Assembly (NCBI RefSeq): GCF_002165775.1
Contig: NZ_NDYP01000004.1
Span: 1 to 64,000, forward strand
Length of the DNA: 64,000 nt
Direction: 5' to 3'
Source: Campylobacter concisus
GTDB lineage: Bacteria; Campylobacterota; Campylobacteria; Campylobacterales; Campylobacteraceae
Below, piece by piece: positions 1-64,000 of this stretch. Made by a program: the position numbers and the translations under genes. Under the pieces are notes generated by a model. The model had not been told where the DNA came from and ran no database searches. It saw nothing but the letters and a program-made list of their open reading frames with translations. The number at the start of each line of letters is the position of its first letter. The stretch's first letter is position 1.

Positions 1-696
1 TAATCTCCTCTCAAGTAATTTCACCAAAAAGGTGAAAAATTTAACACTCACATAGTAAACGATGCCCGTAAAAATGACTGGCTCTGGGCTGTAAAATACC
101 GCCTGCAAGCTCTTACTTTGCATCGTGATATCAACGACGCTTATATAGCCCACGACTGATGTCTCTTTAAATAGCGATATAAACTCATTTGCAAGAGCTG
201 GCAAGATATTTTTCGTAGCTTGTGGAAAGACTATCTCGCGCATCGAAACATAGTAATTTAGGCCCATCGCACGAGCCGCTTCCATTTGTCCTTTATCCAC
301 GCTGTTTATGCCACTTCGCACGATCTCGGCCACATAAGCAGAGCTATTTAGTCCAAGTGCGATGAGAGCTACATAAAAATTATCACTCCATGTTGCAAAA
401 ATGACAACTGAAAATATTAAAAGTTGAAGTATTACAGGTGTTCCACGTAAGATATCGATATATTCATCGATTATAAAATTTAAGACTTTGATATTTAAAA
501 ATTTAATAAACGCCAAGGTAAATCCAAGTGTTATGCCTATGACAATACCGCCTATAGTAAGCCCTAAAGTCACTCCGTAACTTTTGATATAAGCGATCTC
601 TTGAGCCTCACTAAGATCTCTTGGATAGAAAAAATATGCTCCAAGTGAGACGATTATTATAAAAAATAGAAATTTAGCTAAATTTTGAGCCTTCAA
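1..696 (-). CDS. Amino-acid ABC transporter permease (partial, 3' end outside window)
   Basis: Inner-membrane permease subunit of a polar amino acid (HisM/GlnP-type) ABC importer. The frame is open for 232 codons from a TTG at 696 to the window edge. The TTG is chosen because AGAAGGA lies just upstream of it (about 702-708). A hydrophobic N-terminal segment is followed by several membrane segments. The cytoplasmic EAA loop that contacts the ATPase is clear (EAARAMGLNYYVSMRE), as is the preceding GTPVILQLL stretch typical of the family. The C-terminus and partner genes lie outside the window, so the substrate cannot be named. It is divergent from putP. Confidence 0.85.
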   Translation of the reverse strand, partial: MKAQNLAKFLFFIIIVSLGAYFFYPRDLSEAQEIAYIKSYGVTLGLTIGGIVIGITLGFTLAFIKFLNIKVLNFIIDEYIDILRGTPVILQLLIFSVVIFATWSDNFYVALIALGLNSSAYVAEIVRSGINSVDKGQMEAARAMGLNYYVSMREIVFPQATKNILPALANEFISLFKETSVVGYISVVDITMQSKSLQAVFYSPEPVIFTGIVYYVSVKFFTFLVKLLERRL

Positions 697-727
697 CTTC
701 GTCCTTCTCTTTAAAATATGGCTTTAA

Positions 728-733
728 ATAATA
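728..733 (-). promoter_or_regulatory. -10 box for the ABC permease gene
   Basis: TATTAT on the minus strand, about 30 bases before the TTG start, with AT-rich sequence upstream as usual for Campylobacter sigma70 promoters. Predicted by eye only. Confidence 0.4.
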
Positions 734-804
734 CGAAAAAATTTATATCATTTTGCTTAAAAGTGTTTAAGGATCGGCACTGGATGTTGTAATTTAAAAA
801 AATT

Positions 805-810
805 TATATT
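805..810 (+). promoter_or_regulatory. -10 box for putP
   Basis: TATATT about 37 bases before the putP ATG, followed by a short leader with an AAAGGAAA ribosome binding site. Predicted by eye only. Confidence 0.4.
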
Positions 811-846
811 AACATAAGCCATTTATCTTAATTTGAAAGGAAATTT

Positions 847-2334
847 ATGAGCTTTGGGTCTTATTTAGCCATCGCCATCTATTTTGGCTTTTTGCTCTTT
901 ATCGGACGATATTTCTACGATAAAAATGCAAGTATGAACGAATATCTGCTAGATAACCGTCGAATGGGTCCAGTGGTTACTGCACTTAGTGCTGGTGCTT
1001 CTGATATGAGTGGTTGGATGCTACTTGGCGTGCCCGGAGCATTATACGCAACTGGCATAGCAAATGTGTGGATGATAATCGGTCTTATCATTGGAGCTTA
1101 CTGCAACTATTTATTTTTAGCAAAGAGGCTTAGAATTTACACTGAAGTTGCGAGTGATAGCATCACGATACCAGACTTTTTAGAAAATCGCTTTAAAGAT
1201 AGGACTAAAATTTTAAGAATCATCTCTGGTCTTATCATTTTGATATTTTTCACACTTTATGTAAGTAGCGGCATCATCGCTGGAGGAAAGACATTTGAGA
1301 GCTTTTTTGGTTTAAAATTTGCCTACGGAGCGGTCTTTACACTTGTTATAGTGGTCTTTTACACATTTTTTGGTGGATTTAAAGCAGTTAGTATAACTGA
1401 CGCATTTCAGGGGCTTTTGATGTTTTGTGTCCTAGTCTCGATCCCAGTCGTGGCATATCTAAATTTAGACTTGCCAAGTGATACAAATTTGATAAAAGAG
1501 ATAAGCAAGCTTGATGCAAATCACCTAAACCCATTTAGAGATCAAACTTTTTGGGGAATTTTAGGACTTATGGCTTGGGGATTTGGCTATTTTGGTCAGC
1601 CACACATCATTGTTAGATTTATGGCTATACGTGATTCAAAAGAGCTTGCCAAAGCAAGAAGGATCGGCATTGGTTGGATGAGTATTGGGTTGCTTGGTGC
1701 GATTATGAGTGGACTTATAGGTTTTGTCTACTTTAGTCAAAGAGGCGGGCTTAGCGATCCTGAAACGGTGTTTTTAAAGCTTGGTGAGCTACTTTTCCCA
1801 CCATTTTTTATAGGTATTATCATCTCAGCTGTACTTTCAGCGATAATGAGTACTATCTCAAGTCAGCTTTTAGTTACATCTAGCTCGGTAACAAAGGACT
1901 TTATCTTTGCATTCTATAAAAAAGAGATTAGTCAAAATACGCAAACAGCGATCAGTCGCTATGCTGTCGTAGTAGTAGCCATAGTTGCTACTGTACTTGC
2001 TTTTATCTCAACAGATAATGTTCTAAACGTCGTTGGCAACGCTTGGGCTGGATTTGGCGCGAGCTTTGGACCAGTGCTACTTTTTAGCCTTTACTGGAAG
2101 CGCATGAGTGCACTTGGAGCATTAGCTGGTATGATAGCTGGAGGTGCGACCGTAATATTTTGGATCACTTCAGGGCTAAACACTTACGTTTATGAAATTT
2201 TACCTGGCATCATAGCTTCTTGCATAGCGATCATTAGCGTAAGTATCTGGGGAGATGCGATAAATAAAATGACGAGCGAACCTCACGAGCAAATTATAAA
2301 AGATGAATTTGAAAAGATGAAAACAAGGCTTTAA
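847..2334 (+). CDS. putP: Sodium/proline symporter
   Basis: Imports proline with Na+ across the inner membrane (sodium:solute symporter family). The 495-residue length is normal for PutP. The N-terminal SGASDMSGWMLLG-type signature (about residues 49-62) and roughly 12-13 hydrophobic segments are visible. Residues such as GFGYFGQPHIIVRFMA in the middle are typical of PutP. The ATG follows AAAGGAAATTT. The gene stands alone between a divergent ABC permease gene and a convergent mnmC, with a strong hairpin after its stop. Proline is a known carbon source for related campylobacters. I did not find a putA gene in the window. Confidence 0.93.
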   Translation: MSFGSYLAIAIYFGFLLFIGRYFYDKNASMNEYLLDNRRMGPVVTALSAGASDMSGWMLLGVPGALYATGIANVWMIIGLIIGAYCNYLFLAKRLRIYTEVASDSITIPDFLENRFKDRTKILRIISGLIILIFFTLYVSSGIIAGGKTFESFFGLKFAYGAVFTLVIVVFYTFFGGFKAVSITDAFQGLLMFCVLVSIPVVAYLNLDLPSDTNLIKEISKLDANHLNPFRDQTFWGILGLMAWGFGYFGQPHIIVRFMAIRDSKELAKARRIGIGWMSIGLLGAIMSGLIGFVYFSQRGGLSDPETVFLKLGELLFPPFFIGIIISAVLSAIMSTISSQLLVTSSSVTKDFIFAFYKKEISQNTQTAISRYAVVVVAIVATVLAFISTDNVLNVVGNAWAGFGASFGPVLLFSLYWKRMSALGALAGMIAGGATVIFWITSGLNTYVYEILPGIIASCIAIISVSIWGDAINKMTSEPHEQIIKDEFEKMKTRL

Positions 2335-2347
2335 GCCTTATCTTATA

Positions 2348-2380
2348 AGAAATTCCTAGTATCTTGTACTAGGAATTTCT
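2348..2380 (+). terminator. Hairpin terminator between putP and mnmC
   Basis: A perfect 14-bp inverted repeat (AGAAATTCCTAGTA / TACTAGGAATTTCT) with a 5-base loop lies between two convergent genes. The following T-rich stretch is broken rather than a clean T run, so it could act in both directions or be partly Rho-dependent. Confidence 0.7.
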
Positions 2381-2392
2381 GCTAATTTTCTC

Positions 2393-4261
2393 TTAAAATT
2401 TTAATCCCTTTTTTAGTTTTCTTATCAAAAATCTAGCTGGATGAAGCTCATGAAATAGCGATCTTTCTATACAAAGTGGGCGATCAAGCGCAAGATCAGC
2501 TATCAAATTTGCTCCAAGTATCGCTGTGCAAAGACCTCGCGAGCCGTGAGCAAAATTTACAAAGACATTTTTTTCGTAGCTTGCTTTTGGATTGTTATCT
2601 TTATTTTTGCTCCAAAATAGCCCTTTGTAGTTTTGCTTGTAAAATTCTTCGTCATGCAAAGCGCCAATTATCGGAAATCTATCTCCGCTATAGCTTCTAT
2701 ATCCCACACGTGAACCGACAATGGCGGCTTTTTTGGTGTCAAAAAACTCGCTTACATCGCTTAAATTTTTAGCATTATCCTCAACTTTAGGCGTATCGCA
2801 AATTTCATTTCTGGCATAAGTTGCACCGATAACTTGCACGCCTTTAATGACTGGGCAGATGTAGCCTTTTGCGCTTAACGGTAAAGTATTTTTAAGTATT
2901 GGTTTTAGGTGCGTGACTTGGCCTCTGACACTGCTTATTTGCATATCGTAGTCCTTAAAAATTTCACTACTCTTACTACCAGTACAAAAGACCAAAATAT
3001 CAGTCTCTAAATTTTTACCATTTTTAAATTTAACGCTGATTTTTCCGTTTTGTAGATGCGCCCTACTCTCATACTCGTGATTAAATAAAATTTCAAAACT
3101 GCCTGATAAAAATTTACAAATTTCTCTTGGTCTAACGTATGCGCCATCTTTTATAAATATGCCAGGATATGGCTTTAAGTTCTCATCAAATTTAAAAATA
3201 TCCTCTACGCCTTGAGTTTGCCACGAGCCATATCTTTTAGTGAGTTCATCGTCAAATGCGTAGTCGATGCAGCCGTTAAATTTGATAAGGCTTTTTGGCA
3301 AAGTTGCCTTGTAAAATCTCACTGCTTGCAAAAATGCGTTTAAATGCATGCGACCTAAATTTACCCCAGGCTTTGTAACTAGTGGCATCAAAGCACCACA
3401 GTGATTGCCTGAACCATTTGTAGCCACCTCGCTCTTTGCCTCAGCTATCACAACCTTAAAGCCATTTTTGGCTAGCTCGCCAGCTGTTGCAAGTCCAGCC
3501 ACGCCAGCTCCTATGATAAGCGCTGTTTTACCTTTTGGCTTATCCAGTGGCTCGCATCTTGCAAACCAAGCATCCTTTAAATTTTCATCCTTTTTTTCTA
3601 GCACGGCGCTACTCATTTGACGTTTTCTAGCATAGCCCTCTTTTAGGCTTAGTAGAAAGCCAGCACCCTTTAGACCGTCTTTTACTATTTTTGCACACGA
3701 ATAGGTTCTAGCAATAGTACCAACCCTGCTTAGTCTTGCGATCTCTCTAAAAATTTCTTCGCTCCAGATTGAGCCATTTTTACTTGGAGCAAAGCCGTCT
3801 AGAAACCAGATGTCAGCGTTAAAATCAAGCTCAGGTAAAATTTCTTTAGCCTCGCCGTAGCAAAGATCAAGTGTGATATTTGGAGCAAAATTTATACGGT
3901 GTATGCCCTCAATAAGTGGCGGATAGAGCGAAACTAGCTTTTTGGCATAAGCTTTAAAAATGCCTAAATTTTCATAAATTTTTAAAAGATCTTCTTTTTT
4001 TATAGGGGTTTTTTCGATACTAACAAAGTGAAGTTTTTTAGAGCTATTTTTAAATTTCTTACAAAGTGTGAAAAAATTTAGCCCAGCACCAAAGCCAGTC
4101 TCAGCGACGATGAAGCTATCTTTGCTCTGCCAAATTTCATCAAGTGCACTTGCAAAGACAAATTCACTCTCAAGCCAAGGTTTGTCGGTATTAAAATAGA
4201 TGTCACCAAACTCCTCGTTAAATGGAATTTGTCCCTTGAAGCTTAAATTTGCATTTTTCAT
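2393..4261 (-). CDS. mnmC: Bifunctional tRNA mnm5s2U biosynthesis enzyme MnmC
   Basis: Carries out the last two steps of 5-methylaminomethyl-2-thiouridine formation at the wobble base of tRNA. The N-terminal SAM-dependent methyltransferase domain has ETGFGAGLNFF (54-64) and DGFAPSKNG (155-163). The C-terminal FAD-dependent oxidoreductase domain begins with the dinucleotide-binding motif GAGVAG (251-256) and has a late GSRVGYRSYSGDRFP segment. The length of 622 fits the fused two-domain enzyme. Its ATG overlaps the TGA of the upstream amidase gene (ATGA), indicating translational coupling. It is the last gene of the long pyrH-to-mnmC run. Confidence 0.93.
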   Translation of the reverse strand: MKNANLSFKGQIPFNEEFGDIYFNTDKPWLESEFVFASALDEIWQSKDSFIVAETGFGAGLNFFTLCKKFKNSSKKLHFVSIEKTPIKKEDLLKIYENLGIFKAYAKKLVSLYPPLIEGIHRINFAPNITLDLCYGEAKEILPELDFNADIWFLDGFAPSKNGSIWSEEIFREIARLSRVGTIARTYSCAKIVKDGLKGAGFLLSLKEGYARKRQMSSAVLEKKDENLKDAWFARCEPLDKPKGKTALIIGAGVAGLATAGELAKNGFKVVIAEAKSEVATNGSGNHCGALMPLVTKPGVNLGRMHLNAFLQAVRFYKATLPKSLIKFNGCIDYAFDDELTKRYGSWQTQGVEDIFKFDENLKPYPGIFIKDGAYVRPREICKFLSGSFEILFNHEYESRAHLQNGKISVKFKNGKNLETDILVFCTGSKSSEIFKDYDMQISSVRGQVTHLKPILKNTLPLSAKGYICPVIKGVQVIGATYARNEICDTPKVEDNAKNLSDVSEFFDTKKAAIVGSRVGYRSYSGDRFPIIGALHDEEFYKQNYKGLFWSKNKDNNPKASYEKNVFVNFAHGSRGLCTAILGANLIADLALDRPLCIERSLFHELHPARFLIRKLKKGLKF

Positions 4262-5700
4262 CTATTTTTTGCAAAATATCCGTCAATGCCGTTTGCGATG
4301 CCGTTTGCAAGAGCATTTTGGTAGGCATCATTAAAGAGCTTTTCGCCCTCGACTGGATGCGTGATATAGCCGATCTCAACAAGAACTGCTGGCATAAGAG
4401 CACCTACAAGCACCCAAAATGGCGCCTCTCTCACACTGCCGTCACTTGCAGCGTAGACCTTTCTAGCACTTGCTAAAATTTCTTTTTGGATATCGATACC
4501 AAGCTTGTTTGAGGCGATGATCTTCTCGCGGCTTAGCACGTTTAGAAATGTCTGCTTCGAAAAGTAGTTCATCTCTTCGATATCTGATTTATTCTCAAGC
4601 GCGGCTGCGTTTTTGCTACGTTCGCTTCTTGCAGGCGATAAGAAAAATGTCTCAATGCCGTGCATACTTTTTGCCTTTGTGGCATTTGGAGCGGCATTTG
4701 CGTGAATAGAAACAAAAAGATCAGCCATCTTATCATTTGCAAATTTTGTTCTTGTTCTTAAATTTATAAAGACATCGGTTGATCTAGTAAAATAGACCTT
4801 GTAACCACGTGCTTTTAGTATGTCGCCAAGTTTTTTGGCTACACCTAAAACCGCAGTTTTTTCCTGAAGCTTGCCATTTACTGCACCTGGATCAGTGCCG
4901 CCATGCCCTGGGTCGATGACGATCGTTTTATTGCGTGAAAATTTACCAGTCGCAACTGGTGGCAAAGGTGCTGCCACTGGCTCACTTTGTGCAGGCTGAG
5001 GCTTTAAATTTGGCTCAGGCTCTTTGTGTGGCACTTCTTCATTTTTGTTTTTAGTTTTATGAAGTGGCGTTTTTACATTTTCGTTTGAGATAAAATTTTG
5101 TGTACTTATTATGAGTAGATCACCTGTTGCATTTGCTTTTATAGTCTTTTGGATCTTATCAGAAAAAATAACTCTAACGGTATTTTTATCATACTGCGAG
5201 ATGTGAATGTAATCAGATATGAAATTTTTATAAGTTAGCGGATTGCCATTTAATCTACCGTCAATATCCATAATGTTTTTATATGTATTTTGCTGCTTTA
5301 AAAAGGATGTTTTTAGTTTTGCGGTATCAATTTTTGTATTAAACTTAAGCACCAAAGTGTCATTTACCTTGGTTGCACTAAGCAGCGTCAAAGTAGCGGT
5401 GCCAGGCGTACTAGCGCTCTTTACGCCATTTAGTGCATTTAGATCTTTTATATACCCACTTGAATCAAAACCAAGCGATTTCGAGCTGGTTATGAGTCTT
5501 GTGAGTGCTTGTTTTTTTATATTTTTATCGTTTTTTATGATCGCGTCGACATAGATGTCTTTTATATCGTTGTGAAATTTAATCTTTGCACTTCTGCTTG
5601 AGCTGGCAAAATTTTTATCAAATTTTGCAAATATCTCTGAATTTGTCGCAGCAAAAAGAAAATTACAAACAATAAAAAAGAGGATTATCGCTCGTTTCAT
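4258..5700 (-). CDS. amiA: N-acetylmuramoyl-L-alanine amidase (AmiA/AmiC type)
   Basis: Periplasmic zinc amidase that cleaves the stem peptide from MurNAc in peptidoglycan. An N-terminal signal peptide (about 1-18) leads into an N-terminal region (20-210) that may be a targeting domain. A Pro/Lys-rich linker follows (about 215-255), then an Amidase_3 domain with DPGHGG (His266), the Glu of LQEKT (Glu280), SIHANA (His333) and a C-terminal VEIGYITHP. In related bacteria such enzymes are switched on by EnvC-type proteins under FtsEX, and genes for both lie at 11205-13895 in this same block. Its start overlaps the upstream oxidoreductase stop (ATGA). Confidence 0.92.
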   Translation of the reverse strand: MKRAIILFFIVCNFLFAATNSEIFAKFDKNFASSSRSAKIKFHNDIKDIYVDAIIKNDKNIKKQALTRLITSSKSLGFDSSGYIKDLNALNGVKSASTPGTATLTLLSATKVNDTLVLKFNTKIDTAKLKTSFLKQQNTYKNIMDIDGRLNGNPLTYKNFISDYIHISQYDKNTVRVIFSDKIQKTIKANATGDLLIISTQNFISNENVKTPLHKTKNKNEEVPHKEPEPNLKPQPAQSEPVAAPLPPVATGKFSRNKTIVIDPGHGGTDPGAVNGKLQEKTAVLGVAKKLGDILKARGYKVYFTRSTDVFINLRTRTKFANDKMADLFVSIHANAAPNATKAKSMHGIETFFLSPARSERSKNAAALENKSDIEEMNYFSKQTFLNVLSREKIIASNKLGIDIQKEILASARKVYAASDGSVREAPFWVLVGALMPAVLVEIGYITHPVEGEKLFNDAYQNALANGIANGIDGYFAKNR

Positions 5701-6788
5701 TCACCATGTACCAGCTTGTGCATTAACTCTTTTACACTTATTAGCTCTTTTAGTTTATACCCGTTTGCTCCAGTGAAAAATAACCCTGTCTCTTTTTTGC
5801 CACTAAATGAGTCAAACAGCCTATCAGCGATGCAATATCCAACCTCTTTAGCCCCTTTGCCCCTTTGACAAGGGCTCACACAGTTGCTTATGCACTGGAT
5901 CTTTGGTCCCATCCTTTTTTCTACCAAATTTATCAAATTTGTTCTAATCCCACGAGCCGGATAGCCAACTGGACTTTTTATAAGCTCTATGTCCTTTTCC
6001 TCGGCTGCTAGTATCACTTCTTTAAAGCCAATATCTGCGTCACACTCATGAGTGCCGATAAAGCGTGTACCCATTTGAACGCCGTCTGCTCCTAGCGATA
6101 TTGCTTTTTCGATATCATTTTTATCCCAAATTCCACCGGCTGCGATGAGCGGAAAGTCGCCCCACTCTTTTATCTCGGCTTTTACTTGTGGGATTAGATT
6201 AAATAGCGAAAACTCAGGATCAAGGCACTGCTCGTAAGTAAAGCCCTGGTGTCCGCCGCTTAGTGGCCCCTCAAGCACGACAGCATCTGGTAAGCGGTCA
6301 TATCTTTGTAGCCAACGTTTACAGATGATCTTTAGCGCTTTTGCACTTGAGATAATAGGAACTAGTGCAACCTCTTTAAAATTTTGTGTAAATTCTGGCA
6401 AATTCGTAGGTAGTCCAGCACCTGATACGATGATATTTATACCGGCTTCACAAGCGTCTTTTACCACTCTTGCGTAATCATTTGCAGCATACATTATATT
6501 TACGCCAAGTGGCAAATCTCCACAAATTTTTCGTGCATTCTCAATAATTGCTCTAAGACCTCTTGTTGAGTAGAAATTTTCACTTCCAAATGGCTTTGCA
6601 TTTAGCTCTTTGTTTATAAATTTACGATTTTCATAATATCCTGTGCCAACTGAGCTGATTATTCCAAGACCGCCTTCTAAGCTTACATTACCAGCTAGTT
6701 TGTCCCAGCTGATACCAAGTCCCATACCGCCTTGAAATATCGGATACTTTATCTCATATTTTCCTATTTTTAATGGCTTTAACTCCAT
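5697..6788 (-). CDS. NPD-family flavin oxidoreductase (nitronate monooxygenase-like)
   Basis: TIM-barrel FMN enzyme of the 2-nitropropane dioxygenase/FabK-like family. The N-terminus YPIFQGGMGLGISW, the central GGHQGF (178-183) and AAGGIWD (216-222) are the phosphate/FMN-binding and family signatures. The physiological substrate is not deducible; nitronate detoxification is the usual annotation. A C-terminal cluster C299-x3-C303-x3-C307-x11-C319 is not needed by classical members and could bind metal or an Fe-S cluster. It sits between tyrS (stop directly abutting) and amiA (ATGA overlap), so it is co-transcribed with them. Confidence 0.82.
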   Translation of the reverse strand: MELKPLKIGKYEIKYPIFQGGMGLGISWDKLAGNVSLEGGLGIISSVGTGYYENRKFINKELNAKPFGSENFYSTRGLRAIIENARKICGDLPLGVNIMYAANDYARVVKDACEAGINIIVSGAGLPTNLPEFTQNFKEVALVPIISSAKALKIICKRWLQRYDRLPDAVVLEGPLSGGHQGFTYEQCLDPEFSLFNLIPQVKAEIKEWGDFPLIAAGGIWDKNDIEKAISLGADGVQMGTRFIGTHECDADIGFKEVILAAEEKDIELIKSPVGYPARGIRTNLINLVEKRMGPKIQCISNCVSPCQRGKGAKEVGYCIADRLFDSFSGKKETGLFFTGANGYKLKELISVKELMHKLVHGE

Positions 6789-7994
6789 CTATTCAACCTT
6801 TACTTTTGCAAATTTACGCTTTCCGACTTGCAAGATATATTCACCTGCTTCTAATTTTAACTGCTCATCACTGATCTTTTCTTGATTAATGCTAACCGCA
6901 TTTGCCTTTATGTCGCGTCTTGCTTGAGAATTTGACTCACTTAACTCACACTGCGATAAAGCTTCCACGATCCAAACTGGTGCTTTTAGACTAAATTCTT
7001 TGATGTCAGTTGGGAGCTGATTTTGAGAGTGTACGCTATTAAACTCAGCCATCGCAGCTTTTGCAGCTTCCTCGCCGTGATACCTTGCTGTTATCTCGTA
7101 CGCAAGGTCCTCTTTTGCTTTTTTTGGATGATATTTGCCGTTTTGAACATCGTTCATTAAATTTTCTATCTCAACAAGACTTTTTGTGCTCAAAAGCTCG
7201 TACCAACGCCACATTAGCTCATCGCTTATACTAAGCGTTTTTGCAAACATATCATTTGCGTTTTCAGTTACACCGATGTAGTTGCCAAGGCTCTTGCTCA
7301 TCTTATTTACGCCATCAAGTCCCTCAAGAAGTGGCATCATGATGACAGCTTGCTCTTTACCGACGTTATATGTTCGCTGCAATGTTCTACCCATTAGAAG
7401 GTTAAATTTCTGATCCGTACCGCCCATCTCGATATCGCACTTCATCGCAACGCTATCATAACCTTGAAGAAGTGGATACATAAATTCACAAATTGAAATT
7501 GGACTACCAGATTTTATCCTTTTTTCAAAATCATCGCGCTCTAGCATTCTAGCGACTGAAAATGTGCTAGTTAGCTCTATCATTCCAGCAGCTCCAAGCT
7601 CATTTGACCATTTTGAGTTAAACATTATCACGGTCTTTTTTGGATCTAAAATTTTAAAAACTTGCTCTTCGTAGGTTTTAGCGTTTTTTAAAACCGTCTC
7701 TTGATCTAGCTTCTTTCTGGTGGCTGATTTGCCGGTTGGATCGCCTATTTGAGCGGTAAAATCGCCTATTAAAAACTGCACGATCGCACCATGCTTTTGA
7801 AGAAGTGCCATCTTGTTTAAAACGACTGTGTGACCTAAGTGAAGGTCTGGAGCAGTTGGATCAAAGCCAGCCTTTACATAGAAATTTTCACCTTTTTCAT
7901 AATAGTTTTTTATTAAATTCTCAACTCTTTCAAAGTCAATAATCTCGGCAACACCGCGTTTTATCTCTTGTAAAATTTCAGCTATATCTTGCAT
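6789..7994 (-). CDS. tyrS: Tyrosyl-tRNA synthetase
   Basis: Class I aminoacyl-tRNA synthetase charging tRNA-Tyr. The HIGH-type motif is HLGH (52-55) in PDLHLGHT. The KMSKS loop is intact in [11 protein letters not shown] (near residue 232). The C-terminal S4-like RNA-binding segment ([17 protein letters not shown] onward) ends the protein. The length of 401 is normal for the TyrRS-type-2 group. It follows spoT by 10 bases and abuts the oxidoreductase gene, inside the pyrH-rpoZ-spoT-tyrS run. Confidence 0.96.
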
Positions 7995-8004
7995 TATCTT
8001 TCTC

Positions 8005-10194
8005 CTAGTTATGGTATGGATCGCTTTGCGAAACGAAATCTATAATCTTATATCTATCTTTGATCTTCTCTCTTAGCTCGTTTGCATCGATGTTTTCAGC
8101 TATCTCAACACTTATCTCAAATGTGTCACCGCTAAGGTCATTTGCTTCATTTAGCGAGATTGTAGCCAAATTTACATCTAGTCTAGCAAGATATGTTAAA
8201 AATTCAGCCAACGCACCTTTTCGGTTCTCAAGATTTAATAAAATTTTATATCTATGTGGGGCATTTCTAGTCCATTTGACAAAGATGATTTCATTGCCCT
8301 TATCCATAAGCTTTCCAGCACGCTCACAAAGTTTGTGGTGCACTGTCACATTGTGCCCATTTTTAAAGCCAACTATACTATCGCCTCTTTTTGGGTTACA
8401 ACAATAGTCAAACTCGACATTTGAAATTTTATGATTTGAATAGATTACGATATTTTCAAATTTCTGCTTTTTAACCTGATATTTGTCGCCCAAAGAGATC
8501 ATAAAAGGACGCTCTTTTTTTATATACTTTTTAAGCATATTTACGACCTCTTGCAAAAAATCGCTTTCAGTTGCAGCACGAAAAACTTTTTTGCCTAAAT
8601 TTTCATGCTCTATCCAGTCTAAAATTCTATCTTTTGAAACGCCAAAAACCGACTTTAAAATATCAACTGCGATTTTATAATTTATATCTTTTATCTTTTG
8701 CTTGCAATATGTTCTTATTGTAGCCCTTGCTTTACCAGTTCGAACGCTATTTATCCACGAACAGCGAAATTTTGCCTCTTCGCCAGTTACAATCCTTACA
8801 ATATCGCCGTTTTTTAGCTCTGTTAAAAGTGGCATTCTGACGCGATTTATATAAGCTTCTTTTGCGTAAAGTCCGATCTCTGTGTGAATCTCATAAGCAT
8901 AATCAAGTGCAGTAGCCCCGCGTGGAAGCGTAAAAACCTCACCTTTTGGCGAATAGACCGCAATATCTTCTATGTAAAGACTATCTTTTGCATATTCATA
9001 AAGCTCTTCGACGTTACTTTCAGCTTCATTGTTTTGCATACCAATGTCGTTTAGCCAGTCAAGTTTTGGATTTAGTAAACTGCCCTCGCCGTTTTTGTAT
9101 TTCCAATGAGCTGCGACACCATATTCAGCGGTTTTGTGCATATCGTAAGTGCGAACTTGCGCCTCAAAAATACTCTTATTATCAAAAATAGTTGTATGTA
9201 TCGTTTGATAGCCATTTTGCTTTGGAAGTGCAATATAATCCTTAAATCTCGAAATAAGAGGATTAAAATTTATATGCAAATTTCCAAGCGCAAGATAGCA
9301 ATCAAGCGGCTTTTGTACAAGAATTCTAATAGCGAGCAAATCAAGTACCTCTTCAATCGAGATACCTTTTCTTTGCATTTTTAAATAAATCGAATAGTAA
9401 TGTTTTATACGTTTTTGAATCTCGAAAGTGCCCTCAATAAAGCCATTTTCAAGTAAAATTTGATTTACTTTTTCGTAAAAAGCATTTAGTTTAAGGCTAA
9501 GCTGCTGTTTATTTTTATTTAAAAAGCTATCGATCTTGGCGTATTCTTCTGGCATAGCATATTTAAAACTTAGATCTTCAAGTATATTTTTAATCGATGA
9601 AATTCCAAGCCTATGAGCGATCGGAGCATAGACCATAAGCGTCTCTTCTGCAATACGTTTTTGTTTTTCTACTTTTAATGCATCAAGGGTTAGCATATTA
9701 TGAAGCCTGTCACAAAGCTTAACCACAAGAACTCTAACATCCTCAATGGAGATTAAAAGCATTTTCCGAAATGTCAGTGCTGAGCTTGCTAGTTTTTCGT
9801 TACTACTTGAGCTTGCAAGCTTGTTTTCTCTTATAGCAACTATCTTTGTAAGCCCCTCAACCAGCTTTGCCACTTCATCGCCGAATTCAGCCTGAACTTC
9901 GCTAAGTGTAACTTCAGTATCTTCAACCACATCGTGAAGTAGTGCAGCTATAACCATACTCTCATCTCCGCCCATATTTGCCACTATTGATGCTACTAAG
10001 ATAGGATGGATTGCGTATGGCTCGCCACTTTTGCGATATTGACCAGCATGAGATGTGACACAGCTATCTATAGCTTTGTCTAATTTCTCGCTTCGTTCGC
10101 AAAGAGAAAAGAGCAGCGTTATAGCTTCTGAAACATTTTTACAAGGTAAAATTTGTTCTATTAACTGCTCTAAAAAAAGACTATTTTCCTTCAA
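8005..10194 (-). CDS. spoT: Bifunctional (p)ppGpp synthetase/hydrolase
   Basis: Sole visible RelA/SpoT homologue; it makes and degrades the stringent-response alarmone. An N-terminal HD hydrolase domain has AIHP (His63) and HDVVEDT (87-93), so hydrolase activity is expected. The synthetase domain follows ([17 protein letters not shown] region), then TGS ([23 protein letters not shown]), a Cys/His-containing segment ([11 protein letters not shown]) and a C-terminal ACT domain. The start is a TTG preceded by GAGG, overlapping the end of rpoZ by 14 bases. Coupling spoT to rpoZ is seen in many bacteria, and omega is part of the ppGpp-responsive polymerase. Confidence 0.95.
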
Positions 10195-10396
10195 CTATTG
10201 CCTCTAAGCCTATTTTGCCCTCAGCTACTTCAAGTAGCGCAATGTCAGCAAATTTCATCTTTGAAGTATCGGCTTCTACAAGCACTACTGCTCCATTTGC
10301 TAGTGCTTCTGCACGCTTTGCTACGATAAGTGAAAGTTTATATCTATCATCACCAACTTGCTTTAATGCTCTTGCTGTTATTTGTTCTGTTCTCAT
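10181..10396 (-). CDS. rpoZ: RNA polymerase omega subunit
   Basis: Small subunit (71 residues) that helps assemble beta-prime into RNA polymerase. It begins MRTEQITARALKQVG with the conserved segment YKLSLIVAKRAEALANGA, the omega signature. It lies 18 bases after pyrH and overlaps spoT, so the three form one transcript. Confidence 0.93.
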   Translation of the reverse strand: MRTEQITARALKQVGDDRYKLSLIVAKRAEALANGAVVLVEADTSKMKFADIALLEVAEGKIGLEAIVEGK

Positions 10397-10414
10397 ATTT
10401 ATCCTTTTTAAAAA

Positions 10415-11149
<735 letters not shown>

Positions 11150-11155
11150 TCACGC

Positions 11156-11161
11156 ATTCTA
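11156..11161 (-). promoter_or_regulatory. -10 box for pyrH operon
   Basis: TAGAAT on the minus strand in the 73-base gap between the envC-like gene and pyrH. It is the only plausible promoter start for the pyrH block; read-through from upstream is also possible. Confidence 0.4.
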
Positions 11162-11204
11162 GCCAAAAAGGCTTTAAATTTAGTTAATAGTACTTGCAAA
11201 GCGG

Positions 11205-12425
11205 CTATTTTGAGATCATCTCAAGTGGATCGATGTGGTAGTTTCTTTGCGTCACTTCAAAAGTTAGATCATTTCTTACTCTGCCTATAACGTAGCCTTT
11301 TTGCACGACTGAGCCGACTTTTACGGTTGGTGCGATCTGACTTAGGTGAGCGTAGATCGTGTGGATGCCATTTTCGTTTTCTATAATGACAACATTTTCG
11401 AGCATCGGAGTTGCTTTTGCAAAGACCACTTTACCATTTAGCACGCTTTTGACCTTGGCATCTGGCGTGGTTGAGCGAAGCGTGACTGACTCATTAAAAA
11501 TTTTGATGTTATATATTGGGTCTACGTAATTTCCAAATTTTTGCTTTATGGTGTAGCTATCAAGAGGAGCGATTGTCTTTGCACCTGAATATTTTTTGAC
11601 CGAGCTTGTTTGATAGCCTCCACCCATTGGCTGGCTTTTTTTGCCTTTTTTACCACCTTTGCTTGCAGCTGCTTTTTCTTGTTTTTCTCTAGCAGCACGT
11701 GCGGCTTCATCTTCTTGTTTTTGCATGATAGCAAGCTGCTCTAGCGTCTTTCTTAGCTCATCTTGCTGAGCTTGAAGCTTGGCTAGCTTTTTGCTATAAA
11801 TTTCTTTATCACGCTTTAGTCCGTTTATAGTATTTTTCTGCGTACTCTCTAAATTTTGCAAGTCACTTTGCTTGCGTCTATAGTTTTTTATGCTAGAGTT
11901 TATCTCATTTATTTTATTTGATTTACTTTTTATCTTTTCGATCGTATCTTCATAGTTCTGGCTAAGCCTTTTAAAATCCTCTTTTGTGATGGCATTTAGC
12001 TTGGTTAAAATTTGAGATGAGATGATGCTCTCCTCGCTTTGCTTGCCCTCAGTTGCAGACATCAAAAGATCAAATGACAAATCTTCTGCGATGATCCTTA
12101 TCATATTTTGCTCAAGCTCTTTTTGCGTGCGCTCTAGCTCTTTGTTTTGCTTAGTTAGATCATCAAGCTCAATAATTGCCTTTGAAGCATTTGTCTCAAG
12201 GACTGAAATTTGACCCTTTAAATTTGTGATATCACCACTTATACCTCGAAGTTTTTTCTCGCCACTTACGATATCGCCAGCCAAATCATCTAGCTTTTTA
12301 CTAAGCTGCTCACTCATCGCCTGACTCGATCTTAGCGAGTTTTTGGAGTCTTTGATCTTCTCTTTAGTATTTGACGCAAAAGCTAAGCTAAAAGCTAGCA
12401 AAAATATAAAAATTCCTTTTCTCAT
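11205..12425 (-). CDS. EnvC-like murein hydrolase activator (M23/LytM fold)
   Basis: Periplasmic coiled-coil protein that, by analogy with EnvC, links FtsEX to amidase activation at division. A signal peptide (1-17) is followed by a long helical coiled coil (about 20-245), a Lys-rich linker, and a LytM/M23 fold (about 285-405) ending LTFEVTQRNYHIDPLEMI. The first zinc-ligand motif HxxxD of active M23 peptidases is replaced by YNIKIF, although IYAHLSQ remains, so the domain is probably catalytically dead and acts as an activator. Its ATG overlaps the ftsX stop, and the amidase gene lies downstream in the same block. Confidence 0.88.
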   Translation of the reverse strand: MRKGIFIFLLAFSLAFASNTKEKIKDSKNSLRSSQAMSEQLSKKLDDLAGDIVSGEKKLRGISGDITNLKGQISVLETNASKAIIELDDLTKQNKELERTQKELEQNMIRIIAEDLSFDLLMSATEGKQSEESIISSQILTKLNAITKEDFKRLSQNYEDTIEKIKSKSNKINEINSSIKNYRRKQSDLQNLESTQKNTINGLKRDKEIYSKKLAKLQAQQDELRKTLEQLAIMQKQEDEAARAAREKQEKAAASKGGKKGKKSQPMGGGYQTSSVKKYSGAKTIAPLDSYTIKQKFGNYVDPIYNIKIFNESVTLRSTTPDAKVKSVLNGKVVFAKATPMLENVVIIENENGIHTIYAHLSQIAPTVKVGSVVQKGYVIGRVRNDLTFEVTQRNYHIDPLEMISK

Positions 12426-13237
12426 ATCGTGCTTTTTCTAGCCTTACTCATCACCAAACTAACAGCAAAAATGCTTAAAAACATAGCCACGCCAAATAAA
12501 ATAAAAATATCCCTTGAAGGATCAAGGCTAGGCAAAACTACATCGATACTTGCAGCATTTTCTCTAAAAATTTCAATGCCCGGCAAGAAAAAGAAAAATG
12601 CACCGACTGCAACGGTAGCGACTAGGCTATCAACCATAGCTGATTTGTAAAGCATGGCTGATTTTAGCCAAAAAGGTGCTCCAAAAAGCGTCATGATCTC
12701 TATGCGCTCTCTATGCTCAAATAGCCAAATTTTAGCCTGCTTTAGCATAAGCATAAGCCCTATTACGCAAAGTATCGCCATAAAAGCATACGATATACTT
12801 TTGGCTAAATTTAGCATTTTAAAGACCTTATCGTGAGTCTTTGAAAATGTCTCAACCTTTGTGATTCCATCAAATTTTAAAAGTTTTTGCTTTAGCTCAT
12901 CCATGTACTGCGGTGTCGGAAATTCACTAAGTTTTAGCGAGTAAAATTTTGGCAGTGCATTTTGCAGTATGGATAAATTTTTAGCAGAGATGTCGTTTGA
13001 GAGGCGGTCGATGATTTTTTGCGGACTCAGCGGTTCAATGCTAGCCAAGTTGCTAACAACTGGCTTTAGCATAGCATCGCTTAGCTCTTTACTTGAAACT
13101 ATGACGATGTTGTAGTCATTTCCCATGAGTCTTTCATAATCTCTCACAACCTTATCAGCAGTTAGGCTAAACTGCACGGAAAACAAAAGCGCGATCAGCG
13201 GTAAGATGAATCCAAGATGGTTTTTAAGCGATCTCAT
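12422..13237 (-). CDS. ftsX: Cell division protein FtsX
   Basis: Membrane partner of FtsE; the complex transmits a cytoplasmic ATPase signal to periplasmic cell wall hydrolases. It has four hydrophobic segments: one near the N-terminus (LGFILPLIALLFS), a periplasmic loop (about 25-145), then three C-terminal helices around a loop with the ERIEIMTLFGAPFWLKSAM signature. An open start exists at 13249, but the ATG at 13237 is preferred because a perfect GGAGG sits five bases before it. That start overlaps the end of ftsE by 14 bases and gives 271 residues. Confidence 0.9.
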   Translation of the reverse strand: MRSLKNHLGFILPLIALLFSVQFSLTADKVVRDYERLMGNDYNIVIVSSKELSDAMLKPVVSNLASIEPLSPQKIIDRLSNDISAKNLSILQNALPKFYSLKLSEFPTPQYMDELKQKLLKFDGITKVETFSKTHDKVFKMLNLAKSISYAFMAILCVIGLMLMLKQAKIWLFEHRERIEIMTLFGAPFWLKSAMLYKSAMVDSLVATVAVGAFFFFLPGIEIFRENAASIDVVLPSLDPSRDIFILFGVAMFLSIFAVSLVMSKARKSTI

Positions 13238-13895
13238 GCACGCCTCCATTTTCTATGACAAAGTGACGGTATGGGATACGAAGTGTCGATGGGATATGGT
13301 GCGTGACAACTACTACGCTCGTGCCTAAAAATTCCCTAGCTGATTTTAAAAGCGACCAGATGACGTCGCTTGAGTATTCGTCTAAATTTCCGGTTGGCTC
13401 GTCGCATAAGAGCAAATTTGGATTGTGTGCTAGAGCCCTTGCCATCGCTACTCTTTGCTGCTCCCCACCGCTTAGCTCACGAGGGTATTTATCAGCCTTA
13501 TGAAGCATATTTACATGTTTTAGAAGCTTTGCTACTTGCTTTTTACTCACATTTTGATTGATGCCTTTGATGATGAGTGGCAACATAACGTTTCTTTCCA
13601 CATTCCATTCATTTATCAAGCGATAATTTTGAAATATAATGCCAACTCGCTGCCTAAGCTCACAAAGTCTTTTATCATCGATGTCGTCCATTTGTGTCAT
13701 GCAGACATTTAGCTCTCCAGCAAGGGGTGAAATTTCTCCGTAAAATGATTTTAAAAGCGTGCTTTTTCCACTTCCACTCTTGCCTGTTATAAAAACAAAA
13801 TCATTTGCATAAATATCTAAATTAACACTATTAATTACGATTTCATCGCGTTCATAAGCTAGGCTCAAATTCCTTGCACTAATTATCTCTTGCAT
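13224..13895 (-). CDS. ftsE: Cell division ATPase FtsE
   Basis: ABC-type ATPase of the FtsEX division complex. Walker A is GKSGSGKST (38-46), the signature is LSGGEQQRVAMARAL, Walker B is LLLCDEPTGNLD, and the switch histidine is in VVVTHH. The length of 223 is typical. Its start overlaps trmB by 17 bases and its end overlaps ftsX, so synthesis of the pair is coupled. Neighbouring genes for an EnvC-like protein and an amidase support a division role rather than solute transport. Confidence 0.94.
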   Translation of the reverse strand: MQEIISARNLSLAYERDEIVINSVNLDIYANDFVFITGKSGSGKSTLLKSFYGEISPLAGELNVCMTQMDDIDDKRLCELRQRVGIIFQNYRLINEWNVERNVMLPLIIKGINQNVSKKQVAKLLKHVNMLHKADKYPRELSGGEQQRVAMARALAHNPNLLLCDEPTGNLDEYSSDVIWSLLKSAREFLGTSVVVVTHHIPSTLRIPYRHFVIENGGVHEIA

Positions 13896-15066
13896 CAGCC
13901 AAATACTCCTTCAAAAGCTCGTGTGCAGCTAAATTCTCACGAATTAAGATTGGTTTTTTTATAAAATATTCGCTTTTTTCATCACTTATTTTGATAAAAC
14001 ATTGCTCAGGTTTATTAAATGCTCCAAAAGCAACTTTTAGCAAAATTTCACCCTCATTTATGGTGTAAATTTCTTCAAAATGTAAAAAATAATCCTCTTT
14101 TTTGATGATGAAATTTTTGAAATTTTTAATAATATTTTTTACACTAGACTTTTCTTTAAAGCTAAAATCTCCAGCTAAAATACTCTCACCACTTTTGACC
14201 TCACAAGTATAAATGACATCGTAAATGTCTTTATCCTGGCGTCTCCAGCGGTCTTCATACTTACTAGTTACTTCTAAATTTCTATTTTTAAAAGCTTCTA
14301 TTTTTGAGTTTGTAGGCTCTAAAAATTTACTCAAGCTAAAATCGCAATACTCCTTGCTATCAGTCCTTAGCTCAAATTTACCGCCAAGCTTTAGTATTCT
14401 TTCACATTCAAGTGCAAATGCCGACGAAACCACACGTCTATGCTCTGCTTTATCCCACGGCACTGGAAAGTGTAAAAAGACTCTATCAACCAAATTTGAG
14501 CCAACAAGTGAGAGCAAGAGCCTGGCGTCGGTATTTATCAGTCGCACGTTTTCTAGAGCATTTGCCCTAGCTAGTTTTGCTACTTGCTCGATGCTTGGCT
14601 TATAGACTTCTATTCCGATAACTAGGGCATTTGGATTGTTTTTAGCTTGATAAAGCAAGTGCCTGCCAGAACCAAAGCCGATCTCAATGAAAATCTCTTT
14701 AAATTTATCTTTTAACTCGCAAAATGCTGGCACAAATTCTTCAAGGCTTAAAATTTCACTCACTTTTTTAGTCAAATTTGTCTTTTTTACGGCAAATGCT
14801 TGACTGATTACATCATTGCAATTTTGCTCTTTAAAAAGCTCCAGCGCCTCTTGCAAAAGACCAACTTTAGCTGGCTTTGTAAGCTTTTCTCCCTTTACGA
14901 CGATGCCATTTTTACCGGACTTTACGACTAGGAAAAAACTCTCTTCTTCATTTTTTGTGTATATGAGCCTCTCGTTTCGTCCATTTGCTTGCCAAAGAAA
15001 TTTGACTTTGTCATTACCAAATGGAAACGAGAGCTCTTTTAAGGACGAAGCTATGAAATTTGGCAT
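13879..15066 (-). CDS. trmB: tRNA (guanine-N7-)-methyltransferase
   Basis: Methylates G46 in the tRNA variable loop using SAM. The core carries IEIGFGSGRHLLYQA, GIEVYKPSIEQV and FLHFPVPWDKAEHRR, the TrmB hallmarks. The protein is 395 residues, much longer than the roughly 240 of E. coli TrmB, with extra N-terminal (about 110 residues) and C-terminal parts. This long form is, as I recall, usual for Campylobacterota. The ATG overlaps the stop of the flpA 3' part (TAATG), so flpA, trmB and ftsEX are probably one transcript. Confidence 0.92.
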   Translation of the reverse strand: MPNFIASSLKELSFPFGNDKVKFLWQANGRNERLIYTKNEEESFFLVVKSGKNGIVVKGEKLTKPAKVGLLQEALELFKEQNCNDVISQAFAVKKTNLTKKVSEILSLEEFVPAFCELKDKFKEIFIEIGFGSGRHLLYQAKNNPNALVIGIEVYKPSIEQVAKLARANALENVRLINTDARLLLSLVGSNLVDRVFLHFPVPWDKAEHRRVVSSAFALECERILKLGGKFELRTDSKEYCDFSLSKFLEPTNSKIEAFKNRNLEVTSKYEDRWRRQDKDIYDVIYTCEVKSGESILAGDFSFKEKSSVKNIIKNFKNFIIKKEDYFLHFEEIYTINEGEILLKVAFGAFNKPEQCFIKISDEKSEYFIKKPILIRENLAAHELLKEYLADARDN

Positions 15067-15623
15067 TATTTTATGCTAACTTCTGCTTTTGATGACTTAT
15101 CAGAGGCGATGCCGTACTCATCGATAGCTACGACGCTGTAAGAATAGCTAGCTCCTTTTTGCACGCTATCATCTCTAAGTCCAGTACCATCTATGCCACT
15201 AAAAATTTTCTCACTTGCACCACTTCTATAAACAGTGTACGAACTAGCTCTATCAACTGCACTCCAATTTACATTTACTCCGCTACCATCGTAGCTAGCG
15301 CTAATATTTGGAGTCTTTGGCGCACCAAGTGTTATCCCCACAATTGGCTCTTCTTGTTTTAAGCTCTCAAGGCCGTCTTTATCGACTGCTGTGACTCTGT
15401 AATACCTTGTTGCCGCATTTGTGTTTATGAGATCTTCATAAGTGTTGCTAGTCGTTTTTGCTAGATATGTGTAAGGCAAAATTTTACTCACTGTCCTATA
15501 AACTTTAAAATAAGCAAAATCCTCAGCTGGCGCATAATCCCAAGTTAAAATTATCTTTTTTGGTGCATTTTTTGTTGCCTGAAGGTTTGTTACTGATTTA
15601 GGGTAACTCCTTTGTCGTTGCAC
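15066..15623 (-). pseudogene. flpA: flpA 3' part: third FN3 region, out of frame with the 5' part
   Basis: This frame encodes fibronectin type III repeats that continue directly from the upstream flpA frame: P-KSVTNLQATKN follows where the first frame stops. An FN3 unit (about 10-95) with TWDYAPAEDFAYFKVYR and a further FN3-like unit (about 100-185) with WSAVDRASSYTVYR are visible. The only nominal start is a GTG at 15623 without a proper ribosome binding site, inside the upstream frame. Independent translation, without signal peptide or lipobox, is unlikely. It is either a fragment left by a one-base insertion or the product of +1 frameshifting at 15598-15603. Confidence 0.75.
15598..15612 (-). 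other. flpA: Frameshift site in flpA: AAGGAG-TTA-CCC-TAA
   Basis: Read on the minus strand, the end of the first flpA frame is AAG GAG TTA CCC TAA. Removing one C from CCC (15601-15603) restores ELPKSV and joins the two frames. A Shine-Dalgarno-like AAGGAG exactly three bases before the slip codon, a stop right after it, and re-pairing of CCC to CCU after a +1 shift copy the layout of the prfB frameshift site (AGGGGG-TAT-CTT-TGA). A simple one-base mutation or read error is the alternative. Confidence 0.6.
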
Positions 15624-16272
15624 TTATGTTTTGGCTTGGTTTTGAAACAACGCCTGAAGAAGTTTTAACTAAAATTCTATACTCATAAGACTTACCAGGT
15701 TTTACCTCAGTATCGATATATTCGGCATTTAGTCTGCCATTTACCTCTGCGATTTGGCTAAATTTATTAACTCCGGCATCACTTCTTTGAATGATATAGC
15801 TTGCCACGGTGCTATCAGGATGCGGTCTCCAGATCACTTTCACACGTCCTGGAAGCCCTGTAATAGCTTGCGAAAATGGTACTGAGTCAAGCAGTGGCTT
15901 TGTAGTTGCTGTTGCGATCGTGCCCGGTTGAGAGACGGCATTGCTTGAGTAGGTTCTCATTTGGTATGAGTAAGTTGTCTCTGGAGCTAGATTGCGGTCC
16001 ACATAGTGCGTTGCAAAGCGGTCTTTGATGTCTGCAACTAGTTGCATTTTTGAGTTTGCATCATTTGGATTTGAGCGGTAAAGATAGTAGCCAACAACGC
16101 TCTCATCGGTCACTGGATTCCACTCGAAGCCAACTTCTGTCATGTCTGAAATAGTTTTTAAACTTGTAATCGTAGGTAGTGACATGCTTTGCTGAGTCGG
16201 TACGCTAGAGCCGCATCCCGCCAAGAAAGCTGCTAAAAATGGTGTCAATATGCGTAGGGCAAATTTTTTCAT
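15598..16272 (-). CDS. flpA: Fibronectin-binding-type lipoprotein FlpA, N-terminal part (truncated at 224 residues)
   Basis: Surface lipoprotein homologous to the C. jejuni adhesin FlpA. The ATG at 16272 is preferred over a TTG three bases upstream because AAGGAG lies seven bases before it. The signal peptide ends in lipobox LAGC (Cys20). FN3 units follow at about 30-122 and 130-220. The segment WRPHPDSTV (148-156) resembles the WRPHPDFRV motif I recall as the fibronectin-binding site of C. jejuni FlpA. The frame stops at a TAA at 15598, whereas the homology continues in the +1 frame. The joined product would be 401 residues, close to the roughly 410 of C. jejuni FlpA. The first 68 bases overlap the upstream pseudouridine synthase gene. 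Confidence 0.85.
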   Translation of the reverse strand: MKKFALRILTPFLAAFLAGCGSSVPTQQSMSLPTITSLKTISDMTEVGFEWNPVTDESVVGYYLYRSNPNDANSKMQLVADIKDRFATHYVDRNLAPETTYSYQMRTYSSNAVSQPGTIATATTKPLLDSVPFSQAITGLPGRVKVIWRPHPDSTVASYIIQRSDAGVNKFSQIAEVNGRLNAEYIDTEVKPGKSYEYRILVKTSSGVVSKPSQNISATTKELP

Positions 16273-17182
16273 CAAAAATCTCCTTGGGAATTTTTTTGTA
16301 AATTATTTGGTTAAAGTCATCATACGTTTTTGCGATAAATTCCACCCTTTTGCCAGTTCGTGGATGGATAAAATAAAGCATATAAGCGTGAAGCATGACT
16401 CTGCTTATTTTATCGCCTTGGCTCTTAAATCCGTATAAATCATCGCCTAAAATATGGCGGTTTATGCTAGATAGGTGCACTCTTATCTGATGAGTCCTGC
16501 CTGTAAAAAGTTTTGCTGCTATTAAATTTATGCCATTTTCGCTTAGTAAATTTACAAAGGCACTTTTTGCAAATTTAGCGTCCGCGACGATCGCTTTTTT
16601 TAGGCGGTTGTTTGGATTTCTGCCGATTGACTTGTCGATGATGACGTCCTCTTTTAGAGGAAGATCAGTGAGTGCTAGATAAATTCGCCCCATGCTCTTA
16701 TCACTTAGCTGCTCGCTAAGTTTTGCGTGAGCGAAGTTATTTTTAGCAACGACGATAGCACCACTAGTACCTTTATCTAGGCGGTGGACGATACCAGCTC
16801 TTACGTCGCCATTTAAATTTGAGAGCATAAATCCTTTTTTATTTAGCCACTCAACAAGTGTCGCCTCTTTTACACTTGGAGCTTGATGGACGACGATTTG
16901 CGGGGGTTTATTAAGCACTATAAGATCATCGTCTTCATAGATGATAGGGATGTCGAATTTTACTTCGTACTCGTTTTGCACCTCTTTTTTTGGGGCAAAA
17001 TTTACGCAAACTTCATCATTTTCGCTTAGAGCAAAGCTTGGTTTTGAGACTGGTTTTAAATTTACGCTTACGAGAGAATCTTTTATCAAATTTAAAGCTT
17101 GATTACGTGAAATTTGAAGCTCCTGTGCCACTGCGACGTCGAGTCTTGAGCTATTTAAAACATTAAATTTAACCAAAATCAA
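16205..17182 (-). CDS. RluA/RluD-family rRNA pseudouridine synthase
   Basis: Converts uridine to pseudouridine in structured RNA, most likely 23S rRNA. An S4-like N-terminal segment (SSRLDVAVAQELQISRNQALNLI) precedes the catalytic domain with the motif GIVHRLDKGTSGAIVVAKN, where the Asp of RLD is the nucleophile, and later GRTHQIRVHL. The start is a TTG; a second TTG two codons on, better spaced from AAGG, is also possible. The C-terminal tail (about the last 22 residues) is encoded in DNA that also encodes the flpA signal peptide, an unusually long overlap. Which RluA-family member it is cannot be fixed from sequence alone. Confidence 0.88.
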   Translation of the reverse strand: MILVKFNVLNSSRLDVAVAQELQISRNQALNLIKDSLVSVNLKPVSKPSFALSENDEVCVNFAPKKEVQNEYEVKFDIPIIYEDDDLIVLNKPPQIVVHQAPSVKEATLVEWLNKKGFMLSNLNGDVRAGIVHRLDKGTSGAIVVAKNNFAHAKLSEQLSDKSMGRIYLALTDLPLKEDVIIDKSIGRNPNNRLKKAIVADAKFAKSAFVNLLSENGINLIAAKLFTGRTHQIRVHLSSINRHILGDDLYGFKSQGDKISRVMLHAYMLYFIHPRTGKRVEFIAKTYDDFNQIIYKKIPKEIFDEKICPTHIDTIFSSFLGGMRL

Positions 17183-17196
17183 AGCCTTGTTTGTGA

Positions 17197-17202
17197 TATA
17201 AT
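17197..17202 (+). promoter_or_regulatory. Extended -10 promoter for rodA
   Basis: TATAAT preceded by TGTGA, in the 46-base gap between the divergent pseudouridine synthase gene and rodA. Predicted start near 17209, giving a leader of about 20 bases. Confidence 0.6.
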
Positions 17203-17228
17203 CTAGCCCAAAAATTAAGGTTTGCTTC

Positions 17229-18335
17229 TTGATAAAACTAGATCGGCGTATTTTAACACATTTTGATTTTATTCAGCCGTTTTTAATAATCCCAATCATA
17301 GCCATTTCTTACATCCTAGTTTCCGAAGCAAACGACGTCTTAGCAAACAAACAGCTTGTATATTTTGGTATCGGATTTGTTTCATTTTGTGTCGCATTTT
17401 TGTTACCCATTAGGCGTATAGACTGGATTATTCCGATGTTTTACTGGGTCTGCATCGTGCTGCTTTTAAGTGTCGATCTCTTTGGCGTTAGCAAGCTAGG
17501 AGCCAAACGCTGGCTAGAAATTCCTTTCGTTCACTTCACACTTCAGCCATCAGAACTGATGAAGCCAGCCTTTTTACTGATGCTAGCCTATCTCATCAAA
17601 CAGCGTCCTCCAGAGGCTAATGGATACGGATTAAAAGATTTTTTAAAACTTAGTTTTTACATACTTTTGCCATTTGCGCTCATTATGAAAGAGCCTGATC
17701 TTGGCACCGCACTCATACTTTTGATAGTTGGCTACACCATCCTTTTTGTCATCGGCGTAAATAAGAAAATTTGGATCACCATCATCCTTGCCATAGGCTT
17801 TTTGGCGCCGGTTTTGTATGAAAATTTACATGACTATCAGAAAAAGAGGATTCACGATTTTATCGCTGAAGAGCCAAGCTATCACGTCAAACAAAGCATT
17901 ATCGCCATAGGTAGTGGTGGACTAAAAGGTAAGCCAAAGGATGAGGCGACACAGACACACTTTAAATTTTTACCAATCGCCACTAGTGACTTCATCTTTG
18001 CCTACAATATCGAGCGTTTTGGCTTTTATGGTGGATTGTTTCTGCTTGGGCTTTATGGGGCACTCATAACACATCTTTTAAGTTTAAATTATGGTCTAAA
18101 AAACGACTATTTTACACAAGTTATCACCACGGGGATTGCTGCGCTAATTTTCGTTTACGTCGGTGTAAATGTCTCAATGACGATCGGTTTTGCACCGGTT
18201 GTGGGCGTGCCACTACCATTTTTTAGTTACGGCGGAAGTAGCTTTGTTACATTTATGGTACTTTTTGGAATTTTGCAAAATTTGCTAACTTTTAGATTTG
18301 ATAGAACTTATAGCTTTATAAAAATTCACTTCTAA
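17229..18335 (+). CDS. rodA: Rod-shape peptidoglycan glycosyltransferase RodA (MrdB)
   Basis: SEDS-family polytopic membrane enzyme that polymerises lipid II for side-wall growth with a class B PBP. About ten membrane segments are visible. GAKRWLEI (91-98), EPDLGTA (155-161, containing the presumed catalytic Asp157) and the C-terminal GVPLPFFSYGGSSFVT are signatures. The length of 368 and the N-terminus fit RodA better than FtsW. The start is a TTG with TTAAGG upstream. Its 3' end meets a convergent gene with a 37-base gap that contains no clear terminator. Confidence 0.93.
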   Translation: MIKLDRRILTHFDFIQPFLIIPIIAISYILVSEANDVLANKQLVYFGIGFVSFCVAFLLPIRRIDWIIPMFYWVCIVLLLSVDLFGVSKLGAKRWLEIPFVHFTLQPSELMKPAFLLMLAYLIKQRPPEANGYGLKDFLKLSFYILLPFALIMKEPDLGTALILLIVGYTILFVIGVNKKIWITIILAIGFLAPVLYENLHDYQKKRIHDFIAEEPSYHVKQSIIAIGSGGLKGKPKDEATQTHFKFLPIATSDFIFAYNIERFGFYGGLFLLGLYGALITHLLSLNYGLKNDYFTQVITTGIAALIFVYVGVNVSMTIGFAPVVGVPLPFFSYGGSSFVTFMVLFGILQNLLTFRFDRTYSFIKIHF

Positions 18336-18372
18336 AATTTTCTCCGCAAATATCAAGCATATAGTTTTTGCT

Positions 18373-19650
18373 CTATCCTTCTTTGTGCTTTTTAATACAA
18401 GACTTTATGGCATTTATAAGATATTTTATATCTTCTTTTGTATGCGTATAGTGAATGCTAACACGTACCCAACCAGGCTTTGCGTCAAAAATGGTATTAT
18501 CTTTTAGATTAAGCAAATCATGCCCATACGGCCCAGCGCAATCACAGCCTGCGCGTGTTTGGATGCCAAATTCGCTACTTAAACTAGCAGCAAAATCATA
18601 AGGCGAAATGCCTTTTACATTAAATGCAAAAATAGGCAATCTGTCTAAATTTTCAGGGCAATAATTTATCACCTCATCTATCTTTTCTAGCTCTTTGCAA
18701 AACATCTCGCCTAGCTCACATTCAGCTGCTTTTATATTATTAAGTCCGATCTCATTTCTTAGCTTGTATGCTAAATTTGCACGCATTAGCTGCATTATCG
18801 GTGGCGTGCCGCCCTCTTCTAAATTTTCAACTTCATTAGTAAAAATATGTGATGTCCTGCTTACGTACTTGACTGTGCCTCCAGCTGCAAATGTAGGCAA
18901 ATTTTTACAAAGCTCTTTTTTGATGGCCAAAAGCCCACAACTCCCAACTCCGCCAAGCAGCTTGTGAGGCGAGAGAAACAGTGCGTCAAAATATCTGCAA
19001 TCGACATTTTCATAAGCACTAAGAGTAGCCACATCAAGTGCCAAAATGCCATTATATTTTTTAATCAGCGAGTAAATTTTTTTATAATCGGTTTTAACGC
19101 CAGTGACGTTTGAGGCGGCACTAAAGCTAGCTATTATCTTTCTTTTTGCATTTTGCTTTAATGTATTCTCAAGCATCGCATAATCTATCTCATTGTTTTC
19201 ATCAAGCTCTATACGTTTTATATCACAAAGCCCTTCTCTTAAGCTAACTTCAACAGAGTGATGCTCATAAGGGCCAATGATCGCTAATGGCAAGTTTAAA
19301 TTTCTTAAATTTGCTTCGCCGATCAAAGCTCTTGTAGCTGGTGAGATATAAATTCCCACTATCTCCTGAAATTTCTTTATCGCAGCCGTCGCTCCTTGAC
19401 CAGTCGCAATAAGATAAAAACTATCATCAAGACCCAATAAGCTTTTTAGCTCAGCTCTTGCATTTTCATAGTATTTTTGCGTTAGCACTGCGCTTGAACT
19501 ACTATCTGAGTGAGTGTTTGCGTAGGTTTCTAAAAATTTTAAAATTTCATCTTCTATGGGCTTATAAGCAAGACCTGAAGCTGTGTAGTCAAAATAGTAA
19601 AGGCCCTCTTTTAAAATGATATTTTTTCTTACTTCATCGATATTTAGCAA
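18373..19650 (-). CDS. Class V aminotransferase (cysteine desulfurase-like), copy 1
   Basis: PLP enzyme of the SufS/CsdA-like fold. The PLP lysine is in SPHKLLGGVG and a C-terminal cysteine-bearing loop reads TRAGCDCAGPYGHDLL. The frame is open to 19707, but the TTG at 19650 is preferred: AAAGGA lies just before it, the paralogue at 21061-22392 also uses TTG at the same point, and alignment of the two begins there (NIDEVRKNIILK versus NLEHIRENIILK). Predicted length is 425. It could supply sulfur for thiamine thiazole or act on another amino acid; the thiDE genes next to it make the first attractive, but that is inference. Confidence 0.8.
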   Translation of the reverse strand: MLNIDEVRKNIILKEGLYYFDYTASGLAYKPIEDEILKFLETYANTHSDSSSSAVLTQKYYENARAELKSLLGLDDSFYLIATGQGATAAIKKFQEIVGIYISPATRALIGEANLRNLNLPLAIIGPYEHHSVEVSLREGLCDIKRIELDENNEIDYAMLENTLKQNAKRKIIASFSAASNVTGVKTDYKKIYSLIKKYNGILALDVATLSAYENVDCRYFDALFLSPHKLLGGVGSCGLLAIKKELCKNLPTFAAGGTVKYVSRTSHIFTNEVENLEEGGTPPIMQLMRANLAYKLRNEIGLNNIKAAECELGEMFCKELEKIDEVINYCPENLDRLPIFAFNVKGISPYDFAASLSSEFGIQTRAGCDCAGPYGHDLLNLKDNTIFDAKPGWVRVSIHYTHTKEDIKYLINAIKSCIKKHKEG

Positions 19651-19719
19651 TGTTTTCCTTTTATTTAAATTAGGGATTATAATTAAATTTTCATAAAAAG
19701 CTTGCAAAACGAGTGCCTT

Positions 19720-20325
19720 TTAAAGTAATAAATTTCTTTGTAAATTTTCTATATTTTTCTTTATCGTGCCATCTTTATAGATAGCGGATATTAAGGCGAC
19801 CATGTCCGGCTTTACTCTAGCGACACTTGAAATGTTGCTAGAGTTTATACCTCCTATGACACACACATTCATTCCCATTTCTTTTGCTTGTGATATAGTT
19901 TGGGCCTTGCAAAGTGGCGCATTTGGTTTTGTTGGACTTTTAAACATCGCTCCAAAAGCTACATAGCTAACACCATTTTGTTTTGCATTAATAGCAAGCT
20001 CCAAGCTATCATAGCAGCTAACCCCCACGTAAGCGTCATCCCCTAAAATTTCAAACGCTTCTTTTATGCTCGCATCATCTTTTCCCAAATGCACGGACTT
20101 TGCCCCGATATTAGCAGCAAATAAAATATCATCATTTACGATAAATCTAGCCCCAAATTTCTCACATAAATTTAAAATTTCACTAGCCAGTCTCTCATTT
20201 TTAGGTATTTTTTTGGAGCGAAATTGAAAAAATTTCACCCCACACTCTAAAATTTCTTTAGTATATTGCAAGGCTAAATTTTCAGGCATCAGCACATCGT
20301 CGCTAATTGCATAAATTTCAGCCAT
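19720..20325 (-). CDS. thiE: Thiamine phosphate synthase
   Basis: Couples HMP-pyrophosphate with thiazole phosphate to give thiamine phosphate. A TIM-barrel of 201 residues with VKFFQFRSKK, RFIVNDDILFAANIGAKSVHLGKDD (substrate/metal-binding block), YVAFGAMFKSPTKP and VIGGIN. It overlaps thiD by 8 bases, so the two steps are made together. The C-terminal DMVALISAIYKD is typical. Confidence 0.92.
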   Translation of the reverse strand: MAEIYAISDDVLMPENLALQYTKEILECGVKFFQFRSKKIPKNERLASEILNLCEKFGARFIVNDDILFAANIGAKSVHLGKDDASIKEAFEILGDDAYVGVSCYDSLELAINAKQNGVSYVAFGAMFKSPTKPNAPLCKAQTISQAKEMGMNVCVIGGINSSNISSVARVKPDMVALISAIYKDGTIKKNIENLQRNLLL

Positions 20326-21064
20326 TTATACCGACTTTATGATTTAGTAGGCGTTTACCAAATTTTGTCGTAATTGCATTTTTAATAGCATTTAAAATGT
20401 ATTTTTTGGCTAGTTTTATGGCCTCTTCTTTGGTGTGTCCATTTGCCAGCAAGCAAGCCAGCGCACTCGCAAAGCTACATCCAGCCCCGTGAATGATCTC
20501 TGGTTTTATTAGTGGCTCTTTAAATTTAAGCACGTCACCATTTTTTTTAAAAAGAGTATCTTCGCAAATTTCTGCAACCATGCTTCGCTTTAAGATCATA
20601 TCGCAAGGTAAATTTTTGCTATCAAGCTCCAAAACTTTGACTTCATCGATATTTGGCGTAATAATGTCTGCGAATTTAAAAAGCTCTTTTAAGCTTGCTA
20701 TCGCGTCATCCTCAAGAAGCTTTGAGCCTGATTTTGCTACGCAAACTGGGTCTATTACTATTCTAATGCCTTGCTTATGAAATTTTTCAAGCCAAGAACC
20801 AACGCAAGATATAAGCTCTTTATTAAAAAGCATACCAACCTTTATGGCATCTATGCTTAGCTCTTCGTCTACCATTTTGATTTGTTCATTTAGGTTTGTA
20901 GCATTTGTAGCAAAGATATTGCTAACGCCATTTGTATTTTGTGCCGTAAAAGCCGTGATAGCCGTCGCTGCGTAGCAAGAAAATGCCTCACATGTCTTAA
21001 TATCAGCCTGCACACCAGCACCACCAACACTATCACTTCCTGCAATGATTAATATATTTTTCAT
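20318..21064 (-). CDS. thiD: Hydroxymethylpyrimidine/phosphomethylpyrimidine kinase
   Basis: Ribokinase-fold kinase that phosphorylates HMP and HMP-P for thiamine synthesis. It begins IIAGSDSVGGAGVQADIKTCEAF, a ThiD signature, and has VIDPVCVAKSG and the anion-hole motif HGAGCSFASALA near the C-terminus. Its start overlaps the stop of the upstream aminotransferase gene (ATGA) and its end overlaps thiE. No thiC, thiG or TPP riboswitch is visible in this window. Confidence 0.93.
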   Translation of the reverse strand: MKNILIIAGSDSVGGAGVQADIKTCEAFSCYAATAITAFTAQNTNGVSNIFATNATNLNEQIKMVDEELSIDAIKVGMLFNKELISCVGSWLEKFHKQGIRIVIDPVCVAKSGSKLLEDDAIASLKELFKFADIITPNIDEVKVLELDSKNLPCDMILKRSMVAEICEDTLFKKNGDVLKFKEPLIKPEIIHGAGCSFASALACLLANGHTKEEAIKLAKKYILNAIKNAITTKFGKRLLNHKVGING

Positions 21065-22392
21065 CTATCTCCCATACAACCTGAAATTTTATCAACGCTA
21101 AAAGGATCATCGACCTTCCAACTACTTGAATACTTTTTAATGCTATTTTTTAATGCGTCCACTAGATAATCCGCGTCTTGTAGCGTATGCGTATAGTGAA
21201 GTCCAGCTCTGACCCAGCCTGGCTTGCGAGTAAAGAGTGCGTCTTCCTTTAAATGAAGCAAATCATGTCCATATGGCCCAGCGCAAGAGCATCCTGCACG
21301 CGTTTGAATGCCATATTCTTTGCTTAAAACTTTAGCTAACTCATAAGGCGAAACACCAGTCACGTTAAAAGAAAATATCGGCAAACGCTTTGCATTATTT
21401 GGATGATAGCAAGTAAGCTCAGGAATTTCTGCTAGTCTTTTCTCAAAATACTCTCCAAGCTCGCTCTCATTTTCATATATTGTCCCAAATCCTATCTCAT
21501 TTCTCAGTCTATAGGCCAAATTTGCTCTTATGAGTCCTAAAATAGGCGGTGTGCCAGCCTCTTCTAGCTGTTCACTATCTTTTACAAATATAGCGTAGTT
21601 TTTGCTGACATAGCTTACCGTTCCACCACCAGCAAATGTCGGCTCATCTGAGTTTGCAAGTATCTTTTTTATAGCAAGAAGCCCACAACTTCCAACTCCA
21701 CCAAGTAATTTATGAGGAGATAAAAAAAGAGCATCGAAATAGTCACAATCAATATTTCCATAAGCGCTAAAACTTGCAGCATCAAATGCCACAATGCCAC
21801 CATAAGATTTTATAAGAGTATAAATTTTTCTATAATCGCTCAAAACCCCAGTCACATTTGAAGCTACACTAAAAGTTGCGATGATCTCACGACCAACATT
21901 TATCCTTAAAATTTGCTCCAAGTGATTAAAATCAATTTCTCCATTTTTATCAAGCCTGATACGCTCAACCTCACAAAGTGCTTGCCTAAAGCTTATCTCA
22001 TTTGAATGATGCTCGTAAGGCCCAAGCACCACAAGCGGAGAATTTTCATTTGGCTTTAACGAATATCTTTTTTTTAACGCAGGTGGTGCATAAATTCCTA
22101 AAATTTCTTGAAATTTCTTTATCGCACCGGTAGCTCCATTGCCACAAGTAAAAAGATAAAAGCTCTCATCAAGTCCTAGTAAGCTTTTTAATTCACGTCT
22201 TGAATCTTCATAAGTTTGAGCGGTTTTATAAGCATTTGATGAGCTGATAGAGTGCGTATTTGCATATGTTTGGAGTATTTTTGCCATCTCATCTTCGATA
22301 GGCCTATAAGCTAGCCCTGAGGCTGTAAAATCAAAATAATAAATGCCATTTTTTAAAATTATATTTTCTCTAATGTGCTCTAAATTTACCAA
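21061..22392 (-). CDS. Class V aminotransferase (cysteine desulfurase-like), copy 2
   Basis: Paralogue of the gene at 18373-19650, alike over nearly the whole length: shared GPYEHHS, SPHKLLGGVGSCGLLAIKK (PLP Lys) and TRAGC-CAGPYGHDLL. It begins with TTG, preceded by AAGGG, and is first in a transcript with thiD and thiE. It carries an extra C-terminal tail ending KISGCMGDR, absent from copy 1. A cysteine desulfurase or lyase role is inferred from the fold; the real substrate is unknown. Confidence 0.8.
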   Translation of the reverse strand: MVNLEHIRENIILKNGIYYFDFTASGLAYRPIEDEMAKILQTYANTHSISSSNAYKTAQTYEDSRRELKSLLGLDESFYLFTCGNGATGAIKKFQEILGIYAPPALKKRYSLKPNENSPLVVLGPYEHHSNEISFRQALCEVERIRLDKNGEIDFNHLEQILRINVGREIIATFSVASNVTGVLSDYRKIYTLIKSYGGIVAFDAASFSAYGNIDCDYFDALFLSPHKLLGGVGSCGLLAIKKILANSDEPTFAGGGTVSYVSKNYAIFVKDSEQLEEAGTPPILGLIRANLAYRLRNEIGFGTIYENESELGEYFEKRLAEIPELTCYHPNNAKRLPIFSFNVTGVSPYELAKVLSKEYGIQTRAGCSCAGPYGHDLLHLKEDALFTRKPGWVRAGLHYTHTLQDADYLVDALKNSIKKYSSSWKVDDPFSVDKISGCMGDR

Positions 22393-22418
22393 ATCATAAC
22401 CCTTGTTTTTTGCGTATC

Positions 22419-22424
22419 ATTATA
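22419..22424 (-). promoter_or_regulatory. -10 box for aminotransferase-thiDE transcript
   Basis: TATAAT on the minus strand about 30 bases before the TTG start of the copy 2 aminotransferase. Confidence 0.55.
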
Positions 22425-22446
22425 GATTACTTTAGCTAAAATATAC

Positions 22447-22452
22447 TACAAT
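22447..22452 (+). promoter_or_regulatory. -10 box for the DUF234-type gene and flgS
   Basis: TACAAT with an AT-rich upstream stretch. The predicted transcript starts almost directly at the AAAGGAG at 22461-22467, which supports an upstream start codon at 22473. Confidence 0.5.
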
Positions 22453-22502
22453 GCCCAAATAAAGGAGCCAATATAAAAGCTTTAAAATCAACATTTGAGC
22501 GA

Positions 22503-23339
22503 ATGAAACACCTTGATATAAATGAACTTATTAAATTTCATCTCGTCTTTGATGAGTTTGATTTAAAACACTCATATTATGATGTTTTTGAAGCGATCGA
22601 GGCTGAAATTTTAAACAACTTCTTAGCCTTGATGCCAAAATTTTACTTCGAGTCCGATACAAACGATGCTATAAAATCTGCCCTCATAAAACTCGCACGA
22701 AGCGATAGAAAAAAATTTAGCGTAAATAAAATTTTACCTCAAAGCCTAGCTAGCAAAGTCTATGCAAAGCTTTTTGAAAAGAATTTTTTACTGCTAGAAA
22801 AAAGTAGAGAAGTACTTCCAAAAAGATCAAAAAATCAAATGCTCAAAAAAGAAGAAAGGGGCTATAAAGTTGAGGATAAAATACATTTTAATAGCCATTT
22901 TTCAAGGTTTTGGTTTAGATTTATTGAGCCAAATTTAAATTTACTAAAAGCTGGTAAAAATGATGAAATTTTAGCCATTATAAAAAAAGAATTTGACGAA
23001 TATGCAAGCCTTGGATTTGAAATTTTATGCGGTGAACTCATGGCAAAAAAATTTCTGATTAATGGCATATTTTTAAGTAGCTTTTGGAGCAGGAATATAG
23101 AACTTGATATGCTATTAAACATAGGTGGCAAGATCATAGTCGGCGAGGCAAAATACAAAGAGAGAAAGGTTTGTAAAAACGTGCTAAATTTACTATTAAA
23201 AAAATGTGAAAAACTAAATATCAATCCAGATATTATTGCTCTTTTTTCAAAGAGTGGATTTAGTAGCGAGCTAAGAAATCTAAAGGATGAAAGGCTAAGG
23301 CTTTATGAAATTAGCGATTTTGAGGAACTTTTAAAATGA
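22503..23339 (+). CDS. DUF234-like protein with PD-(D/E)XK nuclease-type motif
   Basis: Unknown protein resembling the C-terminal DUF234 part of prokaryotic ATPases, without the ATPase domain. The C-terminal half has a nuclease-like arrangement: Asp202 in IELDMLL, then GEAK with Glu215 and Lys217, and an upstream Glu in FEILCGEL. The ATG at 22503 has a weak ribosome binding site, but a strong AAAGGAG at 22461-22467 stands five bases before an in-frame ATA at 22473, which would add KALKSTFER and give 288 residues. The stop overlaps the flgS start (ATGA). Target and function are unknown. Confidence 0.7.
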   Translation: MKHLDINELIKFHLVFDEFDLKHSYYDVFEAIEAEILNNFLALMPKFYFESDTNDAIKSALIKLARSDRKKFSVNKILPQSLASKVYAKLFEKNFLLLEKSREVLPKRSKNQMLKKEERGYKVEDKIHFNSHFSRFWFRFIEPNLNLLKAGKNDEILAIIKKEFDEYASLGFEILCGELMAKKFLINGIFLSSFWSRNIELDMLLNIGGKIIVGEAKYKERKVCKNVLNLLLKKCEKLNINPDIIALFSKSGFSSELRNLKDERLRLYEISDFEELLK

Positions 23340-24325
23340 ACGAACACGATATCCAAGCTGGCTTAAAAAGCCTGATAGAGCAGACTTATCTGATAGAAAA
23401 CGAATATAAAAATTTAACATCGTCTTACGCAAACTTGCAAAATTTCATTAAAGATATTGTGGAAATTCTGCCAAATGCTATCTGGGTATTAGATGAAAAT
23501 GATGAGATTTTTTTACAAAACTCAGAAGCAGTAAGACTTGGTAAAATTTTTAAAGAGATACCAAAAAAAGAAGGCGAGATAAATGTAGATGGACAAATTT
23601 ATCTTTTTAAAACAAGCTCTAAAGACAATAAACTAATAATCTCTGCAACAAACATAACAACAGAAAAACGCACCGAGCGTCTTGCCTCGATGGGTCAAGT
23701 AGCAGCTCACTTAGCCCACGAGATCAGAAATCCAGTAGGCTCTATCTCGCTTTTGGCTTCAACACTGCTTAAAAGAGCCGATGAACGCATACAGCCTATC
23801 GTAAATCAAATACAAAAAGCTACATGGCGAGTCGAACGCATAATAAAAGCCACTCTACTTTTCACAAAAGGCCTTAACATAAATGCACAAATTTTTGACT
23901 TTTCGCAGCTTAAAAAAGAGTGCGAAGAGGCTATAAATTTTTACGACTATTCAAAGGATATTAAATTTAGCCTAGAATTTCCAGATGGCAAATATATGGG
24001 CGACCTTGATCTACTTGCCATCGTTTTTCAAAATATTTTATTTAACGCTATTGATGCCATCGAAGAGAGCGATGATGATGAGGGAGAGATCATTTTAAGC
24101 TACGAAAAAACACCGAGTGAGCATAAATTTATCGTTTATGATAGTGGCGAGCCTATCAAAGACAAAGCCATAGTCTTTGAGCCATTTAAAAGCAGCAAGC
24201 TAAAAGGAAATGGCCTTGGGCTGCACCTTTGCTTGCAGATCATAGAGGCTCACAAAGGCAGTATCGAGATCACACTAAATCCAAAAACATTTTGCATAAA
24301 TTTACCAATAAAGGAGAAAGAATGA
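23336..24325 (+). CDS. flgS: Flagellar sensor histidine kinase FlgS
   Basis: Soluble kinase that phosphorylates FlgR to activate sigma54-dependent flagellar genes. An N-terminal coiled-coil and PAS-like part (1-110) is followed by an H-box with phospho-acceptor His128 in AAHLAHEIRNPVGS, an N-box FQNILFNAIDAIEE, and ATP-binding VYDSGEPI and GNGLGLHL. The absence of membrane segments fits FlgS, which senses the flagellar export apparatus. The gene overlaps both neighbours by ATGA junctions. No flgR is in the window. Confidence 0.9.
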   Translation: MNEHDIQAGLKSLIEQTYLIENEYKNLTSSYANLQNFIKDIVEILPNAIWVLDENDEIFLQNSEAVRLGKIFKEIPKKEGEINVDGQIYLFKTSSKDNKLIISATNITTEKRTERLASMGQVAAHLAHEIRNPVGSISLLASTLLKRADERIQPIVNQIQKATWRVERIIKATLLFTKGLNINAQIFDFSQLKKECEEAINFYDYSKDIKFSLEFPDGKYMGDLDLLAIVFQNILFNAIDAIEESDDDEGEIILSYEKTPSEHKFIVYDSGEPIKDKAIVFEPFKSSKLKGNGLGLHLCLQIIEAHKGSIEITLNPKTFCINLPIKEKE

Positions 24326-24984
24326 ACATACAAAACGAACTTGAGGCTTTTAAAAAATCTCTTCAAACGCTTGATTTGAGAGAAATTTCAAACGATGGAG
24401 CAAAAAACGTTGCATTTATCTGTATCGATATGATAGAAGCATTTGCTGGCAGTGGCGCGCTCGCTAGTCAAAGAGTAGCTGCTTTATCAAAAGGGATCGC
24501 GACACTTTTTGATAGAGCGTGGAAAGATTTTGGCTTTAGAAATTTTATCCTTATAGAAGATAGACACACCAGTGATTCAAAAGAATTTGAGAACTTTTTG
24601 CCACATGCCATACTTGATACAAATGAGATAAAAACCGTAAAAGAGATAGAAAATCTAAGCTTTTTTAAAGAGTTCAAGACATTTTATAAAAACTCTTTAA
24701 GCATTGCGTTTAATAAAGAATTTGAGAAATTTTTAGAGCAAAACCCACAAATTGACACTTTTGTTATTACCGGAGATTGCACTGATATGTGCGTTTATCA
24801 GTGCGTCAGTTATCTTAAACTACGAGCCAATGAATATAATAAAAAAGCAAGAGTTATCGTGCCGTTTGATCTTACACAAACGTACGATATACCAGGACAC
24901 AATGGCGATTTTTACCACGAGATGTTTTCTCTTCATATGAAGCTAGCACTTGGCGCTGATGTGGTAAAGAGTATTAAATTTTAA
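24322..24984 (+). CDS. Cysteine hydrolase, isochorismatase/nicotinamidase-like family
   Basis: Probable amidohydrolase of 220 residues with an isochorismatase-like fold. FICIDMIEAF near residue 35 holds the catalytic Asp, and VITGDCTDMCVYQ holds the likely nucleophilic Cys. The ATG at 24322 follows AAGGAGAAAGA and overlaps the flgS stop; an open frame extends further upstream but only inside flgS. Nicotinamidase is a common annotation for this family, but the substrate is not evident. Confidence 0.8.
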   Translation: MNIQNELEAFKKSLQTLDLREISNDGAKNVAFICIDMIEAFAGSGALASQRVAALSKGIATLFDRAWKDFGFRNFILIEDRHTSDSKEFENFLPHAILDTNEIKTVKEIENLSFFKEFKTFYKNSLSIAFNKEFEKFLEQNPQIDTFVITGDCTDMCVYQCVSYLKLRANEYNKKARVIVPFDLTQTYDIPGHNGDFYHEMFSLHMKLALGADVVKSIKF

Positions 24985-25655
24985 AGCTTACTTGAAATAT
25001 TTATGAGCCTATTTAGCTCGTCAAATTTAAAGCTAAGCTCGTATTTATCCGATACGATTTCATTAGGGCTTTCGCTAAATTTCATATCACAGCTTAGTAA
25101 AAGTCCTTTTACAAGGATTTTGTGATCTAGCTCATAGGCACTTATGCACTCATTTACTACGCTCAAAAGCTCATTTGCTAGCACTGGCTCTTCAAAGACT
25201 GCATCTGCTCTAAACGCTACGTATGCCGCACCACCATCGTACTCTATCCTATAATAATTTTGTTCATCAAAAGCGGTGCAAAGGACCATACTGATCGTGT
25301 GGCCATTAAAATTTTTATCTAGATCAAATTGTGGTGTGCTAAATACACTAAGTCCAAATTTCTCACCAAACTCACGCGCTTTATTTGCAAGCTCAAGCAA
25401 CCGCTCATCAAAGCCATTTATATTTTCATAACCCCAAAGCCACGTATTTGACGAGAAGCTCTCAGAGCCAATAAACTGCATGTCAAACTCACGCTCATCA
25501 AAGTAAATTTTACCACTATCAAAATCAACCTGCCAGTTGCTACCTTCAACAAGTAGCCTAAATGCACGTTTTTGAAGTAATGTCGCTTTGCCAACACATG
25601 CGCTAAAAAGCTCACTCCAGTTACTTTTATCTACGCCAAGCTTATCTAAGAACAT
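24981..25655 (-). CDS. Hypothetical protein (DUF6882-like)
   Basis: Acidic soluble protein of 224 residues with no signal peptide or membrane segment. Aromatic motifs such as FSSNTWLWGYENIN and GSNWQVDFDSGKIYF resemble the DUF6882 family, whose function is unknown. The ATG at 25655 is chosen because GGAG lies five bases before it; earlier in-frame starts (25670, 25676) touch the dnaE stop. It follows dnaE with the same orientation and converges on the cysteine hydrolase gene with a 4-base overlap. Confidence 0.7.
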   Translation of the reverse strand: MFLDKLGVDKSNWSELFSACVGKATLLQKRAFRLLVEGSNWQVDFDSGKIYFDEREFDMQFIGSESFSSNTWLWGYENINGFDERLLELANKAREFGEKFGLSVFSTPQFDLDKNFNGHTISMVLCTAFDEQNYYRIEYDGGAAYVAFRADAVFEEPVLANELLSVVNECISAYELDHKILVKGLLLSCDMKFSESPNEIVSDKYELSFKFDELNRLINISSKL

Positions 25656-25669
25656 CGCTTCTCCAGGCA

Positions 25670-28600
25670 TTAGCAAGCTATTGCTTGAAGTGCTTTTTCT
25701 TTAAAGCTATCATTTACAACAAATTTTGTCTTATAGACAAAAATTTGAGCCGTATTTTCATTTTTTATCTTAATAACAAGGCGTTTATCGTTGTGTGTGC
25801 CACTTTTTATATGTTCGTTATAGCCAAGATTATAAAGATTAGTGATCTTATCTTTGCTAAGCTCACTAAGGCATAAAAGCACCTCTAGCTCAGCATATTC
25901 TCTTGCTCTTTGAGGCGTGCTAGCTTCTTCATTTTTAGAAAATTTAGAGTTTTGCTTTAGCTTTCTTGTCTTAAAGTCTAAATTTTGTGCATCTTCTAGG
26001 CTATAAACCTCGTTTAAATTTGTCCTTACAAATTGATCATCTTTTGTGATATTTATCCTAAAAGCATAAGGCAGGTCTCGTTTTGCTTCATCTTTTACTA
26101 TATCTTCGATGTTGCCAAGCTCTCTTTCAAAGACTGCGATCTCGATATTTCCGTGAAAATCAAGCACATTTATAGTGCCCATTTTCTTGCCACTTTTGGT
26201 TATCCTTGTGCTAAAGTCTTCGATCTTGCCAACGACTAAAATTTCAGCACTTTGTGGCAAGCTCTCAAATTCTGAGCTTAGAGTGTATTTTATCTTGTTG
26301 ATCTCGTCTTTATAATCATCAAGCGGGTGGCCTGAGAGGTAGATACCAACACTCTCTTGCTCAAATTTTAAAATTTGCTTGATGTCAAATTCATCATTTA
26401 TCGTGACAAAATTTATCCTCACATCATTCATGCTCTCATCTTCGCCAAACAAGCTCTCAACAGCATTTTTACGGATCTGAGCAGCACTTTTACAAGCTTC
26501 TATGATATTTTCTACATTTTGCATAAGCATCTTACGACTAAAGCCAAACTCATCAAAACATCCAGCTTTTATAAGGCTTTCAAAGACCTTTTTATTTACT
26601 TTAAATGGATCGATCCTTGAGACAAAGTCGTCCATACTCTTAAATTCGCCATTTGCTTCACGCTCAGTGATAATGTTTTCAATAGCCGCTCCACCAACAC
26701 CTTTAATCGCACCAAGCCCAAAGATAATGCCGTCGTGACCCTCATTTTTAACAACGCTAAATTCTTTAGTTGATTTGTTGATAGATGGTGGCAAAGTGTC
26801 TATATTTATGCGTTTTATCTCATCGATATAGCGAACGATCTTATCGACATTACTCTCCTCGCTTGTAAGAAGTGCGGCCATAAATTCAGCCGGATAATAG
26901 GCCTTAAGATAAGCTGTTTGAAAGGTAACATAAGCGTAAGCTGCGGAGTGAGATTTATTAAAGCCATATCCTGCAAATTTTACAATTAGCTCGAAAAGAT
27001 CGTCTGCTTTTTGTCCATTTAGCCCTTTTGCCTCAGCGCCTTTTACAAACTCACCCTTTAGTCTGTCCATCTCTTCTTTGATCTTTTTACCCATCGCACG
27101 GCGTACAAGGTCCGCCCCGCCAAGGCTAAAGCCGCCTATGGCTTGAACGATTTGCATAACTTGCTCTTGATAAACGATGACACCGTATGTTGGTGCAAGG
27201 ATTGGCTCAAGCTCTTTAAATGAGTAGGTTATCTCTGCCTCGCCATGTTTTCTTTTGACGAAGTCATCGAGCATACCACTCTCCATCGGTCCTGGGCGGT
27301 AGAGCGCTAGCATCGCGACGATATCCTCAAAGCAGTCTGGACGCAAGCTAGTTCCTAGCTTTCTCATGCCCTCGCCCTCGATTTGGAAAATTCCTATCGC
27401 TTGGCCGCTTTGTATCATTTTATAAACATTAGAATCGTTTTTATCGATCTGCTCCCAAATGATATCCTTGCCAGTTCGTTGCTTTACTAGCTTTATAGCA
27501 TTATCGATAACTGTTAGTGTTTTTAGTCCAAGAAAGTCAAATTTAATTAAATCAACATCCTCAAGATATTTAAGGCTATACTGCGTAACATAGCGATCTT
27601 CTGGGCTGTTTGGCTGACGAAATAGCGGAGTTTTATTCCACAGCTCCTCATTTGAGATAACGACACCTGCTGCGTGCTGACCAGCGTTTCTGTTTAGTCC
27701 CTCAAGATCAAGTGCAAATTTCCAAATTTTAGCTGCCTTTGGATTTTGGCTGATGAGCTCAGCTATCTTTGGCTCTTTTTCATAAGCATCTTTTAGCGTA
27801 ATACCAAGTTCATCAGGTATTAGCTTTGCCATCGCATCGGCTTCGGCGTAAGGCATATCACAAACCCTAGCAACATCTCTAATGACACCTTTTGCGAGCA
27901 ATTTACCAAATGTAATAACGCCAGCAACGTTAAATTTTCCATATTTTTGCGTAACATAGTCAATTATCTCGCCGCGTCTACTTTGACAAAAATCCACGTC
28001 AATATCTGGCATGCTAACACGCTCTGGGTTTAGAAATCTCTCAAAAAGCAGGTTGTATGGGATCGGATCAAGGTCGGTGATCTTTAGTGAATAAGCGACC
28101 AAGCTACCAGCCGCAGAACCACGCCCTGGGCCAACTGGCACGCCTCTACTTTTAGCCTCATTTATGAAGTCCCAAACGATCATCATATAGCCTGGGAAAT
28201 TCATTTTATTTATGATGCCAATCTCTATCTCAAGGCGTTTTTTGTATTCGTCATGTAAATTTTCAGGGACAAATTTTAGCCTCTCTTCAAGACCTTTTCT
28301 ACATTCATACTCAAAAAAAACAGCATCATTTTTAAAGCTATATCTATTTTCAGGCTCTGGAAGTGTTAAATTTCTCTCTTTGGCATATTCAAGAGTAAAT
28401 TTAAAATTTGGCGGAGTTGGGTTGCCAAGCTTGATCTCAAGGTTGCACTTATTTACGATCTCTTGGGTATTTTCTATCACTTCAGGGATATCTAAAAATA
28501 GCTCACTCATCTGCTCTTTGCTCTTAACAAAAAACTCATGAACGCTGTGGCGAAGTCGGTTTGGATCATCTAAAGTTTTGTTCATCGCGATACACATAAA

Positions 28601-29287
28601 AACCTCATGTGCGTCAGCTCGCTCTTTAAAAGTGTAGTGAGTATCGTTTGTGGCAATAACCTTTATGCCAGTCTCTTTGGCGATGCGTAAAATATCATCA
28701 TCAATGCGTTTTTGATCGCCGATGCCGTGACGCATGATCTCAAGATAAAAGTCATCTCCAAAAATTTCTTTATACTCAAGCGCGACCTCTTTTGCTCTCT
28801 CGTAGCCCTTTGCACCAAATTTCACATTGCGATCGCTTAAATTTAGATGCCAGCTCACCTCGCCCTGCAAGCACGCTGAGCTACAAACCAAGCCCTCGCT
28901 GTGCTCTTTTAAAATTTTTTTATTTATACGAGGATAGTAGTAAAAGCCCTCGATGTAGCTCATGGAGCTAAGATACATTAAATTTTTATAGCCAGTCTCG
29001 TTTTTGGCGATTAGTATGAGGTGAAAACGCTGCTTGGTGCTCTTATCATCAAGCTGCTCGCCGTTATGCACGTAAGCTTCGATGCCAATTAGTGGCTTTA
29101 TCCCCTCTTTTTTCATCGCTTTGTAAAAATCTATCGCTCCAAACATATTGCCGTGATCAGTAATCGCCGCTGCTGTGTCGCCTCTATCATGAAGTACGTG
29201 AGCTAGCTCTTTTATCTTGTTCGCTCCGTCAAGTAGGGAGTATTCAGTGTGTAAATGTAGGTGCGTAAAGCTAGAATTTTCACTCAT
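25670..29287 (-). CDS. dnaE: DNA polymerase III alpha subunit
   Basis: Replicative polymerase catalytic subunit, 1205 residues. The N-terminal PHP domain begins HLHTEYSLLDGANK. The palm has PDIDVDFCQSRRGE with catalytic aspartates and GPGRGSAAGSLVAY. Fingers, helix-hairpin-helix (FGLGAIKGVGGAAIENI) and an OB-fold C-terminal part (LVVGKIEDFSTRITKSGKKMG) follow. No intein is present. The ATG lies within a perfect inverted repeat that could hide the start codon. The gene has its own TAAAAT -10 box. Confidence 0.97.
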   Translation of the reverse strand: MSENSSFTHLHLHTEYSLLDGANKIKELAHVLHDRGDTAAAITDHGNMFGAIDFYKAMKKEGIKPLIGIEAYVHNGEQLDDKSTKQRFHLILIAKNETGYKNLMYLSSMSYIEGFYYYPRINKKILKEHSEGLVCSSACLQGEVSWHLNLSDRNVKFGAKGYERAKEVALEYKEIFGDDFYLEIMRHGIGDQKRIDDDILRIAKETGIKVIATNDTHYTFKERADAHEVFMCIAMNKTLDDPNRLRHSVHEFFVKSKEQMSELFLDIPEVIENTQEIVNKCNLEIKLGNPTPPNFKFTLEYAKERNLTLPEPENRYSFKNDAVFFEYECRKGLEERLKFVPENLHDEYKKRLEIEIGIINKMNFPGYMMIVWDFINEAKSRGVPVGPGRGSAAGSLVAYSLKITDLDPIPYNLLFERFLNPERVSMPDIDVDFCQSRRGEIIDYVTQKYGKFNVAGVITFGKLLAKGVIRDVARVCDMPYAEADAMAKLIPDELGITLKDAYEKEPKIAELISQNPKAAKIWKFALDLEGLNRNAGQHAAGVVISNEELWNKTPLFRQPNSPEDRYVTQYSLKYLEDVDLIKFDFLGLKTLTVIDNAIKLVKQRTGKDIIWEQIDKNDSNVYKMIQSGQAIGIFQIEGEGMRKLGTSLRPDCFEDIVAMLALYRPGPMESGMLDDFVKRKHGEAEITYSFKELEPILAPTYGVIVYQEQVMQIVQAIGGFSLGGADLVRRAMGKKIKEEMDRLKGEFVKGAEAKGLNGQKADDLFELIVKFAGYGFNKSHSAAYAYVTFQTAYLKAYYPAEFMAALLTSEESNVDKIVRYIDEIKRINIDTLPPSINKSTKEFSVVKNEGHDGIIFGLGAIKGVGGAAIENIITEREANGEFKSMDDFVSRIDPFKVNKKVFESLIKAGCFDEFGFSRKMLMQNVENIIEACKSAAQIRKNAVESLFGEDESMNDVRINFVTINDEFDIKQILKFEQESVGIYLSGHPLDDYKDEINKIKYTLSSEFESLPQSAEILVVGKIEDFSTRITKSGKKMGTINVLDFHGNIEIAVFERELGNIEDIVKDEAKRDLPYAFRINITKDDQFVRTNLNEVYSLEDAQNLDFKTRKLKQNSKFSKNEEASTPQRAREYAELEVLLCLSELSKDKITNLYNLGYNEHIKSGTHNDKRLVIKIKNENTAQIFVYKTKFVVNDSFKEKALQAIAC

Positions 29288-29310
29288 TTTTTATCCTTTT
29301 TTAATGAGTG
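29281..29310 (-). promoter_or_regulatory. Possible start-codon hairpin in the dnaE leader
   Basis: On the minus strand, CACTCATT is followed 14 bases later by AATGAGTG, which includes the dnaE ATG. The paired stem would bury the start codon and leave the AAAGGA ribosome binding site in the loop. This is a perfect 8-bp inverted repeat; the regulatory role is inference. Confidence 0.45.
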
Positions 29311-29311
29311 G

Positions 29312-29317
29312 ATTTTA
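29312..29317 (-). promoter_or_regulatory. -10 box for dnaE
   Basis: TAAAAT on the minus strand preceded by TTTTG. Predicted start near 29305-29310, so the leader would begin at the left arm of the start-codon hairpin. Confidence 0.45.
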
Positions 29318-29563
29318 CAAAATTTTGGCTAATAAGGTGCTTGATGAAAACTTAATGGGAGCTTTAAAATTTATAGAATTTGTAGTTTGTGGCTAAGAAC
29401 GAAGCGCGCTGCCATCTGACGCACTATACCATTAAGGTCTTGTAAATTTTAAACGAGTAATTTCAGCTCTAAAATTTGAGTTAAGCGGTCAGTGAAGCCA
29501 AAATTTAGTAGTCAATTATTGCGAGTGAATGGAATTTTAAAATCTATAAAGTGAAAAGAATTA

Positions 29564-29585
29564 GATCGCGGACTAAGCCGCAATC
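29564..29585 (-). terminator. Rho-independent terminator after the universal stress gene
   Basis: Minus strand stem GATTGCGG / CCGCGATC (8 bp with one G-T pair), 6-base loop, then TAATTCTTTT. It lies immediately after the stop codon and closes the purD-lptD-pnp block. Confidence 0.75.
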
Positions 29586-29587
29586 CA

Positions 29588-30442
29588 TTATAGATAAACT
29601 GGGATATTTGTGTGTTCTAAGAAAAATCTCGAAGTGCCACCAAGCACCATTTCCATAAGACCATTTTCACCATATCTGCTAGCAACGATTAGATCAGCAT
29701 TTCTATCAATAGCTGCTTTTAAAAGCGCTTCACCAGGTATCATCGTGGTAGCAATCACTTCAAAAGTGGCTGATATGCCATGAATTTTGAAGTACTCTTC
29801 AAGCTTCTTAAGATTTAGTTCAGCATTATCGCCAAGGCTTGCTTTTGAGGTAATGCACTGAACCTTTTTCGCCTTTTTTAAAAGATCTATCGAGCCTGTT
29901 AATGCCCTTGAGCTTTGCGTCGTACCAGTCCAGCTAACAAGGATATTATCAGCTTTAAACTCACGCATTTTTCTAGGGATTACAATCGCATTTTTACCAC
30001 TTTTTAAAACAGCTGACTCAAATGTACCAGTGATCTTTCCATCAAGTGGCACAGCAGCCACCACTAGATCGCAAAATTTACTCTCTTGCTCCACTATCGC
30101 GCTTCTTTTGCCACTGTGAATCGTAAAATTTGCAGTGCAAACATCTTCAATGATTTCACTAGTTACTTTTATGCCAAGCTCAGCACAAATTTTATTGAAA
30201 ATTTTCTCATTCTCTTCATGCTCGACAGCTAGTTCAGATTTAGCTGATTTTAGAAATTCCTCAAAAAGCACTCCTCCACGAAGCGTCATTTTCATATTAT
30301 AAACTACGCTTGGGTCGAGCTGGCAAGTCATAATTTCCATATGTGTGTTAAACCACTGAGCAACCTTTAGGGCACCATAAATTCTTGGCTCGATATCATC
30401 TCCAGCTCCTATTGGAAAAAGCAACTTTTTGTATTTCATCAT
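29588..30442 (-). CDS. Universal stress protein, tandem-domain type
   Basis: Cytoplasmic protein of 284 residues with two UspA-like halves. The second half has the nucleotide-binding motif near its end (DLIVASRYGENGLMEMVLGGTSRFFLEHTNIPVYL), with G-x2-G-x9-G(S/T)-like spacing; the first half is more diverged (KYKKLLFPIGAGDDIEPR). Role in stress survival is inferred from the family. It follows pnp by about 14 bases and ends the transcript. Confidence 0.85.
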   Translation of the reverse strand: MMKYKKLLFPIGAGDDIEPRIYGALKVAQWFNTHMEIMTCQLDPSVVYNMKMTLRGGVLFEEFLKSAKSELAVEHEENEKIFNKICAELGIKVTSEIIEDVCTANFTIHSGKRSAIVEQESKFCDLVVAAVPLDGKITGTFESAVLKSGKNAIVIPRKMREFKADNILVSWTGTTQSSRALTGSIDLLKKAKKVQCITSKASLGDNAELNLKKLEEYFKIHGISATFEVIATTMIPGEALLKAAIDRNADLIVASRYGENGLMEMVLGGTSRFFLEHTNIPVYL

Positions 30443-30456
30443 CTGTCCTTTAAAAT

Positions 30457-32655
30457 TTATTCGACTAAAGAGAGCGAAATTTTATTTCCTTTTTGCTCGC
30501 TCACACATACTTTGACCTGATCACCTACATTTAATGGAGTTTTTATCTTTGAGATATGAAGCAAGCCATCAATGCCATCTTTTAGCTCGATAAACACACC
30601 AAAATCAACTACACTCTTTACAGTTCCCAAAAACTCATCACCGATATTAAAATTTGGTTTTGAACGCTCTTTGTCGTGTTTAAACGGCTTTTTGCCAAAT
30701 GAACGTCCATTGTCTTTTGAAGTGATAGAGATGATGTAGTCTTTTGCAGCATCAACATTTTTCTTTGCTCCACCTGCGATTTTAACTTCACCTTTTTCTC
30801 TATCAAGATCGATTGAAACTTCAAATTTCTCAATAATCTCTTTTATAGTCTTGCCAGCTTGTCCGATGATGTCTACGATCTTGCTTGGATCGACACTAAA
30901 TAGTTCAAGCTTTGGAAGCACATCTTCATTTATTTCTATATTTTTATCCGCTTCTGCCATCAAAGACAAGATATGCTCTCTACCGCGTTTTGCTTGATAA
31001 AGCGCCTCTTTTAACACTTCTAAACTAATGCCACCAAGTTTAATATCCATCTGAAGCGCTGTGATGCCATCGCTTGTACCTGCTACTTTAAAGTCCATGT
31101 CGCCGTCATGATCTTCAAGTCCCATGATATCTGTTAGCACTGCGTGTTTATCGCCTTCAAATATTAGTCCCATAGCGACACCTGCGACAAGTTTTAAAGT
31201 ATTTACGCCAGCTGCTCTAAGTGCGAGCGAGCCACCGCAAACGCTAGCCATCGAGCTTGAGCCGTTGCTCTCTAAAATTTCTGAAACGACTCTTATTGTG
31301 TATGGTGAAGCTAGATCGATACTTGGTGCAAGGGCACGTTTGGCTAAATTTCCATGTCCAAGCTCACGTCTACCAGGAGCTTTTAGTGGACTTGCCTCAC
31401 CTACGCTAAAGCCCGGAAAGTTATAGTTAAACATAAATTTCTCTACAAAGGGTACTTTTTCAGTGAGGATGTCATACATTTGAGCGTCACTGTCAGTGCC
31501 AAGAGTAGTGACAACTAGGGCTTGTGTCTGTCCTCTTGTAAAGAGGCATGAGCCATGTGCATTTGGAAGCACATTTGTTTCGATACTAATAGGCCTAACC
31601 TCTTCAAGACCACGTCCATCAGCTCTAACACCCTCGTTTATGATCTGCTCTCTAACGATTTTCTTTTTATATTTGCCAAGGACATTTGTGATGACAGACT
31701 CGTCCCAGCCCTCTTTTTGAGCGACCTCATCACTTGAAATTTGTTTTGCGATCTTGCTAAGCTCGCTAGCGCGCTCGCTTTTTGCCATTTGATTGATCGC
31801 GTTTTTGACTTCGGCTTTATAAAATTTATCGATATAAATAGCGATATTTTCATTTTCTATCTCAGGTTTTAGCTCAAGCGCAGCGTCCTCTTTCTTATGC
31901 TCTTTGAAAGCTTCTTCGTAAGCACTGCTAGCTCTTAGTATCGCCTTACCAGCAAAATCAATCGCTTCAACCATCATATCTTCGCTAAATTCATTCATTA
32001 GCTGTTTTTGAGCCATGCTATCACTTAGGCTCGGATCTATCATCGGCTCAATCGCAACCATCGGAATGAGCTGTGTAATTTGTTGAGGCAAGCTTTTCAT
32101 CTCGATCATCAAAAGCTCATCTTTTGTGCCAGCCACGTATAGATCGATCGCACTTTGTTTTAGTTCAGAGTTGCTTGGGTTGATCACAAATTTATCATCT
32201 ATATAGCCAACTCTTACACCACATACTGGGCGATTTACTGGGATGTCGCTAAGATAGAGTGCAACTGAGGCTGCATTTAGACTTACAACTTGCAAATCAA
32301 CCTCAGGATCAGCTGAAAGCACCATTACAACGATTTGAGTTGGATATGCGTAACCTTTTGGAAAGAGTGGTCTAAGAGATCTATCGATGATGCGAGCTGT
32401 TAGCGTTTCAAAGTCGCCTGGCTTTGTCTCGCGCTTAACGTAACCACCTGGAATTTTACCAGCGGCGTAAGCTTTTTCGATGTACTGCACCGTTAGAGGT
32501 AAAAAATCCTCCTCAACTTGTGTGTCCTCTCTTGCAACAGTTGCTAAAACGACGGTATTTTTCACCCTTAAAAGCACTGCTCCACTAGCTTGTTTTGCTA
32601 CTTTATTAAGGTCAAAAATTTCAACCTGATTATTGACTTCTATACTATATTGCAT
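30457..32655 (-). CDS. pnp: Polynucleotide phosphorylase
   Basis: 3'-5' phosphorolytic exoribonuclease of the RNA degradosome. Two RNase PH-like domains (about 1-215 and 310-540, with [14 protein letters not shown] and [10 protein letters not shown]) are separated by an alpha-helical part. A KH domain ([20 protein letters not shown]) and an S1 domain ([29 protein letters not shown], given here in part) follow. The length of 732 is normal. It overlaps the upstream phosphoribosyltransferase gene by 11 bases. Confidence 0.96.
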
Positions 32656-33343
32656 TATTTTTATCTCCTTGTTGTTTTTGTAACGGCAAATAATAAGGGC
32701 TCTCTTCTAATATTGACATGATACGCTCACTCGTAGCTTCGATCTTTTTCTCGTAATATGAATCCACATCGATAAAATCAACGATCTTGTTTATTGTATA
32801 AATTTCATCAACCATATCATTTAAATTTGTAAAGACATCAGTAGCAATCACTGGCGTTGCGTATGAGATGGATTTTACCTTCACATCAAGCAACGTCTTT
32901 ATGCAAATGAGTGCCGTCATACCAGTCTCGCACCCCTCATCGATTAGTAAAATATTTTTATCTTTTAGCTCTCCTATCAAATTTCCTTTTCGGTATTTAT
33001 AAACGTTTTTTAAAATTTTTTCTTCATATTTTCTATGTGCTTCGCCGTAAATGTAATCATAGCTTATACCAAAAGCCTTTATAAGTTTATCATTTAATAC
33101 TATATCTTCTGTCTCGCTAACTATTGCAACGTCGCATTCGCTATTATTTGGGGCAGGTATTGGCTCGCTAAAGAGCATCTCGTAGCTTAAATTTAAACTT
33201 CTACAAACTGCATCTGCGAGTATAACTGACTCAAGCGACATACAAACAACTATCGTCTTTTTATCTACAAGCTCTTTTTTTGGCAAAATTTCAATTAGCT
33301 TGCTAGCTGCTTCTAATTGATCCTTAAATTTAGCCGTTATCAT
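32645..33343 (-). CDS. Phosphoribosyltransferase-like protein
   Basis: A 232-residue type I PRTase fold. The PRPP-binding loop is [19 protein letters not shown] (about 130-148), with the usual acidic pair replaced by DE and a Thr-rich turn. Upstream hydrophobic strands and a flexible hood resemble uncharacterised PRTases in Campylobacter. Substrate is unknown. It is tightly packed between lptD (adjacent) and pnp (11-base overlap), so it is co-expressed, but the sequence gives no functional link. Confidence 0.75.
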
Positions 33344-35503
33344 TTAGTTGGCACTCGATTTTGTACTACTTTGTGAAAAGTCATAGTGTAAACCGCCCAT
33401 TGGATAGAAATTTATCGTGAAATAGATACCATTTTTTCTAGTTGATGCTGAGCCGTTTATTGTTGTTGTTGGCTCGACATCTTGTTGATAAATTATCCCG
33501 TAATTCCAGCATTTTCTTTGATGAAGCACACCAACTCTCCAGCTTTTTGTGTAGCTTCGCTCAATATCATATTGCCAGCCGCCAATAAGGCTGTATTGAT
33601 GAGGTAATTTTACTCCAAGACCACTTGTAAAATAGCTATCTTTTGTCGCACTATTTTTTATTTTGCTATCATTTTTCTTCATGGTGTGAAGCATATTTAG
33701 CCAAAATAAATCATTTGTATATGAAAGTCCGCTTTGTATCTTTTTAAGCTCTTTACTCTTGTGTGAATATTCAAGCTTATTATAAAGGCTTAAATTTTCA
33801 AATGGATATAGATAAATAGCATTTTTTAAATTCGAATATTCATCTTCTTTTGTGTAATATCCTTGAGAAATACTATGCTTTATAATCTTTCTACCATTAG
33901 AGTTAAAGAAATACTGCGTCAGATAACCAGAAATTTCTTCCTTACTCTGCTCTTGAGTCAAGAAATTTTCATACTCATTTAGATTTTTATCATAGATAAA
34001 CTCATCATCTAAATTTCCTTTTCTATAACCTGGTAGTAGGTATTCAGCTCCAAAATTTAGAGTGTGGTAAAAGCTTTCATACGCTTTTGCAAGGTCAGTG
34101 TGAAGGGCAAATTTATGGTAATTATTTACAAAATTTGTATGCTTATCTTCTCTTTTATCATCAAATGAATTTATCTTATTCTCGTAATTTATTCTTGACG
34201 CGTATAGATACTCGTAAAATGAAAATGTTAAGCTATCATCAAGTAGTGGTACATGCACTGAAGCTGGAAGTGTAAATTCATACTGAGTCGCTCTAACGCC
34301 TATCTTTCTATCGTATCTATGTGACTGAAGATCGAGTGAATATAAGATATTTGGCAAGACAATATCATCTGTAAATTTATGATACTGAAGCGATGGAAGC
34401 TCTTGAAGCGTGTCTTTGTTCTCATTTTTTGAGCCAATTTTTTCAGTGTCTATGTAGTATTTTGCATAAGCACCAAAATAATGATCGTCATTTGCGATGA
34501 AATAGTTAAATTTAGAAGTTACAAGCGAATCATAATCATCATCCCTGCCCTTTAAATTTAAATAATCTATATCGTTTAACTTCGTTGCGTCTATCCAAAT
34601 TCCCTCTTGCAAATCTGCTTCACTAAGATATCTTATAAGCTTATCTCTTTCGTATTTTAGTCCGATACCTTTATGTGTTTTATTTTTTAGTTCAGCCTTA
34701 TTTGAAGTCTCTCCTTTTTGCTTGGCTTGGTAGCTGTTTTTATCAGTAAATGAGCCAAAGCTGATTTCACCCCTTGAATCAGGCGACTCAGTAAATCTAA
34801 ACGCACCATAAATTCCAGCACCTCTGTTTGTTCTTATCTGCGGATCAAGCTCGAAGTCCCACTCATTATAAGGTGCAAAATAAATCGGCTGCTTGAAATA
34901 AAAGCCTTCAGATTTTCCATATCCAAGCTCAGGCGGTAAAAGGCCTGTTCTTCTTGTGGTATCTGTTGAAAAACCAAAATATGGCAAATAAAAAACTGGC
35001 ACATTAGCTATGCGAAAGACTGGGTTAAAAAGGTGTAAAAATTTGCTTTGTTTATTTAGCATAGCTGAGCTTGAGGTGATACTCCAGTCAGGATCTTGGA
35101 CATTACAGCTTGAAACCATCGCTTTTTTTACTCTATAGTACTCGCTATCGGAGCTACTTTCATCGCTTCTCATCCACACTTCCATGTCCTTGTTCATCAT
35201 GAAAAGCGATTCAAAAGCAGTATTATTATTTTTTAAATTTAGCTTTGCATAATTTGAGCGAGAGACTTCACTCTTGCCCTTCATCATGTTGACGTTACCA
35301 AAAAGCTCGATAATCGAATTATTTTGATCAAACACAGCACAATCAGCTGTCACAAGGTAATCTTGTGAATATACAACAACATTTTTATTGGCCGTGACGA
35401 TACCTTTATCTTGCTTTACATCATCAGCCAAAAGCTGCACATCTTGCACAGCTGCACTTAGATTTAAAATACAAACCGGAACTAAAAATAAAATTTTACG
35501 CAT
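33344..35503 (-). CDS. lptD: LPS-assembly protein LptD
   Basis: Outer-membrane beta-barrel that inserts lipopolysaccharide/lipooligosaccharide into the outer leaflet with LptE. An N-terminal signal (1-18) is followed by an OstA/LptA-like beta-jellyroll (VQLLADDVKQDKGIVTANKNVVVYS) and a long barrel with alternating aromatic strands to the C-terminus (GGLHYDFSQSSTK). The length of 719 fits short epsilonproteobacterial LptD. It overlaps the RDD gene by 8 bases and abuts the PRTase gene. Confidence 0.92.
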   Translation of the reverse strand: MRKILFLVPVCILNLSAAVQDVQLLADDVKQDKGIVTANKNVVVYSQDYLVTADCAVFDQNNSIIELFGNVNMMKGKSEVSRSNYAKLNLKNNNTAFESLFMMNKDMEVWMRSDESSSDSEYYRVKKAMVSSCNVQDPDWSITSSSAMLNKQSKFLHLFNPVFRIANVPVFYLPYFGFSTDTTRRTGLLPPELGYGKSEGFYFKQPIYFAPYNEWDFELDPQIRTNRGAGIYGAFRFTESPDSRGEISFGSFTDKNSYQAKQKGETSNKAELKNKTHKGIGLKYERDKLIRYLSEADLQEGIWIDATKLNDIDYLNLKGRDDDYDSLVTSKFNYFIANDDHYFGAYAKYYIDTEKIGSKNENKDTLQELPSLQYHKFTDDIVLPNILYSLDLQSHRYDRKIGVRATQYEFTLPASVHVPLLDDSLTFSFYEYLYASRINYENKINSFDDKREDKHTNFVNNYHKFALHTDLAKAYESFYHTLNFGAEYLLPGYRKGNLDDEFIYDKNLNEYENFLTQEQSKEEISGYLTQYFFNSNGRKIIKHSISQGYYTKEDEYSNLKNAIYLYPFENLSLYNKLEYSHKSKELKKIQSGLSYTNDLFWLNMLHTMKKNDSKIKNSATKDSYFTSGLGVKLPHQYSLIGGWQYDIERSYTKSWRVGVLHQRKCWNYGIIYQQDVEPTTTINGSASTRKNGIYFTINFYPMGGLHYDFSQSSTKSSAN

Positions 35504-35945
35504 TTATCACCACTGTTTTTGCTATTTTGTCTTGCCAAGTCTGCCTAGCTGGATTTGCAAATGCCCATGCAAAACCAAGATAAAAACAAGCTTCACTAAC
35601 CAACCTAAAAATCGCTCTTACCAAGCTTGAAAAAAAATTTGGTCTATCTAAAATTTCTACATTAATGCACATCGTCTTTGTTAGCATTTGTCCAAGACTC
35701 GCACCATAATACCAAACAAAAAATGCATGATAAATAATCTTTAGTGCGACTATTTGCCAAAAGAAATTTAAAGTCAAATTTCTGGCTTCATCATAGCTCA
35801 TAACCGACAAAAAAGCATCCCAGTAAATGATCAAAAATAAAAAAGAAACAATACATTCATCAATTGAGTAAGCTAGCACTCTTTTTGAAAATGGCGCTAG
35901 CGAAATTTCTTCTTTTTCAAGTTTTTCAACTATCTGCATACTCAT
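35496..35945 (-). CDS. RDD family membrane protein
   Basis: Small inner-membrane protein of 149 residues. The RDD signature is loosely present at the start ([19 protein letters not shown]), followed by two or three hydrophobic helices. [17 protein letters not shown] and a second RDD-like Arg ([12 protein letters not shown]) match the family. Function is unknown; some family members act in ion transport. It couples to purD (ATGA overlap) and to lptD (8-base overlap). Confidence 0.85.
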
Positions 35946-37186
35946 TTTAATGCCTGCCAGGCAATATCTTTTCTATAATGTGCTCCGTCAAATTTTACAT
36001 TTTCGCAAAGCTCATAAGCTCTATCACGTGCCTCTTTTATGCTCTTCGCAGTGGCAACGCAGACTAATACTCTGCCACCATCTGCATAAATTTCTCCGCC
36101 TTGCTCGCTAACACCAGCATAAGCAATGTGAGCATCTTTTACATCATTTAAAACTGAAATTTTAGCTTTTTGACTACTTTTATACGGATAGTCCTTACTA
36201 GCCATCACAACGCCAACTGCAAATTCATCTTTTAAGCTAATAGGCTTTAGCTCGCCCTTTGCAGCATTTAGTAAAATTTCACTTAGATTTCCGTCAATTA
36301 ATGGCATCAATACCTCGCATTCAGGATCGCCAAATCTTACGTTAAACTCAAGTACATAAGGCTCATTTTTCACGATCATCAGTCCCACAAAAAGCACTCC
36401 ACAAAACGGACTGCCCTCGTTTTTCATCCCTTTTAACGTAGGTTTTACAACCTCTTCTTCGACCCTTTTTACTAGCTCTTTTGAAGCAAGCGGACTTGGA
36501 GCATAAGCGCCCATGCCACCAGTATTTGGACCCTCGTCGTTATCAAGTAAGCGTTTGTGATCTTGCGCAACTGGCAAGCTTACAAAATTTTCGCCGTCAC
36601 AAATAGCAAAAAAGCTAAGCTCAAAGCCGTCTAAAAACTCTTCAACGACAACAAATTTACCAGCATCACCAAAGCTAACTCCGCTTAGCATGTCGCTAAC
36701 TGCCTCTTTGGCCTCCTCTTTAGAGTTTGCGATTATAACGCCTTTTCCAGCGCAAAGTCCATCAGCTTTTACAACCATTGGGACGCTTAGAGTATCGATA
36801 AATTTAAATGCTTTTTCTTTGTCGTCTGTGTTTAAATATTTTGCAGTTTTTATATTATTTCTAGCTAAGAAATCCTTCATATAGGCCTTACTAGCCTCGA
36901 GTCTTGCGGCTGCTTTGCTTGGTCCAAAGATAAGCAAGTCCTCTTCTTTAAAGATGTCCACCACGCCTTCGCTAAGTGGTGCTTCAGGTCCCACGATCGT
37001 TAGAGCAATCTCGTTTTTCTTGGCAAATATAGCTAGCTCACGAAAATCTTTTATATCTAAATTCTCACCAAGACGTGAAGTAGCGCCATTTCCGGGCGCA
37101 AAGTATAAATTTATATTTTTTTCGTTTTTTAGTTTTAGAGCAATGGCGTATTCGCGGCCGCCACTTCCTATTATGAGAATATTCAT
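35942..37186 (-). CDS. purD: Phosphoribosylamine-glycine ligase
   Basis: ATP-grasp enzyme of de novo purine synthesis (GAR synthetase), 414 residues. It starts [19 protein letters not shown], with [38 protein letters not shown] and [15 protein letters not shown], all hallmark segments. The ATG follows GGAG and lies 18 bases after the T run of the 6S RNA gene, an arrangement typical of epsilonproteobacteria. It leads the purD-RDD-lptD-PRT-pnp-usp run. Confidence 0.97.
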
Positions 37187-37203
37187 TTCATCTCCGTAAA
37201 TTT

Positions 37204-37395
37204 AAAAAACCCGAGTGGGCGTCGCATAGAAGAGTGGCCCATAAACAAAGCCAATCTTGCAAATAGATGGATACCAAACGGTTGCAACTTCTCGCCTTTT
37301 CAGACTCAAACGAAGCCACATCACAAGGTACCCATACCTTTTCGCTAACAAAAAAGTGTTGGACCCCGTAAAATACTGACTCGCTTCACTCAGGC
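37204..37395 (-). ncRNA. ssrS: 6S RNA (ssrS; epsilonproteobacterial purD motif)
   Basis: A sequence of about 192 bases on the minus strand upstream of purD folds as a long hairpin. The ends pair as CCTGAGTG (37387-37394) with CACTCGGG (37210-37217), followed by six T, and an inner GGTCC/GGGCC pairing is visible. A TATAAT at 37402-37407 predicts a G start at 37395. 6S RNA in Campylobacter and Helicobacter lies just upstream of purD, where it was also described as the purD motif. It would bind sigma70 polymerase by mimicking an open promoter. I infer identity from position, size and fold, not a covariance search. Confidence 0.75.
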
Positions 37396-37401
37396 AATAA
37401 A

Positions 37402-37407
37402 ATTATA
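37402..37407 (-). promoter_or_regulatory. ssrS: -10 box of the 6S RNA gene
   Basis: TATAAT on the minus strand, seven bases before the predicted G start of the 6S RNA, directly after hemD. Confidence 0.65.
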
Positions 37408-37419
37408 TAAATTCTTTGC

Positions 37420-38058
37420 TTAAAGTAATGTTTTGGCAAGCGCGATACAGGCGTTTATATCTTGACTTTGGCTTACTATTGGCTCGGTAAATTTTAGCTC
37501 TTTTGCAGTGACCTTTCCAATGCTTATCGCTTGATAGCTCTCATCCCAGCCAAAATTACTAAGAAAATTTCTGACATTTAGCGGAGAAGCGAAGATCAAG
37601 ATACTATTTTTTGGCGGTTTTAGCTCCATTTTGCAAGGATTTAAAACGTTTTGATAAGCGATAATTGCTTTTATATTTACGCCGCCATTTTGCAAAATTT
37701 CTAAGAAATTTGAAGCGCTATCTTTACCTTTTAGATAAAGAACTTTTTTGCCTTTTAAAAGTGGCAAAATTTCTCTTGCAAAGTCATCTCCGTGAGCGTT
37801 CTTTCCGGTATAAATTTCGCCAAATCCAAACTCTCTTGCAGCCGACGCACAACTATTTGCGATGGCAAAGACTGGCAAATTTATAGCTTTTATATTGTTA
37901 AATTTTAATGCATTAAAAGCATTTTTAGAAGTGGCTACCAGTTCATCATAGTCACTTAAATTTAGTTCAAATTTTAAAAATTCGATCTTGCTTACGCTTA
38001 AATTTATAACGCTCTCATCAGTCGTTTTTGTATTTGAAATAAGATAAATTTTACGCAA
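37420..38058 (-). CDS. hemD: Uroporphyrinogen-III synthase
   Basis: Cyclises hydroxymethylbilane in haem biosynthesis. This family is poorly conserved; the 212-residue size, two-lobed pattern, DELVATSKNAFNALKF near the start (the usual 'FTS.NAV' region), and the C-terminal YQAISIGKVTAKELK (like 'A.G..TA..L') support it. The start overlaps the MFS transporter gene by 8 bases, and the 6S RNA promoter follows its stop. Confidence 0.8.
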   Translation of the reverse strand: MRKIYLISNTKTTDESVINLSVSKIEFLKFELNLSDYDELVATSKNAFNALKFNNIKAINLPVFAIANSCASAAREFGFGEIYTGKNAHGDDFAREILPLLKGKKVLYLKGKDSASNFLEILQNGGVNIKAIIAYQNVLNPCKMELKPPKNSILIFASPLNVRNFLSNFGWDESYQAISIGKVTAKELKFTEPIVSQSQDINACIALAKTLL

Positions 38059-39211
38059 ATCTTTTTAACCTTAAAAAAGATATCAAAGCAAATAATGTGC
38101 AGGCTAAAATAACAATAGAAGTCGAATAAAATATATCACCAAGCCCAACTAACGGAGAGACGACGCCGCCTAAGAAAAATGGGCAAAATCCAAGTATTGC
38201 TGAGGCTGAACCTGCGTATTCTCTGCCTTCGTTCATAGCTAGCGATGAAGCAGTTGGCAAGACAAATCCTGTAAAAAGAAGTAATAAGAAAAATGCGATA
38301 ATGACGCCGATCACTTCAAATTTAAAACAAAGCATGAAAGCAATAAAAACACTAGCAAACAAGGTGCCAAAAAGCCCAGTTTTGAGCGCTTTTCTCTCAT
38401 TTAAAAGACTGGCAAGCCTTGCTCCTATAACAAGTCCTAAACCATTTGAAGCAAAGCAAAAGCTATAACTTACTGGACTTAAAGAATAAAATTCTTGAAA
38501 GATAAACGAAGATGACGCTATATAGGCAAACATCGCACCCATCGCAAATGTCTGAATGCTTACGAAAAGCATAAATTTTTTCTTTCTTAAAATTTTGCCA
38601 AAAACACTATAAGTCACCAACAAAGGCATTTTTAAGCGATTTGACTGACTTAAGCTCTCTTTGAAATAAAAATTTGCGATAAAAAGCAAAATACCAATGA
38701 TAGTAAGTGCCATAAAGATGCCACGCCAGTCGGTAAATTTAAGCAGCAAACTGCCACCTATTGGTGAAAGTATCGGGGCAAGACCATTTACAACCATCAT
38801 AAGACTAAAAAATTTAGTCATTTCATGACCCTTATAAAGATCACTCACAACAGCCCTTGAGATGACTAAGCTGCCGGCACTTGCTAGCCCTTGGATGATG
38901 CGCATAAAGATAAAAAACTGGATATTTTGTGCAAAAAATATAAAAATAGTGCTTATCGTATAGACGATGAGTGAGATGGTAAGTGGCGTTTTTCGTCCAA
39001 ATTTATCACTTATTGGGCCAACTATGAGCTGACCTATGGCTAAGCCTGCCATCGATGTCGTGATCGTTAATTGCGTAGCTGTGACGCTTGTTTTAAACCA
39101 CTCAGTAATAGCAGGAAGTGCTGGCAAATAAAGGTCTGTAACAAATGGTCCAAAGGCAGAGAGAGCGCCTAAAAATAGCAATAAAAATAGCTTGGAATTT
39201 TCTTTTTTCAT
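38051..39211 (-). CDS. MFS drug exporter, Bcr/CflA family
   Basis: Inner-membrane proton-driven efflux protein of 386 residues with 12 hydrophobic segments. The N-terminus FVTDLYLPALPAITEWF and the loop GPISDKFGRKTPL (the MFS D-x-G-R-R/K motif) are typical of Bcr/CflA exporters. Substrate is unknown; members export bicyclomycin, chloramphenicol or similar compounds. It has its own TATAAT promoter (39237-39242) and precedes hemD with an 8-base overlap. Confidence 0.88.
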   Translation of the reverse strand: MKKENSKLFLLLFLGALSAFGPFVTDLYLPALPAITEWFKTSVTATQLTITTSMAGLAIGQLIVGPISDKFGRKTPLTISLIVYTISTIFIFFAQNIQFFIFMRIIQGLASAGSLVISRAVVSDLYKGHEMTKFFSLMMVVNGLAPILSPIGGSLLLKFTDWRGIFMALTIIGILLFIANFYFKESLSQSNRLKMPLLVTYSVFGKILRKKKFMLFVSIQTFAMGAMFAYIASSSFIFQEFYSLSPVSYSFCFASNGLGLVIGARLASLLNERKALKTGLFGTLFASVFIAFMLCFKFEVIGVIIAFFLLLLFTGFVLPTASSLAMNEGREYAGSASAILGFCPFFLGGVVSPLVGLGDIFYSTSIVILACTLFALISFLRLKRFA

Positions 39212-39236
39212 AACTCTTCTTTAAATTTTTAAAGAG

Positions 39237-39242
39237 ATTATA
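39237..39242 (-). promoter_or_regulatory. -10 box for the MFS transporter gene
   Basis: TATAAT on the minus strand about 26 bases before the ATG, downstream of the cupin gene terminator. Confidence 0.55.
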
Positions 39243-39297
39243 TTATGACTTTACTTTTTGCTTTATTAAGTATAAATTTACTACTGTTGTTATAAAA

Positions 39298-39317
39298 AAG
39301 CCCTAAAAATAGGGCTT
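39298..39317 (-). terminator. Rho-independent terminator after the cupin gene
   Basis: Minus strand AAGCCCTA / TAGGGCTT stem of 8 bp with a 4-base loop, then a run of T. It separates the cupin gene from the MFS transporter gene. Confidence 0.85.
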
Positions 39318-39321
39318 AGTA

Positions 39322-39966
39322 TTACATTTTGTCTTTAGTGACGATTAAGAGCATTTTAAATTTATCTTTTATCTTTAATCCGTGTGGTATTTTGCCTGGA
39401 AGCACGATGGTATCGCCTTTTTTGATATCAAAATGTTCATCACCAATAGTTAGCTTCATCTCGCCATCAAGTGCGATAAGTAGTGCATCGCCTGGTGCTG
39501 CGTGAGTTGAGAGCTCTTGGTCTGTGTCAAAACTAAGTAATGACATTGAGCCGTTTTCGTTCTTTACGAGCGTTTTGCTCACGATTTTGCCTTTTTCGTA
39601 TTCGACTGCATCAACTAAGCTAAAAATAGCTGCCTTAGGTAAATGATCTATCATTAAATCCTCCTTAAAATCAATTGAAATATATTTCGTTGGTTCGTTA
39701 AAAACTAGCTTGCGCCACACTTTTTTCTCTATCAGGCAAGCTTGCTCATTGCCTATATGCATCTGCTTTTCGCCGTAGTATAGGCTAGCACCGCCTTCTA
39801 CAACCCATGCGAGGCTATCGCAAAACAGCATCTCATGATCTAGCTCCTCGCCTGTATCAAAAGCAAATACATCGACATGAGCGTTCTCGCAATCAAAAAT
39901 TCTCTTGCTAACAACGCTTTTAGAAATAACCTTTGTGTCAGCATTTAGATTGTAAATTTTACTCAT
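39322..39966 (-). CDS. Bicupin domain protein
   Basis: Soluble protein of 214 residues with two cupin barrels. The first (about 25-100) contains DTGEELDHEMLFCDSLAWVVEGGASLYYG. The second (about 135-210) contains ELSTHAAPGDALLIALDGE and KGDTIVLPGKIPHGLK with metal-type His residues. The ATG at 39966 is preferred over an upstream open start because AAAGGAAG lies just before it. A regulatory or sensing role in metal/small-molecule binding is possible; function is unknown. It stands alone with its own promoter and terminator. Confidence 0.8.
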   Translation of the reverse strand: MSKIYNLNADTKVISKSVVSKRIFDCENAHVDVFAFDTGEELDHEMLFCDSLAWVVEGGASLYYGEKQMHIGNEQACLIEKKVWRKLVFNEPTKYISIDFKEDLMIDHLPKAAIFSLVDAVEYEKGKIVSKTLVKNENGSMSLLSFDTDQELSTHAAPGDALLIALDGEMKLTIGDEHFDIKKGDTIVLPGKIPHGLKIKDKFKMLLIVTKDKM

Positions 39967-39994
39967 TTTTCTTCCTTTCGTAAATTTACACGTC

Positions 39995-40000
39995 ATTGTA
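39995..40000 (-). promoter_or_regulatory. -10 box for the bicupin gene
   Basis: TACAAT on the minus strand about 30 bases before the ATG at 39966. Confidence 0.45.
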
Positions 40001-40142
40001 GTAAAAATTTTTGGACGATTTGTTGATAAGGATTATCTACTGATTCAAAATATAGGTTATCGTTTTTTAAGATAATATTTTAAACATATACCCAATTTTA
40101 CTATAAAAAACAATTTTTGCTATATTTATATATTTTCATATT

Positions 40143-41576
40143 TTAATCAAAATCTAAAATTCCTCTTGAAAGGTCCTTAAAATACTTATCTTTATATACA
40201 TTATGAATTATCTCTCTGTTATCAAATTCAACAATATAGTTGAGAATCTCTTTTAACCTATCGCTAATATCTTCTCGTATAAAAATATCAATAATCTTTC
40301 TAATATTTTTTGCTCGTATAGATTTTCCAATAGATATTGATTCCATTTGATATTTTATTTCGGTCAAAGCAATTTTTATTTGCTCTTCAGTTAGCATCTT
40401 AAATAAGGAATCATAATATCCAACCGCTCCTGGAGATACGCCTTGACAATAAGTTACTTCTCTACCAATTCTACATTCCAAGAAAGTTTTAATAATTTTT
40501 TCCTCTCTATCATTAGGAATATCTGACGGTTGCGAAATATACTTCATAATTTTTTTTGCTATTGGTGGTTCATGGTAGTAATTATCCCATTCATTATGAA
40601 CAGTATGCAAATCATCACATAAGCCACTAATTTCCAAACTTCGCTCCGTCAATGACAAATAAGGTAAACCATCACAGTACTCCAAAAACTTATAAGTTAA
40701 GTCTTCTTTATTCTTTTGAAGATTATTACGAAAAAAAAGCTTCTTTTCGCCTATATCATATTTGATATCATCTCTACAGTATTTCCAAATTTCCTTTGAT
40801 AGTTTAAGAACATTCTCTCTTGCTTCAACACTTGTACTTTCTACAATAAATATACCGAATAATCCACGCAATAAAGTACCTGACATAACTGAAGAAAATT
40901 TTTTAACTTCCTTTCCTATTGTTCCAATCGTTATATCATCCAATAAACTAGTACTCTTTTTTATTTGTTCCACAATTTTTTTTATATGTACAGCTGAACT
41001 AGAAGGCTTATCGTTTATTACTTCTGTTACACATGTTTTTAACCATCCTAATAATTCAAAAGAATTAATATTATATGAATTTGGATGAGATGCACCTATC
41101 TGATTTCTCATATCCAATATGTGACACAATTTTAAGTATACAACACTTGATATCCATTCTAACTTTCTTAGAGTTTCCAACATTGTTTTATCTTTAATTC
41201 CAAGAAGGTCATCTTCATTTTTGTATTGCTCTCTTACTTTATCTGCGACTGCATTATCAAAAAATGTATCAATACCAAAATAGATTATTTTTTGTCGTAA
41301 ACTTATAACTACTTCATTCCAAACATAATTTAACGAAGCATCAAAAAGTCCTATGGCTGCACCTGCAACAAATCTTGACAAATATGTCGCATCTCTTTTT
41401 TGGTTTTCTGGAATGGAATTCATTAATTGCGGCAGCATTTTCATTATGTTTTCACGTTCATCTACTGAAGCAATTATATTTTCAGAGGGTAATCCCAAGT
41501 CATTTAACATTAATTCAAATTTCGTGACTTTCTCAACTAAACTTCCACCACTTTCAACAATCTCAATATTAGACAT
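40143..41576 (-). CDS. Unknown protein with HEPN-like RNase motif (putative defence/abortive infection protein)
   Basis: A 477-residue protein of no recognised named family, mostly helical. Residues 150-170 contain DMRNQIGASHPNSY, with Arg157-Asn158 and His164 spaced as in the R-x4-6-H active site of HEPN ribonucleases found in toxins and abortive infection proteins. About 80 residues of helix precede the motif and a long helical region follows (180-477). The gene and its flanks look more AT-rich than the neighbours, and it sits alone between guaA and the bicupin gene, suggesting acquisition. The ATG follows AAGG, with a TATATT box upstream at 41598-41603. No antitoxin partner is visible beside it. 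Confidence 0.6.
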   Translation of the reverse strand: MSNIEIVESGGSLVEKVTKFELMLNDLGLPSENIIASVDERENIMKMLPQLMNSIPENQKRDATYLSRFVAGAAIGLFDASLNYVWNEVVISLRQKIIYFGIDTFFDNAVADKVREQYKNEDDLLGIKDKTMLETLRKLEWISSVVYLKLCHILDMRNQIGASHPNSYNINSFELLGWLKTCVTEVINDKPSSSAVHIKKIVEQIKKSTSLLDDITIGTIGKEVKKFSSVMSGTLLRGLFGIFIVESTSVEARENVLKLSKEIWKYCRDDIKYDIGEKKLFFRNNLQKNKEDLTYKFLEYCDGLPYLSLTERSLEISGLCDDLHTVHNEWDNYYHEPPIAKKIMKYISQPSDIPNDREEKIIKTFLECRIGREVTYCQGVSPGAVGYYDSLFKMLTEEQIKIALTEIKYQMESISIGKSIRAKNIRKIIDIFIREDISDRLKEILNYIVEFDNREIIHNVYKDKYFKDLSRGILDFD

Positions 41577-41597
41577 TTGTTTACCTTATACAAAAAT

Positions 41598-41603
41598 AAT
41601 ATA
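41598..41603 (-). promoter_or_regulatory. -10 box for the HEPN-like gene
   Basis: TATATT on the minus strand about 22 bases before the ATG, in an AT-rich gap of 197 bases after guaA. The gap also holds two copies of CTAACTCG (41655-41662 and 41720-41727) of unknown meaning. Confidence 0.35.
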
Positions 41604-41773
41604 ATCAATTCATTCATCTTATTAATCAACAGTTTAATAGACATCACACACAAACTAACTCGATTCAGCAAAATTCCATTTTCTATATCTTATACCATAT
41701 ACAAGAAAATTTTATATTCCTAACTCGTTATAATGTATTATTTTCAAGAAATTCATAGCAGAAGCATTTATTG

Positions 41774-43306
41774 CTACTCCCACTCTATCGTTGCGGGCGG
41801 TTTGCTCGAGATATCGTAAACTACGCGGTTTATGCCATTCACCTCGTTTATAATGCGGCGGCTTACATTTTCAAGTAGATCATAAGGGAGCCTTGAAAAG
41901 CTAGCAGTCATGCCATCGCTCGCATCAACCACGCGCACGCACACGGCGTTTTCATAAGTGCGGTTATCCCCCATTACGCCGACTGAATTTACGTTTAAAA
42001 GCACGCAGAATGCCTGCCAAGTTTTGTTGTACCAGCCAGTGCTCTTTAGCTCGTCGCGTAAGATCACGTCAGCTTTGCGAAGTAGTTCAAGGCTTGGTTT
42101 ATTTACTTCACCCATGATACGAATAGCAAGGCCCGGTCCTGGGAAAGGATGACGGAATACTAGATCACGGCTTAATCCGAGCTCAAGACCAAGCTTTCTA
42201 ACCTCATCTTTAAAAATTTCTCTTAGTGGCTCAATTAGCTCAAATGTCATCCAATCAGGCAAGCCGCCAACGTTGTGGTGGCTCTTTATGGTCTTACTTG
42301 AGCCAACGACTGAGCTTTCGATGATATCAGTATAAAGAGTGCCTTGAGCTAGAAATTTCACATCGCCATGCTTTTTAGCCTCTTGCTCAAAAATTTCTAT
42401 AAATATCTCGCCTATGATCTTGCGTTTTTTCTCAGGATCAACGACGCCAGCTAAGCGGCTAAGAAAGATCTCGCTCGCATCTATGCTAACTAGCTCAACA
42501 CCAAGCTTTGTTCTAAATGTAGCTTCAACTTGCTCTTTTTCGTTTGTTCTAAGAAGTCCGTTATCAACAAAGACAAGGATCAAATTTTCAGGCACAGCAG
42601 CCGCTAAAAGTGCCGCGGTCACGGAGCTATCCACGCCGCCACTAACTGCACAAAGCACCTTGTGAGTGCCTACTGTTTTTCTTATCTCTTCTATCTTGTT
42701 TTTAGCAAAGCTTCCCATGTTCCATGTGCTCTCGCAACCACAAATATATTTAGCGAAATTCTTTAGAATTTGCGTGCCGTATTCGCTATGTTGCACCTCT
42801 GCGTGGAACTGGATCGCATAAAATTTTCGTTTATCATCGCCAAAAGCACAATAAGGCGAATTTTCACTAACAGCGATCACTTCAAAGCCCTCTGGCAAGT
42901 CCTTTACATAGTCGCTATGACTCATCCATACGATTTGTTTTGAAGGTGTATCTTTAAATAGTGCATGCTCTTTAATAACGCTAAGCTCAGCCTTGCCATA
43001 CTCTTTTTGATCAGCTGCTAAAACCTCCGCTCCATGCGTGTGAGCAAGTAGCTGCATGCCGTAGCAAACGCCAAGTATAGGGATGTTTAACTCAAAGACG
43101 CCGTTATCGCAAAAATAAGCATCTTTAGCATAAACACTAGCTGGACCGCCACTTAAAATGATACCTTTTGGCTCTTTTGCCTTTATCTCACTAAGCTTTG
43201 CATTAAATGGCAAAATTTCAGTGTAGACACCTTCTTCTCTTAGCCTTCTAGCTATTAGCTGAGTGTATTGCGAACCAAAATCCAAAACTATAATCGTATT
43301 GTTCAT
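41774..43306 (-). CDS. guaA: GMP synthase (glutamine-hydrolysing)
   Basis: Converts XMP to GMP using glutamine. The class I amidotransferase half has [11 protein letters not shown] with the catalytic Cys, and a later [11 protein letters not shown]. The synthetase half begins with the P-loop [14 protein letters not shown] and ends KPPATIEWE, the universal GuaA C-terminus. 510 residues, normal. It follows nhaD by 10 bases on the same strand, so the two may be co-transcribed. Confidence 0.97.
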
Positions 43307-43316
43307 TTATAACCTT

Positions 43317-44705
43317 TTAAAAATAGATATGAAAAATTTCAAACTGCACATACCAAACAATGATCGATACGATATATCCTAGAACCACCATCCAAGCGTA
43401 TTTCATATGTGCACCAAAGGTATAAATTCCTTTTAATTTACCCATTACTCCAACACCAGCTGCTGAACCAAAGCTGATCATCGAACCGCCGATACCAGCA
43501 GTTAGTGTCACTAGTAGCCACTGACTCATCGCCTCGCCTGCATCAGCTCCCATTGCTGGATTTGCTTTTAAAACAGCTGACATAACTGGAACGTTATCAA
43601 CGATCGCTGAAAGGAAGCCAACGCCAATATTTACAGCAGTTGAGCCAAATTTATCATAAAGTGATACAGCGTAATTTAAAAATCCAGCAAAATGAAGAGC
43701 GCCAACTGCAGCTAAAATTCCAAAGAAGAAAAATAGTGTGTTATTTTCGATCTTTGACATATAGTGAAATACATGCATTGGCTCTTCATTTTTGTGAGCT
43801 TTTTTGAAATAGTAAGTATAAAGACTAAGTAGTGAGAAACCAAACATCATTCCCCACATCGCTGGCAAGTGGAAAAGCTGATGCATCATAACTGCACAAA
43901 AGATAGTAAATGCGCCTATAAAAATAACCACTTTACCGCCTTTTTTCATAACCACTTTTGGCTCGTTTGCCACATCAAAATGTGGTGCAGTACTTGGCAC
44001 CACGCGAGAAAGTAAAAATGCCGTTACAAACCAACCTATGATAGATGCTGGGAAAAGTGCAAAAAAGTCGACAAATGGTGCTTTTCCAGCAGCCCAAGCC
44101 ATAAGCGTAGTGATATCGCCAAATGGACTCCATGCCCCACCTGCATTTGCTGCTACGACGATGTTTATTGCGCCAGCCACTAGGAAATTTGTATTATTTC
44201 TATCTATCGTTAGAAGAACGGTTGAAAGAATAAGCGCTGTTGTTAGGTTATCAGCTACTGGGCTTATAAAAAATGCCAAAATACCAGTTAGCCAAAACAG
44301 CTTTCTATAAGTATAGCCTTTTGATACGAGATTATATTTAAGTGCATTAAATACATCTCTTTCGATAAGTGCTTCGATAAAAGTCATCGCCACCATCAAG
44401 AAAAATACGATCTGAGCGATCTCTAAAATCAGGTGATTTACCTCATGTTCAAGCGAATGCACATCCATGCCATTTATAAGCATGTAAACACCGATAAGTA
44501 GGAACATAAATGTACCGATAAAAATAGCAGGTTTTGCTTTATCAATGTGGAAATTTTCTTCCGCTGCTATGAAAAAATATCCAACAACAAAAATTATAAG
44601 CGATAAAATTCCTGCCCATGTAGTAGTTAAGTCAATAGCTGCGGTTTCTCCATCAGCACCAAAAGCCATCGCGAAAAACAAGCCTAGAAGTCCAAAAAAC
44701 CTCAT
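43317..44705 (-). CDS. nhaD: Sodium/proton antiporter NhaD
   Basis: Inner-membrane Na+/H+ antiporter of the NhaD/ion transporter superfamily, 462 residues with about 12-13 membrane segments. The motif ISPVADNLTTALILSTVLL and NIVVAANAGGAWSPFGDITTLMAW are characteristic, as is SAIVDNVPVMSAV late in the protein. An N-terminal signal-like helix precedes ADGETAAIDLTTTW. Contributes to pH and sodium homeostasis. The ATG follows AAGGAGAGT. A TAATAT-like box about 35 bases upstream may be its promoter. Confidence 0.93.
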   Translation of the reverse strand: MRFFGLLGLFFAMAFGADGETAAIDLTTTWAGILSLIIFVVGYFFIAAEENFHIDKAKPAIFIGTFMFLLIGVYMLINGMDVHSLEHEVNHLILEIAQIVFFLMVAMTFIEALIERDVFNALKYNLVSKGYTYRKLFWLTGILAFFISPVADNLTTALILSTVLLTIDRNNTNFLVAGAINIVVAANAGGAWSPFGDITTLMAWAAGKAPFVDFFALFPASIIGWFVTAFLLSRVVPSTAPHFDVANEPKVVMKKGGKVVIFIGAFTIFCAVMMHQLFHLPAMWGMMFGFSLLSLYTYYFKKAHKNEEPMHVFHYMSKIENNTLFFFFGILAAVGALHFAGFLNYAVSLYDKFGSTAVNIGVGFLSAIVDNVPVMSAVLKANPAMGADAGEAMSQWLLVTLTAGIGGSMISFGSAAGVGVMGKLKGIYTFGAHMKYAWMVVLGYIVSIIVWYVQFEIFHIYF

Positions 44706-44820
44706 TATACTCTCCTTGTAGAATAAAAAATCTTGGTATATTACTTAAATGAGCCTAAAAATTAGGTTAGTTAAAATTATTAAGCTTACATTACATTTTT
44801 ATTTAAATACGAAAATTTTA

Positions 44821-44988
44821 CTAGATTTTGTTTATCTTGTCAGTTTTCTTTTCTTTTACGGGAGCATTTCCATAAAATGGATCATCTTTATAGCCACAAC
44901 CGCTAAATGCAAAAAGAGTAAAAATTAAAATAAAAGATGATAAGATAAGCCCATGAAAAACGCTAAATTTTTGATAAATACTATTCAC
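44821..44988 (-). CDS. Small lipoprotein, LptM-like (55 residues)
   Basis: A short gene missed by length cut-offs. GTG start with AAAGGA five bases before it, then MNSIYQKFSVFHG, a hydrophobic signal (LILSSFILIFTLFAFSG) and a lipobox Cys31, then CGYKDDPFYGNAPVKEKK to a TAG. The C-G-x-K/Y-D/G-P-x-Y pattern after the lipid-bearing Cys resembles LptM (YifL), a small lipoprotein that assists LptD maturation. The first 36 bases overlap head-to-head with the divergent DUF721-like gene. Confidence 0.65.
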   Translation of the reverse strand: MNSIYQKFSVFHGLILSSFILIFTLFAFSGCGYKDDPFYGNAPVKEKKTDKINKI

Positions 44989-45468
44989 GAAAATCCTTTG
45001 TATAAAGAAAAATTAAGCATGGCAAATGAGTGCCAACAGCTTTTAGAGCTTATGGGGAAAGCAAAACGATTTTATATAGCTTTTTGCTACGTTAGAGAAG
45101 GTGTTTTGACCTTTGTTCTTACTCATCCCACTGGGCTTTTAGAGCTTAGGCGTGATAGTAGTATAAATGATATAAAAAGGTTATTAAAAACCTTTTGCAA
45201 TTTTAATAAAAATAGCGTTTTTAACAGCATTCTTACTCCAAAACCTATTAATGAAATCAACTATACAAAAAACAAAAAAGAAGAAAATATAAGATTTGTC
45301 GTGAGCAAATTTTTAAAATTTTTTAATCAAAAAGAGCAAAGTGCCATCTTTTATGCACCAGCTAGCAAAGGTGAGTTTAAAAATTTAGCAAAAGACGAGC
45401 AAATACACCAAAAATTTGAAGAGCTAAGAGAAATTTTGCTCAAGAAAAATGAGCAGGCAAGATGCTAA
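44953..45468 (+). CDS. DUF721/DciA-like protein
   Basis: A 171-residue protein. The N-terminal half (about 20-85) has the pattern ECQQLLELMGKAKRFYIAFCYVREGVLTFVLTHPTGLLEL, like the KH-type DUF721 domain of DciA helicase loaders, but the resemblance is weak. The C-terminal part is Lys-rich and variable. The gene overlaps uvrC by 7 bases; I recall a similar short gene next to uvrC in Helicobacter. Its start region overlaps the divergent lipoprotein gene by 36 bases. Confidence 0.6.
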   Translation: MKNAKFLINTIHENPLYKEKLSMANECQQLLELMGKAKRFYIAFCYVREGVLTFVLTHPTGLLELRRDSSINDIKRLLKTFCNFNKNSVFNSILTPKPINEINYTKNKKEENIRFVVSKFLKFFNQKEQSAIFYAPASKGEFKNLAKDEQIHQKFEELREILLKKNEQARC

Positions 45469-47279
45469 TAGACGAGATCAGAACGCTTCCAAACGAGCCT
45501 GGCGTATATCAGTATTTTGACGCACAAAATAGGCTCTTATACGTTGGCAAGGCCAAAATTTTAAAAAATAGGGTCAAAAGCTACTTTAAATTTACCCCAA
45601 GCCTAGCTCCGGCTGAAAAACTAAGCCCTAGAATTTCAAAGATGATAAGCGAGGCGGTGCATCTTGAATACATCGTCACGCCAAGCGAAGCAGATGCTCT
45701 AATACTTGAAAATTCTTTCATCAAGCAGCTTAAGCCAAAATACAACATCTTGCTTCGTGACGACAAGACCTATCCTTATATCTTTATAAATTTAAATGAT
45801 GATTTTCCAAGATTTGAGATCACTAGAAAGGTGGTAAAAGGCTCGAATATCCGCTATTTTGGGCCATATTTTAGTGGAGCTAGCGAGCTGCTTGAGGCAC
45901 TTTATCTAAATTTCAACCTCGTTCAGAAAAAATCCTGCATCAAAGGCAAAAAAGCCTGCCTTTTTTATCAGCTAAAACGCTGCTATGCCCCATGCGAGGG
46001 CAAAATTTCAAAAGAAAACTACGCTAAGATCGTAAACGAAGCTATCGCGGCCTTACAAAATCCAAATTTGCTCATCGCTCGCCTTGAAGAGCTCATGCTA
46101 AACTACGCCAAGGCCGAAGACTACGAGCAAGCAGCCGCTACTAGAGATAAGATACAAACACTTAAAAATATGCAAACAAAGGTTGAAGTTGATCTTGCTA
46201 AGCTTGAGGACTTTGAGGCCTACTCGGTCGCTTGTGTGCATGATATGATCTGTGCGGTGAGATTTAGCGTGCAAAATGGCAAGATAACTGGCGTAAAAAC
46301 TGACATCACGCAGGCCAAAAACGCTCAAAAAGATGAGATAAACGAAGCTTATAAGCAGGCTATTTTAAAAAGCTTCATAGCTGGACAGCCGATAATTAGC
46401 ACCAAAATTTATGTGCATGAGAGCTTTGAAGATAGTGAGCTGGTGGAGGAAATTTTAAACGAGAGATTTGGACGTAAATTTAGCATCACATGCCCAAAGA
46501 TAGGCGATAAGCGTAAAATTTGTGAGATCGCTACCAAAAACGCTGAAGTTAGCATTGAAAAATATCTAAAAACGCACGATAACGTGCTATTAAACGAGAT
46601 AAAAGAGTACTTTGACCTAGCTCACACGCCTTACGTGGTCGAGGCTTACGACAACTCGCACCTTTTTGGCGAGGCAAGTGTCGGAGCGATGGTGCGCTAT
46701 GAGCATGGCGAGTGGGCGAAGCAAAACTACCGCCATATGCACCTAAGCTCTAAAAACGACTACGATCAGATGAAAGAGAGTTTGACAGCCAGAGCACTTA
46801 GATTTGACAAGCTTAGCCCGCCTGATATTTGGGTCATTGATGGTGGTGAAGTGCTTTTAAATTTAGCCTGTGAAATTTTAGCGAGCAGTGGCGCAAACGT
46901 CGATGTGATAGCCATTTCAAAAGAAAAGATAGACGCCAAAGCTCACCGCGCAAAAGGCGAGGCAAAGGATAAAATTTACACAAAAAGTGGTAGCTTTAGC
47001 CTAAGCACGAGCGATAAAAAGCTTCAGTTTTTCCAAAAAATGCGTGATGAAAGCCATAGATTTGTCATTAGCTTTCACAGAAAAACAAGGCAGAAAAACG
47101 ATATGCAAAGATCAATTCTAAAGCAAGCTGGCGTTTCTGAGGGCAGTATCGCGAAATTAATCAGCTTTTACGGAAGTTTTGATAAAATCAGCGAAGCGAA
47201 TTTAGACGAAGTGGCAAAAATAACAAATAAAAGCGTAGCAGAAAAGCTTGCAGTACTCAAAGAAGGAAATTTGAAGTGA
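45462..47279 (+). CDS. uvrC: Excinuclease ABC subunit C
   Basis: Makes both incisions in nucleotide excision repair. The N-terminal GIY-YIG nuclease domain has GVYQYFDAQNRLLYVGKAK. A UVR/UvrB-binding helix pair (AEDYEQAAATRDKIQTLKNM) follows, then the RNase H-like nuclease (VEAYDNSHLFGEASVGAMV, DIWVIDGGEVLLN) and a C-terminal helix-hairpin-helix (LKQAGVSEGSIAKLISFYG). 605 residues, normal. Its stop overlaps the GTG of the PAS gene. Confidence 0.96.
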   Translation: MLIDEIRTLPNEPGVYQYFDAQNRLLYVGKAKILKNRVKSYFKFTPSLAPAEKLSPRISKMISEAVHLEYIVTPSEADALILENSFIKQLKPKYNILLRDDKTYPYIFINLNDDFPRFEITRKVVKGSNIRYFGPYFSGASELLEALYLNFNLVQKKSCIKGKKACLFYQLKRCYAPCEGKISKENYAKIVNEAIAALQNPNLLIARLEELMLNYAKAEDYEQAAATRDKIQTLKNMQTKVEVDLAKLEDFEAYSVACVHDMICAVRFSVQNGKITGVKTDITQAKNAQKDEINEAYKQAILKSFIAGQPIISTKIYVHESFEDSELVEEILNERFGRKFSITCPKIGDKRKICEIATKNAEVSIEKYLKTHDNVLLNEIKEYFDLAHTPYVVEAYDNSHLFGEASVGAMVRYEHGEWAKQNYRHMHLSSKNDYDQMKESLTARALRFDKLSPPDIWVIDGGEVLLNLACEILASSGANVDVIAISKEKIDAKAHRAKGEAKDKIYTKSGSFSLSTSDKKLQFFQKMRDESHRFVISFHRKTRQKNDMQRSILKQAGVSEGSIAKLISFYGSFDKISEANLDEVAKITNKSVAEKLAVLKEGNLK

Positions 47280-48031
47280 TAATATACGATGAAAATTTAA
47301 AAATATCTGCGATAACGCAAGATTCACTTGAGCTATTGGGTTTTGATAGTTTAGATGACTTTTTGTTGCAATACAAAGATATAAGCGAGCTAGTCATAAC
47401 AAGCCAGGAAAGTACAAACTACAGCTTCTTGGAATTTTTACAAAATACGAAAGATAATAGTGCTAGAGTAAATTTAAAAAGAAAAGATGGTGGTGCGATC
47501 TTACTAGAAGCGAGATTGCAAAATGCTATTTTAAAAAATGGTGAAAAATTTTTTATCGTGCTTTTAGAGAAGCAAGACATAATAAACAACCAAAATCTAA
47601 TAGCAGCAGTAAAAGTAAAACCTACACTAAGACTGCCTGTTTTTAAACTAAACGCATGGTATCTTTTTGATACACAGACACAATCACTTATCGATGATTC
47701 CTGGTTTGAAACATCACTTAAAATACTAAATTTAAATAAAAAAGATTTTGCATCCTATTTAAATATCTTTTTACACAACGCAAGAGAAATTCTTATCCAA
47801 ATCCAATCAGCCATAATCGCAAAAGACGAGATAATGCTCAAAAAATATGTAGATGAGATAAGAGAGGCTGCATTAAATTTAAAGCTTAATAATCTAGCAA
47901 ATGAGCTTAATGCTCTTTTAGATAACAATCAAAATGGAAAGATGAAAGAGATGTCTCTTTTTACCAAAAGACTAATTGAGATAGAAAATATCGTCAAAAA
48001 ATATAGCAAAAAGAGTATCCATGAAAAATAA
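47276..48031 (+). CDS. PAS-domain protein with helical C-terminus
   Basis: 251 residues, no membrane segment. The N-terminal 100 residues look like a PAS domain (LELLGFDSLDDFLLQYKDI, ARVNLKRKDGGAILLEARL). The C-terminal part (about 150-250) is helical and includes LHNAREILIQIQSAIIAKDE, faintly like an Hpt domain but without a convincing phosphorylatable His context. It starts with GTG overlapping the uvrC stop and overlaps the next gene by 11 bases, so it is probably a partner of the degenerate kinase downstream. Function unknown. Confidence 0.65.
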   Translation: MIIYDENLKISAITQDSLELLGFDSLDDFLLQYKDISELVITSQESTNYSFLEFLQNTKDNSARVNLKRKDGGAILLEARLQNAILKNGEKFFIVLLEKQDIINNQNLIAAVKVKPTLRLPVFKLNAWYLFDTQTQSLIDDSWFETSLKILNLNKKDFASYLNIFLHNAREILIQIQSAIIAKDEIMLKKYVDEIREAALNLKLNNLANELNALLDNNQNGKMKEMSLFTKRLIEIENIVKKYSKKSIHEK

Positions 48032-50891
48032 TAAATTTTATATATTGTTAGCGCCAATAATAATTTCAGCGATCTTTTGCGCATATAGCGGAAATGAAAG
48101 CTATAAAAAATTCACAGATCTAAAAGATCTAAATGAAAAACTATATAAACAATCCTTAGTATTTCAAACTATAAAATCTGTAATACAAGAGCACGATACG
48201 CTAATAGGCAAAAGCCAAGAAGATATAAAAAAGTTGCGAGATAGCACCTTAAAAAATACACAAAAATTTATAAATTCTATAAGAAAAGACGATCGCACCG
48301 AGATACGAAATGTAAATAAATTAAAAGAATTGCTAGCAAATCTCAACCAAAATGATAAATTTGATGAACTATTTTACGAATTTTTCCAAAATATAAATGG
48401 AGAAATAGATAGCGATTTTAAACAAGATTTAGACCGAGACTTTCCGCTTATAATAAAAGCTTATGCCGCAACTTTAAGTAAAATTTACAACCAACTCTCT
48501 TTAGCAAACAACACTAAATACTACGTAAAAAATATCTTTATAAATGGCCCTTTATTTTCAATAAATAGCAATGTGAGAGAAAATATATATTCCGTAAGAG
48601 ACAACACACCAAATCTTGATATGCTTCCAAAAAGTGAGCTAAAAGAGAATATTTACAAAGACTTTAATCAGTTTGAAGCCAACTATCAAGCTAAAAAAAT
48701 AAGAGAAGCTAAAGCCAAGATCGCATTTTCTGAAAAACTAAATATCGAAGATATCATCTTAATTAAACAGTATGAAGATGATAAATTTATACTTTTATTA
48801 GATAGTGCCATAAACATAAAAAATGAGCTACTAGAACTTACTAAGAGCGAGAAAATAAGCTTTGGCATAAAGACCTTTTTTGAGTTTTTGCTTTGTGGCT
48901 TGCTCATTTTGTCTTTGCTTAGCATTTCTGCTAGGTTGAAATTTTTAAAGGTGCTTATCGATAAGTCAAAATACATATCAAACTATATCCTATCATCAAA
49001 AGAGACAAGTGCGGATAATGCGATATCAAAGCTCATAAAAACTTATGAAGATCTAAAAGAAGCCTATATAAAAGATAGCAGCTTTTTTCAGATAAAAGAT
49101 AAATATATTTTATCCGTGAGCAAGAAACTAGAGTCTATTAATAAAGAAATTTTTACATCGACCGCGGCTTTAAAAATAGAAACAAATAATAGCAAAAAGC
49201 AAGTATTTATAGACACGATAGAAAAAAATGCAAATATCATGACTTCGCTTTATAACAATGCTAAAAATATCTCAAATGTTAAAAAATATAGCGAATGCAA
49301 TAAAACCGAGATATTTGATCCTCAAAAAAGCTTTGAAGAAATTTTGCAAGCAAATATTGTCTATTCGCAAAGCAAAAAGATAAATTTTATAAGCTACCTT
49401 GATCCAAGCCTTACAAATGAACTAGAAGGAAATCTAAATTCATTAAAAACCGCATTTAACTCTATCTTTTTGGCATCTTTATCAATGTCTTTAAGACATC
49501 AAAACATTATCATCGCTATCAAAAAAGTTCAAAAAGAGTTTGATAGAAGCGGACTTTGTTCTGTAAGCTTTAGCATAAAAAATAGCTCAGCTGCCATGAG
49601 TGAAAAGCAAATTTCAGATATATTTTCAGATGATGAGAATAGCTTAAATAATGATGAGAGCGAGTTTTATCTAAAAATCGCTCAAATTTATTTAAAAAAT
49701 TTAGAAAGTAAGCTGGAGATTAACTCGTTTCCAAGTATTGGCAATGAGTTTAAATTTGTAGTCATTTTTAAAACAACATCAAACCATAAAGACTTTGATA
49801 TAAAATGCAATCATAAATTAGCATTTTTGCAAGATGTAAATGTAGCTTACAACGAAGCTTTTGAGCAGACCACAAAAGACCTTGGGCTCAAAGTAGATAT
49901 GTTAACAAGCACTAGTCCATCTATTACAAAAAATTATGATGCTATATTTTTAAGAAATACCAATAAGCAAGGTCAAGATATTAAAAATCCGCTCATTTTA
50001 AAAGATCCGCTAACTCCGTTAAGTATCACAAGACTACTTTGCTTGGGTGAAGCTGATATTATGAATAAAAATTTAAACGATAAACCAAAAATTTTGATCT
50101 GCGATACTAATGAAATTTACATAGATATAACAGCAAGTGGCTTTAGTAAATTTAACTGCGAAGTTGTGGGAGTTTGTAATAAAAAAGATTTAAAACAAGC
50201 CATAAAGCAAGGCGATTTTGACCTTATCTTTGTTGGCTCGAAATTTTTCGAAGCTGAAAAAAATAGCATTCAAAAAAATCTTGATCTTATAAAAACAGCC
50301 ATACAAAATGCAAAAATTCCAATTATACTAATGCTTTCAAACACTTCAAATATAGATGGAGAGAGTGTCAAAGAATACTTCAATGCCTATATAAAAACGC
50401 CAATAAATAGCGACGAACTGGCTCAAATTTTTAGAAAATTTTTGCCAAATTTTGGCGAGATTGCAATAGACGAAAGCTATCTAGCAAAAAGTGAAAATAT
50501 TATTTTATTTAAGAAATCGCCAATGGAAAATAAAATATTTAGCTCAGCTTTAGGAGAATTTTACAACACACTTGAAACCACAAATAGCTTTGATGAGCTA
50601 TTAACAAAGATAAAAACCAAAACTTATGGCATCGTTCTTATAGATGAAAATGTAAAAGACTTCAACTACGAAGAGCTAACAAGAGTTGTTGATAAGATAA
50701 GGCAAAGCAAAAAGGTTGATACAAGAGTGCTGATATTTGGCGCACAAGAAAGAAGTGAATTTCCTTTTGTAAAAGTGCTAGCTAAAAATATCACAAAAGC
50801 AGAGCTTTCAGCTACCGTAAGGGAACAAATCGATTCTATGGGCACTAGCTACGCTAAAAGCTCTTATGAATTTATTAAGTTTAACGCCTAA
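48021..50891 (+). CDS. Degenerate hybrid sensor kinase (pseudokinase with two receiver-like domains)
   Basis: 956-residue membrane protein. Membrane helices at about 7-22 and 283-303 flank a periplasmic sensor region. The dimerisation region reads KYILSVSKKLESINKE where a kinase has S-H-E; the His is replaced by Lys368. In the ATPase-like part the usual D-x-G-x-G is NSSAA (521-525) and the N-box Asn is missing. The first receiver-like domain (690-808) keeps Lys792 but has Gly739 at the phospho-acceptor position; the second (825-935) keeps Asp875. It therefore probably cannot autophosphorylate and may act as a scaffold or receive signals. The gene overlaps the PAS gene upstream and its stop overlaps convergent trpE. 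Confidence 0.75.
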   Translation: MKNNKFYILLAPIIISAIFCAYSGNESYKKFTDLKDLNEKLYKQSLVFQTIKSVIQEHDTLIGKSQEDIKKLRDSTLKNTQKFINSIRKDDRTEIRNVNKLKELLANLNQNDKFDELFYEFFQNINGEIDSDFKQDLDRDFPLIIKAYAATLSKIYNQLSLANNTKYYVKNIFINGPLFSINSNVRENIYSVRDNTPNLDMLPKSELKENIYKDFNQFEANYQAKKIREAKAKIAFSEKLNIEDIILIKQYEDDKFILLLDSAINIKNELLELTKSEKISFGIKTFFEFLLCGLLILSLLSISARLKFLKVLIDKSKYISNYILSSKETSADNAISKLIKTYEDLKEAYIKDSSFFQIKDKYILSVSKKLESINKEIFTSTAALKIETNNSKKQVFIDTIEKNANIMTSLYNNAKNISNVKKYSECNKTEIFDPQKSFEEILQANIVYSQSKKINFISYLDPSLTNELEGNLNSLKTAFNSIFLASLSMSLRHQNIIIAIKKVQKEFDRSGLCSVSFSIKNSSAAMSEKQISDIFSDDENSLNNDESEFYLKIAQIYLKNLESKLEINSFPSIGNEFKFVVIFKTTSNHKDFDIKCNHKLAFLQDVNVAYNEAFEQTTKDLGLKVDMLTSTSPSITKNYDAIFLRNTNKQGQDIKNPLILKDPLTPLSITRLLCLGEADIMNKNLNDKPKILICDTNEIYIDITASGFSKFNCEVVGVCNKKDLKQAIKQGDFDLIFVGSKFFEAEKNSIQKNLDLIKTAIQNAKIPIILMLSNTSNIDGESVKEYFNAYIKTPINSDELAQIFRKFLPNFGEIAIDESYLAKSENIILFKKSPMENKIFSSALGEFYNTLETTNSFDELLTKIKTKTYGIVLIDENVKDFNYEELTRVVDKIRQSKKVDTRVLIFGAQERSEFPFVKVLAKNITKAELSATVREQIDSMGTSYAKSSYEFIKFNA

Positions 50892-52159
50892 AACTCTTTT
50901 GCGTTATTTTTAAATACATTTAGCACGCTTGCTCGCTTATGGCAAATTTCAGCGTATTCTCTTTCGCTCTTTGAGTCATAAACTATACCAGCTCCAGCCC
51001 CCACAAATACATCACTAAAGCCATTTTCACTTGGCACAAATATGGCTGATCGAATAAGAATAGCAACCTGAGCATCGCCATTAAAATGTAAAAATCCAAT
51101 GCCACCGCCATAGATATTTCGCTCAGAAATTTCAAGCTCATTGATTATCTGCATAGCTCTTATTTTTGGGGCACCACTTAGCGTGCCAGCTGGAAAAATA
51201 CTAGCTAAGACGTCGAAAAGATCAAGCCCTTTAGCGCACTTGCCATAGACATCGCTTACGATATGAATTACTTTTTCATATTTTTGGATATGCATTGCAT
51301 TTTTTACAAATACACTTTTTGGTTCTGAAACCCTGCCGATGTCATTTCTGGCAAGATCGATTAGCATTTTATGTTCAGCCAGCTCCTTTTCGTCACTTAA
51401 AAGCTCATTTTCAAGTGCTGCATCTGCATTTGCATCGCTTCCTCTAGGCCTTGTGCCTGCGATCGGAGCTACAAAAATTTGCTCACTTTTCATCTCAAAA
51501 ACAAGCTCTGGCGAAGAGCCAACCACATCGCCATAAGGTGTAGGAAAATGAAACATATATGGGCTTGGATTTGTAAGTGAGAGCTTTTTATAAAAGTCTA
51601 GACTACTCATATTCGTTGAAATTTCAAGTAATTCACCAAGCACCACCTGAAATACATCGCCACTTCTTATATACTCTTTTGCTAACTCAACCATATCCTC
51701 AAAGTGTTTCTTTTCTTTACTAAGATCAGTTCTTATACTAAATTTACTCTGCTCTTTATTTTTGCATTCAACTTTCGCATCAAGCAAAAAGTCATAATAT
51801 TTATTCTTATCTCCATAAAATGTATAAATTTTACTCATCTTGTCAAAGTGTAGATAAGCTTTTGCATCGGCATAGATAAATTTTGGAAATTCGTACTTTT
51901 TAGCTTTCTCTTCTCCGATATATTCAAAATATCTCACACCATCATAAGCAAAAACACCAAAGAGCCCCGCAAACGGAGCTAAAGATTTATTACGATTTGT
52001 ATCAAAATAACTTCTAAGCCCATAAAAATCCATATCCTTTTCATCGATATATTCGCAATCAATGCCTATAATCGTTTGCGTCTTATCCTCGGCTAGGTAG
52101 CTATTTTTAAATTTTTCTCTAATCACTTCATAATAAAACAATGGTTGTTCTAAGAGCAT
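50888..52159 (-). CDS. trpE: Anthranilate synthase component I
   Basis: Chorismate-utilising enzyme for tryptophan synthesis, 423 residues. APIAGTRPRG in the active site carries Ala where aminodeoxychorismate synthases (PabB) carry Lys, favouring TrpE. ELAEHKMLIDLARNDIGRV, YEKVIHIVSDVYG and FPAGTLSGAPKIRAM are typical. The usual N-terminal LLES feedback motif is not obvious. No trpG neighbour is in the window, so the amidotransferase must come from elsewhere. It has its own TATAAT promoter, divergent from the TauE gene. Confidence 0.82.
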   Translation of the reverse strand: MLLEQPLFYYEVIREKFKNSYLAEDKTQTIIGIDCEYIDEKDMDFYGLRSYFDTNRNKSLAPFAGLFGVFAYDGVRYFEYIGEEKAKKYEFPKFIYADAKAYLHFDKMSKIYTFYGDKNKYYDFLLDAKVECKNKEQSKFSIRTDLSKEKKHFEDMVELAKEYIRSGDVFQVVLGELLEISTNMSSLDFYKKLSLTNPSPYMFHFPTPYGDVVGSSPELVFEMKSEQIFVAPIAGTRPRGSDANADAALENELLSDEKELAEHKMLIDLARNDIGRVSEPKSVFVKNAMHIQKYEKVIHIVSDVYGKCAKGLDLFDVLASIFPAGTLSGAPKIRAMQIINELEISERNIYGGGIGFLHFNGDAQVAILIRSAIFVPSENGFSDVFVGAGAGIVYDSKSEREYAEICHKRASVLNVFKNNAKEF

Positions 52160-52183
52160 TTTTTTCCTTTAAATTTTTGGGTG

Positions 52184-52189
52184 ATTATA
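52184..52189 (-). promoter_or_regulatory. -10 box for trpE
   Basis: TATAAT on the minus strand with a T-rich upstream run, about 25 bases before the ATG. No leader peptide or attenuator was seen. Confidence 0.55.
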
Positions 52190-52283
52190 AAAAAAGTTCG
52201 CTTTTAGTTTTTAAAATTTTTATCAAATTTCTAAATTTATGCCCAAATTTCACCTTTTTACTATTTTTTTAACACCGCTTGGC

Positions 52284-52289
52284 TAAAAT
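52284..52289 (+). promoter_or_regulatory. -10 box for the TauE/SafE gene
   Basis: TAAAAT preceded by TTGGC, about 24 bases before the ATG at 52313. Confidence 0.45.
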
Positions 52290-52312
52290 TTGGCACTCAT
52301 AAAAGGAAATTT

Positions 52313-53053
52313 ATGCTTTTTGTTGAACTTTTTATAATTGGTATCGGCGTTGGATACATCGCTGGCTTTTTTGGCATCGGTGGCGGCACGGTCGTCGTTC
52401 CTATAATGGTCGCCTTTGGATATGACATAAAAACTGCTATTGGCATAAGCGTCATGCAAATGATATTTAGTGCGACTTTTGGCTCGTATCTAAACTACAA
52501 AGCTGGCCTTTTAAAACTAAATCGCGGCGTATTTTTAGGTCTTGGAGGATTGGTCGGAGCTAGCTTTAGTGGCATCATAGTATCTCACACGCCTGAGCTT
52601 TTACTCGAACTGCTCTTGCTTGCAACTTTTATCTTTTCACTCATAAAACTATACTTCACACCAAATAGCGACGGTACAAATGCGAACAACTCAGTGTTTT
52701 TGCTATTTTTAGTTGGTTTTTGTATAGGTGCACTTGCCATTAGTATAGGCATAGGCGGTGGGGTTTTTATAGCTCCTATTTTAGTTGGCTTCTTGCGCTA
52801 TGATATGAAAAAAGCCGTTTCTATGGGCGTATTTTTCGTTATGTTTGCAGCCATTGCTGGCTTCATCTCACTCTCACTAAATGGTCACATCTCATACGCT
52901 GAGGGCATATTTTTAGGTCTTGGCTCGCTAATAGGCGCATACTTTGGCACTAAAAAGACGCAAAATACCGACAAAAAAACACTTAAAAAATGGTTTTTGG
53001 TCTTTTACATAGCGATGATATGTTTGATATTAAAAGATATGTTTTTTGAGTAA
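52313..53053 (+). CDS. TauE/SafE family sulfite/organic-anion exporter
   Basis: Inner-membrane protein of 246 residues with about eight hydrophobic segments. The family repeat GFFGIGGGTVVVPIM near the N-terminus is echoed in the second half by IGIGGGVFIAPIL. Substrates in the family are sulfite, sulfoacetate and similar anions; none is implied here. The ATG follows AAAAGGAAATTT. A strong terminator follows. Confidence 0.88.
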   Translation: MLFVELFIIGIGVGYIAGFFGIGGGTVVVPIMVAFGYDIKTAIGISVMQMIFSATFGSYLNYKAGLLKLNRGVFLGLGGLVGASFSGIIVSHTPELLLELLLLATFIFSLIKLYFTPNSDGTNANNSVFLLFLVGFCIGALAISIGIGGGVFIAPILVGFLRYDMKKAVSMGVFFVMFAAIAGFISLSLNGHISYAEGIFLGLGSLIGAYFGTKKTQNTDKKTLKKWFLVFYIAMICLILKDMFFE

Positions 53054-53086
53054 GAGCATGGCTAAATTTGCCACGCTCTTTTTTTT
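53052..53086 (+). terminator. Rho-independent terminator after the TauE/SafE gene
   Basis: AAGAGC-A-TGGC / GCCA-C-GCTCTT stem of 10 pairs with one mismatch, 7-base loop, then eight T. It also lies at the end of the convergent methyltransferase gene and may serve both. Confidence 0.88.
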
Positions 53087-54545
53087 AAATTTCTTCAAAA
53101 AAGTAAGCTTCACTTAGTTTAAAAGCAAGCTCTTTTAGCTCATCTTTACTTAAATTTACGCTCTTTACGATATCTTTTAAACTAGCTTTGCCATCAAATT
53201 TTAAAGCGGCCTTGATCTCTTCATGGCTTAAGTTTAGCTTGCCATTTAGCTCATTTGCCAAAGAGATAACTGGTGAGCTAGCATTTAAAAAATACTCAAG
53301 ATACGCAGCAGCTCTAGGCTTTAGTCTAGTTTTACCAGGCTCATAGATAAGTGCTTTGAGTTTTGAAGAAGAGATTTTAGTGTTTTGATCGTTTAAAATT
53401 TCAAGCAGTCCCACAAAAGCTTCATTTGCATTCTCGCTAAGTGCAGCCTTTACTTCACTTAAATTTAAGCTTTGTGGATAGCTTTTGCTTAAAATTTCTT
53501 GCGTTTTTGTCCTTGGCTGCTCGCTAAAATATGCAAAGTAAATCTTATCAAGCTCGCTCTCTCCAAGCACTGCATCAAAGTCCTCAGTACCGCCAAGCCT
53601 CTCCTTATGAGAGATGAGACTTTTTCTAAATGATCTATTAAATAAAAAATCGTTTAGCTGCTCTTTTTTGATGCGAGAGTTGTAATTTTGCTCGATATGT
53701 GCGTCAAAGCGATAAATTCCAGTTGAGCTTGCAAAGATATCATTTAGCGAAGCGTCTATGACGTAGCAAAGTCCATGCTTATCGATATGTTTAGCAAATT
53801 TATGAAAGTAGATTGGCTCGTTGCTAGCCTCTAAAAAGTCATGCAATATATAATAATCATTACCCTTTGCGATGATGCCTTGCAAGAAATTTAGCTGCGT
53901 TAGAAGAAGCTTCATGCTATCTTTGTATACGACATCGCTTTGGCTTTGCAGGCTAAATTTTAAATAATCCTGTAAGAAATTTAACTCACCTTTTACGTGA
54001 GCAAGTGCTTCTTTGCTGTCATTGCCTGAGCTAACAAAAAGCATAAAATCTCTTAAAATATCAAGGCTCTTCCAGCCAGGATAGGTATTATACGAAACAT
54101 AAGCGATGCCATCCTTGCTAAGTAGTGCTTTAATCGTGGCAAGCAGTGCATCTCTTACATTTGGGCTCACCCAGCTATAAACGCCATGAGCTATAATATA
54201 GTCAAATTTCCCAAGCTCTTTTATATCGCTTTCGTTCATGTGCAAAAAATTTCGCTCAAGCAGAGTAAAATTTTCTAAACCTATCTGCTTTGCTACTTTG
54301 TTACCTTCAGCCACTTGATGGCTTGAGATGTCGATACCAACGACTTTTGCGCTTTTGTGCGAAATAGCAAATGGCAAGATATTACCGCCATATGACGAGC
54401 CAAGCTCAAGCACCCTAGCCTCTTTTAAGCTAGCTGCTTTAAGCCCCAGAAATTTAGCAACCGCCTCTATCCTAACAGGCGAGCAGTCGCTAAATGCGGC
54501 CGAGAAATAAGGAATTTCATCGTAAGCTTTCTTTGTTTTATTCAT
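53085..54545 (-). CDS. SAM-dependent methyltransferase with methyltransferase regulatory domain
   Basis: 486 residues. A class I methyltransferase domain (about 40-190) has LELGSSYGGNILPFA (SAM motif I) and VVGIDIS, then IAHGVYSWV. A predicted methyltransferase regulatory domain follows (about 210-300), then a C-terminal helical/winged part (EIKAALKFDGKASLKDIV). Its substrate is unknown. It starts on the serC stop (TAATG), so it is coupled to serC, with no obvious metabolic link. Confidence 0.8.
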   Translation of the reverse strand: MNKTKKAYDEIPYFSAAFSDCSPVRIEAVAKFLGLKAASLKEARVLELGSSYGGNILPFAISHKSAKVVGIDISSHQVAEGNKVAKQIGLENFTLLERNFLHMNESDIKELGKFDYIIAHGVYSWVSPNVRDALLATIKALLSKDGIAYVSYNTYPGWKSLDILRDFMLFVSSGNDSKEALAHVKGELNFLQDYLKFSLQSQSDVVYKDSMKLLLTQLNFLQGIIAKGNDYYILHDFLEASNEPIYFHKFAKHIDKHGLCYVIDASLNDIFASSTGIYRFDAHIEQNYNSRIKKEQLNDFLFNRSFRKSLISHKERLGGTEDFDAVLGESELDKIYFAYFSEQPRTKTQEILSKSYPQSLNLSEVKAALSENANEAFVGLLEILNDQNTKISSSKLKALIYEPGKTRLKPRAAAYLEYFLNASSPVISLANELNGKLNLSHEEIKAALKFDGKASLKDIVKSVNLSKDELKELAFKLSEAYFFEEI

Positions 54546-55624
54546 TAGCTATGTTTTCTTGCAAATTCTCTCATAAACTCGCCAAGTTTCTCGACATCGC
54601 TTTGGCTAACGGCGTTGTAGATAGAGGCTCTTATGCCGCCAAGATGTCTGTGACCTTTTAGCCCTAGCATGCCCTCTTTTAGTGCTTCTTCGACAAAAAC
54701 TGGCTCAAGTGCGTGATCTTTTGGTATCGTAAAGCTCACGTTCATATCTGATCTGCTTGATTTTTTGGCATGGCCCACGTAAAAGCCATTTGAGCTATCT
54801 ATGATGTCGTAAAGCGTGCTTGCTTTTTTGGCATTTATCTTCTCAACCTTGGCAAGTCCGCCAAGATCTAGCAGGTGCTGCATGGTTAAATTTAAAAGAT
54901 AAATTCCAAAGGTTGGTGGTGTGTTGTAAAGCGAGTTTGCCTCTACGTGCGTTTTGTAGCGCAAAAACATAGGGACGTTTTGGCTGCTCACGCGATCAAC
55001 TAAGTCTTTTCTTAAAATAACGATAGTCACGCCACTTGGGCCTGCATTTTTCTGAGCGCCACCGTAAAGCAAGCCGATACTACTAAAATCAAGCGGTCTA
55101 GCGAAAAAGTCGCTCGAAGCATCGACAACTAGGGGAGATTTTGTCTTTGGCATAGCCTTATACTGCGTGCCGTAAATCGTATTATTTGAGCAGATGTAGG
55201 CGTAGTCAGCGTCATCACTAAATTTCACATCAGGAATGTAAGAGAAATTTTCATCCTCGCTACTTGCTACGACATCCACATTTACACCAAGTACTTTTGC
55301 CTCTTTGATCGCTTTGTTTGTCCAAACGCCGGTGTTTGCGTATTGCGCCTTGCCACCTTGATATAAATTCATCGGTATCATGCTAAATTGCAAATGTGCG
55401 CCGCCTTGCAAGAATAAAATTTCATACTCATCACCGATGCCGTAAAGCTTTCTTATCTTATCCATCGCGCCAAAGTGGATCTCCTCAAAGGTCTTGCTTC
55501 TGTGGCTGATCTCCATGATCGAGTAGCCCTCGCCTCTGTAGTCGGTAAATTCGGCCTTTGCGTGCTCTAAAACGCTTAGTGGTATCGCGCTTGGACCTGC
55601 GCTAAAGTTGATTTTTCTACTCAT
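54545..55624 (-). CDS. serC: Phosphoserine aminotransferase
   Basis: PLP enzyme of serine (and pyridoxal phosphate) synthesis, 359 residues. It starts [18 protein letters not shown], with [20 protein letters not shown], and the PLP lysine in [12 protein letters not shown], followed by PPTFGIYL. The C-terminal [19 protein letters not shown] is diagnostic. SD AAGGAGT sits before the ATG, 3 bases after the xseA stop. Confidence 0.96.
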
Positions 55625-55626
55625 TT

Positions 55627-56793
55627 TTACTCCTTGATAATTGCTTTTTTATGTGTATTTTGCGAGATAAGCTCGATCTCATCATTTAAATTTAAATCCC
55701 TAAGATCAACCCTCTTGCCATCTTTTCTAACCTCGATAAGCCCTTTTGTGCTCTCAAAAAAAAGTTCCCTCATCTCATAAGCCTTCTCTAGTGAGCTAAG
55801 GGCCGAGCCAAGGACTAAAATTTTTCTTTGCACGGCGTTTGCTAGGGCGTTTTGCTTGTTTGCTACCTCACTAAATTTTAGCTCGATCCTAGCTTTTAGG
55901 GCATTTGATGAAAATTTAGAAAGAAGAACATTTAACAAATTTTGCTTTTTGGTGATCTTTAAGCTTAAAGCGCTATCAAGATCATCGCTGAGCCTGTCAA
56001 GATACTGAAAAAATGCCTCTTCATCAGGCAGCAGATCAAGCATAGCTGCACTTGGCGTAAGCGATCTGCGGTCTGCTACAAAGTCGCTTATAACGTAGTC
56101 GATCTCGTGTCCGATAGCGCTTATGACTGGCGTCTTTGTAGCGTAAATTTCACGAGCTAAGCCCTCGTCGTTAAAGCACCAAAGATCCTCTTTGCTGCCA
56201 CCTCCTCTAGCTAAAACAATCACATCTACGCCGTATTTATCGGCTCTGCGCAAGGCTTTTATAAGCGAGCTTGGGGCATTTTCACCTTGAGTTAAAGCAT
56301 CAAAAATATAAATTTCGCTTAATTTCCAACGGCTCGTCACGACCTTTAACATATCCTGAAGCGCTGCCGAAGTAGCGCTTGTGACAAGGGCTATTTTTTT
56401 AGGTAAATTTGGTATCTCTTTTTTTGCAGCAATGTCAAAAAGCCCCTCATTTTCGAGCTTTTCTTTAAGCTGCCTAAACGCAAGCTCAAGCTCGCCCTCG
56501 CCATCAGGCAGCATCGAACTTGCCACTAGCTGATAGGACCCACTTGGCGAGTAAATAGTCACTTTGCCATAAATTTTTACTTTTAACCCATCTTTTGGCA
56601 GGAATTTCACTTTTTGGTTGTTCATGCGATACATCACAGCTGAGATGCTTGACTTCTCATCCTTTAGCGTGAAGTACCAGTGTCCAGAGGCGTGCTTAGT
56701 AAGGCGCGAAATTTCGCCACTTACCTCGACATAGTCAAGTGTGGCTTCAAGTAGTGCCTTTGCTTTTTCGTTTAGCTCAGAAACACTAAGCAT
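55627..56793 (-). CDS. xseA: Exodeoxyribonuclease VII large subunit
   Basis: Single-strand exonuclease subunit. An N-terminal OB-fold ([22 protein letters not shown]) precedes the catalytic part with [20 protein letters not shown] and [32 protein letters not shown] (given in part). The coiled-coil C-terminus is short, making 388 residues instead of about 450, as is common in Campylobacter. It overlaps ubiE by 8 bases. No xseB is visible in the window. Confidence 0.93.
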
Positions 56794-57508
56794 TGATTTC
56801 TCTTACCTTTTTAGCGATAAATAGCGTCGAGATATCCATACTAAAGCCCTTGTAAAGCTCTATCTCAAAACCAGCTTCGACTAGCTCATCACAAAAGCTC
56901 TTAGCATCCAAGAAATTTTCGATCGAGCTTGGCAGATATTCGTATGCCTCTTTGTTTTTTGAGATAAAGCCACCAATTTTTGGCAAAATTTTACTTAGGT
57001 AAAAATCTCTTAGCGAGGTTATAAGGCCTTTTTTCTGGCGTTTTGTAAATTCAAGTACGACTACGTAGCCATTTAGAGCAAGCACTCTGTTAAACTCCCT
57101 AAGCGCTGCCTTTCGCTCGACCACATTTCTAATGCCATAGCTTATGCTTAAAATTTGAGCCTCTCTGCTTGCAAGCGTAGTGTTGTCAGCGTAGGCCTCT
57201 ATAAATTGAAAATTTGGAAATTTTGCCTTCGCCTCTTTTAGCATACCACTTGAGGGATCGATACCAGTAAGGCTTTTTATCTGCACGCCAAATTCTTTTG
57301 AAATTTCACTCCAAAGCCCCATCATATCGCCAGTGCCACAAGCCACATCTACGATATTTATACTTTTATTTTTAAAAATTTCTAGCATATATCTGCAGGC
57401 AAATTTCCTCCAACTCACGTCCACACCAAGACTTAGCACTCTGTTTGCGACGTCATAAGTCGGAGCGATCTGGTTAAACATATCAACTATTTTTTCTTGT
57501 TTTTGCAT
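56786..57508 (-). CDS. ubiE: Menaquinone/ubiquinone C-methyltransferase UbiE (MenG)
   Basis: Methylates demethylmenaquinone (Campylobacter uses menaquinones). Motifs YDVANRVLSLGVDVSWRK, IVDVACGTGDMMGLW (SAM motif I), GIDPSSGMLKEAK and SISYGIRNVVERKAAL are the UbiE signatures. 240 residues, normal. It lies 12 bases downstream of the CYTH-CHAD gene and overlaps xseA. Confidence 0.94.
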   Translation of the reverse strand: MQKQEKIVDMFNQIAPTYDVANRVLSLGVDVSWRKFACRYMLEIFKNKSINIVDVACGTGDMMGLWSEISKEFGVQIKSLTGIDPSSGMLKEAKAKFPNFQFIEAYADNTTLASREAQILSISYGIRNVVERKAALREFNRVLALNGYVVVLEFTKRQKKGLITSLRDFYLSKILPKIGGFISKNKEAYEYLPSSIENFLDAKSFCDELVEAGFEIELYKGFSMDISTLFIAKKVREINA

Positions 57509-57520
57509 AAATTTGCCCTT

Positions 57521-58939
57521 TTATATGTAGTAAATTTTTAAATTTCTTGAAATTTTACGAGTTGCTTTTATAAATTTAAGACGCTTTTTTAGTATCTCTT
57601 CTCTACTTTTATAAATTTGCTTGTAAATTTTACTCTCAAGCCTCTCTTTATCTAGCATTTCTGGAAGCCTTTTAAGGATGCCGAGCCAGACGTCATAGTC
57701 TTGAAGATTACCAAAAATTTCTTGCATCTGCTTTAGCTTCTCTTCATACTTTTTAAGCCCTTCAAAATAAAAAATTTCACATAAAAACTCATATGTGTAT
57801 CTCATCTTTTTAAGCTCTATCCTAAGATCATGAAAGCTCTCATTTGGGCAGTCTTGATTAAGGCTTTTTAGCCTTTTTTGAGCTAAAACCAAAAGTGTTC
57901 TAAGCTTAAACGAACCAAGTCGCGAAAGGCTTACATCAAAGAGTTTTGACTTATAAAATTCACCCTCGTTTAAAAATATCTCCCACTCTTTTAAAAATGC
58001 GTAGTTTTCTTCGTCGCCAAGGTAGCTTTTTACATTTTCATACTCTAAATCTAGAGCCTTTTGCACAAAATAGATAGGCTCATTTGCGTGCTTTTGCTCG
58101 TTTAAAAAGCTCAAAAATACATCCAAATCTCGCTTTTTGTTTGTCGAGTTTGCAAGCATTTTAAAATTCTCACCAAAAAAAAGTGTCACTTTCTTATCAA
58201 AAACGCCGTTAAAAATTTTAAGGATCGATCTAACCTTTCTTAAATTTACGCGAAGCTCATGCAAAACTTCTTCATCTTTATCTATCAAATACTGGCTTTT
58301 TAGCCTTTTTATTACTTTAAAAATACTAACAAAAAGGACTCTTAGCGCCTCTCCGCTTTTTAGATTTGCAGCAAAATTTGGCAGAATTTCTTTTTCTTTT
58401 ATGATCTTGTAGGCTCTTTTGTAGTCGATTTGTTCATTTTCATTAGCATGGATGGCAAGAAATTTGTTTTTATATCTTTTGTCACAAGTTACGTCACTTA
58501 GGCAAAAATTTTCTAAAAATGGTGGCAGATTGAAAAAGACAGCCTCATTTTCATCGCTAAATTCGATTTCAAATGTACAAAGCCCGTTTAGTTCATTTTT
58601 AAAAATATCGATATTGCAAGGATTGTTATTTAGTTTAAAAATATATCTATCTTTTAAGATGACGCTACCGATGCGGTTTTTAAGAGCCTTTTTAAACTCC
58701 ACCTTTTCGCAAAATTCTTCATTTTCTTCTCTGATTAGATCTTTACCGATCTTTACAGTTTTTATAAATTTATCCTCTTCACTTCGAAAGCGAATCTCTT
58801 CATTTTGCGTTATCTTGGTATAAAACTGAGAAATTTCAAGATGCTTAAAGACTACTCCAGCTTCTTTTAAAAAATCTAGAATTTGAGAATTTTTGAGTAA
58901 AAATTTACGCTCTATCTCCAAACTCACATTTTTCTCCAA
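57521..58939 (-). CDS. CYTH-CHAD domain protein
   Basis: 472 residues. The N-terminal CYTH (triphosphate tunnel) domain begins LEIERKFLL with the ExExK motif and has further charged strands to about 160. The C-terminal CHAD domain (about 200-470) is rich in Arg/Lys helices (HELRVNLRKVRSILKIF, HDLRIELKKMRYTYEFLCE), with His/Arg motifs that bind polyphosphate. The pair suggests a role with polyphosphate or inorganic triphosphate. Promoter TAAAAT at 58952-58957. It heads the CYTH-CHAD-ubiE-xseA-serC-methyltransferase run. Confidence 0.85.
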   Translation of the reverse strand: MEKNVSLEIERKFLLKNSQILDFLKEAGVVFKHLEISQFYTKITQNEEIRFRSEEDKFIKTVKIGKDLIREENEEFCEKVEFKKALKNRIGSVILKDRYIFKLNNNPCNIDIFKNELNGLCTFEIEFSDENEAVFFNLPPFLENFCLSDVTCDKRYKNKFLAIHANENEQIDYKRAYKIIKEKEILPNFAANLKSGEALRVLFVSIFKVIKRLKSQYLIDKDEEVLHELRVNLRKVRSILKIFNGVFDKKVTLFFGENFKMLANSTNKKRDLDVFLSFLNEQKHANEPIYFVQKALDLEYENVKSYLGDEENYAFLKEWEIFLNEGEFYKSKLFDVSLSRLGSFKLRTLLVLAQKRLKSLNQDCPNESFHDLRIELKKMRYTYEFLCEIFYFEGLKKYEEKLKQMQEIFGNLQDYDVWLGILKRLPEMLDKERLESKIYKQIYKSREEILKKRLKFIKATRKISRNLKIYYI

Positions 58940-58951
58940 AATTTTTTGTTC

Positions 58952-58957
58952 ATTTTA
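58952..58957 (-). promoter_or_regulatory. -10 box for the CYTH-CHAD operon
   Basis: TAAAAT on the minus strand, preceded by TTGC, about 13 bases before the start of the CYTH-CHAD gene. The leader would be very short. Confidence 0.35.
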
Positions 58958-59036
58958 GCAAGTTAGTGCTTAAAACAATGAGAAAAATGCTAAATTTAGG
59001 CTTATTTTAAAAGTATTTTTATAAGAAAAAAGATGG

Positions 59037-59066
59037 AATTTATGCTGCTAAATAGCAACATAAATT
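59037..59066 (-). terminator. Rho-independent terminator after perR
   Basis: A 14-bp inverted repeat with one G-T pair: AATTTATGTTGCTA pairs with TAGCAGCATAAATT, and the minus strand then has a T run at 59024-59032. It directly follows the perR stop. Confidence 0.82.
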
Positions 59067-59477
59067 TTATTTACAGTGTTTACAGCTTTTTACGCTAGCT
59101 ACTATATTTAGACGTTCTATTATATTTCCGATCTTCTTTTCTAGTGCCTCTTGATATTTGCCAAGCTCAGCATCATCGTAGCTCACGTCTTCAACGCTTC
59201 CACAGCTTTCACAAACTACATGGATATGTGGATATTCGTAGATGTCGTATCTAGCTTTTTGATTGACGATATTTACTTCAACTACAAGACCTTCGTCTTT
59301 TAAAGTATTTAAATTTTTATAAACTGTCGCAAGAGAAACCGATGGACTCTCCTTTAAAATTTCATCATAAAGCTCATCAATCGTTGGATGCGTGTGGCGA
59401 TCAAGAATTCTTAAAACGCTAAGGCGTTGTGGCGTGACTTTTAGCCCAGATTGCTTTAATAATGATACGTATTGCAT
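59067..59477 (-). CDS. perR: Peroxide-responsive Fur-family repressor PerR
   Basis: 136-residue metal-dependent repressor. A winged helix (about 1-80: VTPQRLSVLRILDRHTHPTIDELY, SLATVYKNLNTLKDEGL) is followed by a dimerisation and metal domain with YDIYEYPHIHVVCESCG (His ligands and structural Cys pair) and a C-terminal CKHC. Length and the short N-terminus fit PerR rather than Fur. It follows dxs by 72 bases. That gap is very AT-rich, but I see no clean PerR box. Confidence 0.88.
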   Translation of the reverse strand: MQYVSLLKQSGLKVTPQRLSVLRILDRHTHPTIDELYDEILKESPSVSLATVYKNLNTLKDEGLVVEVNIVNQKARYDIYEYPHIHVVCESCGSVEDVSYDDAELGKYQEALEKKIGNIIERLNIVASVKSCKHCK

Positions 59478-59549
59478 AATGCTTTTCCTTGTTTTTATTT
59501 TGGCTTATGCTAGCAAAAATAATATTAAACGTTACTTTATTAAATGATA

Positions 59550-61376
59550 TTAATTATTCTCTAGTAAATTTTTGGTGATCTGCTCGGCACTTATACCAAG
59601 GTACTTTTCGACCTCAGTAGTTGAACCATGAGGGATAAATTTATCTTCATACTCAAAACTAATGACACTTATATTTGATATTTTGTTTTCTTGTAAAAAT
59701 GCGCTTACTATATCGCCAATACCACCCTTTTTAGCACTATCACTAAAGATATACCACTTTTTAGTGCGTTTTGCAAGACCTAGTAAAAGCTCGCTATCAA
59801 GTGGTTTTGCAAAGACAAGGTCAACTAATACCACATCAAGCTTGTCAGCTAGTAAATTTCTAACCAAATTTGCCCTGCCAACGCCGTTGCCATAGCCCAA
59901 AAATGCAACATCAGACTCTGCATCGGCTACAATTTCACCCTTGCCAAACTCAAGTGGTTTGGCATTAAATTCATCTCTTAAGATAAATGCTCCGCGCGGG
60001 TATCTAAATGCGCTTACGCCCTTGTAAGAGTAGGCAAATTCCATAACATTTTTCATACTCTCTTCGCACCTTGGGGCAAAGAGAACCATATTTGGCACAG
60101 CGTTTAAAAAGCTAATATCAAAGGCGCCCTGATGCGTTTCGCCGTCCTCGCCCACGATGCCTGCCCTATCCATCGCAAATGTGATGTTTAAATTTAAGAT
60201 AGAAGCGTCGTGGATGACCTGATCATAGGCTCTTTGCATAAAGGTCGAATATATCGCGACAAATGGCTTAAAACCCTCTTTTGCCATGGCTGACATTGAG
60301 GTAACTGCGTGCTGCTCGGCTATCGCCACGTCCCAAAAGCGGTCTGGAAACTCATGTATGAGCGCGTCCATGCCAGTGCCTGTTGGCATCGCAGCCGTTA
60401 CGCCAACGATGTCGCTGTGCTCTTTTGCCATCTTTAAAAGCTGCTCGCTAAAGATCGCCGTGGCTGACTTGTTTGACTGTCTTTTTATAAATTCGCCACT
60501 TTTTAGATCAAATGGCCCAACTCCGTGCCAATTTTCATAGTAACCCTCGGCAAATTCATACCCTTTGCCCTTTAGCGTCTGCACGTGCACGATGACTGGT
60601 TTTTTCATGTTTTTAGCGGTTTCAAATGTGCTAAGAAGCGCTGAAAGGTCGTGTCCATCGACTGGACCTATATACTCAAGTCCAAGCTCTTCAAAAAACA
60701 TGCCAGGAGTGATGAGCCTGATGCCCTCCTCCATGCGTCTAGCCATATAGGCTGCAGAGTCTGGCATATAGCTTAAAAAGCGCTCAACCCTGCCTTTAAA
60801 TTTTTGATAAAACTGCCCTGCCATCATCTGGCTTAGATACTTGCTAAGTGCGCCTATTGGCTTGCTTATGCTCATCTCATTGTCGTTTAGGATGATGACG
60901 CAAGGATATTTTCTATCCCCAAGCTCATTTAACGCCTCGTACGCCATACCCCCACTTAACGAGCCGTCGCCTATGACAGCTACTGGCAAGCGCTCTTCAT
61001 TTTTTAGTTTGATCGCCTTTGCAGCGCCAACTGCAAGTGAAATGGATGTCGAGCTATGGCCTGCCACAAAGTAGTCAAATTTGCTCTCGCTTGGCTTTGT
61101 GTAGCCACTGATACCATTAAATTTTCTAAGCGTATCAAAGTTGTCCCAGCGCCCAGTTAGCAGCTTGTGCGCGTAGCTTTGGTGGCTCACGTCAAAGATA
61201 AATGGATCCTTTGTAACGTCAAAAATTTTATGCATCGCAACGATGATCTCGACTGCGCCGATGTTTGAGCTAAGATGGCCGCCATTTTTACTAACGGTAG
61301 CTAAAATTTTATCTCTGATGTCGTGGCAAAGTGCGTTTAGCTCATCGACATTTAGGCTTTTAACGTCTTTATTCAT
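59550..61376 (-). CDS. dxs: 1-deoxy-D-xylulose-5-phosphate synthase
   Basis: First enzyme of the MEP isoprenoid pathway, thiamine diphosphate-dependent. GDGSLSGGMAYEALN is the cofactor motif and DRAGIVGEDGETHQGAFD is the second half's active-site region. C-terminal transketolase-like domain present. 608 residues, normal. Overlaps fliH by 8 bases, an order that I recall is conserved in Campylobacter (fliF-fliG-fliH-dxs). Its product needs the thiamine made with ThiDE. Confidence 0.96.
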   Translation of the reverse strand: MNKDVKSLNVDELNALCHDIRDKILATVSKNGGHLSSNIGAVEIIVAMHKIFDVTKDPFIFDVSHQSYAHKLLTGRWDNFDTLRKFNGISGYTKPSESKFDYFVAGHSSTSISLAVGAAKAIKLKNEERLPVAVIGDGSLSGGMAYEALNELGDRKYPCVIILNDNEMSISKPIGALSKYLSQMMAGQFYQKFKGRVERFLSYMPDSAAYMARRMEEGIRLITPGMFFEELGLEYIGPVDGHDLSALLSTFETAKNMKKPVIVHVQTLKGKGYEFAEGYYENWHGVGPFDLKSGEFIKRQSNKSATAIFSEQLLKMAKEHSDIVGVTAAMPTGTGMDALIHEFPDRFWDVAIAEQHAVTSMSAMAKEGFKPFVAIYSTFMQRAYDQVIHDASILNLNITFAMDRAGIVGEDGETHQGAFDISFLNAVPNMVLFAPRCEESMKNVMEFAYSYKGVSAFRYPRGAFILRDEFNAKPLEFGKGEIVADAESDVAFLGYGNGVGRANLVRNLLADKLDVVLVDLVFAKPLDSELLLGLAKRTKKWYIFSDSAKKGGIGDIVSAFLQENKISNISVISFEYEDKFIPHGSTTEVEKYLGISAEQITKNLLENN

Positions 61377-62235
61377 TATTTACCAACATTTTTAGCTTCT
61401 CAAGCCTTGTTTGCATCGTCGCATCGATGTTTCCGCCCTCGCTTATTATCACCACGCCACCCTTGCTTATGGCATCATCAGCGCTTACTTTTACGCGTTC
61501 GTTTTTACTAAATTGCTCTTTTAGATAGTCGCTATCTTCTGGATTTACGCGAATTTCTATATTTTTTACGTCGCTTAGCTCTTTTATAAGCGAATTTGCT
61601 AGGTGGTAAGCGATCTGGCTAGATGCGCTTGAAACCTCTTTTTCTATTACCTCTTTTGCGATCTTTATCGCAGTTTGCCCAAGCTCTTCCTCGCTCTTTT
61701 TCAAAAACTCATCAAATTTAGCGTACTGCTCATCTAGCTTTGCAGCTGAAGCGCTAAATTTAGCCTCAAGCTCTTTTATCTTTGCCTCATTTGCAGCATT
61801 TGTTTGAGCGATGCCTTCGTTTTTGCCATCCTCTTTTGCACGGATGGTCTCGGCTTCAAGTCGCTTTGCAAATTCGCTCTCTTGATTTTCTATTTGCATT
61901 TGGAGCTTGATGATATTACTACTTAGCTCATCTGTCTTTTTAAGCAGCTCCTCGACAAAACTCGAGTCAAATCCAGGCTGGTGAGCTTGGCTATTTTGAG
62001 GCTGAGGCGCAAAGTGATTTTGCATGTTTGGTTGCACTGAGTGCGGCATCTGAGGCGTGAAATTTTCACCACCTTGCTCTAAATTTTGCTCATTTAGCTC
62101 TTCACTAAGGTTGTTCTCTTCTATCAAAACAGGTGCGCTATCTTGGGCTCTTTCATTGCTCCCAAGTACCTTAAATCTATAATTTTCTATAAAGTGAGCC
62201 GGCGAGGTCTCACTTGTTATTACGCTACTTTTCAT
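61369..62235 (-). CDS. fliH: Flagellar assembly protein FliH
   Basis: Regulator of the export ATPase FliI. The N-terminal 90 residues are Gln/Asn/Pro-rich and low complexity; a long helical coiled coil (about 95-200) and a C-terminal domain (ISKGGVVIISEGGNIDATMQTRL) follow, matching FliH. 288 residues. It overlaps fliG by 4 bases and dxs by 8. Confidence 0.88.
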   Translation of the reverse strand: MKSSVITSETSPAHFIENYRFKVLGSNERAQDSAPVLIEENNLSEELNEQNLEQGGENFTPQMPHSVQPNMQNHFAPQPQNSQAHQPGFDSSFVEELLKKTDELSSNIIKLQMQIENQESEFAKRLEAETIRAKEDGKNEGIAQTNAANEAKIKELEAKFSASAAKLDEQYAKFDEFLKKSEEELGQTAIKIAKEVIEKEVSSASSQIAYHLANSLIKELSDVKNIEIRVNPEDSDYLKEQFSKNERVKVSADDAISKGGVVIISEGGNIDATMQTRLEKLKMLVNNE

Positions 62236-63263
62236 TCTATCATCTCATCTGCTTCGCCAACTTGGAATACACCTTGATCAGCTAAGGTTTGTACTACTTC
62301 TACAATGCGTCTTTGAGCCTCTTCAACATCTTTTACACGAACAGCGCCAAGGTATTGCATCTCCTCTTTAAAGGCTTCGGCTGCACGCTGAGACATATTT
62401 GATAAAAATTTATCTTTAATGCCATCGCTTGAACCCTTAAATGCAACCATAAGGTCTTTTTTATCGACATTTTTGAGAATTTCTCTAATCGCAGTTGCGT
62501 TAAGGTTGATAATATCTTCAAATGTAAACATAAGCTCTTTGATCGTTGTGGCAAGCTTATCATCGCTTTGTTCGATGCGCTCGATCGTGCTTTTGCTAGC
62601 TTTTTGACCAAGTCTGTTAAGCACTTCTGCCACAGCTCTTGGACCACCAACCTCGACCTTGTAAGATGTAAGGCTTTCAAGCTTGCCCTCAAGTACGGTT
62701 GAGACACGTTTTATTACTGATGGGCTAATATCGCCAAGATTTGCCATCCTGATCACGACCTCGCTTCTTAGCTCATCTGAAAAAAAGCTTAGCGTCTCAG
62801 CAGCACTACTTGAGTCCATGTGGGCTAGGATTAGCGCGATAGTTTGAGGGTGCTCTTTTACGATGAAGTCCGCGAGTTGCTGCGGCTTTATCTTATCAAG
62901 ATAGCCAAAGCTTTTTGAGTTTTCCATGCTTTTTGCAAGCTTGTCTAAAATTTTCTGCGCAGCCTCTGGACCAAATGTGCGGTATAAAATTTCTTTTGCG
63001 TATTCTAAACCGCCACTTCTCATATATTGATTTGACTGCATGAGAGCGTAAAATTCTTCAAGCACTGCGCCTGCAACTTGTTTATCTATATTTTTTGCAG
63101 TCGCTATGTAGCCTGAAATTTCAGTGATAACATCAACATCCATATGAGAAAATATAACAGCTGTTGCCTCTTCGCCAAGTTGAATTAATAAAATAGCAAT
63201 CTTTTCAGGCATTGATAGATCATCGTAGATCATCTTTTGCTTATCATTTAACTTCATCGACAT
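62232..63263 (-). CDS. fliG: Flagellar motor switch protein FliG
   Basis: Rotor protein that couples the stator to the C-ring. N-terminal helical domain binding FliF, a middle part with the EHPQTIALILAHM motif (the 'EHPQ' family signature), and a charged C-terminal domain (LMFTFEDIINLNATAIREILKNVDKKDLMVAFK) with torque residues. 343 residues, normal. Its ATG overlaps the fliF stop (TAATG). Confidence 0.96.
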   Translation of the reverse strand: MSMKLNDKQKMIYDDLSMPEKIAILLIQLGEEATAVIFSHMDVDVITEISGYIATAKNIDKQVAGAVLEEFYALMQSNQYMRSGGLEYAKEILYRTFGPEAAQKILDKLAKSMENSKSFGYLDKIKPQQLADFIVKEHPQTIALILAHMDSSSAAETLSFFSDELRSEVVIRMANLGDISPSVIKRVSTVLEGKLESLTSYKVEVGGPRAVAEVLNRLGQKASKSTIERIEQSDDKLATTIKELMFTFEDIINLNATAIREILKNVDKKDLMVAFKGSSDGIKDKFLSNMSQRAAEAFKEEMQYLGAVRVKDVEEAQRRIVEVVQTLADQGVFQVGEADEMIE

Positions 63264-64000
63264 TAAATTTCCTTGCGCATGTTAAAGTCACTATCATTTT
63301 TAACCATATCTTGAAGTAATGCCGCAATCTCTTCACTACGTTCAGAGATAACCGTTCTCATTTTTTCTAGCAATACGTCGTATTTTAGCTCGTCTTCATT
63401 AAATTCACCACCAAGACCAAGTTGTTCTTCGACTTTCTTGCGAGCAGCTTTAAATTTCTCAAGTGTATCTTCAGCATCAGTCTCGATATCTTCAAACTCA
63501 TTCTGAACTTGTTCTTCTTCCTCTTTTGTCTCTTCAAGCATCTTTTGCATAAATGGTACGATAACTTTTTTGTAGAAGATGTAAAGTAGTAATGCTGCAA
63601 AAAGATACTTAAATATCGGCAAGAAAGGCACCACATAGCTATTCATAAAGCTATCCATTTTTTCGCTAGCACTTACGTCTTTATGTGTTTTAAACTCGAA
63701 GTTATCCAAGCTTACCTCATCGCCTCTATTTTGATTGTAGCCGATTGATTGCTTGATTAAATTTGTGATTGATTCTCTTTGCTCTTTGGTAAGCGGGGTG
63801 AATTCAAACTCGCCAGTTGGCTTGCCATCACTATCTTTTTTACTTTTATAAATACCATCTATAACGACAGCTGCGCTCACTCTGTTTATGCTAGCAAACT
63901 GCCCTTTGACGTTTGTCACTTTCTTTGAAATTTCGTAGTTTGTCTGCTGCGAGCTTTTGTTGTACTGCTCTTTTAAAGTGCTATCATCAAGACCTTGAAC
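63263..64000 (-). CDS. fliF: Flagellar MS-ring protein FliF (partial, 5' end outside window)
   Basis: The frame is open from the window edge (64000) through 246 codons to a TAA at 63263. An internal GTG at 63919 is not the true start. Visible are the C-terminal part of the periplasmic domain (NKSSQQTNYEISKKVTN, INRVSAAVVIDG), a membrane helix (FLPIFKYLFAALLLYIFYK) and the cytoplasmic tail ending with the FliG-binding region. Head of the fliF-fliG-fliH-dxs run. Confidence 0.93.
   Translation of the reverse strand, partial: VQGLDDSTLKEQYNKSSQQTNYEISKKVTNVKGQFASINRVSAAVVIDGIYKSKKDSDGKPTGEFEFTPLTKEQRESITNLIKQSIGYNQNRGDEVSLDNFEFKTHKDVSASEKMDSFMNSYVVPFLPIFKYLFAALLLYIFYKKVIVPFMQKMLEETKEEEEQVQNEFEDIETDAEDTLEKFKAARKKVEEQLGLGGEFNEDELKYDVLLEKMRTVISERSEEIAALLQDMVKNDSDFNMRKEI

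Follow-up and report, generated by a model that had tools for sequence, protein, structure and literature searches.

P0001, the product of a lone gene of Campylobacter concisus, is likely to be a self-sufficient anti-phage protein, gained by horizontal transfer and representing a new HEPN family; in it, an autoinhibited RNase would be released upon infection. Its gene occupies positions 40143-41576 of the reverse strand within a stretch of 64,000 nucleotides of contig NZ_NDYP01000004.1 (hereafter, the window). The presence of a HEPN domain is close to certain. A role in phage defense, which the initial annotation had proposed for this single gene, is very probable, being supported by the patchy presence of the gene, an insertion site shared with defense genes, the mobile contexts of its relatives, the lack of a recurrent partner and remote kinship with the defense protein PD-T7-3. 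On present evidence P0001 does not embody a new principle: its sequence family is new, but its kind is known. Of the earlier suggestion of a possible new effector, the novelty of the sequence family is therefore retained, while the type of system is one already described.

The gene, its putative active-site motif and the predicted fold

Re-reading of the sequence returned exactly the open reading frame, coordinates, strand, length of 477 residues and DMRNQIGASHP motif given in the initial annotation. The frame is intact over its 477 codons, and a Shine-Dalgarno-like AAGG, identified by direct reading (41584-41587, reverse strand), lies 7 nt 5' of the ATG. As had been described, no other gene separates it from guaA (41774-43306) on one side or from a bicupin gene (39322-39996) on the other, both likewise on the reverse strand, and it is flanked by AT-rich DNA (GC content of 0.19-0.24, versus 0.295 for the gene and 0.374 for the whole window). 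The promoter attributed to it did not hold up, promoter-like matches around the gene being no commoner than chance (12 versus 12.9 in shuffled sequence). No terminator for the gene was recovered in a scan of the region and no Rfam match exceeded its gathering score at the locus. Also, no antitoxin-like ORF occurs within the 1.7 kb insert holding the gene, in agreement with the absence of an adjacent antitoxin noted previously.

The predicted active site (41085-41108, reverse strand) has the form R157-N158-x5-H164 followed by P165, within residues 155-165 (D-M-R157-N158-Q-I-G-A-S-H164-P165). A bare R-x4-6-H is weak evidence, because among the 50 ORFs that reach 150 aa in the window, 24 contain it; RN-x3-5-H occurs in two of these 50. 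The motif of P0001 is significant because of its conservation among relatives: all 92 aligned proteins share R157, N158, H164 and P165, at identities down to ~24%. Other residues identical in all rows of this alignment (A3) include D79, W86, E88, W264, N332 and E336. Since one of the two seeds used in the genome scan for relatives was the motif pattern itself, conservation was rechecked with relatives recovered by tblastn only. The same four residues were kept in 11 of 11 diverse proteins picked in this manner, including a Klebsiella protein at 18% identity, and also in a Campylobacterota relative obtained by profile search (L123).

AlphaFold models built with an alignment were all-helical, as had been anticipated for the remainder of the protein, both for the whole of P0001 (pLDDT 90, pTM 0.78) and for residues 34-212 (pLDDT 89, pTM 0.82). 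HEPN domains consist of two alpha-hairpins with an insert between helices 2 and 3, and the superfamily is marked by R-x4-6-H with a polar residue after the arginine and, in many families but not all, by an acidic helix-2 residue, frequently within Ex3[KR] (Anantharaman et al., PMC3710099). P0001 carries the motif and, according to the models, the two-hairpin topology with its insert, over about residues 57-190 (41007-41408, reverse strand; helices 64-75, 78-100, 144-160 and 172-187, insert 102-138). The acidic candidates of helix 78-100 are D79 and E88; the spacing from E88 to R94 is x5 and not x3, and E88 is missing in some distant relatives. A wide separation or burial of R157 and H164 had been named as an outcome that would speak against the initial proposal; in the model R157 and N158 are placed at the end of helix 144-160, and H164 in the adjoining loop before helix 172-187.

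Whole-protein Foldseek searches of the PDB and of viral libraries gave only weak solenoid matches (those named being of the HEAT/ARM/PUF type), and for this reason the domain spanning residues 34-212 was folded separately. When this N-terminal part was compared with the full PDB, a check proposed in the initial annotation, HEPN structures ranked first: 25 of the first 27 chains were HEPN proteins (among them AF0298, MntA-HepT, the SO_3166-SO_3165 pair, Csm6, 1wwp, a HEPN toxin, MtlR and YutE), and the remaining two were one unnamed archaeal protein. Single matches are weak (E 0.37-2.9, the best being 0.37, none passing E 0.001), so that it is the rank pattern that constitutes the fold evidence. 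The HEPN-like character claimed for the motif is in this way upheld by its invariance, by the helix topology and by the fold search alike.

The C-terminal part of the model, from about residue 213 to 477 (40146-40940, reverse strand; pLDDT mostly >90), is a helical solenoid that we regard as the putative sensing or regulatory half of the protein. It contains a second conserved patch, N332-x3-E336-P337 (40566-40583, reverse strand), to which the invariant N332 and E336 belong.

Comparison with known systems and proposed mechanism

The closest parallel is PD-T7-3, a single-gene defense whose function was confirmed in E. coli challenged with phages (PMC9519451) and which is listed among HEPN proteins (PMC10952713). 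Like P0001, it is a stand-alone protein, of ~430-530 aa, with an N-terminal HEPN domain (motif R[NH]xxxHP), and it shares the guaA-bicupin site, where it was found in two sister genomes. The motif spacing differs, being R-x6-H in P0001 and R-x4-H in PD-T7-3, and the likeness concerns the HEPN part (residues 64-240). Over this part, hhalign of alignment A3 with seven PD-T7-3 proteins paired 168 columns and kept RN...HP in register, with P=1.1e-4 and a probability of 56%, against P 0.2-0.3 for the reversed alignment used as control, weakly suggesting a remote relationship. The PADLOC model of PD-T7-3 (PDLC04108) gave no match to P0001 at E<=10.

BxaP of Akkermansia, discovered through its structural likeness to PD-T7-3, joins an N-terminal DUF4145/HEPN-type domain to a C-terminal HEAT-like part and is reported to be likely abortive (PMC10799925). 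P0001 resembles it in being the product of one gene, with a HEPN-type N-terminus and a helical C-terminal part, a likeness of reported architecture. BxaP resides inside BREX or type I R-M loci, whereas the P0001 family has no fixed neighbor. P0001 had no Pfam match to DUF4145, and hhalign against eight DUF4145 proteins was non-significant (P=0.035), as was the comparison with an Abi_C set, in which only a 16-residue motif aligned. AbiJ/Abi_C proteins (PF14355) share RN-x5-H with P0001, but their HEPN domain is C-terminal. P0001 has, by prediction, the layout of PD-T7-3 and BxaP and is a member of neither sequence family; its own family would enlarge the small group of single-gene defenses that combine HEPN and helical repeats.

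In the mechanism that we propose, the HEPN domain would be a metal-independent endoribonuclease using R157, N158 and H164. A lone active HEPN RNase without an antitoxin must be held inactive, hence the solenoid, with its N332/E336 patch, is predicted to restrain the RNase and to sense infection. Infection would release the HEPN site, probably as a dimer, and the freed domain would cut host or phage RNA and bring phage production to a halt; abortive infection, the mode reported for BxaP, is the likeliest course. RNase activity, autoinhibition, trigger, RNA target, dimerization and cell death are each inferred; abortive infection through RNA cleavage, taken as a whole, is a reasonably probable outcome.

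Direct immunity, in which the HEPN protein would protect without killing the cell, e.g. by cutting phage transcripts, appears unlikely. RNase LS and LsoA, both HEPN proteins, act on viral RNA (PMC3710099), and 9 of the 21 systems of an E. coli screen provide precedent for this mode (PMC9519451), yet BxaP, a PD-T7-3-like HEPN/HEAT protein, behaves as abortive (PMC10799925). More doubtful is the idea that the solenoid, with its invariant N332 and E336, is a distinct sensor of a nucleotide messenger or of a phage structural protein, which would make P0001 the representative of a new self-contained class of sensor plus HEPN RNase. Sensing of a nucleotide messenger would fit the location of a motif-less relative (L124) next to a gene encoding a DAC (DisA-type) domain. 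The sources searched yielded no known trigger for PD-T7-3 or BxaP, nor any activity, toxicity or phage data for the P0001 family; autoinhibited RNase activity remains the preferred reading, and the existence of E. coli homologs, WP_001460374 being one, makes the family open to direct testing.

Distribution, transfer and neighbors of the family

None of the Pfam, PADLOC or NCBIfam models matched P0001 at E<=10, and no match was found among PDB sequences. The earlier statement that the protein fits no family is correct for these three model collections and incorrect for phrog_27609: this PHROG, matched over its positions 2-409 of 418 with E=3.4e-82, is the family of P0001 itself and is catalogued without any function. 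The family is uncatalogued yet widespread. The scan of the genome collection produced 193 confirmed relatives, 80 of which were retained, and members extend over at least nine phyla, conjugative plasmids and prophages included. They occur in 75 PLSDB plasmid records, on 20 viral contigs and in 54 of 5426 complete E. coli genomes (34 chromosomal, 20 plasmid); a tblastn search of phage records gave no match even at E 10. A family found in nine or more phyla and in ~1% of complete E. coli genomes is absent from Pfam, NCBIfam and PADLOC.

Within the genus, the gene is present in one of 48 genomes, its own genome counted (tblastn), a patchy occurrence at odds with the universal presence that the initial annotation had regarded as contrary to its proposal. 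Six weak tblastn matches from sister genomes (L002-L007, E between 1e-4 and 1e-3) had the appearance of remnants and were all dropped after inspection of one of them, L004, which proved to be a spurious match on the antisense strand of a permease gene flanked by pth and lysA. In a 78-row tree P0001 is sister to a Veillonella atypica protein (support 100/96) within a Bacillota clade, and this nesting is taken as indicating horizontal acquisition of the gene. Over the same tree, the nine phyla require 18 label changes, versus a minimum of 8.

Inspection of 112 loci of the family revealed neither a recurrent neighbor of at least 80 aa, apart from recombinases (tyrosine type in 16, serine type in 13, types assigned by reading the sequences), nor a widely conserved small ORF in the flanks. 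Neither in the window insert nor recurrently among these loci was an adjacent nucleotidyltransferase antitoxin of the HEPN-MNT kind found. These observations bear on the proposal that P0001 is an RNase toxin which helps to maintain a plasmid or island, is paired with an antitoxin that is hidden or encoded in trans, and has no part in phage defense. The many plasmid-borne relatives and the HEPN toxins known in toxin-antitoxin pairs (PMC3710099) would agree with such a role; the lack of any conserved partner, together with the chromosomal location of the Campylobacter copy in a defense hotspot, in an insert devoid of antitoxin-like ORFs, makes it quite improbable.

Neighbors of family genes elsewhere include Drt3, nearby in a P4-like satellite, an adjoining type ISP restriction domain and MazF, AbiJ-NTD3/Abi_C (adjoining a distant Listeria relative) and the anti-phage protein Ppl. 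When 132 close neighbors were scanned with PADLOC, CBASS, Shedu, Septu, Ppl and R-M genes were recovered. The control set happened to include a type I R-M locus and gave matches to almost the same number of models, so that the scan was not clearly richer and no enrichment is claimed.

In E. coli (L008, L009 and L010), a block consisting of a BCCT transporter, a DUF2254 protein, the HEPN protein and an integrase recurs on a plasmid, in a chromosomal island and next to a P4-like satellite that carries Drt3. On pSymA of Sinorhizobium meliloti (L018, 1967-5708), two ORFs, one for an SMC-like ATPase and one of 436 aa (as read from the sequences), adjoin a distant relative and possibly form with it another multi-gene defense locus.

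The guaA-bicupin site and motif-less relatives

The occupancy of the integration site was assessed by blastn and tblastn in the 23 sister genomes in which guaA and the bicupin gene were found together. Homology with the sister genomes ends at ~40038 on one side and, on the other, at 41774, the stop codon of guaA, delimiting an insert of ~1.7 kb (40039-41773) that runs from this stop codon to 43 bp short of the bicupin start. In the 23 resolved sites the gap between the two genes varies from 102 bp (L170, the single empty site) to 5 kb. The site (in the window and in loci L158-L179) is a genus-wide hotspot with cargo that differs in most genomes.

Genes of defense class, as judged by PADLOC or Pfam, occupy 9 of the 23 sites. 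They comprise Hachiman HamAB (E 1e-203 and 2e-98), Nhi/AbiO (Nhi 7e-132), PD-T7-3 (1e-117), HEC-06/GmrSD in two genomes (5e-66), AIPR/AbiU, a type II methyltransferase cluster and a candidate PDC-M49A. The site is not purely defensive, because 9 of the 23 sites hold a pyrimidine-dimer glycosylase (Pyr_excise) and DUF1722; an NAD(P)H oxidoreductase and a fragment of an FAD oxidoreductase were also found. That P0001 is an accessory gene unrelated to defense, which landed in a generic insertion site, would be in keeping with such cargo and is nonetheless very improbable in view of the HEPN active site, the remote PD-T7-3 kinship and the defense neighbors seen in other phyla.

A PHP-ATPase is also among the cargo of the site. 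In L169 (2670-7145), a cytosine methyltransferase is accompanied by ORFs for HSP90-type ATPases and by a 445 aa ORF that no Pfam model matches; this cargo may constitute an uncatalogued restriction-like system. Being compact and genus-wide, the guaA-bicupin site is a suitable place for seeking additional Campylobacter defense genes.

It is also very improbable that the HEPN domain binds RNA with no catalytic role, P0001 then being a regulator or sensor: for HEPN domains that lack the motif, MtlR for one, RNA binding has been proposed (PMC3710099), MtlR is among the Foldseek matches and motif-less relatives exist (L124 to L126), but R, N and H are invariant in the main family and pure binding would not need them.

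The motif-less relatives were found in two settings. L124 (140-1964) encodes a more distant relative of 446 aa. The ORF directly before it, of 164 aa, has a DAC (DisA_N) domain (Pfam 4.7e-7), which suggests a connection between this lineage and a nucleotide signal. In two genomes of the same order, a protein of 280-300 aa is encoded adjoining prfA (L125, 955-1851, and L126, 1009-1851, both on the reverse strand). These two proteins resemble the region of HEPN helix 2 and the insert (~residues 83-155; E 5e-9 and 4e-5), lack the RN-H motif and end in a tail of RRKDD-type repeats, and are possibly catalytically dead HEPN proteins that serve in another role.
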